From NCBI RefSeq assembly GCF_030815985.1, contig NZ_JAUSXM010000001.1, positions 4,030,001-4,094,000 on the forward strand: 64,000 bases of DNA, read 5' to 3'. Shown one piece after another: positions 1 through 64,000 of this stretch (position 1 is its first letter; each line of letters begins with the position of its first letter). The notes under the pieces were generated by a model. The model searched no databases. It was not told the DNA's origin and worked only from the letters and a program-made list of their open reading frames with translations. Made by a program: the position numbers and the translations under genes. This DNA comes from Paenibacillus sp. W2I17. Its GTDB lineage: Bacteria > Bacillota > Bacilli > Paenibacillales > Paenibacillaceae.

Positions 1-659
1 AATAACGAATTATGGTCGAAAAAATGAAAACAGGACCTGTAGCGGGCCGGATCAGCCGATTTGGACAACAAAACCCAGGCCAGCCTATTGTAGAGCGCCA
101 ATGCTGCCTCTTTTTCCTTCCCTTTATCCTTGCTTACCATTTGTAGATGTTCTTCCAACAAACGTCGGGTCTGATCGGGTGTATCCCTGACAATAGATAC
201 CGGAAGTTTGGGTATGTCCTCAGGATTACTCGCCATCGTTGGATATCGATGAAAAAAAAGCACTACACTTACTCCCCTTAGCTTCTGTCGATACAGGATA
301 TAGTGAATGGCTCCCAGATCCGCAGGGTGAAGGTAGGAAGATACTTCAACCAGAACCCATTTCCGATTACCAGGCGTCCACCCTGATCTTTGGAATCTCA
401 ATAACGCATTTTTACATGCCACAAGATCATCTATTGGCTGAAATGGATTTAGTTGATAGATCAGCGGGAGAGTAGCATACGGATCACCAACCGCAATTTG
501 TATAACCTTATCCTGCCAATGCGTTCTCAGTTTATGAATTTCATGCTTCACCGCATCTGATGTCCCTTCAACAACAAACAATCCAGGTTCATGACTCACA
601 CGAAACCATTTACTTCTCAGATCATGATAATCCGTACTTTCCAGTGAGACAGGCATCAT
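1..659 (-). CDS. Unidentified protein of the lanthipeptide operon, partial at window edge
   Basis: A minus-strand frame stays open from an ATG at 659 to the window edge (219 codons, no stop), so the C-terminus is missing. The start overlaps the stop of the GNAT gene in an ATGA arrangement, which implies translational coupling. The product begins MMPVSLESTDYHDL. It is soluble-looking, rich in Trp, Tyr and His, and has no signal peptide, membrane segment, Walker A or other motif I can name. I do not recognise the family. Position as the fourth gene of the lanthipeptide operon suggests a tailoring, immunity or accessory role, but that is inference only. Confidence 0.75.
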   Translation of the reverse strand, partial: MMPVSLESTDYHDLRSKWFRVSHEPGLFVVEGTSDAVKHEIHKLRTHWQDKVIQIAVGDPYATLPLIYQLNPFQPIDDLVACKNALLRFQRSGWTPGNRKWVLVEVSSYLHPADLGAIHYILYRQKLRGVSVVLFFHRYPTMASNPEDIPKLPVSIVRDTPDQTRRLLEEHLQMVSKDKGKEKEAALALYNRLAWVLLSKSADPARYRSCFHFFDHNSL

Positions 660-1456
660 GAAAGTTCACTCTCTTTCGTGATTCGGCATACGTGTATAAG
701 TTCAGGCACCTGTTGTAAATTCAGTGCCGTCATCAATTGATAACTACCCCGGTTGTTTGCATCAAGTGAAGCTTTAATCCACTGATCCGGATCTGAACTG
801 CACCGATGGAGACCATATGCAGCAAGCCATCGGGCCCATCCTTGACGTTTCGCTTCTGGTATTGTGAATATATGAGCAAGGAGTACACTCCCAAACTCAT
901 CGCTTAACAGGCAGCCCCCGATCTTACTTCCCTCCAGTTCAACAAGCCCGGAACCTTTCAGCAACTTGCCATATACACCCTGATAGATATCTCCGATAGC
1001 TTGACGAGCAGCTTCCCAACTTGGACAGGTAGGATCACTGGCTTGGAGCAAGTGTGCAAGGGAATCCACCTGTCCCTCCGCAGACATCCAAACCGCGTCT
1101 TCATTAGGTATAGCCGGCACGGGAACGTCCTTCAACTTGCCGAAAAATCGATACCGATGGGCAAGAACATCCGCCCGGTATCCAAGCTTCTCCCACGGAA
1201 ATGAGGCAGGAGCAGTTGCATATAGAGAGGACCATGTGATTTTATCCAAAACGGATGACATCCGATCTTCCCAATAAGGATTGGAATGTGCTTCACTCCA
1301 TAAATCCAATGTATACTGCCCTTCACCCTGATCAATTACCATGAACGAAGATAGGCTTTCGTCGTTTCCAGGTTCAACTGCATAATAGCGATCACCCGCC
1401 TTCCCCGATTCGTGCTGGCATTGCGGCAGGATATCAGATATGGATGTTAGCATCAT
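656..1456 (-). CDS. GNAT-family N-acetyltransferase in the lanthipeptide operon
   Basis: The 266-residue protein has a C-terminal acetyltransferase fold. The acetyl-CoA-binding region reads IFTIPEAKRQGWARWL (about 195-210), followed by a motif B-like stretch LDANNRGSYQLMTALN. The N-terminal 150 residues have no recognised motif and may be a second, degenerate GNAT half or a substrate-binding domain. The ATG at 1456 follows a GGGAGGG site by eight bases and lies inside the 3' end of the synthetase gene (23-bp overlap). The next gene overlaps its stop. Family assignment is fairly secure. The substrate is unknown; acetylation of the mature lanthipeptide, or self-protection, are the natural ideas from context. 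Confidence 0.8.
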   Translation of the reverse strand: MMLTSISDILPQCQHESGKAGDRYYAVEPGNDESLSSFMVIDQGEGQYTLDLWSEAHSNPYWEDRMSSVLDKITWSSLYATAPASFPWEKLGYRADVLAHRYRFFGKLKDVPVPAIPNEDAVWMSAEGQVDSLAHLLQASDPTCPSWEAARQAIGDIYQGVYGKLLKGSGLVELEGSKIGGCLLSDEFGSVLLAHIFTIPEAKRQGWARWLAAYGLHRCSSDPDQWIKASLDANNRGSYQLMTALNLQQVPELIHVCRITKESELS

Positions 1457-4178
1457 ACGCTTTTCCCTCCCTGTTATAATCGAAACCTGAATAAACCAGT
1501 GGTTCGGATGTAACAGACGGATAAAACCGGCGTAACAGGAATGTATATATCCCCATATAACCGGTCATGTAATCCGGGGAGAAGGACTCCATGTCCTCCA
1601 GAGGCCACATCCATATGTCTTCCTGTGGATCACTTCGCAATACATACAAGCTCTGTGTATACTCCGCTAGTTTGGTTTCATATCTGCCTGGGAACTTGCG
1701 GTTAGCCAAAAGTAGAAAATCTCCATTGCCTGCAATTCCGTGACACTGCCCAAAAGAAGCAAATACCGTTGCCTGTGCCACTGCATCCGCTGCTTGAAGT
1801 CCAAGTCTGGTACAGAGGGGATCTTGCAAAATATCAGCCGCAGCCATCAAAAATCGACCAATACCCGCCGATCCATTACACCAATGTACCCAGAGTGTAT
1901 CCGGTTTTTCCGGGGATGCAGGCCACAGGCTCACGCCATTCTGTCCTCCATGACTCGTACGATCAAGTGTATCTACAATTCGCTTCACAGCAGAATAGTA
2001 CGATTCCTTTCCTGTACGCTCTGCCAAGGCAAGCAGATAGTATCCGATACCTGTGATGCCATGAGAGAATCCAAGGGAATGATGGCCTTTTTTGTCCGAT
2101 TTATCTTTCACTTTCCACAAACTCAATGATTCATCTGTCTGCTCTTCTTGTTCCAAAATATAAACACCCAGTTCCTCTGCTCTTGCCAGAAGTTCAGGGC
2201 GGCCGCCAATACGGTATATCTCAAGCAGCATTAATCCCAACCCCGCCGCTCCATGACTAATATTGGTCTGTACTGGCTCATGCCGGGTGATTTCCAATGC
2301 CAGATCCTCTGCACGTCGAAGCAACGATGGATCATTTATTCGTTCAGCCGTCTCTGCCATTGCCCAGGGAACAGCGCCATATCCAAAGTATAATGCTACG
2401 GGTGTCTCATCTGGAACGTAAGGGTGATTCGTCCAAATCCATTCCAATACTTCACGTGCATATTGATGGTATTGTCTGTTTTGTGTAATCTGACCAAGTT
2501 GATTAAAACCAAAGATCACCCCTGTCCAGCCAAAGTTGAAATTCGCCGGATGAAACATCTTGCTCATGCTGTTTTCCGGGAACAGTTGCAAGGGGTTATT
2601 AAAATCAAGAGAAGTATACAATGTGTTTACCATACGCTCGGCCTGACGGAGTACTTCTTCTGGCTCCATATTGCATTCGTCCTTCTCTATTACATCCATG
2701 CTTCCTCCTGAATTGACCTCTTGCTGCTCCAGCAATGCAACCAGTGTTTCACGAATTTCTGATAACTCCACATGTCCGCCAGACATGATCTCGATGCCCA
2801 GACTTCCCAAGCCACGAAGCTGTGTATTACTCTGATGATCCAGATAAGCCTGTGCAGCTTCCAGATGGGATTGCCGATATTTCAGATAGGGGTCGATGGA
2901 TGAAGCCATGTAATAGAAGACACCTCCCAGTGCATACAGATCATCCGCATAACTGGATCGCCTGCTGTGCTCACGTCCCCGTGGCACATAGCCCGGAGTA
3001 TGACCGGTCAATGGATCAGCCTTACTCTCATCACTTCTGACATAAGCCAGTTCAAGATCAATCAGGCGTACACTTCCGTCCGTCAGCACAACAATATTGT
3101 TGGGCGTCAGATCATTGATCACAATTCCTTTATCGTGACATTGCTGCACCATATCGAGAATATGTATACCCATCCGATGCATATCCGCCCGGTTGTAATC
3201 TGCGGCTACATGTCTGCGATGGATATATTCACGCAAGCTGATGCTTTCAAAATACTCCAGGATCAGATAGCGATTATTTTCAGTACTAAACAGATCAAGC
3301 GGCCTTGGGGTAACCCCCGTATCCTTCATCAGATCAAGCACGCGATATTCATTATCCAAATAGTTATGAGCAGACCGCCTACCACCGTCTACACGCATGC
3401 GGTAGACCGCTTCTTTCATGACAGCCTGTTCATAGGATGTGCCGGAGATGAGAAATACTCCTCCCTTGCCGGATTTCTTGAGTACGCGTCTCACACGAAT
3501 ATTTCGTATACCAAACTCATTGTTATTGGAATCGGATTGACGAGAAGCAGCCTGGTTCTTCTCCATGGCTTGAATCCGCACTAACTCCTCAGGTTCATTC
3601 ACCCACTCCGGTTTATACCTGCCAGGTGTTCTTCGATCCTCCTCCAGCTTGCCTTCTGGATTCTGGATGGCATACACTTTTGCACCCGAGTACCGGTCAT
3701 AGTAGAAACGATCAGTGAATGCACCATAACGATAAAATACACACTGGCTACCGAGGTATGCCCGATCTGTCGGAATAGCGGGTCCTTTCAGATCGCTTGT
3801 ACATGAATGCATTAGCTCAAGTAACTTCAAGAATTGCTCTTCGTCTCGTGCGTAGATGGTGACACACTTCCCAGTCTGAGGGAGAGGTATGGAACCGTTG
3901 GATGTTTCAATCAGTCTCAGACCGCTGCTCACTACTTTCCATTGCACATCATTTTCTGTGAGAACAGGTGCAATGCGTCGCAGCAATTCAGCTCCTTCCA
4001 CAGGGATAACAGACAGATGAATTTTCCAGCCCTGTGCGGGAAGCCTTAATTCTTCCGGTCTAAAACAAATCCAATGGCCGTCATTCGACCATTGGATGGA
4101 TTGGGGAAGTTCCCGGATTATATGTTCCAAAGCGTTCTCAAAGGCGTCCTTCTTGGGGGTTACGCTTGCGAATTTCAA
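1434..4178 (-). CDS. lanL: Lanthipeptide synthetase, class IV-like (lyase-kinase-cyclase)
   Basis: The 914-residue enzyme dehydrates Ser/Thr of a precursor peptide and adds Cys to form lanthionine rings. An N-terminal lyase-type region (1-220) is followed by a Ser/Thr kinase-like domain (about 230-500) with catalytic-loop INDLTPNN (Asp356) and LILEYF hinge. The C-terminal LanC-like cyclase (about 520-900) has SHGITG (His706), WCNGSAG (Cys767) and QCHGIAG (Cys812-His813). These last three Cys/His are the zinc ligands of LanC. Class III enzymes usually lack them and class IV enzymes keep them, so I call it class IV-like. The start is TTG, nine bases after AAGGAG. The precursor gene lies 118 bp upstream. 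Confidence 0.92.
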   Translation of the reverse strand: MKFASVTPKKDAFENALEHIIRELPQSIQWSNDGHWICFRPEELRLPAQGWKIHLSVIPVEGAELLRRIAPVLTENDVQWKVVSSGLRLIETSNGSIPLPQTGKCVTIYARDEEQFLKLLELMHSCTSDLKGPAIPTDRAYLGSQCVFYRYGAFTDRFYYDRYSGAKVYAIQNPEGKLEEDRRTPGRYKPEWVNEPEELVRIQAMEKNQAASRQSDSNNNEFGIRNIRVRRVLKKSGKGGVFLISGTSYEQAVMKEAVYRMRVDGGRRSAHNYLDNEYRVLDLMKDTGVTPRPLDLFSTENNRYLILEYFESISLREYIHRRHVAADYNRADMHRMGIHILDMVQQCHDKGIVINDLTPNNIVVLTDGSVRLIDLELAYVRSDESKADPLTGHTPGYVPRGREHSRRSSYADDLYALGGVFYYMASSIDPYLKYRQSHLEAAQAYLDHQSNTQLRGLGSLGIEIMSGGHVELSEIRETLVALLEQQEVNSGGSMDVIEKDECNMEPEEVLRQAERMVNTLYTSLDFNNPLQLFPENSMSKMFHPANFNFGWTGVIFGFNQLGQITQNRQYHQYAREVLEWIWTNHPYVPDETPVALYFGYGAVPWAMAETAERINDPSLLRRAEDLALEITRHEPVQTNISHGAAGLGLMLLEIYRIGGRPELLARAEELGVYILEQEEQTDESLSLWKVKDKSDKKGHHSLGFSHGITGIGYYLLALAERTGKESYYSAVKRIVDTLDRTSHGGQNGVSLWPASPEKPDTLWVHWCNGSAGIGRFLMAAADILQDPLCTRLGLQAADAVAQATVFASFGQCHGIAGNGDFLLLANRKFPGRYETKLAEYTQSLYVLRSDPQEDIWMWPLEDMESFSPDYMTGYMGIYTFLLRRFYPSVTSEPLVYSGFDYNREGKAYDANIHI

Positions 4179-4296
4179 TGAGAATCACTCCTTTTTGAAT
4201 AAAGTAAGAGGGGGAGGTACAATTATTTTAGTAATGCGCGAAAATCAAAGACTTATCTTTCAAATGATTCAGTGAATAGAGCGTGTAAAGAAGTTC

Positions 4297-4434
4297 CTAG
4301 CTCTCAACAACAATTGTTTGTGAGCTAGTCCAGCTGCACACTGTACACAAGCTTGTTTCCTCAAACATGTTGTTATCCTCTTCAACCTCTAGTGCCATCA
4401 AATCCTGTACAGATAAAATTTCCTTGTTTTCCAT
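4297..4434 (-). CDS. lanA: Lanthipeptide precursor peptide (LanA-like), 45 residues
   Basis: Translation of the minus strand from the ATG at 4434 gives a 45-residue peptide ending at a TAG at 4297. A GGGAGG site sits eight bases before the start. The N-terminal part, beginning MENKEILSVQDLMALE, is acidic and carries an amphipathic ILSVQDL-type leader segment like those recognised by class III and IV synthetases. The C-terminal part from residue 27 (TSLCTVCSWTSSQT) holds two Cys (30, 33) and many Ser/Thr, suitable for (methyl)lanthionine rings. It stands directly upstream of the synthetase gene on the same strand. There is no GG-type cleavage site, so the leader-removal point is unclear. Confidence 0.88.
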   Translation of the reverse strand: MENKEILSVQDLMALEVEEDNNMFEETSLCTVCSWTSSQTIVVES

Positions 4435-4620
4435 GATATATTACCTCCCATTTGTCTCCCCCTCTTATAAACCAAATTCTACATAAAATTTGATATTCCT
4501 TCTTTTTAATTGAATTATTTTACATAAATTATTTATCAAACCCATTTATTTCGCCTGATCATGTCAAATTACTTGTTTCCTCGGACAAAAAAGAGGCGCA
4601 ATATGACATCAGAATTCAGA
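4435..4620 (-). promoter_or_regulatory. AT-rich probable promoter region of the lanthipeptide operon
   Basis: This 186-bp gap between the MFS gene and the precursor gene is very AT-rich. It includes a CAAATT-N9-AATTTG inverted repeat at about 4472-4492 and several TATAAT-like stretches, but no single clear -35/-10 pair. I infer that precursor transcription starts here. Confidence 0.4.
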
Positions 4621-5892
4621 CTACATCGAGGTCGTTTGTTGCCGGGTACGCTTGCTCCGTTCTTCACGGAAAGGTCGGACAAATAGGCTTGCCATGCCCA
4701 TACAAATAACAAATGTTCCAATCCCCATGTATACCCATGAAGGGTTGTACGTTTCAATGAACCACCCTCCCAGCAACAACCCAAGTGGATTACTAATGCC
4801 ACTCATCAAGACACCCATACTGTTCATGACACGTCCTCTCTTTTCTTCCGGGGTGGATAAAAGAATGGAAGTAACCAAGGGTACATTCACAAGAGCAAGT
4901 CCCATCATCAACAAAAATGAACATGCAATCGCGATATACAGGTTAGGAAACATCGGCATGAGCAGCAAACTTGTGCCGGAAATGAGATAACTGATCAAAA
5001 ACCAGTGAGCGAGCGAGAGTCGTTTGGCATATTTACCACTGAGCAGAGAGCCTGCAATACTGCCAGCGGCAAAGGCTGACTGAAGCAGACCGTAGCCTTG
5101 TGGTCCGGCTTGCAGCACCATATTGGCAAAAATCGGCGTGAAGATGTGCAGTGGCGCACCCGCAAAATTGATAATAGCTCCAAAGATAATGCAGCAGGCC
5201 AAAATTTTACGGGAAAACAGGAATGTAATTCCCTGCATGCTATCTTTAACAAAACCGGTGACTCCTTTTTGTTTCACTACTTTGGTTACAGGGATGCGGA
5301 TAAAGAAAATGGATATGGCGGATAGCAGAAATGTAACGGCATAGATGAACAGGATGGACTGAACGGAGATGAGAGCGATCAATATTCCCCCCAAGGCGTA
5401 TCCAAGCAATTCAATCGTTTTGGAGGAAGAGTTCAGTAGTGCATTGGCTGGAGCTAATTGTTTTGTAGGTTCTGGCAAAATAGCGGGGATGACTGTCTGG
5501 GTTGCCGGATTGAACAAAAAACCAAGGATTGCAATGAGCAGATTGGCTGCGTAAATATGCCACGGAAGCATGGATCCTGTCATGAACAAAAGCGCCAATA
5601 TGCAAGCTACGCCTGCACGCAATATATCTGTCCAGATCAAAAGCTGCTTTTTCGGCAGGCGATCACTGATCGTAGCCAGGGGTATGCCCAAAAAAGCATA
5701 GATCAAGTACGGCAGCATCGGAATCAGCGCAGCAGCAAGTGCCGACTCTGTTAATTGGAGGATATACCACATCGTCGCCATAGAAAATAAAATTTGCCCT
5801 GCGCCAGAAACCAATCTACCAACAAGAAGCACAACAAAAGAAGGAAGGCGCAAAACCGCTCGATAGCTGTCGCCGCGAATTTCATTTTTCAT
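4621..5892 (-). CDS. MFS efflux transporter
   Basis: A polytopic membrane protein of about 423 residues with around 12 hydrophobic helices. The loop after helix 2 reads ATISDRLPKKQLL, matching the major-facilitator loop 2-3 signature, and the overall pattern is that of the drug or siderophore exporter group (MFS_3/DHA3-like). The frame opens at 5937, but the likely start is the ATG at 5892 (MKNEIRG) or the GTG at 5901, both after a GGGAGAGG site inside the 3' end of the regulator gene. Overlap with that gene indicates one operon. It may export the lanthipeptide encoded downstream, because no LanT-type ABC exporter is visible here; this is inference. Confidence 0.85.
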   Translation of the reverse strand: MKNEIRGDSYRAVLRLPSFVVLLVGRLVSGAGQILFSMATMWYILQLTESALAAALIPMLPYLIYAFLGIPLATISDRLPKKQLLIWTDILRAGVACILALLFMTGSMLPWHIYAANLLIAILGFLFNPATQTVIPAILPEPTKQLAPANALLNSSSKTIELLGYALGGILIALISVQSILFIYAVTFLLSAISIFFIRIPVTKVVKQKGVTGFVKDSMQGITFLFSRKILACCIIFGAIINFAGAPLHIFTPIFANMVLQAGPQGYGLLQSAFAAGSIAGSLLSGKYAKRLSLAHWFLISYLISGTSLLLMPMFPNLYIAIACSFLLMMGLALVNVPLVTSILLSTPEEKRGRVMNSMGVLMSGISNPLGLLLGGWFIETYNPSWVYMGIGTFVICMGMASLFVRPFREERSKRTRQQTTSM

Positions 5893-6259
5893 CTTTTTCA
5901 CGCACCTCTCCCTCGTCCGTAACAGATTCATCATCACTAATACGATGCAGACGCGTAACCAAACCTGAATCTCGAATGGTCTGTTGTATCTTGGCTTTTA
6001 CCCGTTCCAGTTCAGCCGTATACTCGCGTATCTCGTTCAATAAGGTCTGATGGGTTCGGATGCCTTCCCTAATCAACATTGCAGTCGCATCAGAACGGTT
6101 TTTGGCTAATTCAAGAAATACTAGCTGATCTATGATATCAATCTCTTCCTGACTTAATCGAACGGAAACAACTCCCTTGGCTCCCGAAAGGTTTTTGTTC
6201 GCCTGCTCCACAGATCGTTCCACCATCTGGTTAAACTGAGCTTTCTGGTCATTGTACAT
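5882..6259 (-). CDS. Ribbon-helix-helix transcriptional regulator
   Basis: A 125-residue protein with a ribbon-helix-helix DNA-binding motif at about 30-70: the strand GVVSVRLSQEE followed by helices IDIIDQLVFLELAK and RSDATAMLIREGI. A charged helical C-terminal half is probably coiled coil. Three in-frame ATGs lie close together. The GGAGG site overlaps the first two, so the third (6259, MYNDQ) is the best start with eight-base spacing. The MFS gene overlaps its 3' end. A perfect inverted repeat between its promoter and its start (6313-6332) suggests autoregulation of the regulator-exporter operon. Confidence 0.82.
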   Translation of the reverse strand: MYNDQKAQFNQMVERSVEQANKNLSGAKGVVSVRLSQEEIDIIDQLVFLELAKNRSDATAMLIREGIRTHQTLLNEIREYTAELERVKAKIQQTIRDSGLVTRLHRISDDESVTDEGEVREKDEK

Positions 6260-6312
6260 ATTCATTTCCTCCATTCTTTACGATTGCACCCGTATATTGT
6301 AATTCGTAAATC

Positions 6313-6332
6313 GTAAATTGGTTTTAATTTAC
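6313..6332 (-). promoter_or_regulatory. Palindromic operator for the RHH regulator
   Basis: A perfect inverted repeat, GTAAATT-N6-AATTTAC, lies immediately downstream of the -10 box of the regulator gene. A site here would block transcription initiation. The match to this regulator is inferred from position. Confidence 0.6.
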
Positions 6333-6360
6333 ATTATACCTGTAAATAAATGGTTGTAAA
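6333..6360 (-). promoter_or_regulatory. SigA-type promoter of the RHH-MFS operon
   Basis: Minus-strand -35 TTTACA (6355-6360) and -10 TATAAT (6333-6338) are separated by 16 bp. The -10 is a perfect consensus. Confidence 0.65.
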
Positions 6361-6362
6361 GC

Positions 6363-6390
6363 AAAAAACCTTTGGATTTATCCAAAGGTT
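6363..6390 (-). terminator. Rho-independent terminator of the GNAT gene
   Basis: Perfect 11-bp stem AACCTTTGGAT/ATCCAAAGGTT with a two-base loop, followed on the minus strand by a run of T. It lies just downstream of the GNAT gene that ends at 6418. Confidence 0.85.
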
Positions 6391-6417
6391 CGCCGAATAT
6401 GTTATTTAACTAGTTCA

Positions 6418-6831
6418 CTAGTCTCCCTGCCTCCACCACATACCCTCCGACTTTGGGCTGGTGTATTCAAATCCAAATTGAGCATAAAGTTGATCAGCCG
6501 GAACATCCGCCAGCAGACTGACCAAACCACGGGCAGGTACTGCTTTACGCAGATAATTCATAATCTCGCTCATGATCAGTTTTCCATACCCCATTCCCTG
6601 AACATCCGGGTGTACAGCAATATCGACGACCTGAAAGAAACAACCTCCATCTCCAATCACTCGTCCCATGCCTATCAGCATATCCTCTTCACGCAGACAT
6701 ACGGCAAACAGGCTATTCGGTAATCCAATCTCTGCCCCCTCCCTACTCATCGGGCTAAGGCCGGCAATCTGCCGCAAGGCAAGATACTCCACCGCTGCGG
6801 GTGGTGTGTGTTCAATATTCACATGATCCAT
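6418..6831 (-). CDS. GNAT-family N-acetyltransferase
   Basis: A 137-residue single-domain acetyltransferase. The acetyl-CoA pocket is VVDIAVHPDVQGMGYGKLIM (motif A, with the Q/R-x-x-G-x-G/A pattern as QGMGYG). The C-terminal YAQFGFEYT is the usual motif B end. The frame is open further upstream, but the ATG at 6831 (MDHVNIEHT) follows AAAGGGG by eight bases and gives the normal family length. The gene is divergent from the membrane protein gene at 6943. The substrate is unknown. Confidence 0.85.
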   Translation of the reverse strand: MDHVNIEHTPPAAVEYLALRQIAGLSPMSREGAEIGLPNSLFAVCLREEDMLIGMGRVIGDGGCFFQVVDIAVHPDVQGMGYGKLIMSEIMNYLRKAVPARGLVSLLADVPADQLYAQFGFEYTSPKSEGMWWRQGD

Positions 6832-6942
6832 GAATTGTGCCCCTTTCTGCTTGAATTCATCTACTTCCTGTGTAATAGTGAGAGAAAGCTTACGTGAAGC
6901 GTGTTTCATGATACGTGAAGTTGGTGCAAAGGAGGAACAAGT

Positions 6943-7830
6943 GTGTTTCAACGTTGGATTGAAGATCTAACATCTCGCTCAGGCGCTGTGGCTGTGCTGT
7001 TTGGAGTCATGGCTTTGCTTCTGGGGATATACATATGGTCTGCCACTGAAGTTCGCCGCAGCCACGAAAGGCGAATGCAAAGGATACGAGATACATTATA
7101 CATAAGTACAGCCCTCTTGGGACAACTTACCATCCAGGAAAATCGGAATCATGAACGATCGGAACACGAACATAACGATCTGATAACAGCAATGTTAGCC
7201 TGCAAAGCTGCATCTTACCTATCCCCTCAGCTACAGGACCAGATCCGGGACTGTATTAAGGATCATGATCCTGCCAGAATCGGACTGATGCACAGAGCAC
7301 TGGAACGGGAATGCACCGTATTATCGGATGAACTCAGCCGGGATACTCATGCAGATCATTGGGGCACAGCGGTCTGGATCATCCTTCGGCCCGTAGCCGA
7401 ACCAGCCGCACTGGCGGCTACAGGGTTTCTGGTTACAGATCTGGTATTTCGTCAGCGGATGTTGGACGTGCCTGTGGACTCATGGGAAAGCATCTTGCCA
7501 TGGATTCGCGCAATTTCCATAATGATCACCATAATATATGGTTACCTGCTCTGGGCCAGCCCACGCCGGGATCGGCCACGTACAGTAACCAAATTGCTCT
7601 CCTTGCTGATCGCGCTATGCTCCTTGCTCCATCTAATTGGACCTGTTGCTGCACCCTACGCCCTTGGATTACAGCTGATTATATTTACTTCGGGCTTCGG
7701 GTTGACTGGGACCCGCTCTCGAAGTGATCGCCCCTACGCAGGACATACGGATCTGGAACCTACGAAGCAAGTCTCTACGGAACTGGAAGGGAATACACGT
7801 CGTACATCTGGTACCAACACCGACGAATAA
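6943..7830 (+). CDS. Hypothetical membrane protein
   Basis: A 295-residue protein starting with GTG seven bases after GGAGG. One membrane helix lies at about 15-33. A charged, probably helical cytoplasmic or external segment follows (35-145). Three or four more hydrophobic helices occupy about 145-255, and the tail is hydrophilic. I recognise no family. It is transcribed divergently from the GNAT gene with about 110 bp between the chosen starts. The upstream frame of the GNAT overlaps this start, which supports choosing the shorter GNAT. Confidence 0.7.
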   Translation: MFQRWIEDLTSRSGAVAVLFGVMALLLGIYIWSATEVRRSHERRMQRIRDTLYISTALLGQLTIQENRNHERSEHEHNDLITAMLACKAASYLSPQLQDQIRDCIKDHDPARIGLMHRALERECTVLSDELSRDTHADHWGTAVWIILRPVAEPAALAATGFLVTDLVFRQRMLDVPVDSWESILPWIRAISIMITIIYGYLLWASPRRDRPRTVTKLLSLLIALCSLLHLIGPVAAPYALGLQLIIFTSGFGLTGTRSRSDRPYAGHTDLEPTKQVSTELEGNTRRTSGTNTDE

Positions 7831-8027
7831 CCTACGCATTCAGCCGCTTCCGTATGATTAAACTTAGATACCCACCTCGATGATACGAGACTCGGCCCTC
7901 CCTCGGCTGGATTTTCACAGATCAGGTCGTGTCTCCTTACTCGGCATGTTATACGATGATGGATGTCAGTGTCCCAAAATTATCGAGTTCCCGTCTGGCT
8001 GATCCTATTGAGTAGTCAGTCGATTTT

Positions 8028-8100
8028 CTAAGGAACTCAGGACGTCTTATATTACGTCTACAGCATCTTTCAAAATTGTAAAGAACCTCAGACACGTTAT
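8028..8100 (+). repeat. Dimeric 23-bp intergenic repeat, copy I
   Basis: Two related 23-mers start 50 bp apart: an a-type unit at 8028-8050 (CTAAGGAACTCAGGACGTCT plus TAT) and a b-type unit at 8078-8100 (GTAAAGAACCTCAGACACGT plus TAT). The same pair with the same spacing recurs at 44731-44803 and, inverted, at 29986-30058. Confidence 0.75.
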
Positions 8101-8149
8101 TTCCCAAAATCGCTTGACAAAAAAGCTCTAAAACGCCGTACATTTCGAT

Positions 8150-8172
8150 ATAACGTGTCTCAGATTCGTTAG
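8150..8172 (-). repeat. Single inverted b-type 23-bp repeat unit
   Basis: On the minus strand this reads CTAACGAATCTGAGACACGT plus TAT, matching the b-type unit of the dimeric repeat. No a-type partner is visible 50 bp away. Confidence 0.65.
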
Positions 8173-8402
8173 CGCTCAGTGCCTGCTCATGCCCTGTTCC
8201 AAGCGCAACTGAGAGGACAACCTCATGTCCCTCCCGTACGAAGCGAAAATTTTCATTGGTAGAGGAAAATAGGAAAATCGCCTTTGCGACGTCCTGATCG
8301 CTAGATCGTATATGCAGCATGCTTCCCTACTCAGGACCTGTTCAGGGCGCCTCGGCTTTAAGTAGGTTTTGAAAGAACGCTCTAAATTTTTCAAGTCTTT
8401 AC

Positions 8403-8443
8403 GCAAAAAGGGCTGAAACTACATTGTAGCTTCAGCCCTTTTC
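8403..8443. terminator. Bidirectional rho-independent terminator
   Basis: Near-perfect stem AAAGGGCTGAA...TTCAGCCCTTT with T-tracts on both sides. It probably ends the SLH-phosphatase transcript on the minus strand. Confidence 0.8.
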
Positions 8444-8533
8444 TATATTACTAATTTTGTCTTGCGAAGAATGATCGGAAGGTTATTCTGTCATCGAAGT
8501 GGCATGTGTGACATTCTTTAGTTCACTTTATAT
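8443..8533 (+). repeat. Palindromic intergenic element, degenerate copy
   Basis: The core GATCGGAAGGTTATTCTGTC is almost identical to the element at 13941-14040 read on the minus strand, and the match continues through ATTCTTTAGTT. The outer arm CTATATTACTAATTTT resembles the terminal repeat of that element. Confidence 0.6.
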
Positions 8534-8551
8534 CATGCATAATTACTTCAC

Positions 8552-11272
8552 TTATTTGGCTACAACATGTGCAATGACGCGGCCCTTTTCGTACGTGACA
8601 GTCACGTCATAACCATCTGCCGTTACACTGTCGAACTCACCTGTAATTCCATTAGCGGTGATTAATGTAATATCTTTGGAACCTTCAATCTTATAGTTGG
8701 ACAAGTCGAGTTTGAGACTTCCTCCATCAATATAGAGTTTTCTGCCAACATTCAGTTGACTATTGTTGTCAGCCACTACCAATTCCAACGTACCGTTATC
8801 CATGGTAAAGTTTCTATTTAAGTTGAGTGCTCCGTCGACATCGACGACAACTGTTCCATTTTCTACATACAGATCACCTGTACCAAAAGCAGCTGCAGAT
8901 TCAGCTACCAGCGTTCCTGCTTGCAGCAATGTTCCGCCAGTGTAGCTATTTTCCCCTGTCAATGTAAGGGTTCCTGTTCCCTTTTTCGTAAGCATTCCAC
9001 TACCGGTGATATCATTTCTCCACCAATCTTGTGCATTGAAGCGCCCTTTGGAAGCGTCCATATCCACAGTTACATTGTTCAAGAATGCGCCGTAGCCATC
9101 CGCAGCCGTGACCAGATCAATTCTACCCCAGCCCTTGGATTCATCCAGTACAGGATATCCAGAGTCAATGGATGTTGTATACAATACTTGTCTGCGTTGC
9201 TCATCTGTTAAATACGGTTGACGTGTTTCTAACAGGGCTTCTGCTCCTTGCGGTACAACTGGAGCCAAACCTTTGGTTCCGGTTTGTGGTAGACCGTAAG
9301 TCATCTTTTCTCTATAGAAGGCTTTATTGGCATCGTGATCTTCCCATTTGTGTTCATCGTAAGCACTCTTGAACGTATAATCCTCTGTTACGGTGTGTGC
9401 ATACTCATACAGACTCATATTTTTTTCCTTGGCTGCAGCTCCAAATACTTCTCCTGCATTCTCATAGCCCTTCTCTAACACTTCTCTGTTCTCAGCCTGA
9501 TTAAGTGCATATGCGGCCATGGCTGTGGATTGTATTCTTCCTCCTATAACATCAAGCGGTGAGTGCATCCCCGCTACGACTCGATTCTCGCCCAACTGAG
9601 CTGCTCTCGTTAACAATTCAGTGAATCGTTCTGGTGTAGCGTATGCCAAAGGAAATACGGATAAGTAAGCTGCACTGGTATGTCCGCTCGGAAATCCGCC
9701 ATCTTTTCCTCTTCCATCCTCAGCGATTCGTTTGACATAAGTTAACGCAGGAATAAGCTTAACGTTGGTTTCGTATTGCTGGTAATGTTTTTCTCCTGTT
9801 GATTTGGTGCCGCCTGAAGCCAAAGGTACTTCTTTTTTCTCACCTTCGCCCAAGGTTTCCCATACAGGCAGTCCTTTGCTGTCAACAACTTCTTTCACTT
9901 CTCCATTGGAATTCATTCTCCACGGTCTAGGGGAAGAGTAGAAATATTTAGAGGGATTAGATGAGGCAGGGATTTTGAATCGAACCAGATCAACTAAATG
10001 GACCAAGTCTGAAAGTTCCGTCTTTGCTTCCCAATCTCCAATGCCTTGGCTTTCATCTTCCACTGTTTCTTCGGTCAATACCACATTCATCTCGTCCACC
10101 GTTCGTTCAACGTTTGTCTTTGGCTTGATGATATCTACATACGTGTTAGCCAACGGACCAAAGCCCTCCATCACGCTATAGATCTTATCTCTTTGGTCAT
10201 CATAATAGGCTGCCAATGTCTCTTCACCTGTGCGATTTTGCGTGACCTTTTCTACATATTTGATATTGGCTTCCCAAGTTGCTTTGTTTCGGATCTCTTC
10301 ATTTGCATATGTTTTCTGATCAGCAACAGCTACGGTTGGATCGTTTTTAAAGCCGTCATAATATGGGGATGGTCCATCTCCATACTTTGCATTCTTTCCG
10401 TCAGCTCCAATTTTGGTTGCCGCTGTTCCATCTCGCCAATCCGCTTGGTTCATGGACCATACTTGATCAAAACCGTCCAAAATATCAATAAACGGATTGG
10501 TTTCCGCAATATTTTTCAAGGTGTCGTCTCCGGCATTGGCTCCGTGCTTCACGGCGGATAACCGAGCTTCATCTGCTGGGGGATTAACATTCAGTACGCT
10601 TGCCGTTCCTTTTGGCTTAGCTGGTTTGGCAGCTGTAGTAGCATCTGTTTCCACAGCCTTAACGAGCGCAGACACCGCTTCGGCACGAGTAATGGAATTA
10701 AGCGGTTTGAAGGTTCCATCTGCATAACCAGAGATAATTTTCGCTGCTGCCGCTCCACCTACAGCTCCCTTGCTCCACGCCGCTATAGACGATGAATCGC
10801 TAAATACATTCGCTGCTGTTTCATTTAACTCCAGATTCAAAATGCCAGCGATCACTTTAGCTGCTTCTTGACGGGTGATCGGATCTTGCGGCTTCATTGT
10901 GCCATCGGTGTATCCATCTATATATCCATTCGCATTTGCAATAGAAATTGCTTCGTAATACCATGCACTCTCAGACACATCGTTAAAGGTAATTTTAGCT
11001 TGTCCGGAATATCCAAAAGCACCGTTTACCAAATTCATAAATTCTGCTCTGGTAATATACGTATTCGGTTTAAATGAATGATCCAGGTAACCTCGAATTA
11101 ATCCTTCATCACCCCATGCTTGAATATTTGCTTCCGCCCAGTGTCCCTTAATATCAGAGAACTGAATCTTCTGATCGGCTGCAAAACTCTTCTCTGCAAA
11201 TGTCGGACCTACCATAGACAACATTAGAAGTAATGTCAGTGACTTTTTAAGTGGTTTTCTCATGGCTTGCAA
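8552..11272 (-). CDS. Cell-wall-anchored SLH acid phosphatase (PAP2 superfamily) with beta-strand repeat tail
   Basis: A secreted protein of about 906 residues. The signal peptide (MRKPLKKSLTLLLMLSM...) is followed by three SLH domains (within about 45-220), which bind secondary cell-wall polymer. The central region (about 270-660) is a PAP2/class A acid phosphatase or vanadium haloperoxidase-like domain with all three motifs: K-x6-RP (KYFYSSPRP), PSGHT, and NRVVAGMHSPLD. The last 150 residues contain GSGMLTKKGTGTLTLTGENS, an autotransporter-associated beta-strand repeat, predicted beta-solenoid. TTG at 11272 lies seven bases after GGGAG; ATG at 11263 is the alternative. The likely role is phosphate scavenging at the surface. 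The beta-solenoid tail is unusual for a Gram-positive SLH enzyme. Confidence 0.88.
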   Translation of the reverse strand: MQAMRKPLKKSLTLLLMLSMVGPTFAEKSFAADQKIQFSDIKGHWAEANIQAWGDEGLIRGYLDHSFKPNTYITRAEFMNLVNGAFGYSGQAKITFNDVSESAWYYEAISIANANGYIDGYTDGTMKPQDPITRQEAAKVIAGILNLELNETAANVFSDSSSIAAWSKGAVGGAAAAKIISGYADGTFKPLNSITRAEAVSALVKAVETDATTAAKPAKPKGTASVLNVNPPADEARLSAVKHGANAGDDTLKNIAETNPFIDILDGFDQVWSMNQADWRDGTAATKIGADGKNAKYGDGPSPYYDGFKNDPTVAVADQKTYANEEIRNKATWEANIKYVEKVTQNRTGEETLAAYYDDQRDKIYSVMEGFGPLANTYVDIIKPKTNVERTVDEMNVVLTEETVEDESQGIGDWEAKTELSDLVHLVDLVRFKIPASSNPSKYFYSSPRPWRMNSNGEVKEVVDSKGLPVWETLGEGEKKEVPLASGGTKSTGEKHYQQYETNVKLIPALTYVKRIAEDGRGKDGGFPSGHTSAAYLSVFPLAYATPERFTELLTRAAQLGENRVVAGMHSPLDVIGGRIQSTAMAAYALNQAENREVLEKGYENAGEVFGAAAKEKNMSLYEYAHTVTEDYTFKSAYDEHKWEDHDANKAFYREKMTYGLPQTGTKGLAPVVPQGAEALLETRQPYLTDEQRRQVLYTTSIDSGYPVLDESKGWGRIDLVTAADGYGAFLNNVTVDMDASKGRFNAQDWWRNDITGSGMLTKKGTGTLTLTGENSYTGGTLLQAGTLVAESAAAFGTGDLYVENGTVVVDVDGALNLNRNFTMDNGTLELVVADNNSQLNVGRKLYIDGGSLKLDLSNYKIEGSKDITLITANGITGEFDSVTADGYDVTVTYEKGRVIAHVVAK

Positions 11273-11626
11273 ATACACGCTCCCATTATGGTAAATTATT
11301 TTTTGCTTCTGCATCTGCAAATGAGTAAGAAAGACTCTATACAGATGTCTGATCTGCCGTTACTGTAGCATTAGGGAGCGTTTCGCATCTATAGAACAAA
11401 TTCCGTTTTATATCAAAATCGTACGTTCCGGAGCTTATATGCCAAGCTAAATGGAGTTAGATACTACATTTATCAATTAAAATACCTACTTTTGTAAACG
11501 CTTTATTAACTGAAAGTAAATTATGGAGTGGGAGTTTGTTAAATTTCGATCAACATGATTTCTAGTCCTCGGCCTGCTATATAATGATGAAGTTGTTTAG
11601 AAACGAGAAATGAAGGGGGAAAAAGA
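11273..11626. other. Divergent intergenic region
   Basis: This 354-bp gap lies between the SLH phosphatase gene and the AraC regulator gene. Apart from the cre-like site at 11493-11506 I see no structured element or gene. Confidence 0.5.
11493..11506. promoter_or_regulatory. Candidate cre (CcpA) site
   Basis: TGTAAACGCTTTAT agrees with the catabolite-responsive consensus TGWAARCGYTWNCW at all but one position. It lies 120 bp upstream of the Cache/AraC regulator, so carbon catabolite control is plausible. Confidence 0.5.
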
Positions 11627-13948
11627 ATGCGTAAGCCATTTCAATCTGTGAGATCCAAGATGGTTCTTTCCTACCTTGCTGTCGTTCTTGTCATTGCACT
11701 TCTTTTCGGCTCCATTCTATACCTCTTCTTCTCCCATCAATACAGCAAAGAGATTCGAATCAATAATCAACTGTCGCTGAAAAGCACTGTCAATTATATT
11801 GAGAGCTCCGTGATCCAGAAGGTGAATCAGGTCTATCTGTCCCTGGCACTCGGTAACGCAGCAAGTATCGACCTAGATAGCTTAAAAGGAAACCATAGCA
11901 AAATCCTGGACATCGAACAGTCCCTCAAAAATATGGTGCAAAATTATTCCGATCTCATTGAAGCTATTCATGTGTACGATACAAAGAACCACTTCATCGT
12001 CTCATCTGTATATGGGCTGATGCTCTATGAGGACACGCCTTCGAGTGTGGATCATACGACGGATTGGATTGCTGCGATGAAAGAGACTCCAGAAAGCTCC
12101 TTATGGATGAAGACTCGCATGGTGCCTCAGGATGCTTATATCGAATCACGGGAACAGGGCAATATGAGCCCTCTAATTTCCTATGTCCATAGTTACCCGT
12201 TTCAATCGTCTGGACAAGACAGTAAGGCCATGATTGCGATTGATATCAAAGAATCAGCGATCAGTCAGATCATTAAAAATATGCTCCCTGCTGACTATGC
12301 TAATACATTAATCATCGATCAGGATGGAACCGTCATTTCTGCCGCGGACAAAACGTTGCTAGGCACCTCCACGGAGGAGAATCTAACGCAGTCGCTCCTT
12401 TCCTATCATTCTTCAGATGAAAGTTTCACGCCTGTATTTAACTATGACTCTCATGTCGTTACCCAAGATCAATTTAAAGGAAATGCATGGCGGATTTACA
12501 CAACCACACCTAATGAAAGCTTCTATTATAAACTGGATAGCTTGAAGGAGATTTCGGTTCTTCTCGGTTTATTGGCTGTTGCGGTTGGAATAGCGATGTC
12601 GTCCATCTTTACCAGGGCCAACTATAGTCCTCTTAAACGAATCATGAATAACATCAAGAGCCGGATGGATAGCCCAACCAGCTTAAAGCAGGACGAATAT
12701 CGGTTCATCGATACAACGTTTAACAGTCTGTCCAATAAAGTTGATAGTCTTGAAGAAACCTTACAGGCCAATCACAGAATGATTAAGCATAGTATTATGC
12801 TCAATATGTTAAATAATCGATTTACACCCGAGGAACTTACGGAACAGCTCCAATCTGTTCACATTTCAATGGCCTACTCTCGCTTCCGTTGCATCGTCAT
12901 TGACCCTGTCAATGAGAAGTGGAAGGATCTGCAGCCACGACAGTTGCAGCATACGTTGTATACGATGATCCAGCAACTGGAGATCGCAGAAATGGATGGA
13001 ACTCAACTGCTGGCAGAGGAATTGCAGGATCACAAAATAGCAGTAATTATCTGTACCAACCAACCCGAAGAACCGCTCTCTGATCACATTGTAGACTTTA
13101 TTCACGCTGAGGCGAGCAGCAGATTTGGTCTGGAATTTGTACTATCGTTAGGCGGATGGGTAGAACACTTCACAAAGATTCACACAAGCTATCATCAGGC
13201 GAATACCCTGATTCGATACAGCTACTTCTTCCCCGAGCAGTCTGCCATTCAGGATCTTGATCTTCTGAACAGGGAAGCCAGCAGTTTGGAAATTCCGGAG
13301 TCATACCTCGTAAACTTTGAAAAGAAATTGCAGATTAGGGATGTGCAAGGTACGGTTCAGGCCATTCAGGAATTGGTCGCGACAATAAAGGAAGGCCCCT
13401 ATTCCGCCGAATACAGTCGGATCATCTTATTAAAAACGGTATCTATTTACGCTGAGTGTATTAATCAGGTGCGCCTGCAACCCGCCGAGGCGAGTTCATT
13501 GAATTTGTACAAGCAATTTTCATTGTTCTATAATATCAACCGCTATTCGGAATGGATGATCCATCTCGTGACCGAATTTGTGATGCATATGGAGAAGCGA
13601 AGCGAGGTACGGAGTGTGGATACCATCTCGGCGGTCAAAGCCTATATTCACGAGCACTTATCGGGCGATCTCACGCTGGATCATGTCTCAGAACAAGTAT
13701 TCATCAGCCCTAAATATCTCAGTAAACTTTTCAAGGAAGAAACCGGGATTGTCTATTCGGAATATGTTACGAACCAGAGGATGGAACGTGCACGAGAACT
13801 CATGACACAACGCGAAATTACAGTTGAGCAGGTCGCGAATACGGTCGGTTACCGTACCCCTGCTTATTTCATTAAGAAGTTCAAAGAAATTCACGGCTGT
13901 ACACCGAAAAACTTCATGCGCAGTCTAATGGAACAGGGATCTATATAG
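11627..13948 (+). CDS. AraC-family regulator with extracellular Cache-type sensor
   Basis: A 773-residue membrane regulator of the type common in Paenibacillus. A membrane helix (about 14-34) precedes a Cache-like extracellular sensor (35-295, with IIDQDGTVIS near its end), then a second helix (about 303-325). A cytoplasmic linker leads to a C-terminal AraC double helix-turn-helix (about 675-765, with LDHVSEQVFISPKYLSKLFK and VEQVANTVGYRTPAYFIKKFK). The ATG follows AAGGGGG by seven bases. Such proteins usually control the adjacent sugar uptake genes; here the only neighbour is the orphan solute-binding lipoprotein. The stop codon lies inside a palindromic repeat element. Confidence 0.9.
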   Translation: MRKPFQSVRSKMVLSYLAVVLVIALLFGSILYLFFSHQYSKEIRINNQLSLKSTVNYIESSVIQKVNQVYLSLALGNAASIDLDSLKGNHSKILDIEQSLKNMVQNYSDLIEAIHVYDTKNHFIVSSVYGLMLYEDTPSSVDHTTDWIAAMKETPESSLWMKTRMVPQDAYIESREQGNMSPLISYVHSYPFQSSGQDSKAMIAIDIKESAISQIIKNMLPADYANTLIIDQDGTVISAADKTLLGTSTEENLTQSLLSYHSSDESFTPVFNYDSHVVTQDQFKGNAWRIYTTTPNESFYYKLDSLKEISVLLGLLAVAVGIAMSSIFTRANYSPLKRIMNNIKSRMDSPTSLKQDEYRFIDTTFNSLSNKVDSLEETLQANHRMIKHSIMLNMLNNRFTPEELTEQLQSVHISMAYSRFRCIVIDPVNEKWKDLQPRQLQHTLYTMIQQLEIAEMDGTQLLAEELQDHKIAVIICTNQPEEPLSDHIVDFIHAEASSRFGLEFVLSLGGWVEHFTKIHTSYHQANTLIRYSYFFPEQSAIQDLDLLNREASSLEIPESYLVNFEKKLQIRDVQGTVQAIQELVATIKEGPYSAEYSRIILLKTVSIYAECINQVRLQPAEASSLNLYKQFSLFYNINRYSEWMIHLVTEFVMHMEKRSEVRSVDTISAVKAYIHEHLSGDLTLDHVSEQVFISPKYLSKLFKEETGIVYSEYVTNQRMERARELMTQREITVEQVANTVGYRTPAYFIKKFKEIHGCTPKNFMRSLMEQGSI

Positions 13949-14040
13949 GTTCAATTAAAGAATATTTACACGGACACTCTGATGACAGAACAACCTTCCG
14001 ATCGCTGTTATTGTGTAAATGTTAAATTGAACCTATATAG
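13941..14040. repeat. 100-bp MITE-like palindromic element
   Basis: The terminal inverted repeats are long: CTATATAGGTTCAATT is perfect over 16 bp at both ends, and ATTTACAC repeats further in. The core carries AACAGCGATCGGAAGGTTGT (minus strand). The left arm includes the stop codon of the AraC regulator gene. A related copy lies at 8443-8533 and a more distant one at 63165-63262. Confidence 0.75.
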
Positions 14041-14066
14041 AATTTAAAATTAGTAAAGGAGCTGCT

Positions 14067-15707
14067 ATGAACCTTAACCTTTCAAGAAAGCTATGTCTAT
14101 TGATTGCTACATCTATTCTTATAGGATTGATGAGCGGTTGTACCTTTCTAAACAGGGAAGGATCACAAGTGCAACAGCAGGACCATCTAGCAAGCGCTGA
14201 GAAGGAGACAGCACCGCAGTATACGATATCCTGGACCATGCATCAAAATATCCCTGTTCCTGAAGACGCGGAGATGATTACATATATTGAGGATCGGTTT
14301 GATGTCGATCTGGAGGTGTGGAATCTTGAAAACAAGCGGTACGAGGAACTGCTTGATCTGGAGCTTGCTCAAGGGAAAATACCCGATTTATTCCGAATCA
14401 GACAACCGCAGGATCTGCTTAAGTATCAAATGCAAGGGGTCTTAGCGAAAATCTCCCCGGAAGTCCTTGAACAATATGCGCCAAATATCGTACAGCGAAT
14501 TCGTGATTATGATTCACGTTACCTAGAGTATGGAAAAATAAACGGCTCCTTATATGGAATTCCGGCCATTAATCAGACCAACATCTATCGAACCCCTGTT
14601 GTATACCGAGAGGACTGGCTTAAGCAGCTTGGTCTGGAGGTGCCGAAGACATTAGATGAATTTGAAACGGTTATGTATGCCTTTGCCAAAGATGATCCGG
14701 ACGGAAATGGTAAACAAGATACGTATGGCCTATCCAGAGAGGGCTTAAATGTCGTGTTTGGCGCCTTTGGACAGTCCGTTTTCACCGAGCAACTGTATTT
14801 TAATGAAAAAAACAACCAACTTGTGATCGGCGCTTTGGAGCCTGAGATGAAAAAAGCATTGGCTTATATGCAAAAGTGGTATCGGGACGGGATTATCGAC
14901 CCCGAGTTTATAACCGGCGAAAATAAAGGCGGCTATAAACATCTATCCCATGCTTTTATTAATGGAAAAATTGGGATGACCTCGATGGGCAACTACTATC
15001 ATTGGATTCAAGAGGGAGACTACAGTGTCCTTAATGAACATGGCCAAGAAACTCCAGTGGGAGCCTCGTTTAATGTTAATGAGCTGTTACAGAAGAACGC
15101 AACTGCAGAGGTTGTATTTGGTTCTCCTGTTATTGGTCCTGATGGACATAGCGGTTCAAAAGGCAACAATCTGCTGATGAATTTTATTGCTATAGGTGCT
15201 GAGGCTGCAAAGGAGCCGGGAAAACTGGAGAAAATTTTGGAGATACTCGATTATGTAAGTGCCAACCCCGATCCGGAGGAGCAGATCAAAATGGAGTATG
15301 GCCTCCCAGGAAAACACTGGAATTGGAGCGCTGAAGATTCAAACTCGTTCCATTTACTTTACCCATACAACAGAATGGAGAATTATATTAATATGATCGG
15401 CTCAAGTATCGGCATGACGGTTCCAGGTACACCCTCGGATAAACGTGAACAGTGGGCTGCATCTGCAGGGTTGACGGAGAATGGTATCTATAATCGCCTG
15501 GAGGTTGCAACCCCTGCCCTGATTCAATATTCATCTGAATTGATTCGCATGAGAGACAGAGCGTACATCTCCATCATCACTGGCGATCAGCCTGTGGGGT
15601 ATTTCGATACCTTTGTGGAAGAATTCATGGATGCAGGTGGGCAACAGGTGCTGCTTGAAGCGAATCATTGGTATAAGGAGCATATGGAGACAAGTCGTGC
15701 ACAATAG
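14067..15707 (+). CDS. Extracellular solute-binding lipoprotein (LplA-like)
   Basis: A 546-residue lipoprotein. The signal peptide ends in the lipobox LMSGC (Cys at about 25), and a family 1 solute-binding fold follows, with segments typical of Paenibacillus oligosaccharide-binding proteins (YGIPAINQTNIYR and DDPDGNGKQDTYGLS). The start follows AAAGGAG. These proteins deliver (oligo)saccharides to CUT1 ABC permeases. No permease genes flank this one, which is unusual, so it may work with a transporter encoded elsewhere or act as a sensor partner for the upstream AraC regulator. The substrate is unknown. Confidence 0.88.
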   Translation: MNLNLSRKLCLLIATSILIGLMSGCTFLNREGSQVQQQDHLASAEKETAPQYTISWTMHQNIPVPEDAEMITYIEDRFDVDLEVWNLENKRYEELLDLELAQGKIPDLFRIRQPQDLLKYQMQGVLAKISPEVLEQYAPNIVQRIRDYDSRYLEYGKINGSLYGIPAINQTNIYRTPVVYREDWLKQLGLEVPKTLDEFETVMYAFAKDDPDGNGKQDTYGLSREGLNVVFGAFGQSVFTEQLYFNEKNNQLVIGALEPEMKKALAYMQKWYRDGIIDPEFITGENKGGYKHLSHAFINGKIGMTSMGNYYHWIQEGDYSVLNEHGQETPVGASFNVNELLQKNATAEVVFGSPVIGPDGHSGSKGNNLLMNFIAIGAEAAKEPGKLEKILEILDYVSANPDPEEQIKMEYGLPGKHWNWSAEDSNSFHLLYPYNRMENYINMIGSSIGMTVPGTPSDKREQWAASAGLTENGIYNRLEVATPALIQYSSELIRMRDRAYISIITGDQPVGYFDTFVEEFMDAGGQQVLLEANHWYKEHMETSRAQ

Positions 15708-15805
15708 GTAGGAAGATCTGGAACATGCATTTCCCATGAGTTTCTGGAAAGTATACATTTGTGTTCCTATGCACCAATCCTCGATTCCTGACGCCACGTC
15801 ACTCT

Positions 15806-16045
15806 CTATCCCTTCGCACTCGCATTTGATCCACGTAGTGAACGGGCTGAACTGCTTCGTGCCGTGCTTCCGGATTTGGAGGCGCTGCCTGAGGGCGTGT
15901 TTTCAAAACGCTTGCGTTCGGTCCGCTCCATCTGTACAATCTGACCTTCGTGTACCACGATGTGTAATGAACCAAACTCCATGTCATTCAGCTGTCCGGC
16001 AATTCGGTCCAACCATACCTCATCCACTTTTAACGGCTTAGCCAT
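15806..16045 (-). CDS. yezD: YezD-family small protein (DUF2292)
   Basis: A 79-residue protein. Residues 1-45 match the YezD family core (VDEVWLDRIAGQLNDMEFGS, then HIVVHEGQIVQMERTERKRF). Members of this family are often found next to sulfate or sulfonate transport genes, as here. The rest is a low-complexity Ser/Ala/Arg tail longer than the family norm. The ATG at 16045 follows AGGAGG by seven bases; the open frame further upstream lacks support. It is probably the last gene of the sulfate operon. Its function is unknown. Confidence 0.82.
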   Translation of the reverse strand: MAKPLKVDEVWLDRIAGQLNDMEFGSLHIVVHEGQIVQMERTERKRFENTPSGSASKSGSTARSSSARSLRGSNASAKG

Positions 16046-16201
16046 AGAGCCGCCTCCTCTTCTCGGGCTATTGCCCGCCATATTCCTAAGTACGCTGTCA
16101 TCCAACGAATTTATAAATCATTCTTATCCAACCTATATACTTGGTTTATACATTAGCAGGGCTTCCAGTAGCTGTCAATCTGTATTTTCTTCTTCTCATA
16201 A

Positions 16202-17077
16202 TCACTTTTCTGAAACGGCTTTGTGTCCAAGCCAGCTCTTGAGCAGCAACGTGGCAAGAGCCAGAATCAGGAGCAGGGAAGCTACGGCAAACGAAGCCGA
16301 GAATTGATATTCGTTATACAAAATCTCGACATGAAGTGGTAACGTATTGGTCTCCCCGCGGATATGCCCGGACACCACAGATACGGCTCCAAACTCGCCC
16401 ATAGCACGGGCATTACACAGAATAATGCCGTACAGCAGCCCCCATTTGATGTTGGGCAAGGTTACACTCCAGAAGATTCGCCACCCGGAAGCACCTAGCG
16501 TAACCGCCGCTTCCTCTTCCCGGGTTCCCTGGTCCTCCATTAATGGAATCAACTCCCTCGCTACGAACGGGAAGGTAATAAACAACGTTGCAATCACAAT
16601 GCCTGGCAGCGCAAAAATGATTTTGATGTCATGTTCGGACAGCCACGGCCCAAACCACCCATTCGAACCAAAGACCAATACAAAGATCAATCCGCCCACC
16701 ACAGGCGAGATGGAAAAGGGAAGATCAATCAGGGTGATCATGAGTCCCTTGCCCTTGAACTGGAACTTGGTAATGACCCATGCAGCGGCCACACCAAATA
16801 TCGTATTCAGCGGCACCGTAATCGCCGCAACCAATAACGTGAGTTTCAGTGCAGACATGGCATCCGGCTCGGTAAGAGCCGCGATGTACACACCCCAGCC
16901 CTGCTTCAACGCCTCCATGAGCACAATGGCCAGTGGCAAAATAAGCAGCCATATGAGTACCAGGCTTGCCAGTCCAATCAACAACCATTTGACCCATGGA
17001 GCTTCCGTTGTTGCACGGTTCGTTCCACGCCCGGTCTTTACGGGTGGAACAGGGCTTAGTGGGACAGAACCCGCCAT
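16202..17077 (-). CDS. cysW: Sulfate ABC transporter permease CysW
   Basis: A 291-residue inner-membrane permease with about six helices. The cytoplasmic loop holds the EAA motif (EEAAVTLGASGWRIFWSVTLPN), which contacts the ATPase. GEFGAVSVVSG near the C-terminus is typical of CysW. The ATG at 17077 (MAGSVPLSP) follows AAAGGAGG by eight bases, preferred over the upstream frame start at 17125. It pairs with CysT to form the sulfate/thiosulfate channel. No cysA ATPase gene follows. Confidence 0.93.
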   Translation of the reverse strand: MAGSVPLSPVPPVKTGRGTNRATTEAPWVKWLLIGLASLVLIWLLILPLAIVLMEALKQGWGVYIAALTEPDAMSALKLTLLVAAITVPLNTIFGVAAAWVITKFQFKGKGLMITLIDLPFSISPVVGGLIFVLVFGSNGWFGPWLSEHDIKIIFALPGIVIATLFITFPFVARELIPLMEDQGTREEEAAVTLGASGWRIFWSVTLPNIKWGLLYGIILCNARAMGEFGAVSVVSGHIRGETNTLPLHVEILYNEYQFSASFAVASLLLILALATLLLKSWLGHKAVSEK

Positions 17078-17144
17078 ATGCTGCACCTCCTTTGGTTTGG
17101 GTGAGTGACATCTGATTGTATCCATATTCCACCATGCTTCATCG

Positions 17145-17981
17145 TCATGCTCTGCCCGCCTTCCGGCTCCAACGCTGCAAGGAATTAATGATCAGCAGCA
17201 GGATGAAAGAAACAAGAAGCAGCAGCAAAGCTACAGCTGTAGCGCCTGCATAATCGAACTGCTCCAGCTTGGCCATGATCAGCAAGGGAGCAATCTCCGT
17301 TTTCATCGGCATATTACCTGAGATAAATACAACCGAGCCATATTCGCCAATGCCTCGGGCAAAAGCCAGAGCAAAACCCGTCAACAGCGGTGGAATCAGA
17401 TCCGGCAGCAGAATCGTCCGGAATATCCGCCATCTTCCTGCCCCCAGTGTGGCAGCAGCCTCTTCCACCTCAGCCTCCAGCTCCTCCAACACCGGTTGCA
17501 CCGTGCGAACTACGAACGGAATTCCGATAAACATCAGCGCCAGCGTAATCCCGGCCTGTGAATAGGCGAGCTTGATGCCCAATGGCTCTACAAACTGCCC
17601 AATCCAGCCATTGCCGGCATAGATCGCCGTAAGAGCAACCCCTGCTACCGCTGTCGGCAAGGCAAAAGGCAGATCAATGACCGCATCAAACAGCCTTTTA
17701 CCCGGGAATTCATACCGAACAAGCACCCATGCCAGGAGTAACCCCAGCACGAGATCAATCAGCGCCGCTGCACCTGCGGTCAGGAAGCTGACCTGGAAGG
17801 AAGCCAGCACCCTGGGATTGGTCGCAACCTCAATCATGGTTGCCCACGTCAGCCCTGTGGAGTTAAACAACAGCGCAGCCAGTGGAATAAGTACAACCAG
17901 GCTCAGGTAGAACACACTGTAACCCATCGTTAATCCAAATCCCGGCAATGTGCGTCTCCGCGCCACCATCACCTTGTTCAT
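17145..17981 (-). CDS. cysT: Sulfate ABC transporter permease CysT
   Basis: A 278-residue permease with about six helices, an EAA loop (EVEEAAATLGAGRWRIFRTILLPD) and the CysT-typical ARGIGEYGSVVFISGNMP. It is the heterodimer partner of CysW. The ATG follows GAGAGGA. It lies 88 bp after sbp and 67 bp before cysW, all on the minus strand, so it is mid-operon. Confidence 0.94.
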   Translation of the reverse strand: MNKVMVARRRTLPGFGLTMGYSVFYLSLVVLIPLAALLFNSTGLTWATMIEVATNPRVLASFQVSFLTAGAAALIDLVLGLLLAWVLVRYEFPGKRLFDAVIDLPFALPTAVAGVALTAIYAGNGWIGQFVEPLGIKLAYSQAGITLALMFIGIPFVVRTVQPVLEELEAEVEEAAATLGAGRWRIFRTILLPDLIPPLLTGFALAFARGIGEYGSVVFISGNMPMKTEIAPLLIMAKLEQFDYAGATAVALLLLLVSFILLLIINSLQRWSRKAGRA

Positions 17982-18068
17982 GCACGTTCATCCTCTCTGC
18001 CTTCAGCCGGTAAGGCTGGTTGGCCGCTCACAGCGCGATTGATCAGGTGTTCATTGAACAGAGCAACC

Positions 18069-19148
18069 TTAGCTGCCTGGAACATAGATCTGGTCGAAGA
18101 TCCCACCGTCATTGAAATGTTTGGCCTGAGTATCCCGCCATGTGCCAAATACATCTTTCAACGTGAACAGTTCAAGCGCCGGGAACTGATCCTTGAATTT
18201 TTCCTCCACGTTGTCCAGAGTTGGGCGGTAATAATTTTCAGCGGCAATCGTCTGTCCCTCTTCACTGTACAAATATTTCAGATAGGCATCCGCCACGTCG
18301 CGGCTTCCTTTTTTGTCTGCATTTTTGTCCACAATTGCAACCGGTGGTTCAGCCAAGATGCTAACCGATGGCACGACAATGTCGAATTTGTCCGGACCCA
18401 ACTCTTTTACCGATAGGAAAGCTTCATTTTCCCAGGCAAGCAACACATCACCGATGCCACGTTCAACAAACGTCGTCGTAGACCCGCGAGCACCCGAATC
18501 CAGCACAGGCGCATGTTTGAACAATTCTCCAACGAAAGCCTTAGCTTTCTCTTCATCATTGTTATTATGTTTAAGGGCATATCCCCATGCCGCCAGATAG
18601 TTCCAGCGCGCCCCGCCGGACGTTTTGGGATTCGGTGTGATGACTTGCGTATCCCCTTTGATCAGATCATCCCAGTCCTTGATGCCTTTTGGATTACCCT
18701 TACGTACAAGGAATACAATCGTAGAGGTATACGGAGCGCTGTTATGCTCGTATTTGTCCTGCCAGCCTTCGTTAATCAGACCTTTATCTTCAATCGCATC
18801 AATATCGTATCCCAATGCCAGCGTCACCACGTCTGCATCCAGTCCGTCAATAACAGAACGACTCTGTTTGCCCGATCCCCCATGGGACTGCTTGATGGTC
18901 ACTTCCTGGCCTTTCTCTTTCAACCAATGCGCCGCAAACGCTTTGTTATATTGCTCATAGAGTTCCCGCGTTGGATCGTAGGAAACATTCAGCAGTTCGA
19001 TGGCCTTGGCCCCTTCTGTACCGCCTTCCGCTCCCCCTGATGTTCCTGCTGCACTGGACCCGCCGCTATCCGATCCGCATGCTGCCAGTACCCCTGTTAA
19101 CACCAGTGCCAGACCAACCAAAATACCCTTATGAATTCTCTTTTTCAT
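18069..19148 (-). CDS. sbp: Sulfate-binding lipoprotein
   Basis: A 359-residue lipoprotein with lipobox LAACG and a Ser/Gly-rich linker, then the sulfate-binding fold. Family signatures are [33 protein letters not shown] and [17 protein letters not shown]. It captures sulfate or thiosulfate at the cell surface for CysT/CysW. The ATG follows GGGGAG by nine bases. A long structured leader with a U-tract (19220-19330) precedes it and could control the whole operon. Confidence 0.95.
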
Positions 19149-19219
19149 TAAATAACACTCCCCCGATATAGATCTGCATGACTACCTCAGGCCGGCTGAA
19201 CAGGATATAAACGCCCCGT

Positions 19220-19330
19220 AAAAAACAAGAAGACGGAGGAACCCCCGCGCACTTCTCCCCATAAAGTCATGCCGGCTTAAGGCCGTGCATGCTCCATCTG
19301 GAAAGGATGCGCTGCGGTGTTCCTCCGTCT
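19220..19330 (-). ncRNA. Structured leader RNA with terminator upstream of the sulfate operon
   Basis: A 12-bp perfect stem, AGACGGAGGAAC (minus-strand 5' side, ending at 19330) with GTTCCTCCGTCT (19231-19242), extends through GCGC/GCGC and closes a ~100-nt domain. Inside are the hairpins UCCAGAUGGA and CAUGCACGGC-CUUAA-GCCGGCAUG. A TCTTGTTTTTT tract follows the closing stem, so the fold can act as a terminator. GCAUGAC in the inner hairpin can pair with GUCAUGC downstream, a possible alternative fold. It matches neither the S-box nor the T-box consensus that I know. Confidence 0.6.
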
Positions 19331-19631
19331 ATACGGTGAGAACGTTATTCTGTTCAGGTTGCATGGTTGCATCTGTCTGTAAAATGACCGTTTTCACAAT
19401 GAAAACAGATTCATTTTTATTATTCCTACCTGTTTAGTAAGTTATATACGTATAATAAAGGCAGTCCATATACCTGTCAAACGTTTTTTCCGATTTTTAC
19501 CGTATTTCTGGGCTATTGGCAAAAAAAAGAGGAACAACGAACCATTGTCCGTTGTTCCCTTCAGCGAATCCCATACTTCGCTGGCTATTGTAAACATAAA
19601 CGGAATTGGACGGCCACACCTTGTCCATTCC

Positions 19632-21509
19632 TCATCTGCCCGCATACCGGATATTGGGTACCGGTGGTGTGCTCATGCCTTCTCCCAGATAAAAACCGGT
19701 GTGTGGCGGTTGGTTGTAGGCTACATTTTGCCAAGCGACGCCAAGACGGTACACCGGATCATGCATCAGCGTATAGATGCGTTTGTCCGTAACTGCTGTT
19801 GTGGTATAGATCCGCAGGGCTGAGCTGTCATTCGTCCGCCACACAACTTCCTCTCTCCAGTCCCCGAACAGATCGGCCTGCAGATTCGGCGTAGACTTGG
19901 TTCCATTATTGGAAGATACGCCGGAAGCGGTGAGCAGGTTCATCGTTGTGCTGTTGGCATAATTCCACTTGTCGATTCGGTTGCTGTCCAGCAGTTCGCG
20001 GAGCAGATCACCATCCCACCAGATGCCAAAATTCGTGGAGGACGGCAGGGTTGTCCCGAGTTTCTGCCCTTTGGCTGTATACAGACTGCCGTCTGCCCAT
20101 ACTTCAGCGCCTTTATATCTTGGATCAATATCTGCCGCCATACCGCGTCCAATATCCTTTGTTGTTTTGACTCCCCAGATTAACTGGCCTGTACCTGCAT
20201 CCCGGAACTCCACTCCGGCATTGGATGGCGTCTCATGGACCTGAAATACCTCAAGTCCAGGGCGGTCCGGGTCGAGGTCACTCAAATGCATGGCATCGCC
20301 ATGATGAAGTCCTGTTGTGTACAATCCTTTGCCGTTATCATCCACCGCCATGGCACCATAAACGATCTCGTCTTTCCCATCTCCGTCTACGTCCGCCACA
20401 CTCAGATTATGATTGCCCTGCCCGGCATAACCTGAATTGCCGGAGGTATTGGAATCAAACGTCCATTGTTTGGTCAGCTGTCCATTCCGCCAGTTATAGG
20501 CCACAAGCACACTTCGCGTATAGTACCCACGCGCCATGACCAGACTCGGGCGCTCCCCATCCAGATAAGCAATGGCAGCAAGGAATCGGTCAACCCGATT
20601 GCCGTAGTTATCCCCCCAACTGGATACATTGCCACGCGCCGGTTCGTAGTTCACCGTGGAGAGCGCTTTGCCAGTCTGCCCATTGAAAACCGTCAGGAAT
20701 TCGGGGCCAGATAATACATAACCGCTGGAATTGCGGTAATCCTTGCCTGCATCACCGATGACCACGCCAGTGCCATCCTTGGTGCCATCGGCTGTTTTCA
20801 TCGCAACTTCGGCTTTGCCATCACCGTCGAGATCATACACCATGAACTGGGTGTAGTGAGCGCCGGCACGGATATTTTTGCCCAGACTAATTCGCCAGAG
20901 GCGTGTTCCGTTTAATTTGTAGGCATCGATAAACACTTCCCCGGTATAACCGCTCTGGGAGTTATCCTTGGAGTTGGAAGGGTCCCACTTCACGATCAAT
21001 TCATACTCACCATCACCATCCAGGTCACCTGCACTGGCATCGTTGGCACTGTAGGTGTAGGCTACTCCATCAGGCGTTGTCCCACTAGCGGGTACACTGA
21101 GCGGTACAGACAGATAGTTATTGCCCCACACGCTCGCTGCCGCTGAAGCAGCCTGCTCCGTTCCACTGACGACAGCGCGAACCGTATATTTGGAACTGCT
21201 TGTCCCGCTTGCATCCTGAAGGTTGGTGCTGTTTGTTATGGGCGTAGCGTTCACCTTGGTTCCATCCCGATATACGTTAAACGATACATTCGATCCTTCC
21301 GTTCCCAGAAGCCGCCAACTGACAAACACACCTGTCCCGGTCTTCACAGCCACCACACCGCGATCCAGATATTCCATCTGCCTTGCTCCCGCTGCATGTG
21401 TTACCGCCGTGTTGCCAAGGCCAAGTGAAGTAACCAGTAACGCGGAACTCAGCAGGGATACTCCCGCTGTACGTAATGTGCGCTTCCACAATGATGAACG
21501 ATTTCCCAT
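19632..21509 (-). CDS. Secreted rhamnogalacturonan lyase, PL11 family (YesW/YesX-like)
   Basis: A 625-residue secreted enzyme that cleaves the rhamnogalacturonan-I backbone of pectin by beta-elimination. A long signal peptide ends near THAAGARQ. Mature PL11 landmarks follow: MEYLDRGVVAVKTGTGVFVS, ASAGDLDGDGEYELIVKWDP, YDLDGDGKAEVAMKTADGTK and VADVDGDGKDEIVYGAM. The repeated DxDGDG calcium-binding segments mark the eight-bladed propeller. The ATG at 21509 (MGNRSSLW) follows GGGGAGG by nine bases. A cre-like site lies upstream, consistent with catabolite control. It is isolated from other pectin genes here. Confidence 0.94.
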   Translation of the reverse strand: MGNRSSLWKRTLRTAGVSLLSSALLVTSLGLGNTAVTHAAGARQMEYLDRGVVAVKTGTGVFVSWRLLGTEGSNVSFNVYRDGTKVNATPITNSTNLQDASGTSSSKYTVRAVVSGTEQAASAAASVWGNNYLSVPLSVPASGTTPDGVAYTYSANDASAGDLDGDGEYELIVKWDPSNSKDNSQSGYTGEVFIDAYKLNGTRLWRISLGKNIRAGAHYTQFMVYDLDGDGKAEVAMKTADGTKDGTGVVIGDAGKDYRNSSGYVLSGPEFLTVFNGQTGKALSTVNYEPARGNVSSWGDNYGNRVDRFLAAIAYLDGERPSLVMARGYYTRSVLVAYNWRNGQLTKQWTFDSNTSGNSGYAGQGNHNLSVADVDGDGKDEIVYGAMAVDDNGKGLYTTGLHHGDAMHLSDLDPDRPGLEVFQVHETPSNAGVEFRDAGTGQLIWGVKTTKDIGRGMAADIDPRYKGAEVWADGSLYTAKGQKLGTTLPSSTNFGIWWDGDLLRELLDSNRIDKWNYANSTTMNLLTASGVSSNNGTKSTPNLQADLFGDWREEVVWRTNDSSALRIYTTTAVTDKRIYTLMHDPVYRLGVAWQNVAYNQPPHTGFYLGEGMSTPPVPNIRYAGR

Positions 21510-21569
21510 AAACAATTGCCTCCCCAATTGTATTGGTAAGCCCGATGCCCTTGTAGCGCCATCTTTATA

Positions 21570-21583
21570 TGTAAGCGCTTTAA
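21570..21583. promoter_or_regulatory. Candidate cre (CcpA) site upstream of the PL11 lyase
   Basis: TGTAAGCGCTTTAA is close to the cre consensus and lies about 60 bp upstream of the lyase start, fitting CcpA repression. Confidence 0.5.
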
Positions 21584-21653
21584 TATATTTATTTTAAATT
21601 AAACATATAATTCCATCTATAGGTCTAATTTAGTAATTGGATGGTGGTACATG

Positions 21654-21680
21654 AAAAAAGCCAAAGGATTTCTCCTTCGG
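21654..21680 (-). terminator. Second terminator downstream of the lactonase gene
   Basis: Minus-strand stem CCGAAGGA-GAAA-TCCTTTGG with one G-U pair, followed by TTTTTT. Confidence 0.6.
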
Positions 21681-21781
21681 TTAGCCGTTGCCCATTCTTC
21701 GAATTGCTTCAGTCGACGACTGGAATCGCAATCAACTGACTCACGGATATGGGACGATTCCCATGTTCGCATAAAAAGCCT

Positions 21782-21825
21782 AAAAAAGCTGTAAAACCAT
21801 GTGTTTCTCCATGATTTCACAGCTT
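21782..21825 (-). terminator. Terminator of the lactonase gene
   Basis: Minus-strand stem AAGCTGTGAAATCATG/CATGGTTTTACAGCTT followed by a T-tract, about 10 bp after the stop codon. Confidence 0.8.
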
Positions 21826-21836
21826 ATAGACAACTT

Positions 21837-22892
21837 TTATACCACAGGAGCAATGCTTACCGGACGAGGCAGTTCCAGCTTGAACCCGTTATGTGTCAGA
21901 CGTCCGTCTTCTTCACTGATCTGGAATCCTACGAGGTTATTGCTGTCCTGATTCGCCACGACCAGAATTCCGCCTGGCAAAATATTAAAGTTACGCGGTG
22001 TCTGCCCAATCGTGGACGTCCACTCTACAGCTTCCAACTCACCGCTCTCCTGATCAATATGATAGAGCACGATGCTGTCATCTCCCCGATTGGATGCATA
22101 CAGGAAACGTCCACATGGAAATACACGGATGTCTGCAGCCGTACCCTCTCCTTTATGCCCTTCTGGAAGTGTGGAGATGTGCTGTACCGTAGTGAACTCC
22201 CCTCTGCGCTCATCGTACAGGAATGCCGTAACCGTGTTGTTCAATTCGTTGATCACATAAGCCCACTTCGAGTTAGGATGAAACACAAGATGCCTTGGAC
22301 CTGCGCCTGGTGGCTGATCCATCTCACGATGGGTAACCAGACGTCCCTCTTCCAAGCGATACACAATGATCTGATCCAGACCGAGGTCACATACGACAGC
22401 ATACTGCCCGGACGGATCGGGTTGAATGGAGTGTGCATGCGGCCCTTCCTGCCGTTCTTCGTTGATTCCACTTCCCGTGTGCTCCACCCATGCACTCATC
22501 TCACCAAGCGTCCCCTGATCGCCAACCGGGAATACATTGACACTGCCGCTGCTATAGTTGGATGAGAACACCCACTGACCATCCGTGGAGACAGACACAT
22601 AACATGGAGAAGCCCCTCTGGTCTGTTTTCGATCCATCAGGTGCAGCTCACTCGTTGCCGCATCTCTCCGATAGACCAACACCTCTCCCTCGTCCGTCTC
22701 ACTCGCCACATACAGACAGTTTCCATCCGGGGATAGCGCCAGATAAGACGGATTATCCACACCATCCATGTGATTGACGATTCGCATCTCTCCTGTATCC
22801 GCATTCAACGCACATAGGAATATTCCGGGTTCATCCGCTGACGCATACGTACCTGTGTAGAAAAGCGTTTCCTGTGTTGTGACTGGTTCCAT
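21837..22892 (-). CDS. pgl: Lactonase family protein, 6-phosphogluconolactonase-like
   Basis: A 351-residue seven-bladed beta-propeller lactonase. Family landmarks include FYTGTYASADEPGIF near the N-terminus, GASPCYVSVSTDGQWVFSSN, the metal-site segment EGPHAHSIQPDPSGQYAVVC, and GAGPRHLVFHPNSKWAYVIN. It probably hydrolyses 6-phosphogluconolactone in the oxidative pentose phosphate pathway, as Bacillus YkgB does, but other sugar lactones are possible. The ATG follows AAGGGAGAG by eight bases. It is a single gene, divergent from the AraC regulator, with two terminators behind it. Confidence 0.88.
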   Translation of the reverse strand: MEPVTTQETLFYTGTYASADEPGIFLCALNADTGEMRIVNHMDGVDNPSYLALSPDGNCLYVASETDEGEVLVYRRDAATSELHLMDRKQTRGASPCYVSVSTDGQWVFSSNYSSGSVNVFPVGDQGTLGEMSAWVEHTGSGINEERQEGPHAHSIQPDPSGQYAVVCDLGLDQIIVYRLEEGRLVTHREMDQPPGAGPRHLVFHPNSKWAYVINELNNTVTAFLYDERRGEFTTVQHISTLPEGHKGEGTAADIRVFPCGRFLYASNRGDDSIVLYHIDQESGELEAVEWTSTIGQTPRNFNILPGGILVVANQDSNNLVGFQISEEDGRLTHNGFKLELPRPVSIAPVV

Positions 22893-23127
22893 AACTAAAT
22901 CTCTCCCTTATCTTGTATATTCACTGTTCTGATTCTTCCCACTGGTATGTACTTACCCAATTCACGGGCAACTGCTTCACTTCCTGTAACGTGGCTTTCT
23001 AAATCGATAACAACCCCGGTGTGCGCCCTCATATCTGTCATTGACTCCCTTATCGCCTCTCACCATAATACAAAGTATGAGACCTAACAACAGACCACCC
23101 CTACAGCGTAAATCTGACGGATTTCGT

Positions 23128-23988
23128 ATGCAAAAACTCATTGTGCTTCCGGACTCCCTGCTGCAAGAAACCGCAGCTTATCCGGTCACGTCCGGATTAT
23201 ATGTTACCGATATCGGTTACTTTCACGAAGCGGAGCATCATTACCGTGATCGTCCCGATGGTTGTGAATCACACATTCTGATGTACTGTGTCCAAGGCAC
23301 AGGCTGGTATACGATGGATGGCAGCAAGACATATGATGTCAGCCCGGGAAACCTCGTTATATTACCTGCACATGTCCCTCATGTGTATGGTGCCAACGCA
23401 GCTGAACCATGGAGCATCTTCTGGATTCATCTGCGCGGGGAACACGCTTTATCCTACATAGAACCCTTGTTAACTCATCATATTACTACCATGCCACCGG
23501 CCAAGGCTCAAAAATGGCTTGAGCTGTTCCATGAATGTTACGGTGCACTTGAGACGGGTTACTCCATGCAGACGATGACGTATGCCTCCCAGATTATTGG
23601 TTATATGCTTGGCATGCTCGCTTATGGACCGGAGACGACAGGGACAGATGGTGGGATCGTGAGCAGCAAACGTGCGGCTGAACAATCCGTTCAATATATG
23701 CTGGAGCACCTGGAGAATGGAATCACCCTCAAGGAACTGGCGGCTCACGCACGGCTGTCTGTCCCTCATTACTCTCAGTTATTCAAGCAAGCTACGGGGC
23801 ATTCGCCCATCGATTATTTCCTACGGCTTAAGATTCAGCATTCCTGCCGCTATCTGGATTTTACCGATTGGACCGTGAAGCAGATCAGTTCCGAGCTTGG
23901 ATTCAAAGACCCGTACTACTTCTCCCGTCTGTTCAGCAAAATGATGGGACGTTCACCCACAGATTATCGAAATAAATCCAAAGGTTAA
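23128..23988 (+). CDS. AraC-family transcriptional regulator with cupin sensor
   Basis: About 286 residues from the chosen start MQKLIVLPDS. The N-terminal cupin (about 35-120) reads HILMYCVQGTGWYTMDG and PGNLVILPAHVPHVYGA, a sugar-sensing domain. The C-terminal AraC helix-turn-helix pair includes LKELAAHARLSVPHYSQLFK and VKQISSELGFKDPYYFSRLF. No start has a clear Shine-Dalgarno; the frame is open from a TTG at 23041, with ATGs at 23077 and 23128. It is divergent from the lactonase gene and probably controls sugar metabolism genes nearby. Confidence 0.85.
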   Translation: MQKLIVLPDSLLQETAAYPVTSGLYVTDIGYFHEAEHHYRDRPDGCESHILMYCVQGTGWYTMDGSKTYDVSPGNLVILPAHVPHVYGANAAEPWSIFWIHLRGEHALSYIEPLLTHHITTMPPAKAQKWLELFHECYGALETGYSMQTMTYASQIIGYMLGMLAYGPETTGTDGGIVSSKRAAEQSVQYMLEHLENGITLKELAAHARLSVPHYSQLFKQATGHSPIDYFLRLKIQHSCRYLDFTDWTVKQISSELGFKDPYYFSRLFSKMMGRSPTDYRNKSKG

Positions 23989-24133
23989 AGGCAGTGCCTT
24001 CACTTAGCCCTTTCTAAATGATTATGAATTCAGTTGGAAAATTGCAGCAACCTTTTGAACAGAAGGGTCGTCTATAGGGGCAAATAACTTTTATATAAAG
24101 GGATCATCCCTGGAAAAGTGAGGCGAACCTATC

Positions 24134-24817
24134 ATGAAAAAAAATATACTTGCTACATTAACTGCAGGAGCTCTGCTCACGCTGTCTCTAAGTGCAGGCC
24201 CGATCAACGCTGCGCAGGCCCAATTCACGGATATTCAAGGTATCGCAGGAGCAGACAAAATCGAATCTCTCCATCAGGATGGATTCATCAAAGGCGTGAG
24301 CGACAGCTTGTTCAAACCCGAACTGGAGTTAAATACCGCTCAGGGCATTCAACTGATTGCGGATGGACTGAATCTGAATCTGGACACGATTCGTTTTATC
24401 AAACAGCCGCTGCCAAGTGACCACTTTTCTCATGTAAAAGATGGCGTTTGGTACAGTGATGCATTTATCCGCGCACAATATAATGGCATTCAGATGTCAC
24501 AGGATATCGATCCGTCCAAACCGCTTACTCGTGAACAATTCACACTGTTCCTGATGCAAGGCATCGAGGCCAAAGGCGGTCTGCCGATGATTAATATCAA
24601 ACCTGTGGACATTACCGACGAACAGGAACTTACGCCAGAGTATCAAGGTGCCATTCAGCGTTCACTCGTTCTCAAAATCAATGAACTGGATGCCGACGGA
24701 AATTTCAATCCCAAACAAACGATTACTCGTGCCGAAGCAGCAGTGATGATGTATAACGCAATCGAGTATATGGAATCGTTCCATGCACCACAAATCCCGG
24801 AAACACCTGAGAAGTAA
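24134..24817 (+). CDS. Secreted SLH-domain protein
   Basis: A 227-residue exported protein. The signal peptide MKKNILATLTAGALLTLSLS ends near INAAQAQ. Degenerate SLH units follow: FTDIQGIAGADKIESLHQDG, then HVKDGVWYSDAFIRAQYNG, and a clear third unit DGNFNPKQTITRAEAAVMMY. It probably attaches non-covalently to cell-wall polymer. No catalytic domain is present, so it may be a small surface protein or an S-layer accessory. A GTGAGG site precedes the ATG, and a strong terminator follows. Confidence 0.85.
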   Translation: MKKNILATLTAGALLTLSLSAGPINAAQAQFTDIQGIAGADKIESLHQDGFIKGVSDSLFKPELELNTAQGIQLIADGLNLNLDTIRFIKQPLPSDHFSHVKDGVWYSDAFIRAQYNGIQMSQDIDPSKPLTREQFTLFLMQGIEAKGGLPMINIKPVDITDEQELTPEYQGAIQRSLVLKINELDADGNFNPKQTITRAEAAVMMYNAIEYMESFHAPQIPETPEK

Positions 24818-24912
24818 TATTTCCTAGGTGGATAGCTAAGAACTCACTTGAGTGGTGAATCCGCTCGATTGGAGTCACCGTGAGTGGACTTTTCCATAGA
24901 ACCCCAATATGC

Positions 24913-24955
24913 CAAACAGCCGCACCTTCCCTCAACAGGAAAGTGCGGCTGTTTG
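24913..24955. terminator. Bidirectional terminator between convergent genes
   Basis: Stem AAACAGCCGCAC/GTGCGGCTGTTT with T-rich flanks. It serves the SLH gene and the nitroreductase gene, which converge here. Confidence 0.85.
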
Positions 24956-25001
24956 TTTATACCTATATCACTGATGCAATCATCAGATTTAACTTTCTAA
25001 C

Positions 25002-25628
25002 TTAGAAAGAACCTTTAACAACAACCTCAGACAACGGTAAACGTCCTGACGGGCGAGCTGGCTGTGCAGCTTTACCTACAGTAATCAACAACGTTGGCAC
25101 AAATCGTGCAGGAATGTTGAATGTTTCCATCAGTTTTTGTGGATTATATCCACCGATTGGACATGTATCGTAACCCAGGGAGCGTGCAGCAAGCATAATA
25201 TTTTGGGAAGCAAAGGATGCATTGCGGATCGCTTCATCGCGAGCGATTTGCGGGCTTTGGTAAGCACCGTTGATCTGTCCAACCAATGCGTCACGAACCT
25301 CAGCAGTCAGTGCGCCTGCTTCAACAGCTTGATCGTAGATTACGGTGTTACGGTTTGCTTCCAAATCTCCAAGAACAGCAATCGTAACCGAACTTTCCAC
25401 GATCTGACTTTGACCGTAAGCAACTGGCAGCAATTTCGCTTTGTCTGCTTCAGATTCAATTACGAGGAATCTCCAGTGTTGCAGGTTCCATGAAGATGGT
25501 GCTTCCGCAGCTGCTGTCAGAATCGCATTGAGATCAGCTTCAGGCAATTCAAACCCTTTTTCGTACTTTTTGACAGCATGGCGTTCGCTAATAACACGAA
25601 GTGTTTCATTTTTTTCAATGCCTGACAT
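25002..25628 (-). CDS. Nitroreductase family protein
   Basis: A 208-residue flavoprotein of the NAD(P)H nitroreductase fold. FMN-contact segments are SERHAVKKYEKG near the N-terminus, AAAEAPSSWNLQHWRF, and GYDTCPIGGYNPQKLM in the C-terminal half. It reduces nitroaromatics, quinones or related electrophiles. The ATG at 25628 (MSGIEK) follows GGGGAG by eight bases. The Rrf2 regulator gene lies upstream on the same strand, 265 bp away, and may control it. Confidence 0.9.
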   Translation of the reverse strand: MSGIEKNETLRVISERHAVKKYEKGFELPEADLNAILTAAAEAPSSWNLQHWRFLVIESEADKAKLLPVAYGQSQIVESSVTIAVLGDLEANRNTVIYDQAVEAGALTAEVRDALVGQINGAYQSPQIARDEAIRNASFASQNIMLAARSLGYDTCPIGGYNPQKLMETFNIPARFVPTLLITVGKAAQPARPSGRLPLSEVVVKGSF

Positions 25629-25892
25629 GTGTTCCACTCCCCAGAATCTAGTTTGTTTATACTTCTTTACTTTCGCAAGGTGATCTTGAAGAATACTACT
25701 CTACCGAGGATTTGCCTTCCGAAAATAACATCAGCGCAGATAATCTCTCCCCATCTGTGTTCACGTTATGCCCGGAATCGCCTGAGAACATCAATGGATC
25801 TTTCACCGGAGCACACGCCAATGCCATAACTTGTCCACCATGCCTGACTAAACCAAGGCCATGTCATGAAGGACCATTCGTTGTGGACTCCG

Positions 25893-26357
25893 TCAGGACT
25901 TCTCCTTTGCAGGCAATCCATTCAGCGACAGGGTTATCGCTTCCCCATGACCTATGCGCTCTTTCACATCCTGAATGGATATACGGTCAAAATAAGCGCT
26001 GAGCGCCTCTTCGCCTCCGTTATATATGTTCCCCATCACATCCTGCATATTGGAAGATACCACGCACGATGAACCGGACTCCCCTGAGCACCAGTTGGGA
26101 CCGAGTGAACCACCAGCTACCAGTCTGTACAATTCTCCCAGCTTGATCTCTTCACTTGGACGGCTAAGCAAGTACCCACCATGAGCACCTTCCTTGGTCG
26201 TCAGATAACCATGCTTGCGCAGAACACTAAGTACCTTACGGACTCTGGCCGGGTGTGTACCCACACTCTGGGACAAATCTTCACTATTGGCCATACACTC
26301 ATCTCTCATCGACAGAAAAACAAGACAATGCACCGCTATGGTAAATTCGCTGTTCAT
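25893..26357 (-). CDS. Rrf2-family transcriptional regulator
   Basis: A 154-residue protein with an N-terminal winged helix (FTIAVHCLVFLSM, then HPARVRKVLSVLRKHGYLTT and GAHGGYLLSRP) typical of Rrf2. Two Cys in NWCSGESGSSC sit where Fe-S Rrf2 proteins carry ligands, but the third Cys is not evident, so thiol or electrophile sensing (as in YwnA-type members) is as likely. The ATG follows AAGGAG by six bases. An inverted repeat upstream (26412-26436) may be its autoregulatory site. Confidence 0.88.
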   Translation of the reverse strand: MNSEFTIAVHCLVFLSMRDECMANSEDLSQSVGTHPARVRKVLSVLRKHGYLTTKEGAHGGYLLSRPSEEIKLGELYRLVAGGSLGPNWCSGESGSSCVVSSNMQDVMGNIYNGGEEALSAYFDRISIQDVKERIGHGEAITLSLNGLPAKEKS

Positions 26358-26411
26358 AACTTACTCCTTCCCGGCTTACAACACCGATGAACTCCAACTC
26401 AAGGTAAGTAT

Positions 26412-26436
26412 AACTGTCATGGTAATAATAACAGTT
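26412..26436. promoter_or_regulatory. Candidate operator of the Rrf2 regulator
   Basis: AACTGT-N13-ACAGTT inverted repeat about 60 bp upstream of the start, in an AT-rich promoter-like region. Confidence 0.45.
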
Positions 26437-26548
26437 GAGTTTGTCAACATTTTAATTTATCCGCTACGCAATGAAATAATTGATCAATAGGCCTTACTGC
26501 TTAAATAACTACAATTCAAGGGCAGCAGACATATTCATTTTTTCGGAC

Positions 26549-26575
26549 AAAAAAGTCGGCACATAGGCCGACTTA
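26549..26575 (-). terminator. Terminator of the secreted 144-aa protein gene
   Basis: Stem AAGTCGGC-CTATGT-GCCGACTT followed by TTTTTT on the minus strand. Confidence 0.85.
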
Positions 26576-26635
26576 ATCTCAATCTCTTATAAAGATTATT
26601 ATTAAAATTCAAGACTTAACTCATTAATTCTAAAG

Positions 26636-27070
26636 TTAACCAAATGCTTTGACATAAGTAGTTTTTGAGTCTATCAATCCTGTATAATTAGAGTTTTTAT
26701 AAAAATAGAATTCATTTCTAATCATATGAGTAGTAGGATGTAAATATTGAACTTGTTTAATATAAACTTCCTCTTGGTTTGATTGTCTAAAGAATTCTAC
26801 AAGTCCGACTAACGTAGATACTCCTGACAAACCAGGGATTCGTGACATTACGGCAAAAACTACAGCAGCCGTAGCTCCTTGGTCTACACTTTGTTTACGA
26901 TAAACTGTAGTGACATACTGATAGTTATCTGACGAAGCAGCTGCAGCTAATACAGAACTTGCCCCGATAGGATTGATATTTTCCTTAGTAGAACTTGCAT
27001 GTGCAAATGAAGGTAATACAAGTGGCGCCACAACTAATACAGACATCGCAGATAACAAAATTTTCTTCAT
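26636..27070 (-). CDS. Hypothetical secreted protein
   Basis: A 144-residue protein with a Sec signal peptide (MKKILLSAMSVLVVAPLVLP, cut near FAHASS). The mature part has a hydrophobic middle (TAAVVFAVMSRIPGLSGVST) and a Tyr-rich end (NEFYFYKNSNYTG). No family recognised. The gene and flanks are markedly more AT-rich than the surrounding DNA and lie beside a decayed IS30 element, which suggests acquired DNA. It has its own terminator. Confidence 0.7.
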   Translation of the reverse strand: MKKILLSAMSVLVVAPLVLPSFAHASSTKENINPIGASSVLAAAASSDNYQYVTTVYRKQSVDQGATAAVVFAVMSRIPGLSGVSTLVGLVEFFRQSNQEEVYIKQVQYLHPTTHMIRNEFYFYKNSNYTGLIDSKTTYVKAFG

Positions 27071-27293
27071 AAATAATACACTCCCATTTATCTCTTTTTT
27101 TAGTGAAAATATTAATTAATAATCTAATAATACTATTAATTTATTCAATTGTAAAGATATAGGAGGTTAATTTCAAAAAAAAGCATCTTAAGTCCTTATT
27201 CCATCTATAAATATTAAAGAATTTTTATTCTGACAAACAAAATAAATCTCAACAATTAAATGGGGTTAATATCGTATGATAGATTGTGAAACC

Positions 27294-27884
27294 AAGTGCG
27301 ACAATTCTTCAGTGAAAGATTCGTTGCAGTCTTTCAACCCAAGCATTTTCGTGGTCTGTGATTAATTAAATCGAGTGAGAGAGCTACATCTCCACTTGAG
27401 CGAGATCCGTACCTTTAGGGAAAACTCTCGAAGCAACCCGTTCGCATTCTCGTTGGAACCTCGTTTCCAGAATGAATATGGATCACCAAAGTAAATGTTC
27501 GGACCATCGGCCGTTTCCAGATGGGCATAGTAAGCAAACTCTTTGCCTCGATCCGCAGTTTGAAAGAGACTACTGGCGGACCTTCGGTACAGAAACGTGG
27601 AGTGATCTGTTCCGGAGACCACGTTGCTTCCAGTTTTCTCTCCAGTTAAGCAGCCAAGCTGTCTGACCATCTACCTGGAGAGACAGAGGCTTTAACGACG
27701 CTCCTCATAAGCGTTCTGAGCGTGTTCTGCCTGATAGAGATGTGAAGAAATATCACGACCTATTTCACGGCAAATCGCGGACGAATGCCTTCCCAACTCT
27801 TTAATTGACTCTTGAGCTTTTACTTTGTTCTGTGGAGGATTTCTAGCTTGCTGCGTTCGATATGCTAAGATGTGAATAACTCAT
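27294..27884 (-). pseudogene. IS30-family transposase remnant
   Basis: The minus-strand start MSYSHLSIS (27884) is typical of IS30 transposases. A frameshift follows at once; ERSKLEILHRTK continues in another frame and then stops. Further on, DRGKEF...YFGDPYSFWKRGSNENANGLLREFSLK (split among 27370-27545) is the conserved DDE C-terminal region, and NHRPRKCLG followed by an in-frame stop is the end. Several frameshifts and a deletion make it non-functional. Confidence 0.85.
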
Positions 27885-27979
27885 GGTCTGATTCTCCTTG
27901 TGTGAATGTCGGTGTGGTAACTTTCAGCTACACAAATCAGGCTATGAGACATATTTTATTTACAGTAGGTGTCGCACTT
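27294..27979 (-). mobile_element. Decayed IS30-family insertion sequence
   Basis: Both ends carry the inverted repeat AAGTGCGACA (27294-27303 and 27970-27979). The 686-bp length is well below the ~1.1 kb of complete IS30 elements, so an internal deletion has occurred. Transposase remnants run between the ends on the minus strand. Confidence 0.8.
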
Positions 27980-28093
27980 CATATTACAATCCGTCTTAGA
28001 TATTGCTAAATGAGCAAGTTAGGACAGAAAAATATTTTTCTCTTGATAAAAGCAAAAAAGTGCATATTTAACCTGATATAAAAAATAAAAAAA

Positions 28094-28127
28094 AGTGAGC
28101 CTTCCGCTACGCGAAGGGCTCCAATAA
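28094..28127 (-). terminator. Orphan terminator
   Basis: Minus-strand GAGCCCTTC-GCGTAGCG-GAAGGCTC followed by a long T-run. No gene precedes it on that strand within 200 bp, so it may be left over from a lost gene. Confidence 0.6.
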
Positions 28128-28179
28128 GATAGACATATGAAAGGGCTTACGTGATTATTATAATCGGTAATCCCTAATT

Positions 28180-28193
28180 TGAAAACGCTTTTT
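28180..28193. promoter_or_regulatory. Weak cre-like site
   Basis: TGAAAACGCTTTTT resembles the cre consensus and lies about 60 bp upstream of the promoter of the metallo-hydrolase operon. Confidence 0.3.
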
Positions 28194-28251
28194 TTGTAAA
28201 GTGCATCATTATTTTAAATTTTTTTTATTTAAATAAAATGAACAACAGGTA

Positions 28252-28296
28252 TTGCTAAAACTAATCCCATTAGTTATTATACTAATACCATTAGTT
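28252..28296 (+). promoter_or_regulatory. Promoter with twin TetR-type operators
   Basis: -35 TTGCTA (28252-28257) and -10 TATTAT (28275-28280) are 17 bp apart. Operator 1, AACTAAT-CCC-ATTAGTT (28259-28275), fills the spacer. Operator 2, ACTAAT-ACC-ATTAGT (28281-28295), follows the -10. Their centres are 21 bp apart, two helical turns. The TetR regulator of the operon is the obvious binder. Confidence 0.8.
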
Positions 28297-28313
28297 TTAA
28301 GGAGGTTTTAACG

Positions 28314-29045
28314 ATGCGTATTACCCGAGAATTTGATGTCGTTCAAGTTACGTTTTTCCCAAGACTATTCCCTGTGAACGTATACCTGGTTGAAGAGGAA
28401 GATGGTTTAACCCTGATTGATGCCGGAATACCATTCAGTCTTAAGGGGATTTTGGCAACTGCCCAGTCCCTTGGGAAGCCCATTACCAAGATCATTCTGA
28501 CTCACGCTCATAGCGACCATATTGGTGCGTTGGATCGTCTCAAAGAGGCACTGCCTCAAGCCGAGGTCTTCATCTCCAGACGGGATGCCCGGCTATTGGC
28601 GGGTGATACTTCCCTTCTTCCCGGTGAGCCTCAAACCCCGGTACGCGGCGGGGTGCCTAAGCCCAAAGCGGTACACACCCAGCCAAACCACTTGCTGGAT
28701 GACGGTGATCAGATTGGTTCACTGGTCGCCATTGCCTCACCAGGCCATACGCCGGGGCATATGTCCTTCATGGATACGCGCAGCCGCGTGCTCATCGCTG
28801 GCGACGCGTACCAGCTGCAAGGCGGCCTTGCCGTATCCGGCCGCGTGCGCCCGCTCTTCCCGTTCCCCGCGCTGGCGACGTGGAACCGCGAAGCCGCTCT
28901 GGCCAGCGCGAAGCGCCTGGCGGAGCTGGAACCGTCCGTGCTGGCTGTAGGCCACGGACGGATGCTGCGCCAGCCCGCGGTCGCCATGCGTGCGGCAACC
29001 GCTGATGCTCAGCAGCGGTTTGATCTTGCCGGGGGGCAACTATGA
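28314..29045 (+). CDS. Metallo-beta-lactamase-fold hydrolase
   Basis: A 243-residue metallohydrolase. Metal ligands are visible in THAHSDHIG (about 63-70), SPGHTPGH (about 144-151), AGDAYQ and GHGRM. The fold is the glyoxalase II/lactonase-like branch; the substrate cannot be told from sequence. It follows AAGGAGG by nine bases. Its TGA overlaps the ATG of the TetR gene (ATGA), so the two form an operon under twin operators. GC content rises sharply from about 28620 into the next gene, unlike the AT-rich upstream DNA. Confidence 0.88.
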   Translation: MRITREFDVVQVTFFPRLFPVNVYLVEEEDGLTLIDAGIPFSLKGILATAQSLGKPITKIILTHAHSDHIGALDRLKEALPQAEVFISRRDARLLAGDTSLLPGEPQTPVRGGVPKPKAVHTQPNHLLDDGDQIGSLVAIASPGHTPGHMSFMDTRSRVLIAGDAYQLQGGLAVSGRVRPLFPFPALATWNREAALASAKRLAELEPSVLAVGHGRMLRQPAVAMRAATADAQQRFDLAGGQL

Positions 29046-29614
29046 GCCCCCGGCAAGGGCTGGATCGCGGCGCTCTGCTCAGCGCCGCGGCCCAGCTTGC
29101 AGACAGCGACGGCTTTCAGGCGCTGACACTGGCCGCGTTGGCACAGCGGCTGGATGTGCGCTCCCCGTCGCTCTACAACCACATCAGCGGACTTCCCGGG
29201 CTTCGCCAGGAAATGGCGCTGATGTCCGTACAACAGCTCAGCCGCGCATTAACCGCGGCTATCGCTGACCGCGCTGGCGATGATGCCATTCAGGCCATCG
29301 CTGCGGCATACATTGGCTTCGTCCGCGAGCACCCCGGGCTGTACGAAGCCTCATTTCATGCCCCGGACCGCGAGGAGCCACAGCTCGCCGCGGCCAGCAC
29401 AGCTACGCTGGAGTTGCTGCTGCACAGCTTGCAGCCCTACCCGCTCACCGAAGCGGAAGCATTGCACGCCGTTCGTGGTTTGCGCAGCCTCTGCCATGGA
29501 TTTGCCTCCATTGAGGCACAGGGCGGCTTCGGCATGAACTTTGATCCGAACGAAAGTCTGCGTCTGACCGTATCCGCCTTCCTGCACGGACTCCGGCATC
29601 TTCACCAAGCCTAG
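29042..29614 (+). CDS. TetR/AcrR-family transcriptional regulator
   Basis: A 190-residue repressor. The N-terminal helix-turn-helix (about 5-50) reads ALLSAAAQLADSDGFQALTL then RLDVRSPSLYNHISG. The C-terminal ligand domain (AIAAAYIGFVREHPGLYEAS) resembles the WHG-type TetR C-terminal domain. It is co-translated with the metallo-hydrolase and probably represses their shared promoter through the two ACTAAT-ATTAGT palindromes. The gene is GC-rich (well above the window average), a possible sign of transfer. A strong terminator follows. Confidence 0.9.
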   Translation: MSPRQGLDRGALLSAAAQLADSDGFQALTLAALAQRLDVRSPSLYNHISGLPGLRQEMALMSVQQLSRALTAAIADRAGDDAIQAIAAAYIGFVREHPGLYEASFHAPDREEPQLAAASTATLELLLHSLQPYPLTEAEALHAVRGLRSLCHGFASIEAQGGFGMNFDPNESLRLTVSAFLHGLRHLHQA

Positions 29615-29636
29615 ATAAGGCACGCATTACATCATG

Positions 29637-29669
29637 AAAAAGGACTGCAGAGGATCTGCAGTCCTTTTT
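29637..29669 (+). terminator. Terminator of the metallo-hydrolase/TetR operon
   Basis: Stem AAGGACTGCAGA/TCTGCAGTCCTT followed by TTT, flanked by A on the left, so it may work in both directions. Confidence 0.88.
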
Positions 29670-29863
29670 GCCTTGCCGTGTACTGGTACATCCCATAGAT
29701 TTGACAGTAATAATGTTATAGTTGCGCCAATGACTTTTAACACTTTAACACCCACTTTGAATTCATCTTTCATCGTATTGTGTTCTTACAATTTCTTTTA
29801 ATACAGAAGAAAAAAGGGCGCCTCGGTTGCGTGATGCCATGATCGGTGCCCTCTGTCCGAAAT

Positions 29864-29935
29864 CTAACGAACCGAGGACACGCTATAACGGCAATTAGAG
29901 CGAATAACAACAACTAACGAACTCCACACGTCCTA
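29864..29935 (+). repeat. Dimeric 23-bp intergenic repeat, divergent copy
   Basis: Units CTAACGAACCGAGGACACGC plus TAT (29864-29886) and CTAACGAACTCCACACGTCC plus TAT (29913-29935) start 49 bp apart. It faces the inverted module at 29986-30058. Confidence 0.65.
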
Positions 29936-29985
29936 TTTCGCAGAAAACTGGCTGCGGGATAGGAATAATGAGTATATTCCGTCAT

Positions 29986-30058
29986 TTAACGTGTCTGTGA
30001 TTCGTTACATTTACCAACGTACCCAATTAGGCCAAATAAGATGTGCTGAGTTCGTTAG
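29986..30058 (-). repeat. Dimeric 23-bp intergenic repeat, inverted copy
   Basis: On the minus strand the a-type unit CTAACGAACTCAGCACATCT plus TAT (30058-30036) is followed 50 bp later by the b-type unit GTAACGAATCACAGACACGT plus TAA (30008-29986), the same order and spacing as at 8028 and 44731. Confidence 0.75.
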
Positions 30059-30190
30059 AATGTGCTACGTACGGTGCTTCAGATCACGATGCCATAGCGG
30101 CACACGTCCAGACACACATTGTGTTATGGTCTCTAAATACGGAGCGATCATGCTCCAAATTGTATTGATCATGCGGATGCGGGTACATGA

Positions 30191-30398
30191 CTAGACAAGG
30201 ATCTTACCTTGCTCGTAATGCACATAGTAGTATATGTTTTATTACTATTCATGTATAAATCACGCTATAGTTCAGTGTACACATTGGGGCAATTCTAGAT
30301 ACGGAGCTTACCCTGGTCGTGATGCACACTTTAGTACTTGTTTTAATACGTGTTTTAATACGAATCATTTTATAGATCACACTACATGTACGCCGCAG
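30191..30398 (+). repeat. Imperfect tandem duplication, 104-bp period
   Basis: CTAGACAAGGATCTTACCTT at 30191 recurs as CTAGATACGGAGCTTACCCT at 30295. The match continues through TCGTRATGCACA and TGTTTTA. No coding frame is kept across both copies. Confidence 0.6.
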
Positions 30399-30649
30399 CG
30401 GGATGATTATTGTTGAGTATCTAGCTACATATCCCATTGTTCATGGCGGTAAGAGTCTGAAACGTATTCGAGCTACCCAGTCCCATTGCACAAGGCAAAG
30501 TCGATTCTTCCCAATACATATCTCGCTCCAACCACACTTTTGCCACTACAACAACGTACTTCTCTATTATGTACATCTCCCGTTCCTCTCGAAAGGTGGA
30601 ATGGACTTTAGCTTCCCTCTTTCCATCGAAACAGTTCTCGATAGCCTAT

Positions 30650-31780
30650 CTATGGCCATTGCTGCCGTCCATCCTGCACTTCATTCAAAATATGCTTCAT
30701 CACGGGCACGTACACCTTCCAGTAGAACATGTCAGGAATATCTTTCTGATCGGGCGTAAGCTTGGACCGGACGACCTCCCATCCCCGGATTCGGCGCCAG
30801 AAGGAATAATGCTTCATCTCACCAAATGACCCTGCCATGTAATACGACCGATTATAGTCGTCGTAGCGGACAAGCGCAGCAAATTCCGCGGGAATTCCTG
30901 CATTCCCCAGTTTCTGCTCGCCTGCCTTCGTCAAATCCGTTTTATACCAGGCCAATATGGAATCCTGCTGTTGCGGCACAATGATATCAAACCAGCCATT
31001 GTAATGAATATCCTGGGTTATGCCGCTCCAATCCCTGCCCTCCTGTGTGAATGCAACTTGTACATTTCCTGTCTTTACATCCGGGCCTTTCTCCAGCACT
31101 ATGACCTGCCCATCTACATGAACTAGCAGAATACCAGCTCCGTGAAAAGACCATTTCTTCTTCTCCTGCTGCTCATAGTTAGTCCAAATCCAACGGGGTA
31201 CTTCTTCTATACTTTGCAGATTAGATATCGATTTTCCTTGCCATCCACTGCTGTTCACTCCCAAACTGGGATACAGTTGCTCCCTGGTCATCTTCGAAGC
31301 CGTATTTGCCAATGCACTGTATTCGGCGACAATCGTTACCCCTTTATACGCAGCCTCGCGGATCTTCTGCACATCATATATCGTTAATCCTTCATAGATT
31401 CCGTCTTGTTTCCGTTCACTCTTCTGTGCAGACAGACTACTCCGATTCGCCGTCAGATAGATCAGATCCGTGTCTGTCACCTCATCAGGCAGCATTTGTT
31501 TCATTCGTGGAAGCCCGTCCTGAAGATCATAGCCGTAATAATCCTCTTCATACGAGTAGTATTCCCCTGTGTGCTGTACAATCTTTTGTTGATTCAAAAG
31601 CCAAACCAACCCCTTGTGCCCCTGATAGGACAAGTCCGGCCTGCTCTTGTCAATAATCATGATGTTCAGTGGAACAGGGGCCTGAGATTGCCACATAATC
31701 CAGGGGACAACCAGCACCACCGATACCACTGTAAAACAAGCCAGCGTCCACATCGTGGCTGGCCTGTAACTTTTTTTCAT
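30650..31780 (-). CDS. Membrane-anchored extracytoplasmic protein of unknown function
   Basis: A 376-residue protein with one N-terminal membrane helix (about 8-30, TLACFTVVSVVLVVPWIMW) and a large external domain. The part LNIMIIDKSRPDLSYQGHKG and later KIREAAYKGVTIVAEY look like a Rossmann or class I amidotransferase-like fold, but no catalytic Cys-His pair is evident. It is the last gene of a three-gene operon after the GT2-fold and HEAT-repeat genes (54 bp gap), so a role in surface polysaccharide handling is plausible but unproven. Confidence 0.72.
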   Translation of the reverse strand: MKKSYRPATMWTLACFTVVSVVLVVPWIMWQSQAPVPLNIMIIDKSRPDLSYQGHKGLVWLLNQQKIVQHTGEYYSYEEDYYGYDLQDGLPRMKQMLPDEVTDTDLIYLTANRSSLSAQKSERKQDGIYEGLTIYDVQKIREAAYKGVTIVAEYSALANTASKMTREQLYPSLGVNSSGWQGKSISNLQSIEEVPRWIWTNYEQQEKKKWSFHGAGILLVHVDGQVIVLEKGPDVKTGNVQVAFTQEGRDWSGITQDIHYNGWFDIIVPQQQDSILAWYKTDLTKAGEQKLGNAGIPAEFAALVRYDDYNRSYYMAGSFGEMKHYSFWRRIRGWEVVRSKLTPDQKDIPDMFYWKVYVPVMKHILNEVQDGRQQWP

Positions 31781-31833
31781 GAAGCGTCTTCCTCCTTGTT
31801 CTGTTCCAAGGTATTACCAGGATTGCCGATAGA

Positions 31834-33276
31834 TTACCCCAATCCATTCCTGATCTCCTTCTCCTTTTCCTTCCTCAATCCCATAGCCTGCAAAATGCCA
31901 AACATACGGAATATATTGTTCAGCGGTCTGAACCAGAACGTCTCCGAACAAGCATACAATAACAGACGCGTCACTGCTCTGGACGTGTACGCTTTGCGTG
32001 AACACCATACTTCGAACATTACCATACCTGCGGACAACAGTGAACCATAGAGCGTCAGCAGCAGAACGAGAATGATGCATAGGTTGATATCCACCAACTG
32101 TAGCCCTATGCCTGCAATGAACAGCAAAATCGCTCCCCATTCCATCACAGGCCCCAACAATTCGATCAGAATAAAATACGGGATGGATACCATCCCCATC
32201 CAGCCATAGGCCGGATTGAAGATCATGCTCCGCTGAGTCCATAGACTGCTTGCAAGTTGCATGTGCCAACCGATACGCTGTCTGCACAGCTGACGCCATG
32301 TACCGGGTACTTCTACCCTGCAGACCGGATCGGGAATATATATAATACGGCCACGTTCCCGGATCTGCTTCATATGTTTCTGTAACCGCATCACCAGTTC
32401 CATGTGAGCGACCTGGTCGTCGCGCTTGTACCCACCAACTTCCATCACCCGGTTCTTTTTGAATACACCGAATACTTGGGCCGTAAATAAAAGCACATTA
32501 ATATTGTAACGAACAAGTCCCACACCACCAATTAAAAAAGCACGCACGTATTCAATGGTCTGCATTACATACAACGTACTGTCCGTAAGTCTTGTGCTGT
32601 TATCCGTTAAATCTGTATGATCCGTATTTCTGGGGGCCACGAGATCTAATCGTCCACTACAAGCAACGACCTCTTCTCCTGGGAGAGCATCCATAACGGG
32701 TTTCATAATCTTCACCAATGCATCCCGTTCCAGAACTGTCCAGGGTCCAACAGAGGCGATATAAGGATATTGCGAGATATTCAGGCCTGCATTCAGGGAG
32801 TCCATTCGTCCTCCATACTCCTTGTCGATCACAACCAGACGATGATGCAACCTGGATTGGTAGACACATTTAATCTGAGCCGTCTCCTGGCCGAGTCCCG
32901 AATAATGAACTTTACTCCGAATGGGCATCAGGTCATAGGTTTCTATTAACCGTGGCATTGTTCCGTCCTCTGATCCATCATTAATGATAATAACCTCATA
33001 GCGTGCATACTGAATATCCAGCAGACAATTAATTCGCTGTACGATCGTATTCTCACTATTACGCATCGGGACAAGCAGGGATACCGCAGGAGCCAGTTCT
33101 TCATCCAACATCTCATGATATTGCAGCGGGTCCAGATCCCTCTGGCGAATCAATGTGCGAGCGGCAGCAACTACCAGAACACTGCACATCACAATCGCTA
33201 ACACCAGATAGATAAATATCCCCTCGTAACATGCCAAAACAAAACTCCGCAACATCTCAATCCATCTTTCGTCCAT
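31834..33276 (-). CDS. GT2-fold membrane protein lacking the expected catalytic motifs
   Basis: A 480-residue protein shaped like processive family 2 glycosyltransferases: an N-terminal helix (18-38), a cytoplasmic GT-A domain (60-330), and four or five C-terminal helices. The nucleotide-site motif IINDGSEDGT is present. Three catalytic signatures are altered. The usual DAD-type DxD position reads SVGPWTVLERDAL, the TED/GED position reads QVAHMEL, and QxxRW reads QRIGW. The ORF is intact, so it looks like a pseudoenzyme or scaffold rather than a pseudogene. It overlaps the HEAT gene by 20 bp. Confidence 0.82.
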   Translation of the reverse strand: MDERWIEMLRSFVLACYEGIFIYLVLAIVMCSVLVVAAARTLIRQRDLDPLQYHEMLDEELAPAVSLLVPMRNSENTIVQRINCLLDIQYARYEVIIINDGSEDGTMPRLIETYDLMPIRSKVHYSGLGQETAQIKCVYQSRLHHRLVVIDKEYGGRMDSLNAGLNISQYPYIASVGPWTVLERDALVKIMKPVMDALPGEEVVACSGRLDLVAPRNTDHTDLTDNSTRLTDSTLYVMQTIEYVRAFLIGGVGLVRYNINVLLFTAQVFGVFKKNRVMEVGGYKRDDQVAHMELVMRLQKHMKQIRERGRIIYIPDPVCRVEVPGTWRQLCRQRIGWHMQLASSLWTQRSMIFNPAYGWMGMVSIPYFILIELLGPVMEWGAILLFIAGIGLQLVDINLCIILVLLLTLYGSLLSAGMVMFEVWCSRKAYTSRAVTRLLLYACSETFWFRPLNNIFRMFGILQAMGLRKEKEKEIRNGLG

Positions 33277-34411
33277 ACTGCATCCTTTCCAGCGTTTCCT
33301 CCGCTATCTGCCTTGCATATTTATCCGGATGGTTTACAGCCGTTTCCCGGAGTTCTTCAAGTCCCTGCTCGTACCGGGCAAGAGAGTTCGCCGCTTCCTG
33401 TCGGATCTGAAAAGAAGGATCACCCATCATTACCTTCAGTCTAGGAATAAAAGCATCCGCATGAACAGTACCCATAAGCTGGGTCACTGTTAGTCTTTCA
33501 GAGCGTTGCCTCTCCTCACCAGATTCGTTCCATACCAGCAATAGCCCCTTCAGCATATCTTCGCGACCTCTGCCCACTTGAGCCAATGCCTGATACGCAT
33601 GGGTACGCAGCAATGCATCCTCTCCAAGAATGAGCTTCTCCAGTAGAACAACAGCACCCTCCGTCTGGTCATCCCGAATACGAATGGCGTGGACGATATT
33701 ACACTGGACCTGATAAGGTACATCTTTGAAATGATCCTTCAGACGAGTCCAGGATAAATCGGTAAGCAACAGCAGAATCTGCAGATACTGCGAATCGGAC
33801 CATACATATTGCTCACGCAACAATTCCTTCACGATTCTGAAATAACCGGTTCGGGCATATATGCGCAATATGATGAAGCGTTCAAGCGGCGTACAGGAAG
33901 AAACCCGCAGCATATCCTCTAACTTGGGCAGAAGCTCTACCATATGAAACTGTTCAATATATAACAACGTGTTGACCCGTTCACTCCACTTTCCCGTCTT
34001 CAGGACCGACCGGTATGAACTTCCAAAGACTTGCCAGGATAACAGACGAATTCGCAGAGTCTCGTGCTCTACCGGACCTTGAGCAAGCCGTTGCAATAAC
34101 AGCTGCTGCAGAACGCTCTGTTGATCTCCACTCATATTCAATAAGTCTACTTTTACTTCTCCTTGGCCCAAATACCGCTGTAACACCGAATCTTCGGAAA
34201 GTAATTCCTGCATCAGTGCCGTCTTAACCTTTTCCCTGCGCCTGCTGCTATATTTCATCCATAAGATGTAACCGTAGATAACCAGCAAAAAAGCTAGTAC
34301 ACTTGCAAATAGAAGGCTGACCACATGTACCAACCAATCTGTATTACCTGCAAGCCACCCTCTATGATGTGAGCCGATAAGCTTGATATACATCCATTGT
34401 TGTCCAATCAT
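33257..34411 (-). CDS. Membrane-anchored HEAT-repeat protein
   Basis: A 384-residue protein with one membrane helix (about 30-52, VSLLFASVLAFLLVIYGYIL) followed by alpha-helical repeats. HEAT-type units are clear near the C-terminus: LLRTHAYQALAQVGRGREDM and SFQIRQEAANSLARYEQGLE. HEAT arrays bind partner proteins. The ATG at 34411 lies ten bases after AAGGGG; the frame opens at 34456. It is first in the operon with the GT2-fold protein and the anchored external protein, and probably forms a complex with them at the membrane (inference). Confidence 0.8.
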   Translation of the reverse strand: MIGQQWMYIKLIGSHHRGWLAGNTDWLVHVVSLLFASVLAFLLVIYGYILWMKYSSRRREKVKTALMQELLSEDSVLQRYLGQGEVKVDLLNMSGDQQSVLQQLLLQRLAQGPVEHETLRIRLLSWQVFGSSYRSVLKTGKWSERVNTLLYIEQFHMVELLPKLEDMLRVSSCTPLERFIILRIYARTGYFRIVKELLREQYVWSDSQYLQILLLLTDLSWTRLKDHFKDVPYQVQCNIVHAIRIRDDQTEGAVVLLEKLILGEDALLRTHAYQALAQVGRGREDMLKGLLLVWNESGEERQRSERLTVTQLMGTVHADAFIPRLKVMMGDPSFQIRQEAANSLARYEQGLEELRETAVNHPDKYARQIAEETLERMQYGRKMD

Positions 34412-34540
34412 TGCATGATTTCCCCTTAATCGAATAAACGGCCTTACAACGGGCACAATAATACAAAATTTTCAAATACACCCTGTGAATACATATCGGG
34501 TATATGATACACTAAGCTTTCTATCGGCTTTCTGCGTTTG

Positions 34541-34549
34541 TGATATAAT
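34541..34549 (+). promoter_or_regulatory. Extended -10 promoter of the CcdC-like gene
   Basis: TGATATAAT is an extended -10 (TGnTATAAT). The -35 region is weak. It lies 80 bp upstream of the GTG start. Confidence 0.55.
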
Positions 34550-34628
34550 AGGAACTGAAAATTCCGGCAATTCGTACTGGGTTCCGGATCTCCGGATAAC
34601 ATATTATTCCAGAAAGAGGGAGTTCTAC

Positions 34629-35114
34629 GTGGCTCAAATCAGTCCGTACTACCTGCAAATCGGGGCAACCGTGGGCATGCTTGTCATGGCACTGCTTGCC
34701 ATCTTCATCCGCATGAAAGCCAGTCACAGACCGGTGACCATTCGTAAAATCCTTATTCCTCCGCTCGGCATGAGCACAGGATTTCTCATGTTTGTTGTAC
34801 CGGAGACTCATGTTCCTCTACTCTGGGCATTCATTGCGTTTCTGGTGGGCTGGTTCCTCTTCTCCTATCCCCTCATTCGCAGTACACGGTTTGAACGAGT
34901 AGGTGAAGAAATTTTTGCCACACGTTCTCGCAGCTTTGCTTTTATCTTGCTTGGATTGTTGGCCGTACGCCTGATCCTGCATGAAGTCATCCAGCGATAT
35001 GTAAGTATTCCGCAAACGGGCGGATTGTTCTTCCTGCTTGCTTTTGGCATGATTGTACGCTGGCGTGTATATATGTACAAACACTACAAAGAAGTGCTGG
35101 TCGCCGAACACTAG
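34629..35114 (+). CDS. CcdC-like membrane protein
   Basis: A 161-residue protein with five predicted membrane helices, matching the CcdC/DUF1453 group (IRMKASHRPVTIRKILIPPL, FRMFVV-type segment as GFLMFVVPETHVPL, and RSFAFILLGLLAVRLILHE). In Bacillus, CcdC is encoded with cytochrome c maturation genes though its role is not essential. Here it stands alone. GTG at 34629 follows AGAGGGAG by six bases; the longer open frame starts before the promoter and is excluded. Confidence 0.82.
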   Translation: MAQISPYYLQIGATVGMLVMALLAIFIRMKASHRPVTIRKILIPPLGMSTGFLMFVVPETHVPLLWAFIAFLVGWFLFSYPLIRSTRFERVGEEIFATRSRSFAFILLGLLAVRLILHEVIQRYVSIPQTGGLFFLLAFGMIVRWRVYMYKHYKEVLVAEH

Positions 35115-35148
35115 TCACCCTACATAGACCACGCACAGATTTACAGAT

Positions 35149-35196
35149 AAAAAAGACACGTTCTGTTGCACCCTCGGTGTGCAGAACGTGTCTTTT
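35149..35196. terminator. Bidirectional terminator
   Basis: Stem AAAAGACACGTTCTG/CAGAACGTGTCTTTT with a 16-base loop, between the convergent CcdC-like and oxidoreductase genes. Confidence 0.88.
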
Positions 35197-35234
35197 CGTT
35201 TTCAACCTAATTGTACATGTAAACCATTCAATAT

Positions 35235-36248
35235 CTATTCAGGATCTGCAACCTTAACCAGTTGCTTGCCCAGATTATCTCCCGAGAAGAGGCCCATGAA
35301 TGCTTCCGGCGTCTGTTCGAACCCGTCCACAATGTTTTCTTCATACTGGATATGACCTTCCTTGATCCATTTCGCCAACTTGGCGCGGCCTTCTTTGAAG
35401 GATTTCGTATAGTCACCCAGCAGGAAACCTTTCATTAATGCTGTATTTGTTAACAGCAACGTCTGTGGCCGCATCCCGATATCCGGTTTCTCCAGATTAT
35501 AAGACGAGATCTGACCGCATAACGGAATACGCGCATTCCGATTGATGTGGCGCAAGACTGCATCCGAGATGTCACCGCCCACATTGTCAAAGTAGACATC
35601 TACACCATCCGGGCAAGCCCGTTCAATGGCCGCTGACATATCCTGCTCCTTCTTGTAGTTCAACACCACATCGAAGCCCAGCTTTTCTTTCAAATAAGCG
35701 CATTTCTCATCAGAGCCTGCAATGCCAACCACGCGTGCTCCCACAATTTTACCAATCTGACCTGCAATCATGCCTACCGCTCCGGCTGCTCCCGATACAA
35801 CGACCGTTTCGCCGTCCTTCGGTTTGCCGATGTCCTCCATACCAAAATAAGCCGTCAGACCCGTCAGGCCTAGCGCACCCAGGTAAGCGGTGATTGGTGC
35901 TTCTTCCGTATCGATCAGCGACAGATCCCCCGTATTCACTGCGGCATATTGCTGCCAGCCCCACATGCCGGATACGAGATCTCCTTTGCGCAGATTCGGT
36001 TCCGAAGATTCCACAACCTGTCCAATGGCTCCACCCTTGATCACTTCATTTAACGCGTACGGTGCAGCATAGGATTTTGTATCTTTCATGCGGCCCCGCA
36101 TGTATGGATCGACCGACAAATATAATGTACGTACCAGGACTTGCCCAGCTTCCGGTTCAGGAAGAGGTGCATCAATGAAGTTGAAATTCTCTCTGGATGG
36201 GGCACCCTCGGGACGAGACGCAAGTACGATCTGTTTATTTAAAGACAC
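35235..36248 (-). CDS. NADP-dependent medium-chain oxidoreductase (YfmJ-like)
   Basis: A 337-residue protein of the zinc-independent MDR family (leukotriene B4 dehydrogenase/prostaglandin reductase type). DPYMRGRMKD in the N-terminal domain and the Rossmann segment VVVSGAAGAVGMIAGQIGKI (about 145-165) are diagnostic, and YFDNVGGDISDAVL follows. It reduces alpha,beta-unsaturated carbonyls with NADPH. GTG at 36248 follows GGAGG by eight bases and is preferred over the longer frame. It appears monocistronic. Confidence 0.92.
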   Translation of the reverse strand: MSLNKQIVLASRPEGAPSRENFNFIDAPLPEPEAGQVLVRTLYLSVDPYMRGRMKDTKSYAAPYALNEVIKGGAIGQVVESSEPNLRKGDLVSGMWGWQQYAAVNTGDLSLIDTEEAPITAYLGALGLTGLTAYFGMEDIGKPKDGETVVVSGAAGAVGMIAGQIGKIVGARVVGIAGSDEKCAYLKEKLGFDVVLNYKKEQDMSAAIERACPDGVDVYFDNVGGDISDAVLRHINRNARIPLCGQISSYNLEKPDIGMRPQTLLLTNTALMKGFLLGDYTKSFKEGRAKLAKWIKEGHIQYEENIVDGFEQTPEAFMGLFSGDNLGKQLVKVADPE

Positions 36249-36353
36249 CAAAATTACCTCCTTGTTGCCAAGTGGACGCAAGGTTAACCCTTGTCAGCTG
36301 AGATCACTTACCACTGGCTCTGTGTTATCACTTCTTAATAGTTTAAACCGAAA

Positions 36354-36381
36354 CAGGCGGATCACAAACGTGGGCCGCCTT
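36354..36381 (-). terminator. Terminator of map
   Basis: Minus-strand stem AGGCGG...CCGCCT with a T-rich tail (GTTTCGGTTT), about 40 bp after the map stop. The stem is short. Confidence 0.5.
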
Positions 36382-36422
36382 GAAATATGCAAATATCGTC
36401 ACATTGTAGCTGCTTTTGGCTA

Positions 36423-37169
36423 TTATTGTGCTGTCAAAATCACTGGACCATCCGCCGTAATCGCAATCGTATGTTCATACTGGGCAGACAGACTTCCATC
36501 CAAAGTACGCGCAGTCCATCCATCTGAATCCAGCTTACTTCGGAACGTACCAATATTCAGCATTGGTTCGATCGTAATAACCATGCCTTCCTTGAGACGC
36601 GGACCCCGATGAGGCGGACCGTAGTGAGGGACTTGTGGTTCCTCATGCATCTTCTCACCAATGCCGTGTCCAATAAACTCACGCACAACCGATAGGCCTT
36701 CACCTTCTGCATACACTTGAATCGCATTGGAGATATCTCCGATCCGGTTGCCCACCACGGCAAGTTCAATGCCTTTGTACAGAGAGTTTTTGGTTACATC
36801 CAGCAGATGTTGTGCTTCCGGAGTCACTTCACCTACGGCATATGACCAAGCCGAATCCGCCAGCCAGCCATTTAGATTAACCACCATGTCGATTGTAACG
36901 ATATCGCCGTCTTTCAGTGCATATTTTCCCGGAAACCCGTGACAGATCACATCATTAACCGACGCACATGTCGCATATTGATATCCGTTATATCCCTTTT
37001 GTTCCGGCGTAGCGCCATTTTTCTTCATAAAACCTTCTGCAAACTGGTCGATCTCCTGTGTCGTAATGCCTGGACGAATCATCTTTGCAATTTCTCTATG
37101 GCATGCGGCGAGAATTTCTCCGGCTTTTTTCATATATTCAATCTGTTCTTTGGTCTTTAATGTAATCAT
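36423..37169 (-). CDS. map: Methionine aminopeptidase, type I
   Basis: A 248-residue metalloprotease that removes the initiator Met from nascent proteins. Metal ligands are seen in DIVTIDMVVNLNGWLADSAW (two Asp), EFIGHGIGEKMHEEP (His), ITIEPML (Glu) and YEHTIAI (Glu). CASVNDVICHGFP is the usual substrate-pocket segment. The length is typical and it lacks the N-terminal SH3/zinc extension. The ATG follows CAGGAG. It lies away from the ribosomal operon, so it may be a second copy. Confidence 0.96.
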   Translation of the reverse strand: MITLKTKEQIEYMKKAGEILAACHREIAKMIRPGITTQEIDQFAEGFMKKNGATPEQKGYNGYQYATCASVNDVICHGFPGKYALKDGDIVTIDMVVNLNGWLADSAWSYAVGEVTPEAQHLLDVTKNSLYKGIELAVVGNRIGDISNAIQVYAEGEGLSVVREFIGHGIGEKMHEEPQVPHYGPPHRGPRLKEGMVITIEPMLNIGTFRSKLDSDGWTARTLDGSLSAQYEHTIAITADGPVILTAQ

Positions 37170-37376
37170 AATAACTACTCCTGTCCGTTAAAATCTTATC
37201 CTGTTCTCTATTGTAACGCTAAACACTCAAAATAAAAAATTCCGTGCAATCAGCAACATCCTATTATACGCCAAGCTCCTGTCCAATGAATACAATTATC
37301 CATGAAAAAATCGAAACCCCTTCCGATCTAGCCACGTATATGCTTAAAACAGTTGAAGTCGAAAGGGTGAAAGCTC

Positions 37377-37586
37377 ATGTTCAAAAAGATTATCGGCAAA
37401 CTTATCGATTCCAAATCTTCATCTCACCGCAAACGTCATAGCTCCTCAGACAGGCGCTCCTATAAACGTCACAGCAGCTCCTCAGGCAAGCGTTCCTACA
37501 AGCGCTATTCTTCTTCAGATGTGAAATACCGGGATAGCCGCAGTGGCTCCGGGTATTACAAAAGCAGAAAATACAGCTCCAGCTAA
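37377..37586 (+). CDS. Small Ser/Arg/Lys-rich basic protein
   Basis: A 69-residue low-complexity protein: an amphipathic start MFKKIIGKLIDSK, then repeated RSYKRHSSS-type units (HRKRHSSSDRRSYKR, SGKRSYKRYSSSD). The net charge is strongly positive. A GAAAGGGTG site sits seven to nine bases before the ATG and a perfect terminator follows, so it is likely expressed. No family recognised; nucleic-acid binding or a spore/cell-surface role are guesses. Confidence 0.7.
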   Translation: MFKKIIGKLIDSKSSSHRKRHSSSDRRSYKRHSSSSGKRSYKRYSSSDVKYRDSRSGSGYYKSRKYSSS

Positions 37587-37663
37587 GCGGCTTCCACGAC
37601 TGCTTTAAAGAGCAATGATCACACCAGCAGCTTATTAGACGCTACCATAAATGAATATGTAAC

Positions 37664-37713
37664 AAAGGGGTGTTCTGTTAGCCGTACTTACGGCTAACAG
37701 AACACCCCTTTAT
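37664..37713. terminator. Perfect bidirectional terminator
   Basis: Stem AGGGGTGTTCTGTTAGCCGT/ACGGCTAACAGAACACCCCT with a four-base TACT-type loop and A/T tracts on both sides. It separates the small basic protein gene from the toxin gene. Confidence 0.92.
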
Positions 37714-37733
37714 TGTTTCTATATAAGTATGTA

Positions 37734-38009
37734 TCAATTTTGCTGATTTTGATGTCTTAATGCTTCAATATAGCAAATTCGCTTATCCAGGGAGAACGAA
37801 TAATACACTTTAAATTTATCAACTAATATCCGGTACGTCCCTTGCCAGGATGGTTCCTGAGCTGGCATGGATTCCGCCATGACAGCCACCTTCAATTCAA
37901 TTCTCCGAACTAGTTCAATCTTATAGAGCTTTGTCTCTTCCTGAGTGAAACGAATACTTCCGATTTGAGCGAGAGCCTGTCTTGCTGAAGGTGTCCACTG
38001 GATCAACAT
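37734..38009 (-). CDS. RelE/ParE-family toxin
   Basis: A 91-residue protein with the RelE/ParE pattern: IQWTPSARQALAQIGSIR near the start, an Arg-rich middle helix (YKIELVRRIELKVAVMA), and YRILVDKFKVYYSF with ICYIEALRHQNQ at the end. Such toxins cut mRNA at the ribosome or inhibit gyrase. Its ATG follows the antitoxin stop without a gap (TAGATG), the usual antitoxin-first order. Confidence 0.82.
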   Translation of the reverse strand: MLIQWTPSARQALAQIGSIRFTQEETKLYKIELVRRIELKVAVMAESMPAQEPSWQGTYRILVDKFKVYYSFSLDKRICYIEALRHQNQQN

Positions 38010-38258
38010 CTATAAATTCCCTTTTTCAATTGCGTCAATTATATCATCTGTAGAGTAGACCCTACCCGAAGAAATATCCTTTTTGGCTTGCATAATTAAA
38101 GTTTTGAGCTCCAGATCACTTTCTATTTCTTCCTGAACCACGTTTTCCAGCGGCTTGATTAAATAATGCTTACCTTCAATATCCACAATGGTGTCTTTTT
38201 TGCTATGAAACCATGTTTTGAATAATTCGGCATGATCGCCTTCCAGTTTTTTAAGCAT
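38010..38258 (-). CDS. Antitoxin partner of the RelE/ParE-type toxin
   Basis: An 82-residue acidic protein: MLKKLEGDHAELFKTWF, then IEGKHYLIKPLENVVQEEIE and a C-terminal helix ending YSTDDIIDAIEKGNL. A longer frame reaches 38372, but a perfect TATAAT at 38296-38301 lies on the ATG of MNNNY. The ATG at 38258, eleven bases after AAGGAGG, is therefore the likely start. It should neutralise the toxin and probably represses the operon. Confidence 0.75.
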   Translation of the reverse strand: MLKKLEGDHAELFKTWFHSKKDTIVDIEGKHYLIKPLENVVQEEIESDLELKTLIMQAKKDISSGRVYSTDDIIDAIEKGNL

Positions 38259-38295
38259 ATGATGAATCGCCTCCTTCAACGTATAATTGTTATTC

Positions 38296-38301
38296 ATTAT
38301 A
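38296..38301 (-). promoter_or_regulatory. -10 box of the toxin-antitoxin operon
   Basis: A perfect TATAAT on the minus strand, 38 bp upstream of the chosen antitoxin start. The -35 is weak. Confidence 0.5.
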
Positions 38302-38420
38302 TCATTCAACCCACTGTTTTGATACGTTTTGCATTTATCAGCAAAAAGGAAAAAGACCCCTGCAGATATCATACGAAGAGGTCACGGATAACTAGTATAG
38401 GGCCGCCTACAGAGCTTATT

Positions 38421-39242
38421 TCATTGTAATCTCAGCAACACATTCTCAATTTCTGCCAGTAACTCCATCGCTCCGCCTTCATAACCTGGACGGAGTCCAA
38501 GGAGTCGCTCCAGCATCTGGTGCAATTCCGGCGTAAGCTTAAGTTCCTCCTGCCAGCTGGCGGGTTCACGGCCCTTCTCTGGCTCATAAGCCGAATACAG
38601 CATAAAGAGAAGAAAGTGGCCGATATCCTGCAAATCATGATCCGGTGTAGCCCGCTCATCTTCAGGCTCAGGGACTTCACGCATACGTCGCTTCAGCTCC
38701 GGCAACAACGGCTCCCCCAAGCGTCTCGCCAGACCAAAGTCAATCAGATGCACCGTCCCTTCACGTAAAATAACATTGGGAATCCGCACATCTCCATGAA
38801 TATATCCCTGCTCATGCACATGAGCCACCGGAGCCAGCAGTTGACCTGCCAATTCCAGACATTCCCGCTCCGTATATCGAAGACCTTGCTCAAATATGCA
38901 ATCTTCCAGCGTCTGTCCACGAATATACTCGGTAACGATATAACCTCGTCTCCCGGATGTGAACACATCCAATAGATCAGGGATCGCCGGATGATGCAGA
39001 CGTCTCATCACGTCCGCCTCCCGCTCCAACAGGTGCGCAGAGAGTCTCCCCTTGCTAGGCTTGGACTCCTTCAGCGCCACTTCCCTGCCGTTCTGGTCAT
39101 CTGTACACAGGTATGTCAGCCCATAGCTCCCCATACCCAACAATTCCTGTATTGTATAACGCTCAGCAATGGTCGTGCCTTCCCGCCGAGGACGATCCGT
39201 CCATAGTCCGAGCAATCTTTGCCAACTTCGTCGCAGCTCCAC
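38421..39242 (-). CDS. Serine/threonine protein kinase
   Basis: A soluble kinase of about 273 residues. The glycine loop LGMGSYGLTYLC, the Lys in VALKESKPSK, catalytic loop HGDVRIPNV (HGD for HRD) and IDFGLARRL (DFG) are all present, so it should be active. There is no membrane helix or sensor domain. GTG at 39242 sits just after GGGAGG (short spacing); the frame opens at 39272. It neighbours the RacA-like gene, whose product could be a substrate, but this is speculative. Confidence 0.87.
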   Translation of the reverse strand: MELRRSWQRLLGLWTDRPRREGTTIAERYTIQELLGMGSYGLTYLCTDDQNGREVALKESKPSKGRLSAHLLEREADVMRRLHHPAIPDLLDVFTSGRRGYIVTEYIRGQTLEDCIFEQGLRYTERECLELAGQLLAPVAHVHEQGYIHGDVRIPNVILREGTVHLIDFGLARRLGEPLLPELKRRMREVPEPEDERATPDHDLQDIGHFLLFMLYSAYEPEKGREPASWQEELKLTPELHQMLERLLGLRPGYEGGAMELLAEIENVLLRLQ

Positions 39243-39377
39243 AGATCCTCCCACGCCAGCTTCCTGATCCACTCAGTCTTTATCTATACTGAGCAGTCCG
39301 TTGCCAGTCTTCATGTTGTATGGAGCTTATTATATCAGGCCCATAATGCAAAATCACGATGAGCAAGAGCCTGTCAT

Positions 39378-40064
39378 TCAAGCTTCCTTATGCTTCTTGG
39401 GCAGGAACCCGAACAACATACGCAGGGATACTCCTTTTGGTTTGCGTTTTCTTCCCTGGAAACTGCGCAGATTGGTTACGAGTTCACGATCCCGCTCCTC
39501 TTCCAGCTTCTCATTCATCCATAGACGCTGTTTCTCCATCTGTTCCTGGAGCGCCATATGTGTCTCCGCCAGATGCTGAAGGGTCAGTTCCAGTTCATCG
39601 ACCCGCTGTTGCAGCAGCTGTACCCGATCATCCTGCTGCTGTTCTACAGCACCATAAGTCACCTCACTTACCAGTTGCCCCAGACCTTCATAGGATCTCA
39701 GATTACCCATTATTTCAGGTTCTTCAGGGAATACGGATGACATGACTGTCGCTGCACATTCCGTCTCTGACAGACCTTCAATTCCCACCACTGGTACATC
39801 TACTTCTACTACAGCTACAGGTACTTCTGGAGCCAATACAGTCACCACAGCATCAGCCAGGGGTAGATTATGCTCTCGGAGTTCAGTCATCAGACGTTCA
39901 ATGCACTCGATGTCGTCGGACTTGAATAGTCTGGATTTGTTGGCGGACCGTTCGAACCGGTATCCCTGTTCTTCCAGTGCTGCCGCATATTTACGAAGAG
40001 TACTGGCACCTATGCCCAGGCTCTTGGCCGTTTCCGTCGTTGCTCCTGCTTCTTCAATCATCAT
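39378..40064 (-). CDS. MerR-type helix-turn-helix protein with coiled coil (RacA-like)
   Basis: A 228-residue protein. The N-terminal HTH (TTETAKSLGIGASTLRKYAAA, then GYRFERSANKSRLF) resembles MerR/RacA domains. A variable Val-rich linker follows, and residues about 145-200 form a coiled coil (DDRVQLLQQRVDELELTLQH). The C-terminus is basic (RKRKPKGVSLRMLFGFLPKK). RacA anchors the chromosome during sporulation; this protein has a similar layout but the match is structural, not diagnostic. ATG at 40064 follows GGGAGGG. A perfect 15-bp inverted repeat lies 30 bp upstream. Confidence 0.75.
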   Translation of the reverse strand: MMIEEAGATTETAKSLGIGASTLRKYAAALEEQGYRFERSANKSRLFKSDDIECIERLMTELREHNLPLADAVVTVLAPEVPVAVVEVDVPVVGIEGLSETECAATVMSSVFPEEPEIMGNLRSYEGLGQLVSEVTYGAVEQQQDDRVQLLQQRVDELELTLQHLAETHMALQEQMEKQRLWMNEKLEEERDRELVTNLRSFQGRKRKPKGVSLRMLFGFLPKKHKEA

Positions 40065-40093
40065 TAATTCCCTCCCGGAATGAAGTCTTTTGG

Positions 40094-40136
40094 GAATCAA
40101 TTTCATAATACCTTTAGTGAGTTATGAAATTGATTC
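40094..40136. promoter_or_regulatory. Perfect inverted repeat upstream of the RacA-like gene
   Basis: GAATCAATTTCATAA and TTATGAAATTGATTC are separated by 13 bp, without a T-tract in the direction of transcription. It could be an operator for the RacA-like protein or an mRNA hairpin. Confidence 0.6.
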
Positions 40137-40612
40137 TTGGATAAAAACATTTTGGCTTCAGCGTTCCTTTTTTTGGAACCGTCATCGGATCGGGGCAACC
40201 TGTCTCATGGATCAAGTATGCTTATCTTTTGCTTGTCCGTATGTATTCGTCAGCTTCTCAGCAGATCCCTTTGGCGGTTTTGTTCTGTTTCTGCGGATTC
40301 CTAAGAAGTTTTGTCAGGTATATAATCCGCACAAATAACCCCCAATCCGACAACGAGCATGAATGCTGTCATGTCGAATGACACAGGTGCAAACGCCGTC
40401 AAATCATATGATTATGAATTATTCATGTCAATTTTATTAACTCCTTTACTCCAATACGCTCCCGCGATAGCGGATATCATTGCTGCACAGCTTTTCCATG
40501 TGTTATCTTATGTAACGTAGAAGTACATTCCAGCATAAAATAAAGGACTATACTTAACATAGGACGCATTAGTAACGGATAAATATCAATCTAACTGGGG
40601 GGCTGAACGGCA
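40137..40612. other. Intergenic region upstream of ldh
   Basis: No convincing gene. TTGCTG (40480s) and TTATCT 17 bp later, and a TATACT near 40552, are possible ldh promoter elements; none is decisive. Confidence 0.4.
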
Positions 40613-41566
40613 GTGTTAGGCAAATCAGGCAAAGTAGCGGTGATCGGGGCGGGTCTTGTCGGTTCGAGTTGTGCGTATTCCATGATTAATCAATCGATAT
40701 GCAGGGAAATTATGATGGTGGACCGGACGTATGAACGTGCTGTAGCACAGGCACTGGATTTTTCCCATTGTATGGATTTCACACATAACCGCACCAAGGT
40801 ATATGCAGGCACGTACGCCGATTGTGGCAATATGGATGTTATTGTCTTAACTGCCGGGGCGAATCCCAAGCCAGGACAGACACGGCTGGATATTCTGGAG
40901 GAAGCGGAATTGATTGCTAAAGACATCGTGGTCCCGATCATGAACAGTGGATTTAACGGGATTTTTGTCGTAGCTGCTAATCCAGTTGACATAGTAACTT
41001 ATATGGTATGGAAATTATCTGGTCTTCCGCGTGAGCATGTCATCGGCACAGGGACGTCCATTGACTCTTCAAGGCTCAAAACGCTGCTGTCTGAAGTCTT
41101 CTCCATCGATCCACGCAGTGTGCACGGTTATGCTCTCGGGGAGCATGGAGAATCCCAGTTCGTGGCCTGGTCGCATGTGACCATCGGCGGTAAACCGATT
41201 ATGCACATTATGGATCAGCATAAGGAGCGCTTCAAACATCTGGATCTGGACGATATTGCACGCAAAACAAAGGATGCCGGCTGGGAGATCTTTACCCGTA
41301 AAGGTTCTACCCAATTCGGAATCGGCAATGCCCTCGCGCACATCACTCGTTCCATCCTCAATGACGAACACAAGATCATCGCCGTATCGGCTATTCTGGA
41401 CGGAGAGTACGAGCAACACAACGTTTGCGTCGGTGTTCCTGCAATCATCGGTGGCAATGGTATTCAAGAGATTATCGAATTGAATCTGGATGCAACGGAA
41501 CGTGAGAAATTCAACAGCTCCTGTGAAATCCTATCTGGTAATATCAATCGTCTGACACTGGTATAA
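40613..41566 (+). CDS. ldh: L-lactate dehydrogenase
   Basis: A 317-residue NAD-dependent enzyme interconverting pyruvate and L-lactate, a fermentative NADH outlet. [17 protein letters not shown] is the Rossmann dinucleotide loop, [11 protein letters not shown] the mobile active-site loop with Arg, [15 protein letters not shown] the next landmark, and GEHGES the catalytic His (about residue 178). The start is GTG, ten bases after GGGGGG. It is monocistronic with a strong terminator. Confidence 0.94.
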
Positions 41567-41621
41567 GCCATTTGTATACTACTCCACTTTGTATGCTTAG
41601 GCTCAACTTCAAAAGCCTGCC

Positions 41622-41678
41622 AACGCAAACATGCCAATAACACTCCATGCGAGGAGTCTTATTGGCATGTTTGCGTTT
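41622..41678. terminator. Terminator between ldh and the hybrid kinase gene
   Basis: Stem ACGCAAACATGCCAATAA/TTATTGGCATGTTTGCGT with T-rich flank, serving two convergent genes. Confidence 0.9.
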
Positions 41679-41703
41679 ATTATTTTCACAATCGAGTAGT
41701 TGT

Positions 41704-44412
41704 TCAATTTGGTGCAAGTTGAGGTTCGTCCCTTGGCCCCCATTGCTGTAACACCCGCTTCAACTCACTCAGCATAACCGGTTTGCTAATAAAATCACGC
41801 ATACCAATCTCCAGACAAGCTTCCTTATCTTCACGTTTGGCATTGCCTGTAACTGCGATGATTGGAGGTATACGATCCTGTGGAATTAGGCGGTGTAACA
41901 GGTCTGTCGCCTTCAGTCCATCCATCACAGGCATATGAATATCCATCAGGACAATATCATAAGCATTCTGAGAGATGGCATCAATTGCTTCCACGCCATT
42001 AGTACACACATCTGCCTGGTATCCGAGCTTCTCCAGATATTCTCGCAAAATCTTCCGGTTTACCGGATGATCTTCCGCCACCAGAATACGCATGGCGACC
42101 TTATCACTCTGACGTGTACGATCATGATGGAACTGACTTGCTGTCTGTTCTGCTGAAGCATCTACACTCGCCGCAGGAACAGCAAACCGGAAGGTTGAGC
42201 CCTCCCCTTCTATACTCTCGACACTGATACTGCCTCCCATGATCTCCACGAGTCGCTTGGAGATGACCAGTCCCAGTCCGGTACCACCATACTTCCGGTT
42301 AATCACCGGGTGTAGTTGAGAGAAGGACTGAAACAACTGATCCAGCTTGTCAGCCGGGATGCCAATTCCCGTGTCTTGCACCGCAAAATCAAGAACGCTG
42401 TCTTCAGGCTTTCTGCCCTTGATAATATCCACGTTAACATCAATGCTTCCCTGATCTGTGAACTTGAGCGCATTGCCAACCAAGTTCACCAGAATCTGCC
42501 GGATACGTATAGCGTCACCGACCATGAACTCAGGGATGCTTGGATTGAGGCGATATCTGATCTCCAGATGTTTCTCATCTGCACGCGGTTTAAACAGTTC
42601 GGCAACCTGTTCCAGCATCTTGCGTAATGCAAATGGTTCATAAGCCAGTGCCATTTTCCCGGATTCCAGCTTACTGAAGTCCAAAATATCATTAAGGATG
42701 TTCAGTAAAGCATCGCCGCTGTCTCGAATAATCTCGGCATATTCACGCTGTTCTTCCGATAAATCGGTACCGATCAGCAATTCTGTCATCCCCACGATCC
42801 CGTTCATCGGTGTCCGGATCTCATGGCTAACCATAGACAGAAATTCTGACTTGGCCTGAGCTGCCAGCTCAGCTGTCTCTTTGGCACGTACAATTTCACG
42901 TTCGCCAGTCACATCATTGAACACAACCACGGCGCCCTGAATCTGTCCCTGTTCAATAATCGGCGTCACCTGATACTGCACCAGAAAGCTGCTGCCATCT
43001 TTACGCCAGAATACATCTTCCTTGATTGAACGTCTCTGTCCATCCAACACAGTCATGTGGATCGGGCACTCTTCTTGTGGCAAATGACTTCCGTCTGCAC
43101 GGGTGTGATGGATGATGGGATGTGAGTTTTTGCCAATGAATTCTTTCGCCTCATAACCGAACATCGAAACTGCTGCAGGATTCATAAACATGGTGATTCC
43201 ATCCGCATCCAAACCATATATTCCTTCCGTAACCGTGTTGAGGATCAGCTCATGTTGCTTGCTAAGCTCCTGAATCCGTTCCGTATATTCCTTGCGCTCG
43301 GTAATATCGGATACGATCCCATAGACGCCTACCATTTCCTTATCCACAATAATGGGCACATTCGTAACAGATACTTCAATCTTCCGACCACTTGAATTGA
43401 CGATTCGGGTCTCATAATATTGCGGTTCGCCTTGCTTCACCATTTCAAAATAACGTTTGCCGTATTGCACTTCGCATTTATCCAGATTGGATAAAAAAGA
43501 TTGGCCAATAAGCTTATTGCGAGGGATATCCAACATTTGCACCAGTTTGCTGTTTACTGCACTGTATTTACCTTCCAGATTCAATGAATACACAGCTGCC
43601 GGGTTATGTTCGAACAACGATCTGTATCGCTGACGGCTTTCCCGAAGACGTCTGTCCGCATCCTTATGCTGGGTAATATCCCTGCTGATGCTTACAATCT
43701 GGACACTCTTGCCACGCTCTCCAGCCACAGGTTTCGCCAATGTCTCCATCCAGATATAATGTCCCTTCTTGTGCAACACACGCATCTTGCAGCCATTGCC
43801 GATCTTGGAAAGATCCATAGGGTCCGGATAATCTCCCGGATAACAATAATCCTTGAAGGACTTTCCTATGACTTCCTCCGGCTTATAACCCAGTAAGGTG
43901 TACACGGAAGGGGAAACGTATAACAACTCGCCATCCGTAGCACAAGTTGTAATCAGATCTTGTGCATGGTCAGCCAGCACCTGATATTTCTCCTGTGCTT
44001 CCTTAAGCTCACGTTGCACTTCCAGGATATTGGTAACATCTTTGGCAATGCCATAGATTCCTACGACTTCTTTTCCCTCCGTTATAGGCACATACGTGAT
44101 CTCTGCCTGTTTCAGGGAACCATCTTTATGATAAAAAGTAATGGGATTACTGACTGAACGTCCAGCCAGTACCTCTTTAATGTATTGTTTGCGTGAATTT
44201 TCACTGTCCGGAGGACAGATCTCATTCTGATTCATACGAATCAAGTCATCCAGTGTATACCCCGATATCCGCTCTACCGAGGGATTAGCATCAATATAGT
44301 TTCCATGGATGTCCATCACATAAATGGCATCCGGATGGTTAAAAAACAGTGATTGGTAAGAACTTCCCTCAGAAATAATGCGCTTCAGGGTTTCCGTTTT
44401 ATTGATATCCAA
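41704..44412 (-). CDS. Multi-PAS hybrid sensor histidine kinase
   Basis: A 902-residue soluble hybrid kinase. Four PAS domains occupy roughly 12-125, 137-255, 258-378 and 385-505 (each ends with VVGIYGIAKDVT or similar). The HisKA motif is FLSMVSHEIRTPMNGI (phospho-His near 540). The ATPase has KYGGTGLGLVISKRL. A C-terminal receiver (about 775-895) reads MRILVAEDHPVNRK and VLMDIHMPVMDG (phospho-Asp near 824). There is no membrane helix, so the signal is likely cytoplasmic (redox, oxygen or a small ligand). TTG start six bases after GAGGGG. No partner regulator lies nearby. Confidence 0.93.
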   Translation of the reverse strand: MDINKTETLKRIISEGSSYQSLFFNHPDAIYVMDIHGNYIDANPSVERISGYTLDDLIRMNQNEICPPDSENSRKQYIKEVLAGRSVSNPITFYHKDGSLKQAEITYVPITEGKEVVGIYGIAKDVTNILEVQRELKEAQEKYQVLADHAQDLITTCATDGELLYVSPSVYTLLGYKPEEVIGKSFKDYCYPGDYPDPMDLSKIGNGCKMRVLHKKGHYIWMETLAKPVAGERGKSVQIVSISRDITQHKDADRRLRESRQRYRSLFEHNPAAVYSLNLEGKYSAVNSKLVQMLDIPRNKLIGQSFLSNLDKCEVQYGKRYFEMVKQGEPQYYETRIVNSSGRKIEVSVTNVPIIVDKEMVGVYGIVSDITERKEYTERIQELSKQHELILNTVTEGIYGLDADGITMFMNPAAVSMFGYEAKEFIGKNSHPIIHHTRADGSHLPQEECPIHMTVLDGQRRSIKEDVFWRKDGSSFLVQYQVTPIIEQGQIQGAVVVFNDVTGEREIVRAKETAELAAQAKSEFLSMVSHEIRTPMNGIVGMTELLIGTDLSEEQREYAEIIRDSGDALLNILNDILDFSKLESGKMALAYEPFALRKMLEQVAELFKPRADEKHLEIRYRLNPSIPEFMVGDAIRIRQILVNLVGNALKFTDQGSIDVNVDIIKGRKPEDSVLDFAVQDTGIGIPADKLDQLFQSFSQLHPVINRKYGGTGLGLVISKRLVEIMGGSISVESIEGEGSTFRFAVPAASVDASAEQTASQFHHDRTRQSDKVAMRILVAEDHPVNRKILREYLEKLGYQADVCTNGVEAIDAISQNAYDIVLMDIHMPVMDGLKATDLLHRLIPQDRIPPIIAVTGNAKREDKEACLEIGMRDFISKPVMLSELKRVLQQWGPRDEPQLAPN

Positions 44413-44730
44413 GGCTTACCCCTCTTTTCTCAGCCAATATCTTCATCTAACAACAGGGATTAATTATCCCTTACAAAAATGGGCCTACCCTCGAATAACC
44501 ATGTAAGCCTGCCTAGAAACAGCTTTTTTTATTTTACCAGATTCTCGTCTCATTTTGCTTACAATCTATGATTCAATTCACATGATGTGTGAGGTAATAC
44601 TTGGAATTTTAATATTACTTAGGAGGCGTCTTCAAGGAAAGACAAGTTATACAAGAATAAATGTAAACCTATAACAAGCTTGGAGTTCAATTCCAAGTCA
44701 GCTAATTCTGGCGAATGGGTAAACGATTTT

Positions 44731-44803
44731 CTAAAGAACTCAGGACATCTTATTTGGCGTCCATGCGCCCTTTGTAAATGTTAAAGAACATCAGACACGT
44801 TAA
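44731..44803 (+). repeat. Dimeric 23-bp intergenic repeat, copy III
   Basis: Units CTAAAGAACTCAGGACATCT plus TAT (44731-44753) and TTAAAGAACATCAGACACGT plus TAA (44781-44803), 50 bp apart. CGATTTT precedes the first unit both here and at 8021. Confidence 0.75.
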
Positions 44804-44925
44804 TCCCCATAATCTCCTGTCATATACGCTGCAAACGGTTGTTTCATTGGATGTCCCGCCTGAAGCAAAGCTTCTCAAAGAAAGAGAGATCATCCGCTCT
44901 TGCGATGCCTTGATATAAAATTAAC

Positions 44926-44954
44926 GATACAATTTGTATCAAAAAGGCTATAAT
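44926..44954 (+). promoter_or_regulatory. Promoter of the acyltransferase gene with palindromic operator
   Basis: -10 TATAAT at 44949-44954. The palindrome GATACAA-T-TTGTATC (44926-44940) covers the -35 and spacer region, the shape of a MarR/TetR-type operator. The regulator is unknown. Confidence 0.5.
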
Positions 44955-44996
44955 CGTTAAAAAACGTTTTTTGACTACGGAGAGGACGGATGAATC

Positions 44997-45557
44997 ATGC
45001 TGCCCAACAGAGTTAAAATTGCTTACGGTAAACTAAGAGGCTTGGCCATCTTTGGTAAAATTCAGCCCTCTATGGGCCTGCTGCCACGAATCAGGGGTAA
45101 GGTTTATCTGAATAGATTGGGTGATTTGCAGGTAGGAAAACGGCTTAACATTATAGGCAAACCTTGGGGAACCCAGTTAACGGTGGTCAAAGGTGCGCGA
45201 TTAACGATTGGCGATGACGTCATGATTAATGCAGGAGTCGGGATTGCCGCTAACGTTGAAGTGACCATCGGCAATAACGTCATGATTGGTCCTCGAACAA
45301 GCATATTCGACAGTGCCTATCACCGGATTGACTCTCTGGATGACGGGAGCCAGACTGCCAAGCGGATTGTGATTCAGGATAATGCCTGGATTGGTACAGG
45401 CGCGCTTATTTTGCCCGGAGTGACCATTGGCAGAAATGCAGTTGTGGCAGCAGGAAGCACGGTGACCAAAGATGTACCCGAAAATACACTTGTAGCCGGG
45501 GCACCAGCCAAAATCATCCGGGAGTTGACCATTCATGATGGGTGGGTCAGACATTAG
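44997..45557 (+). CDS. Hexapeptide-repeat acyltransferase
   Basis: A 186-residue left-handed beta-helix transferase. Hexapeptide units run through KGARLTIGDDVMINAGVGIA, VEVTIGNNVMIGPRTSIFDS and DNAWIGTGALILPGVTIGRN. The C-terminal VTKDVPENTLVAGAPAKIIR is the standard end of the maltose/galactoside acetyltransferase group. It transfers an acyl group to a sugar, perhaps in cell-surface polysaccharide. The ATG follows GGAGAGG. It stands alone with its own promoter and terminator. Confidence 0.9.
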   Translation: MLPNRVKIAYGKLRGLAIFGKIQPSMGLLPRIRGKVYLNRLGDLQVGKRLNIIGKPWGTQLTVVKGARLTIGDDVMINAGVGIAANVEVTIGNNVMIGPRTSIFDSAYHRIDSLDDGSQTAKRIVIQDNAWIGTGALILPGVTIGRNAVVAAGSTVTKDVPENTLVAGAPAKIIRELTIHDGWVRH

Positions 45558-45558
45558 A

Positions 45559-45617
45559 AAAAATCCTCCTGAAGCATACATACAATAGAGCTTGCATGTT
45601 TTGCTTAAAGAGGATTT
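45559..45617. terminator. Terminator between acyltransferase and ABC permease genes
   Basis: AAATCCTC and GAGGATTT close a stem with GAAGCA/TGCTTA inside, with A/T flanks on both sides. Confidence 0.7.
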
Positions 45618-45650
45618 GGATCTACGATAACCAAGTGTGTAAGGGATTAT

Positions 45651-46385
45651 TCAGATTTCTTTTTTTGCAAAATACATCATGCCGATTCCAATGAAAATAA
45701 CAGCACTGCCTCCAACAACCGCCAGCATCGTCATCAGTGGCACGTTGTAGGCTCCGAAACCCGCGCCGTCCACGGGTGTCATCAGAATCATCGGTTGTGC
45801 CCATGGATAATACGGCCCATATGTCGCCGAGTTTACAATGAGAATATTCGGTATGGTCAATGCAAAATTCAGTGCGAGCGGTGCGGCAAAGCTGCTCCAC
45901 ACCAATGAAACGAACATCTGCAGGGCAGCCAAGGGTACACAGGCCAGCAACCCAAGCAGCAGTTTGCCTACCAAGAATCCCCAAGGTACTGGCATCGTAA
46001 TGCCGTGAATCATGCCTGCCAGCAGAATGGACATCAGCAATAATACTTGTGTACCCGCCAGAAGCATGAGTACAATCGTCAGTTTACCTGCATATACGCC
46101 TGAACGCGTGAGCGGTAAAACCAGCATCTGCTTCCACCCTCCACCTGCATGTTCAAAACGGCAGACAAAAGACGTAAACACGCCAGTCAGCATCGGTAAC
46201 AATAACAATCCGTGCAGGAAAACCATCGTGGTCATCAATACCTGCCAATTTCCCGATGGAGTGGACAACAGTCCGATGAGCAGCGCAATGAGTGGACTCA
46301 GCAGAATCAGGAGCCATATGGGCGATTTGCTCATTTTCAATCGTTCAGCGGACAAGATTCGGAAGTACGTTGTTGCAAAGCTCAT
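45651..46385 (-). CDS. LanFEG-type ABC-2 permease subunit
   Basis: About 244 residues with six predicted helices, of the ABC-2/lantibiotic immunity permease type (MutE/EpiE-like; segment FEHAGGGWKQMLVLPLTRSG). Paired with the next permease and the BcrA-like ATPase, it should expel a membrane-active peptide. The ATG at 46385 follows GGAAGG and overlaps the preceding gene's end (TGATATG). It is the last gene of the operon. Confidence 0.85.
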   Translation of the reverse strand: MSFATTYFRILSAERLKMSKSPIWLLILLSPLIALLIGLLSTPSGNWQVLMTTMVFLHGLLLLPMLTGVFTSFVCRFEHAGGGWKQMLVLPLTRSGVYAGKLTIVLMLLAGTQVLLLMSILLAGMIHGITMPVPWGFLVGKLLLGLLACVPLAALQMFVSLVWSSFAAPLALNFALTIPNILIVNSATYGPYYPWAQPMILMTPVDGAGFGAYNVPLMTMLAVVGGSAVIFIGIGMMYFAKKEI

Positions 46386-46386
46386 A

Positions 46387-47103
46387 TCAGGCCACATCCT
46401 TCCGGCTAAAATGCACCATACCCAGCAACAGGATTAATAACCCTAGACCTGCCCCCATGCCTGCATACAGGTATGGATTAGGCCCATTCCAGGCCATCTG
46501 TGCCCATGCGAGCGGAAAGCTCGGTGAGATACTGAGCGAGAACATACCCGTTATCGCGAGAACGATGCCCAGGGTGACGGGAAGCGCCTGATTCTTGTTA
46601 ACCATCGTGAGCCACAACTCCAGTGACAACACCGGAAGTGCACCAGCCAAAGGCAATAGACCCAGCTTGATCGCATGTGTCCAAGGTATTTCGCTGGCAT
46701 GGAATCCGAGGATCAGACCCAGACCTACAATTCCTGCGGTTAACAGCAGGCAGGAGATCACCAGCAGCACACAAGCAAGCAGGAACTTGGCTAAATACAC
46801 GGCTGGTCTGGGAATGGGCATCGCAAGCAACTGTTTCCACGATCCTTGTTCATGCTCAACATTAGCGATCATGGAGCTGAGAATGGTTGCCCCCAACATC
46901 AGAGACAAAGGCACAAAGACAACCACATTGCCGAGCAATCCGCCCCACAGGTTATCTGCATACTGCTCTTTCAGATAGTCCAGCCGTAAGCCAAAATTAA
47001 GTGCCTGCATCGCTGTCAATCCAAGAGGGGCTAGAAAAACAAGAAACCAGATCCCTTTCCCCCGAATCTTGAGCCAGTCTGACGATAATGCACGCCCGGT
47101 CAT
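46387..47103 (-). CDS. LanFEG-type ABC-2 permease subunit
   Basis: A 238-residue permease with six helices. NVEHEQGSWKQLLAMPIPRP matches the lantibiotic-immunity permease signature EHxxGxWKxLLxxP, and the same element occurs in the neighbouring permease, so the two are paralogous and probably heterodimerise. Its start overlaps the ATPase stop by four bases. Confidence 0.87.
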   Translation of the reverse strand: MTGRALSSDWLKIRGKGIWFLVFLAPLGLTAMQALNFGLRLDYLKEQYADNLWGGLLGNVVVFVPLSLMLGATILSSMIANVEHEQGSWKQLLAMPIPRPAVYLAKFLLACVLLVISCLLLTAGIVGLGLILGFHASEIPWTHAIKLGLLPLAGALPVLSLELWLTMVNKNQALPVTLGIVLAITGMFSLSISPSFPLAWAQMAWNGPNPYLYAGMGAGLGLLILLLGMVHFSRKDVA

Positions 47104-48014
47104 ATGGAAGCCCCCTCGCCAATGACCCGCATGAACAGATCTTCCAGCGACTGACGCTGTTCCTCTACACGATACACATCATGATCCTGCTCAATTAATC
47201 GGCGCACAAGCAGTGCCACTGAACTGTTATCCATATAAGGGAACGTTAATGCAGAACCTTGTTGCTGACCAAATTGTCCCTGTTCTCTCGCCAGCTTCAT
47301 AGCCTCTTCCGGCTCGGAAACCGTTAACCGGATAGAGCTACCCGTCTGACTATGCAGACTTGCGATGGTATCCTGAAGCACCATCTTGCCTTCACGGATA
47401 ATACCAACGCGACTTGCCATCTGTTCGACTTCACTCAGCAAGTGGCTGGAAACCAGAACGGTAATGCCATGTTCCAGAGGCATGCGTTTGATCAGTTCCC
47501 GAATCTCCTGAATACCGGCAGGATCAAGCCCATTCGTTGGTTCGTCCAGAATCAGCAGCTCCGGTTCACCCAGCAAAGCGCTGGCAATACCCAGACGTTG
47601 CTTCATCCCAAGGGAATAGCCCTTCACCGAACGTTTGGCATCCTTGGTCAGATCTACAATGGACAGCACTTCAGCAATTCTTGATTTTGGTACATTGATG
47701 ATGCGGCGCAAAGTTTCCAGATTTTCTACTGCGTTCAGATGTCCGTAATAGGACGGGTATTCGACCAAGGAACCCACACGGCGCAAAATATCCATGCGAT
47801 CCTTGCGGATATCCTTGTCGAAGATACGTATCACGCCTTTGGTTGGTTTAATCAAGCCGAGAAGCATGCGAATCGTTGTTGTTTTGCCGGCGCCGTTGGG
47901 ACCGAGGAAGCCGTAAATATCTCCCTTTTTAATATGCAGATCAAGTTCACGGACCGCTGCACGGTCCCGGTATGTTTTCCATAAATTCGCCGTTTGAATA
48001 ATATTTTCACTCAC
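47100..48014 (-). CDS. BcrA/LanF-type ABC transporter ATPase
   Basis: A 304-residue ATPase. Walker A GPNGAGKTT (about 40-48), signature YSLGMKQRLGIA, Walker B LLILDEPTNGLDP and the switch His in VSSHLL are all present. The C-terminal ~80 residues form the regulatory tail of BcrA-type subunits. It powers two ABC-2 permeases. The whole set follows a two-component system, the usual arrangement of peptide-antibiotic detoxification modules. Confidence 0.93.
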   Translation of the reverse strand: MSENIIQTANLWKTYRDRAAVRELDLHIKKGDIYGFLGPNGAGKTTTIRMLLGLIKPTKGVIRIFDKDIRKDRMDILRRVGSLVEYPSYYGHLNAVENLETLRRIINVPKSRIAEVLSIVDLTKDAKRSVKGYSLGMKQRLGIASALLGEPELLILDEPTNGLDPAGIQEIRELIKRMPLEHGITVLVSSHLLSEVEQMASRVGIIREGKMVLQDTIASLHSQTGSSIRLTVSEPEEAMKLAREQGQFGQQQGSALTFPYMDNSSVALLVRRLIEQDHDVYRVEEQRQSLEDLFMRVIGEGASI

Positions 48015-48094
48015 TGTATGATCACCTCGGAACTATCGTAACCTTCCAAGGTTAAAGCTAAAGTAGTCTCCAGTTTAAGTTTAGTTTAAAAAAG

Positions 48095-49606
48095 CTATTT
48101 CAGCGGTTTGTTGTTTCCCTGTTTCCCCTTACCACTGTAGATATATGTCTGGACACCCGTATCGGAACTGTCTACCCGCTTGCGAAGACCCATCTCACGA
48201 ATCAACAGGTCTACAATGGATAAGCCTAGACCTGTGCCTTTTGTGTCGGAATTCGGTTGCATTCCCGGACCCCGATCCTGAATAACGATGGCCGTCTCAC
48301 CCTGAATCTCCTGAGTTGATATACCAATATATTTCCCGCTGGCGGCATGGCGGATCACGTTTTGGAACAAATTATCAAGAATACGGCGCATGCCCTGTTC
48401 ATCCATATGCCAGATCAGCGGTTCCTCTGGCAGGTCAATATCAATCTCAAATTGCTCTTTCTCCCAGACCGGGTACCAGGCGGCCGCCGTTTCCCTGACG
48501 ATCCGCAGTATATCTTTCTCTTCCAGCTTCAGTGTATATTTCCCACTTGTGAGCAAATTGTAGGATAACATGTTGTCAATGAGCCCACCGAGGTCCTCCA
48601 TCTTTGCTTCCATGCGATGTAATGAACGGTCACCTTGCTCGCTCAACTCTTCCTTGTGCAAAGCATGCATATGTCCACGAATCACCGTTAGCGGGGTACG
48701 CAGATCGTGGGAAAGCCCTGCAATGAGACGTTTGCGCAATTGTTCTTCCTCGCGTTCACGGTGGCGGCTGTCGGACAGTTGATGCACCATCTGATTGAAG
48801 GATTCTTCCAGTTGACCAATCTCGTCTGACCGGCGGATATCTACCGGAAGCGGGAGGCCTTCCTTGCCTGTGGTCATCATGGCCGTCTGCAAACGAATAA
48901 GTCGTTTGCGAATGCGTGCAAAGAAGAGAAACGACATAATGATGAAGATCAGAAAGATGAGGGTCATTACGATACCAAGATACAAAAGTTCCATCGGCCA
49001 GTTACTCTGATTCATTTGCAGAAGTGACCGCGGCACTTCAATGATCATGAATCCCTGTCCTTTGTCCTGCTCATCTCCGCCAATATATGCAACTACGGTC
49101 AGTGGATCACGATAGGAGGCTTCTTTCATGAATTGCACGGTATTGTTCGCATTCCATAAGGATGGAATATGAGTCTCTGTCGTTTGCCCGGAATCCAGTG
49201 ACCATCTCAATGTCGTGTCTGTTCTGCCATCCGGCGACGTGGATTTCAGAAGCGTTACATCTTCACCACCGAGAATAAAGAGGGTCTCACCGCTCACATT
49301 CACACGATACATGGAAGATTTGGGATATGAGTCATGTAATTGCTCCAACCGGGCCTTAATCTCTTCATCCGAAGCACCATCCAGGTTCTTCGATTCACGT
49401 GACCAGATATTACTGATCCTAGTAACATCACCGTAAGGTGCTGCTCGGTCTGTGTTCGTATTATTCACTACGACAATATATATAACGGATATGATTGGAA
49501 GGACAACAGGCACAAACAATATTGCCGCCAGGATCAGGAGGATGTATCTGGACATCAAGGAGCGCCCAAAGCGAAGCTTGCGCCGCCTGGATTGCTTTTG
49601 ATCCAT
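48095..49606 (-). CDS. Sensor histidine kinase of the peptide-resistance module
   Basis: About 503 residues. Two membrane helices (about 20-45 and 205-230) flank an extracellular domain of ~160 residues. HAMP follows, then HisKA with IAGLSHDLRTPLTVIRGH and an ATPase domain (QNVIRHA, DRGPGM, GTGLGLSIV). The ATG at 49606 (MDQKQSRR) follows AAGGGAG by eight bases. An upstream ATG at 49666 overlaps the regulator stop and is a possible coupled start. It probably senses a peptide antibiotic or envelope damage. Confidence 0.9.
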   Translation of the reverse strand: MDQKQSRRRKLRFGRSLMSRYILLILAAILFVPVVLPIISVIYIVVVNNTNTDRAAPYGDVTRISNIWSRESKNLDGASDEEIKARLEQLHDSYPKSSMYRVNVSGETLFILGGEDVTLLKSTSPDGRTDTTLRWSLDSGQTTETHIPSLWNANNTVQFMKEASYRDPLTVVAYIGGDEQDKGQGFMIIEVPRSLLQMNQSNWPMELLYLGIVMTLIFLIFIIMSFLFFARIRKRLIRLQTAMMTTGKEGLPLPVDIRRSDEIGQLEESFNQMVHQLSDSRHREREEEQLRKRLIAGLSHDLRTPLTVIRGHMHALHKEELSEQGDRSLHRMEAKMEDLGGLIDNMLSYNLLTSGKYTLKLEEKDILRIVRETAAAWYPVWEKEQFEIDIDLPEEPLIWHMDEQGMRRILDNLFQNVIRHAASGKYIGISTQEIQGETAIVIQDRGPGMQPNSDTKGTGLGLSIVDLLIREMGLRKRVDSSDTGVQTYIYSGKGKQGNNKPLK

Positions 49607-49662
49607 GCTTCGTTCTCCCTTCCGTTCTCCCTTCATGATCTTCCGTTCTCTGAACCACCGGA

Positions 49663-50346
49663 TCATGGCTTCTTCACACGATATCCCACACCACGGACCG
49701 TCTGAATAACTACAGGATTGGCCGGATCAAGCTCCAGCTTTTCGCGTAGATGTCGAATATGTACCATTAAAGTCTTGTCCCCATCCAGATAAGGCTCGTT
49801 CCAGACGGCTTCATAGATCTGCTCTTTCGTGCGAATCATGCCCATATGTCGTAGCAGGTAGGCGAAGATGTGGAACTGTTTTCCCGATAAAATAATCTCA
49901 TCTCCCGTCTCCTCATTAACGATCCGGTTGTCCTTCTCATAGATGGAGAGATGATCCAGCTTCAGGGCAGCATCCGTGGATACCGCTGTTCCTGCCTTAC
50001 GCAGTTGTACTTCAATCCGGGCAGCCAGTTCATCGGGGTGAAATGGTTTGGTCACATAGTCATCGGCAAAATCAAGACCGTGCAACTTATCGTCAATGGA
50101 CGTTCTGGCCGAGAGCATGACAATAGGCACCGCGGGATGTTCTTTTTTCAGTCGCTGGCCCACCGTAAATCCATCCAGCCCGGGCAGCATGACATCCAGA
50201 ATAATGAGTGAGCAACCGATAGCAGCCTCCGCTGCACCTTCACCACTGCCGAGCCATACCACCTCATAACCGCGCTCCTCCAGATCGGCTCTGACCCAAG
50301 TCGCAATTTCCGTATCATCTTCAATATATAACAGTTTGGTTTTCAT
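49663..50346 (-). CDS. OmpR-family response regulator
   Basis: A 227-residue regulator. Receiver: acidic pair EDD, phospho-Asp in LIILDVMLPGLDG, and Lys in DDYVTKPF. The C-terminal winged helix includes QIYEAVWNEPYLDGDKTLMV and IQTVRGVGYRVKKP. It is the first gene of the two-component/ABC operon and presumably activates the transporter genes. Confidence 0.94.
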   Translation of the reverse strand: MKTKLLYIEDDTEIATWVRADLEERGYEVVWLGSGEGAAEAAIGCSLIILDVMLPGLDGFTVGQRLKKEHPAVPIVMLSARTSIDDKLHGLDFADDYVTKPFHPDELAARIEVQLRKAGTAVSTDAALKLDHLSIYEKDNRIVNEETGDEIILSGKQFHIFAYLLRHMGMIRTKEQIYEAVWNEPYLDGDKTLMVHIRHLREKLELDPANPVVIQTVRGVGYRVKKP

Positions 50347-50574
50347 CCGAATATTCGTTTCCTTTCTGTCCCCATTGGGTTAATGATATATCTGAGCATA
50401 ATAATGATAAAAGCTGCCTATAACATATGGATTCATGTCTTATTGAAACAATGTTAAAGTCCTTTACGTTACCACACATTCTAATTATAGCGTATTCATT
50501 AACGTGGGGAATGTCATATTAATCAAGTCTACCAAGTACATACTATATCCACACCTGACGGGAGGAAATTCATC

Positions 50575-52335
50575 ATGCTGCTGGAAGCCATCTATCATCA
50601 ACCGAAACGTAACTGGGCCTATGCCTATGACCAAGATACAATCCATCTGCGCCTGCGTGCCAAAAAGAATGATCTGACCGAGGTACATGCCCTGACCGGG
50701 GATAAATATGCGTGGGATGCAACCAAAGCTCTGGTTCCCTTAACGAAGTTCACCTCTGACTCCATGTTCGATTACTACGAGGGTGAGGTGAAACCTCCCT
50801 ACCACCGACTGAAATACTCTTTTCTGCTCAAAAACGGAGACGAACAGATCTGGATGACCGAGACGGACTTCCAGGAAGAAGAACCGGACGATCCGGGTCG
50901 TATGTTCCAGTTCCCTTATATTCATGCCGGAGCTGTATTCACACCCCCTGCATGGGTTAAGGATGCGGTGTTCTATCAGATTTTCCCTGAACGATTCGCC
51001 AACGGCAACCCGGATATTAGTCCGGAAAAGGTAGAGCCGTGGGGCGGCGAGCCAACACCTTTCAATTTCTTCGGCGGTGACCTTCAGGGCGTGATCGACC
51101 ATCTGGATTACATCAGCGATCTTGGCATTAATGCGATCTACTTCACACCCATCTTCGAAGCCACCACCAATCACAAATACGATACCGAAGACTACCTGCG
51201 GGTAGACCGGCACTTTGGTGACGCAGATACCGTGAAACGACTGGTCGAGCTGTGCCATGCACGCGGAATTCGCGTACTTCTGGATGCTGTGTTCAACCAT
51301 TCCGGGAAGACATTTGCGCCGTTTGTGGATGTGCAAAAGAACGGAGAACAATCCAAATACAAGGACTGGTTTCATGTACATGAATACCCGCTGGACGTGA
51401 AGGATGGCATTCCTACGTATGAGACCTTCGGATTCGAAGCGCACATGCCAAAGCTGAATACGGAGAATGCCGAGGTTAAGGCCTATCTGCTGGAGGTTGC
51501 TGAGTACTGGATCAAGGAAGTGGGTGCGGACGGATGGCGGCTGGATGTGGCAGACGAAGTGGACGATGCATTCTGGCGTGATTTCCGCCGTGTAGTCAAA
51601 GCGGCTAATCCGGATGCCTACATTCTGGGGGAAGTATGGAACGAGTCTTCTTCCTGGCTGCAAGGCGACCAGTTCGATGCGTCTATGAACTATCCGTTTA
51701 CCGATGCCGTGAATGCTTTCTTTGTGAAAAATACAATGCACGCCGAACAGTTCGCAAACTCCATCGGGCGACAGTTATCCCGTTATCCGCTTCAGGCTAG
51801 CGAAGTGGCGTTTAACTTGCTGGACAGCCACGACACCCCGCGACTGCTCACGCTGTGTGAAGGCGACCAGCGCAAGATGAAGCTGGCTGCGTTATTCCAG
51901 TTCAGTTACATGGGAGCGCCATGCATCTATTACGGAGACGAGATTGGCATGGATGGCGAACATGATCCGGGCTGCCGTAAATGCATGGAATGGGATGAAG
52001 CGAAGCAGGACCGAGAGCTGTTCGACTTTTATCAGAAACTGATCTCCCTGCGTCATGCTCATCCTGCCCTGCGTGCAGAAGGCACCGTTCGTTTCCTGCA
52101 GGCTCGTCCCGATGGCAGCCAACTGGTATTTGAGCGACAAAATGAGGAGGAACGCATTTTGGTTCTGTTCAATCGATCAGAAGAGACGGCTATTGTCGAG
52201 CTGGAGGCTGGGGACGAGGAATGGACCGAGTTATTTGGCGGAAACCATCGTACCGCCCAGGAAGATGGCGTACTCGCCATTGAACTGCCCGCGTATGGAT
52301 ATGCCGTATTGAGTACGGCTGTGAGTCAGGACTAG
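50575..52335 (+). CDS. GH13 alpha-glucanase (cyclomaltodextrinase/neopullulanase type)
   Basis: A 586-residue cytoplasmic enzyme without a signal peptide. An N-terminal CBM34-like domain (1-120) mediates dimerisation in this subfamily. In the barrel, nucleophile Asp324 is in GWRLDVADE, acid/base Glu353 in ILGEVWN, and transition-state Asp420 in LDSHDTPR. DAVFNHSG is the first conserved region. It hydrolyses cyclodextrins, pullulan or maltodextrins taken into the cell. The ATG follows GGGAGG by nine bases. It is monocistronic with a terminator. Confidence 0.93.
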   Translation: MLLEAIYHQPKRNWAYAYDQDTIHLRLRAKKNDLTEVHALTGDKYAWDATKALVPLTKFTSDSMFDYYEGEVKPPYHRLKYSFLLKNGDEQIWMTETDFQEEEPDDPGRMFQFPYIHAGAVFTPPAWVKDAVFYQIFPERFANGNPDISPEKVEPWGGEPTPFNFFGGDLQGVIDHLDYISDLGINAIYFTPIFEATTNHKYDTEDYLRVDRHFGDADTVKRLVELCHARGIRVLLDAVFNHSGKTFAPFVDVQKNGEQSKYKDWFHVHEYPLDVKDGIPTYETFGFEAHMPKLNTENAEVKAYLLEVAEYWIKEVGADGWRLDVADEVDDAFWRDFRRVVKAANPDAYILGEVWNESSSWLQGDQFDASMNYPFTDAVNAFFVKNTMHAEQFANSIGRQLSRYPLQASEVAFNLLDSHDTPRLLTLCEGDQRKMKLAALFQFSYMGAPCIYYGDEIGMDGEHDPGCRKCMEWDEAKQDRELFDFYQKLISLRHAHPALRAEGTVRFLQARPDGSQLVFERQNEEERILVLFNRSEETAIVELEAGDEEWTELFGGNHRTAQEDGVLAIELPAYGYAVLSTAVSQD

Positions 52336-52402
52336 AGTTATAATACACATCATACATCTGAGCCACATCTAAATAGCCTATCTTCGCTTCATCTGGCAGC
52401 AT

Positions 52403-52453
52403 AAAACAAGCGTCCTGCAGAACCCTGATTCGGGTTCACGGACGCTTGTTTTG
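52403..52453. terminator. Terminator between the GH13 gene and sdaAA
   Basis: Stem AACAAGCGTCC/GGACGCTTGTT plus an inner GAACCC/GGGTTC, with T-tracts. It serves convergent genes. Confidence 0.88.
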
Positions 52454-52518
52454 TATTTTTGTATTCGCCGTTATACATAATAATGTCACTATTTATATAT
52501 CGGTGGTCCCGGTTCAGC

Positions 52519-53496
52519 TTAAACCTGAGTATCCTTGTCCATTTGAGCATTGTCCGCCCCACTTGTAGTTGTGTCAGAATCCGCTGGCTTTGACTCCTGC
52601 TCAGGCTCGGCACGCTTTGCCTTTGGTTTAGCCAACTTCTGCATCATTTTGCGGCCGGTTGGTGTCTGGGCCAGTCCGCCCTGGGCTGTCTCCCGATGGC
52701 GGCTCGGCATCGCACTGCCTACTTCCAGCATGACGTCGATGACTTCATCTGACGGAATAGCACTACGCACTCCGGCCAGGGCCATGTCAGCCGCAGCCAG
52801 CGCCGTAACTGCACCCAGTCCATTACGGACGATGCACGGGATTTCAACAAGGCCTGCGACCGGATCGCAGATAAGGCCCAGTGTATTTTTTAACGCCAAG
52901 CCTACGGCATGAACGACCTGTTCCGGTGTACCTCCACGCAGTTCAACCATGGCACCCGCAGCCATGCCGATTGCAGAACCCACTTCCGCCTGACAGCCAC
53001 CCTCGGCACCGGAGATAAATGAATTGTTGGCAATAACATAACCAATCGCTCCCGCACAGAACAACCCGTTCACCAAATGTTCGTCCGTCCAGCCAAATCG
53101 CTCCTGTGAGCTAATAAACACACCGGGGATGATGCCGCAGGAACCGGCTGTTGGTGTTGCCACGATCCGACCCATGGAGGCATTCACTTCAGATACACAC
53201 AGGGCATACGCCATGGCAAGTGCGGAAGCATCTCCTGAACAAGTCTCACCCTTGCGGATGTACTCGGCCATTTTTTTGCCGTCTCCACCCGTTAACCCAC
53301 TGCGTGATGTTGTATCTTCCGTTAACCCTTTGCGTACCGCTTCCTTCATCACTTGATAATATTCAGACATCTGCTTCACAACATCTGCTTCTGGTGTATT
53401 GGTCTCCTGAACCTGCTCCTCGATCATCAGCTGTGCAATTGTTTTGGATTCCGCTGTACAGATCGTATTCAGTTCGTGCAAATGTTTAAACCGCAT
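52519..53496 (-). CDS. sdaAA: L-serine dehydratase, alpha subunit
   Basis: A 325-residue Fe-S enzyme subunit that deaminates L-serine to pyruvate with SdaAB. Cluster-ligand regions ATPTAGSCGIIPGV and GLICDPVAGLVEIPC, and GGCQAEVGSAIGMAAGAMVE, match the family. The last ~40 residues (KPKAKRAEPEQESK...) are a charged disordered tail beyond the usual ~290. ATG at 53496 follows GAGGAG by nine bases and overlaps the beta-subunit gene by 11 bp. Confidence 0.95.
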   Translation of the reverse strand: MRFKHLHELNTICTAESKTIAQLMIEEQVQETNTPEADVVKQMSEYYQVMKEAVRKGLTEDTTSRSGLTGGDGKKMAEYIRKGETCSGDASALAMAYALCVSEVNASMGRIVATPTAGSCGIIPGVFISSQERFGWTDEHLVNGLFCAGAIGYVIANNSFISGAEGGCQAEVGSAIGMAAGAMVELRGGTPEQVVHAVGLALKNTLGLICDPVAGLVEIPCIVRNGLGAVTALAAADMALAGVRSAIPSDEVIDVMLEVGSAMPSRHRETAQGGLAQTPTGRKMMQKLAKPKAKRAEPEQESKPADSDTTTSGADNAQMDKDTQV

Positions 53497-54175
53497 CCGA
53501 ACCAACTCCTCTCTTCAAATCGATAACACGAATGTCCAGCACATGGTCGAGCTCCTTTAGACGCTTGAGCATATCGGGATTAGGCACACCATCCATTTCC
53601 ATCGCGGTAAGCGCTTCGCCATCACGGGCTTTCCGGTCCACCTGCATATACCCGATGTTAACCCCGGATGAACTGATCGTGGACGTTACCGAGGCGAGCA
53701 CCCCCGCTTTGTCCGCATGTCGCAGAACAAGTGTCGGAAACTCACCACTAATCTGAACACGAAAATCATTCATCGCATGCACCGATACGCTTCCACCACC
53801 AATGGATGCACCGATTAAGGAGCAGGCACGTTCTCCATGCCACAACTCAATTTTGACCGTATTTGGATGAGGAGCAGGCAGGCCACTTGTATAAAACTCA
53901 ACCTCCATGCCCGCTTCCTCTGCGTATTGCTCTGCATCCGGGATACGCGGATCGTCTGTGACATAATCCAGCAGACCGCCAATCAGTGCCAGATCTGTTC
54001 CGTGCCCCTGATACGTATCAGCGAATGAACCGTATAACGTCAGCCGGGCACGATCTGGCGTACATCCTAGCCACTGTCGAGCGATTCTTCCCAGCCTTGC
54101 TGCTCCAGCTGTATGTGAACTTGAAGGCCCCGTCATGGACGGACCAATTATTGAGAAAACATCTTTAAATCGCAC
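53486..54175 (-). CDS. sdaAB: L-serine dehydratase, beta subunit
   Basis: A 229-residue subunit. FSIIGPSMTGPSSSHTAGAA is the conserved N-terminus; the C-terminal ACT domain (LVLRHADKAGVLASVTSTIS) probably binds serine. GTG at 54175 lies eight bases after GGAGG; the frame opens at a TTG inside the ribosome binding site. The gene follows a tandem glycine riboswitch. Confidence 0.95.
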   Translation of the reverse strand: MRFKDVFSIIGPSMTGPSSSHTAGAARLGRIARQWLGCTPDRARLTLYGSFADTYQGHGTDLALIGGLLDYVTDDPRIPDAEQYAEEAGMEVEFYTSGLPAPHPNTVKIELWHGERACSLIGASIGGGSVSVHAMNDFRVQISGEFPTLVLRHADKAGVLASVTSTISSSGVNIGYMQVDRKARDGEALTAMEMDGVPNPDMLKRLKELDHVLDIRVIDLKRGVGSDAV

Positions 54176-54255
54176 CTTGTAACCCTCCAATTAAATTCGT
54201 CATTTCCATCCAGATTCCATGCCGTAATGTTCCTTTTTTGCTGAATGATGACATC

Positions 54256-54295
54256 AAAAAAGGACAGAAGAAGGCCTCAGGCCCTCTCTCTGTCC
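54256..54295 (-). terminator. Expression-platform terminator of the glycine riboswitch
   Basis: Minus-strand stem GGACAGA...AGGGCC-TGA-GGCCT...TCTGTCC followed by TTTTTT. Its 5' arm overlaps the end of the second aptamer (AGGACAGAG), so aptamer folding and termination exclude each other. Confidence 0.88.
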
Positions 54296-54545
54296 TCGAT
54301 ACCTGAGAGTTTCACAATCAGCAGTGTCTCACGACAAGGTGCATTGTCTGCAATTACAGACAAGGTCACCGGACTGACTGATCATATACCCCTTGGGTGG
54401 CGCAGTTCGCGCACTCTCCAGAGTTGCGTCCAACGATGGTACATTTACCTGAGAGATTAACCACTGCGCCGGGTGCGCAGCGGCTTGCTCCTTCGGTGCC
54501 TGAACACTAGCCATTTTGCTTGGCTAACCCAGGTCTCTCCCGCTC
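54285..54545 (-). promoter_or_regulatory. Tandem glycine riboswitch (gcvT-type)
   Basis: Two aptamers in series on the minus strand. Aptamer 1 (about 54430-54545) has GGGAGAGACC, GCACCGAAGGAGCAAGCCGC and AATCTCTCAGGTA. Aptamer 2 (about 54285-54425) has CTCTGGAGAGT, CGCCACCCAAGGGGTA and AACTCTCAGGTATCGAGGAC. These are the conserved glycine aptamer cores. With the terminator that follows it forms an ON switch: high glycine should turn on serine dehydratase. Confidence 0.95.
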
Positions 54546-54701
54546 GTTATCATCCGCTTATATTCACTTCCTCGTTCAACTCACATCGAACGTGTGTCTT
54601 CTGTTCAATTGGATCATATCTGGTACATATACTTACAGATTAATATGCTACACATTATATGTCAATAAAAGTGACGTATAATTACCATCTTTATCAACTC
54701 A

Positions 54702-55793
54702 TTAGGAATGATTAGGCAGCTTCAATTCATTTATCCAAGCTTGAAGCTTCTCTTTCGTCCATCCTTCGTTTTCACCCATAATGGAGTAACGCAAGCCATT
54801 CTCACTCCATGATATGTTCCGAATGCTCTTCATATATGAACCCTCGGTGTTACGAACCTTAATCTTGGCTTCATCCGGCATTAGTGTATCGTCCACATTT
54901 TCTTCCGGCATCTTGAATACCGTCAGGCTGACTTCTACCTTGTCGTTACTTACGTAATACAAGGTTACTTCATCTCTGCTCAGCTCACCGCGCGATGTAG
55001 ACATTTCGATCCGTGATAGTTCGAATTCTCCACTCATGTCCTGTAGGAACGGCTGTTCCAACGCTTTTTCCGCTTCCTCTAGGGTCACTTCGGAATTCTG
55101 CATCATATCGTTCAAGTCCTTCACATCGACCTCCTTAGGGATGTCAATTACGAAAGTATCCTTTGTGAATTCAGGGTCATACTGAATCGGATCATAGACC
55201 ATTTCTGATTTTCCATCCCCATACGCGCTGTTTACTTTGACAATCATCCACGTTTTGGGATCTACCCAATACTCTGAAGATATGGAGAATGCGCCTTCTT
55301 CTTTTGGTGTCAATTCAATATGAATGACGTCCTGTCCATGAAGTTTCTCCTGTCCCATCATATTCACATCATGCGTAGTACGTAACCGCTCTAGTTGATC
55401 GAGCAATATTTGCTTCTGGGTTTGATTAGGTTGTTGTGACACGGATGATGCATCCATGGAATATGCTGCCCCTGTTTCTTTTTCATATATGATGATCTTC
55501 TTTCCATCATTAACTGCGTAACTGACATTGCCATTCTCTGATGTTTCCGTGCGCTTTCGTCCGGTTTCACCATCTACCCATTCCTTAATTTGCAACGTGT
55601 TAGTCAGCTTGTCATCTGCCCATATCTTCATCACACCTTCCGCATAATACGAGGCGGGTTCTGTTTCTGCTGAGACAACCTTCTCAATCATCTCATCTCC
55701 TGACATAGCCAGCATATCCTTCTCCGCGCAACCTCCAAGCAGGGCGCCTGCCAACACAGCAGTACCCAGCATCATCCATCCTTTTTTCATCAT
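54702..55793 (-). CDS. LolA-like/DUF4367 lipoprotein
   Basis: A 363-residue lipoprotein with lipobox LLGGC (Cys near 21). The N-terminal half resembles LolA/outer-membrane lipoprotein-sorting folds (ASYYAEGVMKIWADDKLTNT, YWVDPKTWMIVKV), which in Gram-positives occur in anti-sigma or sensor proteins. The C-terminus (ISWSENGLRYSIMGENEGWT) matches DUF4367. ATG at 55793 is one base after the kinase stop and follows AGAGGG. It is the third gene of a two-component operon and may modulate signalling. Confidence 0.83.
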   Translation of the reverse strand: MMKKGWMMLGTAVLAGALLGGCAEKDMLAMSGDEMIEKVVSAETEPASYYAEGVMKIWADDKLTNTLQIKEWVDGETGRKRTETSENGNVSYAVNDGKKIIIYEKETGAAYSMDASSVSQQPNQTQKQILLDQLERLRTTHDVNMMGQEKLHGQDVIHIELTPKEEGAFSISSEYWVDPKTWMIVKVNSAYGDGKSEMVYDPIQYDPEFTKDTFVIDIPKEVDVKDLNDMMQNSEVTLEEAEKALEQPFLQDMSGEFELSRIEMSTSRGELSRDEVTLYYVSNDKVEVSLTVFKMPEENVDDTLMPDEAKIKVRNTEGSYMKSIRNISWSENGLRYSIMGENEGWTKEKLQAWINELKLPNHS

Positions 55794-55794
55794 C

Positions 55795-57286
55795 TTATCC
55801 ACCCTCTCTGCGTTTACATTCTCCATGTTCAGGCAATCGGCATGCTGCCAGCGTTCCATATCCTTCGTATGACCACATGCGCATATCCCCTCCGTGCTTT
55901 ATCGCAACCCGTTTGGCTATACTCAATCCCAATCCCGAACCACCTGCATACGTCTTCTCCTCCTGATTCTGGTGTTGAACATAGGGTTCGAAGATACGAA
56001 TGAGCTGTTCTTCAGGAATAGCAGGACCTTCGTTTTGTACTATGATCAATGTTGCTCCCGCCCTGTAGTTATCCAATTCAGCTCTAAGCGAAGGAATAAT
56101 CCATTCAGGAAGCTCCCAATCTGAAGCAATAACCCCTAGTCCCATTACACCGTTCGTCCTTGTGTGGCGTAGTGCATTATTTATCAGATTATCTGTCAGG
56201 CGCATCAGTTGTTCGGGATGAACTCGGTACAGTTGATCTGTGCGGACATCCATCTTCACGTCAATCTGATCACGCTCGGCAAGTCCCTCATAGCTCCCAA
56301 GCAGCATATCAAAAAACTCTTCACCTTCCACCTTAACCATGGCCATCTCCGATTCACTGGAACCCAGCGCCGTATACATCTCAAGTTCACTAATCATCTG
56401 TTTCATCCGCTCCACATTTCCGAGCAGCACATCCTGATATTCCTGCCTTTCAAGGCGTTTCAGTTGACGATCACCGTTAAGTACTTCCGTATAGGCACTA
56501 ATGGACATCAACGGTGTTTTCAGATCATGGGATAACGAGGCGATCATGAGCTCTTTTTCTTTTTGCTCCCTCTCCACATCGGCCTGAGTATGTCTGATCT
56601 TGTCTTGCATTGCATCAAACTGTTGGAGCAAGATGCCCATTTCATCATGACGAACAGGTACCACATCCGTAGCAGCCTCTCCCCGTGCAAAAGCATCCAT
56701 TCGTTCTATGAGATATTTCATCGGCCGAAAGAGCTTTCGAGATAGCAACCACAGCACTGTTCCGTATAACAGGATAAAGAAAGTAGCAGTGAGACCCATG
56801 ACCCAGGTTGTCCGCAAGGATATGCCTTCCAGCCAATCTCCACGCAGCATGACGATTTCGTAAATGCCAACCAACTCACCTTTTTCCCATACGGGTTTCT
56901 TCAACGAGAATGTACGATGACGAATCTGTAATTTGTACAAATTACGATACAGCTCCCGCCCCCCCAACGGTGTAAGCTCCAGAAGACCATGTACTCCCCC
57001 CTGATGTGTACACCCGAATCCCTGTTGGTAAATACAGATCAAAGTTCACCCGACCATTCTCCAATTCGGAGAGTGCAGCGAAAGCATCAGGCGAGTGCAG
57101 CTGGTACAGTCCCGGGTCAGATAAAGCCAGTTCAATAGGAGCTAATTGTCCGGACAACTCTACATATTCCGTTACGGCACGCTGATCATTGTAATAGTTA
57201 TACAGGGAGTACAGCGCCCACCCAGCAGCGACAGGCAGCAGCATTACAATGAGGAAGGCAAGCATTAACCAGTACTTCAACTTCAT
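55795..57286 (-). pseudogene. Sensor histidine kinase split by a frameshift at a six-G run
   Basis: The first part starts at 57286 (MKLKYWLMLAFLIVMLLPVA) and covers the first helix and extracellular domain. The rest continues in another frame down to 55795 with a second helix, HAMP, HisKA (IASLSHDLKTPLMSISAY) and ATPase (NALRHTR, GGSGLGLSIAKRV). The frames meet at GGGGGG near 56996-57001: one G fewer joins VYTSGG to VHGLLELTPL in a 496-residue kinase. The C-terminal frame alone is open from 57042. It could be a real mutation, phase variation or a sequencing error. Confidence 0.85.
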
Positions 57287-57993
57287 TCCTCAGGCTCCCC
57301 CACGAACCGATAGCCACTACCCCACACCGTCTGAATCCAGCGTGGATGATGGGGCTCGTCACCAAGCTTGGCCCGAAGGCTCTTCACATGAACTGTGACT
57401 GTACTCGAGTTCCCCGCCTCTGGCTGACTCCAGACATGTTCATACAGTTCCGCCTTGGTAAACACCCGGCCAGGATGAGAAGCAAGCAGTATGAGCAAAG
57501 CCCATTCCTTGTTGGTTAGTGCCACATGTTCTCCATGAAGCTGTGCGCGCTGATTCAAATAATCAATCGATAACCCATCGTTATACTGTCTATCTGTCGA
57601 ATCCGGCTCTACGCCCTGATATCTGCGGTACCTATTCAGATGAGATTTAATGCGAGCTGTAAGTTCCGTTAGACTGAAGGGCTTCGTAATATAATCGTCA
57701 GCTCCCAGCCCAAGCCCCCTGACTTTGCTCTCTTCCTCAATTCGAGCACTCATCATGAGCAGCGGAACATCGCTGATCAGTCTAATGTTTTTGCATACCG
57801 TGAACCCATCCATTTCCGGCAGCATCAGATCCAACAAGACTAATTGATAGGCTCCCTCCCTAAAGTCTTCCCAGCTCTCCAAACCGCTTGATGCCCAAGT
57901 TACCCCATAACCCTCATGACGTAGATGATCTCTCAAAATACGGGCAATCTCCGGATCATCCTCCACCAGCAATATATTCTCGCTGTCTCTCAT
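57283..57993 (-). CDS. OmpR-family response regulator
   Basis: A 236-residue regulator. The receiver has VEDD, phospho-Asp in LVLLDLMLPEMDG and DDYITKPFS. The winged helix has ELYEHVWSQPEAGNSSTVTV and WIQTVWGSGYRFVG. The kinase start overlaps its stop (ATGA). It is the first gene of the operon with the frameshifted kinase and the DUF4367 lipoprotein. Confidence 0.94.
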   Translation of the reverse strand: MRDSENILLVEDDPEIARILRDHLRHEGYGVTWASSGLESWEDFREGAYQLVLLDLMLPEMDGFTVCKNIRLISDVPLLMMSARIEEESKVRGLGLGADDYITKPFSLTELTARIKSHLNRYRRYQGVEPDSTDRQYNDGLSIDYLNQRAQLHGEHVALTNKEWALLILLASHPGRVFTKAELYEHVWSQPEAGNSSTVTVHVKSLRAKLGDEPHHPRWIQTVWGSGYRFVGEPEE

Positions 57994-58185
57994 CGCTGCT
58001 TCATCCTCCCATGACTATATTGTAGCTAAGAAAAGTTGACTCTCCTCAGAGTTTATACTTTCTTCATAAATGTCCATTACGATCGTTATCTAATGCATGC
58101 AAAAAGAGCACCCCGATTGTTCAGGACGCCCAGGTAATATTCACAATCTTAATCCTAAGTTATAGCTCCTAGAAAAGGAAACACC

Positions 58186-59211
58186 TCATAACTCATAGAA
58201 GATGCTCTCGTTCTGTACATAGGGTCTACAATACTTGCTGCACAGCTTCGGCATGCGGTCTTTCATCCATTCGTGTCTCGACTCATTCGCCATCTGAAAG
58301 GCATAATAACCCAGTGTAAAGATCAACATGAATCCTTCCATTAATCGGATATCACGATCCGTCAGTGGTGCGGTCTGTTGGGTATAACCGGATAAGAATA
58401 TGTCACGTTCCTCCCGATTGAACATAAGTGCTGCCCCTCCGGCATCGAAAAGATAATAACCATAACCGTGTAGACAAAAATCAATCATGGAAATTCCCTG
58501 CTCCGTTATCAGCAGATTGTTGCGAGTAATATCCCCATGAATGATCCCCCATGTCCCAGCGTGCTGCGGGTATGTTTCTAGCTGCTCATTAATGTTCTCA
58601 AACGTCTCACGAAGCAGATCGAAGTCTTCCGTTGTGAAAATCCCCAGTCGGACGCCTTCCTCTAACTGCCCTAGCATGACCAAGTTCTCGTGGGCATTGC
58701 CATATGCCGGCCGCACCTTTGTTCGATCTGTCTGATTCTGATCATGCCCATATTGATGAAGCATCTGCAGTTGTGCCCCAAGATCATAGATCTGCTCTGT
58801 TGTCAGGCGTTCTCCCTGCTGGATGTCCCTTCCCTCAATCCACTCCAGTACCGTACAACAAATCTCTTTCCCTGCCTCACTTGTCCATACCGTTACCCAT
58901 TCACCCGATGCATTGCGTACCGGATGTTGAACGCGCAATGCTGTCGTTGCGTTTAACTCATGAAGCAGGTTCATCTCTGCCTCCAGCGCAGGAAGCGTAT
59001 GCTGAATGCCTGTCATACTTGCATATGCGGCTTGATGGATACGTAGCAGATACTTCTGCCCGCTTGCTTCATCAACGACATGATATGTCAGATTCTCATT
59101 ATGACGAATATATGAAACGACAGGTTTCTCAATAGTGTAGTTCTGTATAATCTGAGCTGCCATAAGGTCGTAAGACATCTGATCCGTAGTAATTATCAAC
59201 ATCTCCTTCAA
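58186..59211 (-). CDS. APH-fold phosphotransferase
   Basis: A protein of up to 341 residues with the aminoglycoside/homoserine-kinase-like fold. KYLLRIHQ carries the ATP-binding Lys-type strand, IIHGDITRNNLLI is the catalytic loop (Asp, Asn), and MIDFCLHGYG replaces the usual IDFG/D motif. The substrate is uncertain: antibiotics, choline or homoserine are all possible. The start is unclear: the TTG at 59211 lacks a site, and AAGGAG sits directly before the ATG/TTG pair at 59202/59199. It is monocistronic, between the two-component operon and pst. Confidence 0.82.
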   Translation of the reverse strand: MKEMLIITTDQMSYDLMAAQIIQNYTIEKPVVSYIRHNENLTYHVVDEASGQKYLLRIHQAAYASMTGIQHTLPALEAEMNLLHELNATTALRVQHPVRNASGEWVTVWTSEAGKEICCTVLEWIEGRDIQQGERLTTEQIYDLGAQLQMLHQYGHDQNQTDRTKVRPAYGNAHENLVMLGQLEEGVRLGIFTTEDFDLLRETFENINEQLETYPQHAGTWGIIHGDITRNNLLITEQGISMIDFCLHGYGYYLFDAGGAALMFNREERDIFLSGYTQQTAPLTDRDIRLMEGFMLIFTLGYYAFQMANESRHEWMKDRMPKLCSKYCRPYVQNESIFYEL

Positions 59212-59293
59212 AGTAATGTAAACGTTCTCCTTATTACTAATTATCGTAGCATGATTGCTTTACACACAGCAAATTCTTCCAATATGAAATCAA

Positions 59294-59336
59294 AAAAGCA
59301 CAACCCCCGAACAACCGTCCAGGCATTGTGCTTTCT
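59294..59336 (-). terminator. Terminator of the pst operon
   Basis: Minus-strand stem AAAGCACAA...TTGTGCTTT followed by TTTT, about 60 bp after pstB. Confidence 0.8.
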
Positions 59337-59392
59337 TTTATCTCTATTTATTTCTTTATCTCTATTACTCTATGTTACACTCCATGATCCAA

Positions 59393-60148
59393 TTAACCGA
59401 AACGTCCCATAATGTATTCTTGCGTTAGACGATTGTCCGGGTTCGTGAAAATGTGCTCTGTATCACCGTGCTCAACCATACTTCCCAGATAGAAATAAGC
59501 CGTGTAATCCGAGATGCGTGCCGCCTGCTGCATGTTATGGGTAACAATGACAATCCGCAGCTCCTTCTTGAGCTCGGTAATCAACTCTTCAACTTTACCC
59601 GTAGATACCGGGTCAAGTGCAGATGCCGGCTCATCGAGCAGCAGAATCTGTGGTTCAACAGACAAAGCGCGAGCGATACATAGGCGCTGCTGTTGTCCAC
59701 CAGAGAGAGACAGAGCTGACTCATGCAGTCTGTCTTTCACTTCGTCCCAGAGCGCAGCACGGCGCAAGCTTTTTTCCACAATTTCATCCAGTGCCTTCTT
59801 ACTCTTCGTACCGCGGTAGCGGGGGCCAAACGCGATATTGTTGTAGATGGACTTATGAAAAGGATTTGGCTTCTGCCACACCATGCCAATCTTCTGGCGA
59901 AGCTTGATTACATCGGTTCCAGGCTCATTCAGATCGTTACCGTCCATCCAGATATGTCCCTCTGTACGGGAACCGGCAATCTCGTCGTTCATCCGGTTGA
60001 GTGACCGGAGGAACGTGGATTTACCGCAACCAGACGGCCCAATAAGAGCCGTTACGCTTGCTTCAGGAAACGTCAGGCTAATCTGCTTGACCGCCTGGAA
60101 ATGTCCATAATATATGCTTAACTGTTCCGTACCAAAAGGTATGGCCAT
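59393..60148 (-). CDS. pstB: Phosphate ABC transporter ATPase
   Basis: A 251-residue ATPase. Walker [10 protein letters not shown], PstB-specific LRSLNRMND, signature [15 protein letters not shown], Walker [14 protein letters not shown] and the switch His in IVTHNMQQA. It powers high-affinity phosphate uptake through PstC/PstA. The ATG follows AAGGAGG. It is the last gene of pstSCAB; phoU is not present. Confidence 0.97.
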
Positions 60149-60160
60149 GTTGGTTCCTCC

Positions 60161-61054
60161 TTATTTCGAAGCTGTCATGCGGCGGAATACAACCCGACCG
60201 ATCCAGCGTGCACTTAGATTGAACGCCAGCACGAGAATGACAAGCACGGCGGATGCCCCTGCTGCCACTTCTTTGGAATCTGGCCCAATACCTTCACTAT
60301 TCACTTTCCAGATATGGACAGCAAGTGTCTCTGCCGGACGGAAAGGATTAAGCGGTGATCTTGGACTCGTCGGATTCCAATCTGTAAAGTCCAATGGTGG
60401 ACTACTCATACCTGCGGTGAACATCAGCGCGGCTGCTTCACCGAAGATCCGGCCCGATGCCAAGATCGTACCCGTAATCAAGCTCGGCAATGCCACAGGC
60501 AGTAGAATGGAAGTGATAATTTTCCACTTGGACAGTCCAAGCGCCAGACCTGCTTCCTTCTGTTCCTTCGGAACGGCACGGAAGGCCTGCTCCGTTGTAC
60601 GTACCATCAGTGGCAAGTTAAAGATCGCCAGAGCCAAGGCACCCGAGATCAGGGAGAAACCAAGACCAAATTGATTTACTAGCAGCAAGAGACCAAACAA
60701 ACCAATAACGATGGATGGGAATGATGACAATACTTCAACGACCAGACGAATGAAGCTTGTAATCTTGCCTGGTTTGGCGTACTCCGCCATGTAAATTCCG
60801 CCGCCCCACCCGAGTGGAATGGTAACAATCAAGGTCAGGACAAGCAAGAATACGGAGTTGAAGAGCTGTGGACCAATTCCGCCCCCACCCTTGAGCAACT
60901 GTGGTGCGCTCGTCAGGAAGTTCCAGCTAATATGTCCAATGCCTCTATACATGATGAATCCAAGCAGACCGAGCAATAGAATAACAATGAATAGAGCCAA
61001 TACAACGATAACGGATGTTGCAATTTTATCTACCGTCTTTGCCTTCATTTTCAT
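60161..61054 (-). CDS. pstA: Phosphate ABC transporter permease PstA
   Basis: A 297-residue permease with six helices and the EAA-type loop KEAGLALGLSKWKIITSILLP. GIGPQLFNSVFLLVLTLIVT and SSFPSIVIGLFG are typical of PstA. The start overlaps the pstC stop by four bases, and GAAAGGAG precedes it. Confidence 0.96.
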   Translation of the reverse strand: MKMKAKTVDKIATSVIVVLALFIVILLLGLLGFIMYRGIGHISWNFLTSAPQLLKGGGGIGPQLFNSVFLLVLTLIVTIPLGWGGGIYMAEYAKPGKITSFIRLVVEVLSSFPSIVIGLFGLLLLVNQFGLGFSLISGALALAIFNLPLMVRTTEQAFRAVPKEQKEAGLALGLSKWKIITSILLPVALPSLITGTILASGRIFGEAAALMFTAGMSSPPLDFTDWNPTSPRSPLNPFRPAETLAVHIWKVNSEGIGPDSKEVAAGASAVLVILVLAFNLSARWIGRVVFRRMTASK

Positions 61055-61959
61055 ACCCGGTTTCTCCTTTCAAGCAGGCGAACCAGAATGACGAAGACAA
61101 AGGTCATCACCAACAGGACAAGCGCCATACTCCACAGTGCATTGTTATGAACAGAACCCATCGTGGTGTTACCCATGCTGAGTGTGATTACACTTGTTAA
61201 TGTTGAAGCCGATTCGAGCAAGGAGGTTGGAACATGCGGTGCATTACCGATAACCATCTGCACAGCAAGTGCCTCACCAAAAGCACGGGCCATACCCAAA
61301 ACAACACCTGTCAACAAAGCTGGCAAAGTTGTTGGGATAATGACACGGTAGATGGTTTGCCAGCGAGTGGCACCGAGTGCGTAGGAGGATTCACGCAATC
61401 CTTTTGGCAACGCGGACAATGCATCTGCCATAATACTTGTCACCGTAGGAAGAATCATTACCGCGAGAACAAGACATCCGGCTGCAATCCCGACGCCTGT
61501 TCCACCAAAGATACTGCGCAGCAAAGGTACGATGACACTCAGACCGATAAATCCGTACACAACGGATGGAATTCCGGACAAGAGCTCAATCGCAGGCTGC
61601 AAGATCTTTTTCCCTTTGCCCGGGACAATCTCTGTCATGAAGAGCGCTGCACACAGGCCAAGCGGACTTGCGATCAATGCTGCAAGCAAGGTTGTAATGA
61701 AAGAACCTGTAATGAACGGCAATGCCCCGTAGAACGCAGGCTCTCCAGTTGGATTCCACGTTTTCCCACCAAGAAATTCACTTATGCTTATTCCATTTTG
61801 GAAAAATGTTGATAGTCCCTTGGACGCTACAAAATAAACAATGGAAAACATGACAACGATCAGGAAAACGACACAAATCGACGTATAGATCCGTCCCGTC
61901 CACTCTTCCCAATAATGTTTCTCTTTTAAGGGCCGGCGCGGTTTCAACTTGTTATTCAT
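61051..61959 (-). CDS. pstC: Phosphate ABC transporter permease PstC
   Basis: A 302-residue permease with six helices. PTGEPAFYGALPFITGS, LSGIPSVVYGFIGL and the EAA loop LRESSYALGATRWQTIYRVIIPT are family landmarks. The ATG at 61959 (MNNKLKPRR) follows AAGGGGG; the frame opens at 61995. It partners PstA. Confidence 0.96.
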   Translation of the reverse strand: MNNKLKPRRPLKEKHYWEEWTGRIYTSICVVFLIVVMFSIVYFVASKGLSTFFQNGISISEFLGGKTWNPTGEPAFYGALPFITGSFITTLLAALIASPLGLCAALFMTEIVPGKGKKILQPAIELLSGIPSVVYGFIGLSVIVPLLRSIFGGTGVGIAAGCLVLAVMILPTVTSIMADALSALPKGLRESSYALGATRWQTIYRVIIPTTLPALLTGVVLGMARAFGEALAVQMVIGNAPHVPTSLLESASTLTSVITLSMGNTTMGSVHNNALWSMALVLLVMTFVFVILVRLLERRNRV

Positions 61960-62049
61960 TACCGTTCCCCCTTCGGTCTGTTCCATAACAACCATCCTTC
62001 TATAGTAGAATTAATGCAAAATATGGGATTATTTTAGAGCAAACCGCGT

Positions 62050-62078
62050 AAAGAGGCGGGACCTAAGTCCGCCTCTTT
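62050..62078 (-). terminator. Intercistronic hairpin between pstS and pstC
   Basis: AAAGAGGCGG/CCGCCTCTTT stem without a long T-run. It is probably an attenuator or mRNA-stabilising hairpin that makes pstS more abundant than the permeases. Confidence 0.65.
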
Positions 62079-62101
62079 CGCTGTATGCGCAAGTTCAAAG
62101 A

Positions 62102-63028
62102 TTACTCAACCACATTACCTGCTGCATCGCGTTTTACTTTCATACCTGACATTGGAATGTATCCAAGTTCTGTCACGTCATTTTGTTGAATTTCGTCACT
62201 CAAGATGTAGTCCAGGAATGCTTGTGTTGCTGCATCTGGCTTACCTTTTGTGTACATGTGCTCGTAAGCCCACACTGGATAAGTTCCTGCTTCTACGTTC
62301 TCAACTGTTGCTTCTACACCTTCGTATTTCAACACTTGCAAGCTGTCATCCAAGTAAGACAAGGCAAGGTAACCAATAGCACCTGGCGTTTCAGATACCA
62401 ATTTTTTTACGTTACCAGAAGAATCTTCTTGAATCGAACCTTGGATATCATCCATTTTTGCACCCAATGCATACTTCTCAAAAGTTGCACGAGTACCGGA
62501 ACTGCTCGGACGGTTTACAATAACAATTGCTTTATCCGCGCCGCCAACGTCTTTCCAGTTCGTTACTTTACCGGAGAAGATGTCGACCAGTTGTTGCTTC
62601 GTCAAATCTTCTACACCTGAATCTTTGTTGCTAACTGGTGCCATAGCTACTACTGCTACTTGATGATCAACCAGTTCTTTTACTTTGGCTTCGTCCTCCA
62701 GTTTCTCTTCTGCAAATACATCAGAGTTACCGATTGTAGCTTGTCCGTCAGATACTTGTGTCAAACCAGTACCACTACCGCCACCTTGAACTTGAACCGT
62801 TACGTTCTTATATTCATCAACTGCCATAAATTTCTGTCCAGCTTGTTCTACGAGAGGTAGCAATGCTGTCGATCCGACTGCCAGAATGTTACCGCTAAGC
62901 TCAGTAGCAGCTTCTCCTGATCCATTGCTTGCGGCACCCTCTGTACCAGCGTCATTTTTCGATCCGCATGCTGCGAGTACCAGTACGAACGTTAAGGTCA
63001 TCAAAATAAACGGCAACTTTTTAAACAT
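62102..63028 (-). CDS. pstS: Phosphate-binding lipoprotein PstS
   Basis: A 308-residue lipoprotein with lipobox LAACG. The phosphate-binding residues lie in AVGSTALLPLVEQAG, QGGGSGTGLTQV and NRPSSSGTRATFEKY. GAIGYLALSYLDD is the usual C-terminal landmark. It captures phosphate at the surface. The ATG follows GGGGGAGG. Pho boxes lie about 110 bp upstream. Confidence 0.97.
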   Translation of the reverse strand: MFKKLPFILMTLTFVLVLAACGSKNDAGTEGAASNGSGEAATELSGNILAVGSTALLPLVEQAGQKFMAVDEYKNVTVQVQGGGSGTGLTQVSDGQATIGNSDVFAEEKLEDEAKVKELVDHQVAVVAMAPVSNKDSGVEDLTKQQLVDIFSGKVTNWKDVGGADKAIVIVNRPSSSGTRATFEKYALGAKMDDIQGSIQEDSSGNVKKLVSETPGAIGYLALSYLDDSLQVLKYEGVEATVENVEAGTYPVWAYEHMYTKGKPDAATQAFLDYILSDEIQQNDVTELGYIPMSGMKVKRDAAGNVVE

Positions 63029-63099
63029 GTTTTGTTTTCCTCCCCCAATGTAGTGATGGCGTTTTGTGAATTTGTTTGTTCACCATCAACTCTTTACTC

Positions 63100-63153
63100 A
63101 TTGTAGTTTCGGTATGTCATCTTAAAATCAGTGTTTTGTAAACGCAATGTTAA
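63100..63153 (-). promoter_or_regulatory. PhoP-boxes and promoter of pstS
   Basis: On the minus strand TTAACA (63148-63153) and TTTACA (63137-63142) repeat at an 11-bp period, the PhoP box pattern. A -10 TACAAT lies at 63100-63105. This predicts induction of pst in phosphate starvation. Confidence 0.65.
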
Positions 63154-63164
63154 AAATATCGGCT

Positions 63165-63262
63165 GTATATTGAAATTTATCTGAGAGAAATTGCGCTGAA
63201 GTGGCCGTTCCGGTTACGGATCGTTCTTCTGATCGCTGTTGTCTCCAAATTTCTTTGATCAA
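63165..63262 (-). repeat. Palindromic intergenic element, distant copy
   Basis: On the minus strand AGAAATT and AATTTCT arms flank a core with AACAGCGATCAGAAGAACGA, related to the core of the 13941-14040 element. A second GGAGACAA-type arm (63283-63290) faces it, extending the symmetry. Confidence 0.45.
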
Positions 63263-63419
63263 TCATTTTAATTGTTGTAATTAGGAGACAAAGGCGAACG
63301 CTTCGCTTCTTCAGAATCGATTCCGTCCCCTCCACTACGATCGCGGTTTCCCTGTACTGCGCTGTGTCAGCGCTCGTTGAATCTCAGGCATTTCAATCTC
63401 CTGCCTGGGAAGTAGGCAA

Positions 63420-63453
63420 AGAAGGCCAGCCCTACAATGGGCTGGCCTTCTGT
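63420..63453. terminator. Terminator downstream of the fructose PTS gene
   Basis: Stem AGAAGGCCAGCCC/GGGCTGGCCTTCT with a six-base loop, about 95 bp after the PTS stop. Confidence 0.85.
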
Positions 63454-63546
63454 AAATACTTAATGTAGATATTGAATCAATCCGTTATATAGAACAAACA
63501 AAAAACTGCCTCACAGCCAGTGCATGGCACCAGCTGGTTAGAGAAT

Positions 63547-64000
63547 TTATGCAGATTTCATAGTTGTTAAGGCTTTTTTATCTGACGGGTCGCTTGAATT
63601 ACTTTTTGGTTGATATACAGGTTTCTTTAACAATCCAATCATACAAGCTGTAATGACGGAACCAACTAAAATACAGACAATATACAATAATGGATTACTT
63701 GCCGCAATGGGAATAACAAAGATTCCACCGTGAGGAGCTTGTAACGAAATACCTAGAGCCATGCACATTCCTCCACCAATCGCTGCACCTACAATATTGG
63801 ATGGAATAACTCGCAAGGGATCATTTGCGGCAAACGGAATCGCGGCTTCTGTAATAAACGACGCACCCATAATATAAGCGGCTTTGCCTGCATTACGTTC
63901 TTCGATTGAAAATTTATTTTTAAATAATGTTGTAGCTAATGCAATACCCAGTGGCGGAACCATACCTCCAACCATCAGAGCAGCAGAAGGTTCAAAGATT
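63547..64000 (-). CDS. fruA: Fructose-type PTS permease EIIC, C-terminal part
   Basis: The frame is open to the window edge; 150 C-terminal codons are visible. IFEPSAALMVGGMVPPLGIA, GASFITEAAIPFAANDPLRV and APHGGIFVIPIA are conserved in the EIIC domain of fructose permeases. The end is a hydrophilic Ser-rich tail. It transports and phosphorylates fructose with EIIA/EIIB parts that would lie outside the window. Subfamily assignment (FruA against a mannose-type paralogue) is likely but not proven. Confidence 0.85.
   Translation of the reverse strand, partial: IFEPSAALMVGGMVPPLGIALATTLFKNKFSIEERNAGKAAYIMGASFITEAAIPFAANDPLRVIPSNIVGAAIGGGMCMALGISLQAPHGGIFVIPIAASNPLLYIVCILVGSVITACMIGLLKKPVYQPKSNSSDPSDKKALTTMKSA

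Follow-up and report, generated by a model that had tools for sequence, protein, structure and literature searches.

The closest described relatives of the enzyme reported here are class IV lanthipeptide synthetases such as CuvL, SgbL and VenL, with which it shares the order of lyase, kinase and cyclase domains, the zinc ligands of the cyclase, and a higher score against the LanL model than against the LanKC model. It differs from these known LanL enzymes in falling below the NCBI cut-off for LanL and in forming a branch of its own, and its cluster differs in having another precursor family and clustered genes for a GNAT, a TPR protein and a prolyl oligopeptidase (POP). The initial annotation of this DNA held that class IV clusters are best known from actinomycetes. 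This is fair, and according to the accessible part of a 2025 review class IV characterization has been done mostly on Actinobacteria (PMC12328550), but Firmicutes LanLs had already been counted by Walker 2020, where LanLs occur mostly in Actinobacteria and Firmicutes and where, in the accessible part of the paper, none of the Firmicutes LanLs is given as characterized at that time (PMC7268733).

The accompanying genes have precedents in other classes, here taken from the accessible parts of the papers cited. POP genes occur in class III clusters, as with FlaP/LanPB (PMC10885120) and in family III 3 (PMC7268733). The likeness to FlaP/LanPB lies in an S9 POP encoded inside a lanthipeptide cluster; FlaP, however, belongs to class III and cuts after Pro(-12), whereas the POP described here sits with a class IV enzyme and a precursor without proline. 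GNATs N-acylate the class III products microvionin and goadvionins, and a tandem GNAT fold has been reported for NpuN (PMC13060382). The present cluster resembles those of lipolanthines, goadvionins and selidamides in containing a GNAT, but the GNAT examples in the accessible part of PMC13060382 belong to class II, to class III or to an unstated class, and ours accompanies class IV. The paenithopeptin and bacinapeptin clusters share the Paenibacillus origin, and a locus like theirs lies elsewhere in the source genome (L007). They are of class III, with labionin, Q-A-(A/V)-(D/E) leaders and M16B proteases, as far as the accessible part of PMC8960859 describes them, and none of these features is found in the cluster studied here.

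The window, that is, the whole 64,000-nucleotide stretch of DNA analysed, comes from a single-contig genome of 7.0 Mb, and its first base interrupts an operon-like row of genes on the minus strand; the reading was extended to the 15 kb adjoining that base. We consider it probable, at roughly 70%, that the seven genes for a regulator-like protein, an MFS transporter, LanA, LanL, a GNAT, a TPR protein and a POP form the complete biosynthetic block of a rare class IV lanthipeptide subfamily ( Table 1 ). The regulator-like and MFS genes overlap by 56 nt, 186 nt separate the end of the MFS gene from the precursor gene, and a gap of 118 nt follows between lanA and LanL. The overlap chain that the initial annotation described from the synthetase to a GNAT and a further reading frame is borne out, with overlaps of 23 nt (LanL and the 266-aa ORF) and 4 nt (the 266-aa and TPR-protein ORFs) and with the GNAT recognized by its AlphaFold fold; it continues through a 19-nt overlap between the TPR-protein and POP genes. 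The 45-aa precursor gene ahead of the synthetase was likewise correctly noted, and it co-occurs with LanL in 17 of 75 genomes. The statement that no LanT-type exporter or leader peptidase lies nearby proved wrong because the window edge cuts the operon: the POP gene, last in the row of LanL, starts about 0.8 kb beyond the edge, and the MFS gene adjoins the precursor. A sigma-70-like site that matches at 11 of 12 positions precedes the regulator-like gene, in a stretch that holds 8 such sites where 10.0 are expected by chance.

Table 1. Features of the cluster and its surroundings (positions in the window unless marked L006).
Feature	Position	Strand	Evidence or remark
Small regulator-like protein, 130 aa	5882..6274	-	Heads the block; weak NF058631 match
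MFS transporter, 438 aa	4621..5937	-	PF07690, 116 bits
Precursor peptide LanA, 45 aa	4297..4434	-	ORF; homologues; codon comparison
LanL-type synthetase, 914 aa	1434..4178	-	Pfam/NCBIfam matches, zinc ligands, trees
Tandem-GNAT-fold protein, 266 aa, candidate acyltransferase	656..1456	-	AlphaFold model and fold matches
TPR-match protein, 488 aa, start only in window	1..659	-	Whole gene L006:14193-15659
S9 prolyl oligopeptidase (POP), 585 aa	L006:14211-12454, outside window		Peptidase_S9 match
Long-range RNA stem, 12 bp, around lanA	arms 4467-4456 and 4216-4205 (4205..4467)	-	Fold z and pairing

The LanL reading frame opens with TTG, preceded by an AAGGAG ribosome-binding site. PF25816, PF00069 and PF05147 each score above cut-off in the single chain, in the order lyase, kinase, LanC: the RamC_N lyase at residues 21-200 (157.1 bits), the kinase match at 265-438 (58.4 bits) and the LANC_like cyclase at 550-889 (160.5 bits). 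As the initial annotation had read, this three-domain synthetase keeps His706, Cys767, Cys812 and His813, and these residues are invariant in a 14-row alignment of the window protein and 13 relatives. They were also followed in an alignment of 95 enzymes, from which 13 loci judged to be repeats were left out (L156 as identical to L090, the other 12 by score and length). HCCH occupies the four cyclase sites in every row of the query clade and in 78 of the 95 enzymes, the latter count being biased by the discovery of most enzymes through the pattern HWCNG, which contains the first Cys. The zinc ligands are missing in 10 Paenibacillaceae class III enzymes found by HMM, all above the LanKC cut-off.

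Against the NCBIfam models, LanL scores 525.3 bits with NF038150 (LanL) and 402 bits with NF038151 (LanKC), both below the respective cut-offs. The curated cut-off for LanL is 650 bits, and a match above it is present in 1 of 394 family genomes; we take it as a naming threshold and not as a biochemical feature. A 56-row tree places the query with 7 class IV enzymes (3 above the LanL cut-off, 2 annotated lanL and 2 named LanL in databases) on one side of a split and 15 class III enzymes (8 from plasmid records that annotate them as lanKC, and 7 above the LanKC cut-off) with 3 rows of no group on the other. The SH-aLRT support for this split is 100 with all columns, 100 with lyase and kinase columns and 99 with cyclase columns, in unrooted trees from a quick search without bootstrap, where the class IV side denotes a side of the split and not an established clade. 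Within these trees LanL lies on a branch of its own with enzymes from Pseudonocardiaceae, Peribacillus and the Ktedonosporobacter type. Because the zinc ligands are kept, the LanL model outscores the LanKC model and the trees agree, LanL is, by its sequence, a divergent class IV-type synthetase, in keeping with the class IV-like assignment first given to it; membership in class III was rejected on the same ligands, HMM scores and trees. The best PDB sequence match (169 bits) is 8car, an entry listed as a Ser/Thr protein kinase, which we take to be CuvL of curvocidin. A paper on the structure of CuvL is cited in PMC13060382.

The predicted core of LanA begins near Ser28 (SLCTVCSWTSSQTIVVES), proline is entirely missing from the window's copy, and the leader carries the motif DL-x5-E-x-D common to the precursors. 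Lanthipeptide cores often vary widely among related strains. Within the genus, 15 other 45-aa copies differ from that of the window synonymously at 0-11 codons and non-synonymously at 0-2, and this peptide stays nearly unchanged while the identity of same-genus LanL falls to 71%. The core is nevertheless not fixed even within the genus, since the divergent copy L040 (43 aa) has the core SLCTYCSVT and 14 synonymous and 13 non-synonymous codon differences; the LanL of that locus, at 50-52% identity, is the most divergent in the genus.

A profile built from 15 precursors and searched against a database of 5.8 billion (105 candidates scored, E <= 0.01) returned 36 proteins, including ones from Micromonospora sp. 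B11E3, a Ktedonosporobacter MAG and Shouchella lonarensis; together with the 15 profile rows these make 47 distinct precursors. The residue frequencies in this set are partly selected because the search profile itself holds the motif. L29, C30, C33 and T36 occur in all 47, with the C-x2-C spacing fixed, and at position 34 one precursor has Gly where the other 46 have Ser/Thr. Residue 31 is Ser/Thr in 45/47 and can be Val or Ala, and residue 28 is Ser in 41/47 and Asn in 6/47. Pro27 is found in 20 precursors, and six of the 47 have a third Cys, as do six a core Lys. The window's precursor has no NCBIfam match at E <= 0.1, ten other precursors of the family have none at E <= 1, and the named copies carry the labels hypothetical or uncharacterized protein. 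Carriage on plasmids was considered and rejected, as a search of 72,556 plasmid records with two precursors gave no match at E <= 0.01.

Among 75 same-genus genomes, LanL (E <= 1e-60) occurs in 17, including the source genome. The precursor (E <= 0.01) is present in these 17 and in no other, which speaks against a chance reading frame. All 16 same-genus relatives keep the order regulator-MFS-lanA-LanL-GNAT-TPR-POP-NAD-binding gene. In a separate search for the synthetase, the Paenibacillus carriers with a species name were P. amylolyticus, P. xylanexedens, P. polysaccharolyticus, P. tundrae and P. barcinonensis, besides a strain labelled P. polymyxa. At L039, from a genome listed as 89% complete, the MFS, LanL, GNAT and TPR genes look interrupted, each being found in several pieces. 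The NAD-binding flank gene is present in 74 of the 75 genomes, and the MFS gene (E <= 1e-120) in all 17 genomes with the cluster and in 3 of the 58 without it. At the cluster site of 10 of these 58 genomes, the whole block including the regulator is absent in seven, and all of these empty sites (7/7) have a common right-hand breakpoint, some 122 bp ahead of the flank gene. The regulator and MFS genes are retained in G012 and G015, and in G071 they are retained with a POP fragment (residues 166-583). GNAT, TPR and POP are missing along with LanL in nine of the ten, the tenth having of these genes only the POP fragment. The block is thus mostly present or absent as a unit in the relatives, and the shared presence and absence and the empty-site pattern tie the POP and MFS genes to the cluster. 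Its distribution in the genus is patchy: mapped on a tree of flank genes from 27 genomes, the presence pattern takes 8 changes, hardly below the mean of 8.3 for shuffled labels, the tree having 6 rows with 27% of columns, 10 open forks and 10 cluster-free rows chosen from 58.

The order of genes extends to a second phylum. When the Paenibacillus precursor was used as query against 16 other synthetase loci, matches lay directly upstream of LanL in all six Pseudonocardiaceae (Actinomycetota) loci, namely Actinokineospora (with four tandem precursor copies), Actinophytocola and four Lentzea. The same search gave a weak match at a Hazenella locus (E 5.7e-4) and none at the remaining nine. An LCxxC[STA]xT peptide was found within 2.5 kb of LanL at 17 of 75 LanL loci (11 Paenibacillus, 6 Pseudonocardiaceae) and at none of the other 58, a pattern scan that is less biased than the profile but draws on loci chosen via patterns such as HWCNG. 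The precursors of the two groups share the core LC(T/S)xC(S/T)xT, while their LanL enzymes are 29-33% identical over the best segment.

All six Pseudonocardiaceae loci have the order precursor-LanL-GNAT-TPR homologue-POP. At the Lentzea locus L061, LanL is followed downstream by a GNAT, then a 521-aa protein, then an S9 POP and finally an ABC transporter. Pfam gives no TPR match for the 521-aa protein; a profile of the six proteins of this type aligns with the Paenibacillus TPR profile (hhalign E 2.4e-6, probability 88.9), as does a GNAT profile from the six loci with the Paenibacillus GNAT profile (E 7.5e-7, probability 91.8). The POP gene is downstream in all six. An ABC signature is also found downstream in L062, L089 and L099 and, by a simple LSGGQ search, not in L060 or L081.

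In samples taken more widely, the precursor profile gave matches in 7 of 398 genomes drawn from the class and in 2 of 398 drawn from the phylum, and every one of these genomes belongs to the genus itself. Within the family of the Lentzea flava genome, the precursor is present in 6 of 249 sampled genomes, which are the six known loci, and a scan of the Ktedonosporobacter rubrisoli family, run without a positive control, gave 0 of 29. For occurrence in Chloroflexota the evidence consists of the named proteins P0018 and P0156, together with P0017 and P0161, for each of which the longest contig is 39,570, a figure that is not proof of one contig.

The near-identical precursor and the same helper order in unrelated bacteria suggest, as read from their sequences, one specific conserved molecule, and a core that hardly varies between phyla points to a conserved target or a role in signalling and not to a fast-changing bacteriocin. 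Somewhat short of even odds, we would go further and propose a single nearly fixed lanthipeptide, with core [SN]LC(T/S)(V/L)C(S/T)(W)T, made by a constant lanA-LanL-GNAT-TPR-POP set in Bacillota and Actinomycetota at the least, and probably in Chloroflexota as well. It would be, to our knowledge, the first N-acylated class IV lanthipeptide, acting on a target, or as a signal, under a constraint tight enough to keep the core almost constant while LanL diverges to about 30% identity. What gives the cluster its real interest is the conservation across phyla, which the window sequence alone does not reveal. The same near-constant core and helper order in Paenibacillus and Lentzea points to a single molecule with a specific task. 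For class IV, the cluster offers a POP, a GNAT and a TPR-type protein whose genes accompany LanL in two phyla, which makes leader removal and tailoring in this class directly testable, and annotation pipelines overlook the precursor because no NCBIfam model matches it.

A literature search of partial scope, with subscription papers mostly outside it, returned no published description of the precursor or of the five-gene order, nor an identical cluster with a known product, which the initial annotation had raised as a possibility. The core strings CTVCSWT, CTLCSWT, SLCTVCS, LCTVCSW and SLCTLCS occur in none of 5.39 million papers, a set that excludes supplements and most subscription papers.

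The helper genes differ in how clearly they can be named. The regulator-like protein scores 24.5 bits against NF058631, a weak match given a cut-off of 160, and has by our own reading of its 130 residues a ribbon-helix-helix look. The MFS protein is a candidate exporter or immunity pump. The 266-aa protein matches no Pfam or NCBIfam family at E <= 0.1, and its 13 homologue clusters are all from Paenibacillus where an organism is named. Its AlphaFold model (pLDDT 89.6) has GNATs as top fold matches, which makes it a candidate acyltransferase with a predicted tandem GNAT fold; the acyl-CoA loop Q/R-x-x-G-x-G/A may correspond to KRQGWA in A2, read by eye, with Lys replacing Q/R. The N-terminal half of the TPR protein has a poor structure model, and a role as scaffold is a guess. 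The POP matches PF00326 with 68.6 bits and has its G-x-S-x-G serine in GVSYGA, aligned to an acylaminoacyl peptidase.

Taken together, the product is probably a conserved, N-acylated, two-ring peptide of a rare and patchy class IV subfamily, a description whose chemical steps, rings, cleavage and activity we infer. Through DL-x5-E-x-D, LanL would bind the leader, phosphorylate core Ser/Thr residues and then eliminate them. Its zinc cyclase would link Cys30 and Cys33 with dehydrated residues; Ser/Thr34 and Thr36 are the likeliest partners, given that some precursors have Asn at position 28 and Val or Ala at position 31, and Thr31 is the alternative. The POP may then remove the leader, probably close to Ser28. 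With a cut directly ahead of Ser28, the core would weigh 1928.886 Da, less 18.0106 Da for each dehydration and with a further 42.011 Da for an acetyl group. A cut after Pro27 fits the 20 precursors with Pro at that position and not that of the window; because the window's LanA lacks Pro and Pro27 is found in only 20/47, cleavage after Pro cannot be the rule. The GNAT would acylate the freed N-terminus, a site proposed because the core seldom has lysine, and lysine acylation by this GNAT is unlikely. The TPR protein may act as a scaffold, and export would fall to the MFS protein, or in Lentzea to an ABC transporter.

Three other explanations were weighed against this reading. The locus could be an ordinary class IV bacteriocin cluster in which the GNAT, TPR and POP genes are bystanders with no part in it and the precursor seems conserved only through the closeness of the species. 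We regard this as unlikely: the block is patchy in the genus, two genomes hold the regulator and MFS genes without the others, and acetyltransferases and similar genes beside class IV genes may not be cluster members, according to the accessible part of PMC7268733, yet GNAT, TPR-type and POP genes stand in the same order at the six Actinomycetota loci despite the distance between the LanL enzymes, and they are absent together with LanL in nine of the ten cluster-free genomes read, the tenth keeping a POP fragment. Quite improbable is a CxxC peptide without thioether, in which LanL only dehydrates and the cysteines form a disulfide or a metal site. The C-x2-C spacing of all 47 precursors, partly a product of search selection, would suit such a peptide, as would the disulfide that paenithopeptins carry besides labionin (accessible part of PMC8960859); against this, the cyclase zinc ligands are in every row of the query clade, and Thr36 (47/47) and Ser/Thr34 (46/47) are conserved about as well as the cysteines.

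It is highly improbable that the cluster is of the class III LanKC kind, making labionin or lanthionine without zinc and keeping the ligands by coincidence. The three-domain architecture is common to both classes, the LanKC model also matches LanL at 402 bits, and some databases name its homologues class III. However, HCCH is retained in LanL, the window's core as read from the sequence contains no S-x2-S-x3-C labionin motif, and the phylogeny that the initial annotation had called for sets the 15 class III enzymes apart from the query. A class IV biosynthetic block with its own helper genes is the reading we prefer.

One further feature of the locus concerns the transcript. An RNA fold enclosing lanA has a z of -4.36 against 100 shuffles, and its closing 12-bp stem is paired in 151 of 156 cells across 13 loci, with almost no covariation. 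As a speculation, the fold could stabilize the lanA segment or set the ratio of lanA to LanL.

The Paenibacillus sp. BJ-4 synthetase, whose locus (L090) is identical to that of genome G046 (L156), falls on the class IV side, with 430 bits for the LanL model vs 321 for the LanKC model. In the alignment it carries HASH in place of the cyclase residues HCCH, the two zinc-ligand cysteines being absent. The LanL of Hazenella coriacea (L063) reaches 765 bits, above the NCBI cut-off. Downstream of it lies a TPR protein that aligns with the Paenibacillus TPR profile at E 1e-10. This locus possibly encodes a distant precursor with SGCTLCTHTCGG.

The class III-type locus in the source genome (L007) is reminiscent of the paenithopeptin clusters. 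It contains a pair of M16 peptidases and ORFs judged by eye to resemble ABC transporters. Because its RamC_N plus kinase ORF (479 aa) and LanC ORF (404 aa) overlap in different frames, the LanKC is split or frame-shifted. Three short precursors follow the LanC ORF in tandem; at the same place, two of them carry QAVD and the third carries HAVE. In the paired genes of one Paenibacillaceae genome (G365), the single synthetase scanned (L138) is class III.

The inverted repeat around the precursor gene lanA is part of an unusually stable fold. The terminator-like hairpin in the LanL gene is possibly a chance occurrence, since four such sites were observed vs 4.2 expected. The glycine riboswitch is ordinary.

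Coordinates of the features discussed
Feature	Location	Strand	Details
LanL-like synthetase	L090, 8878-11523		
Possible precursor and TPR region	L063, about 8790-8990 and 11451-12134		
Class III-type locus	L007 (G000:C1:6263001-6283000), 5298-12641		Away from window
Two adjoining synthetase genes	G365:C4:129645-135741	opposite	
Inverted repeat, 12 bp	window 4205-4467		Both sides of lanA; mRNA arms UAAGAGGGGGAG / CUCCCCCUCUUA
Terminator-like hairpin	window 4069-4097		12 pairs, T-rich tail; ~80 nt inside gene
Tandem glycine riboswitch	window 54288-54552	(-)	Rfam RF00504
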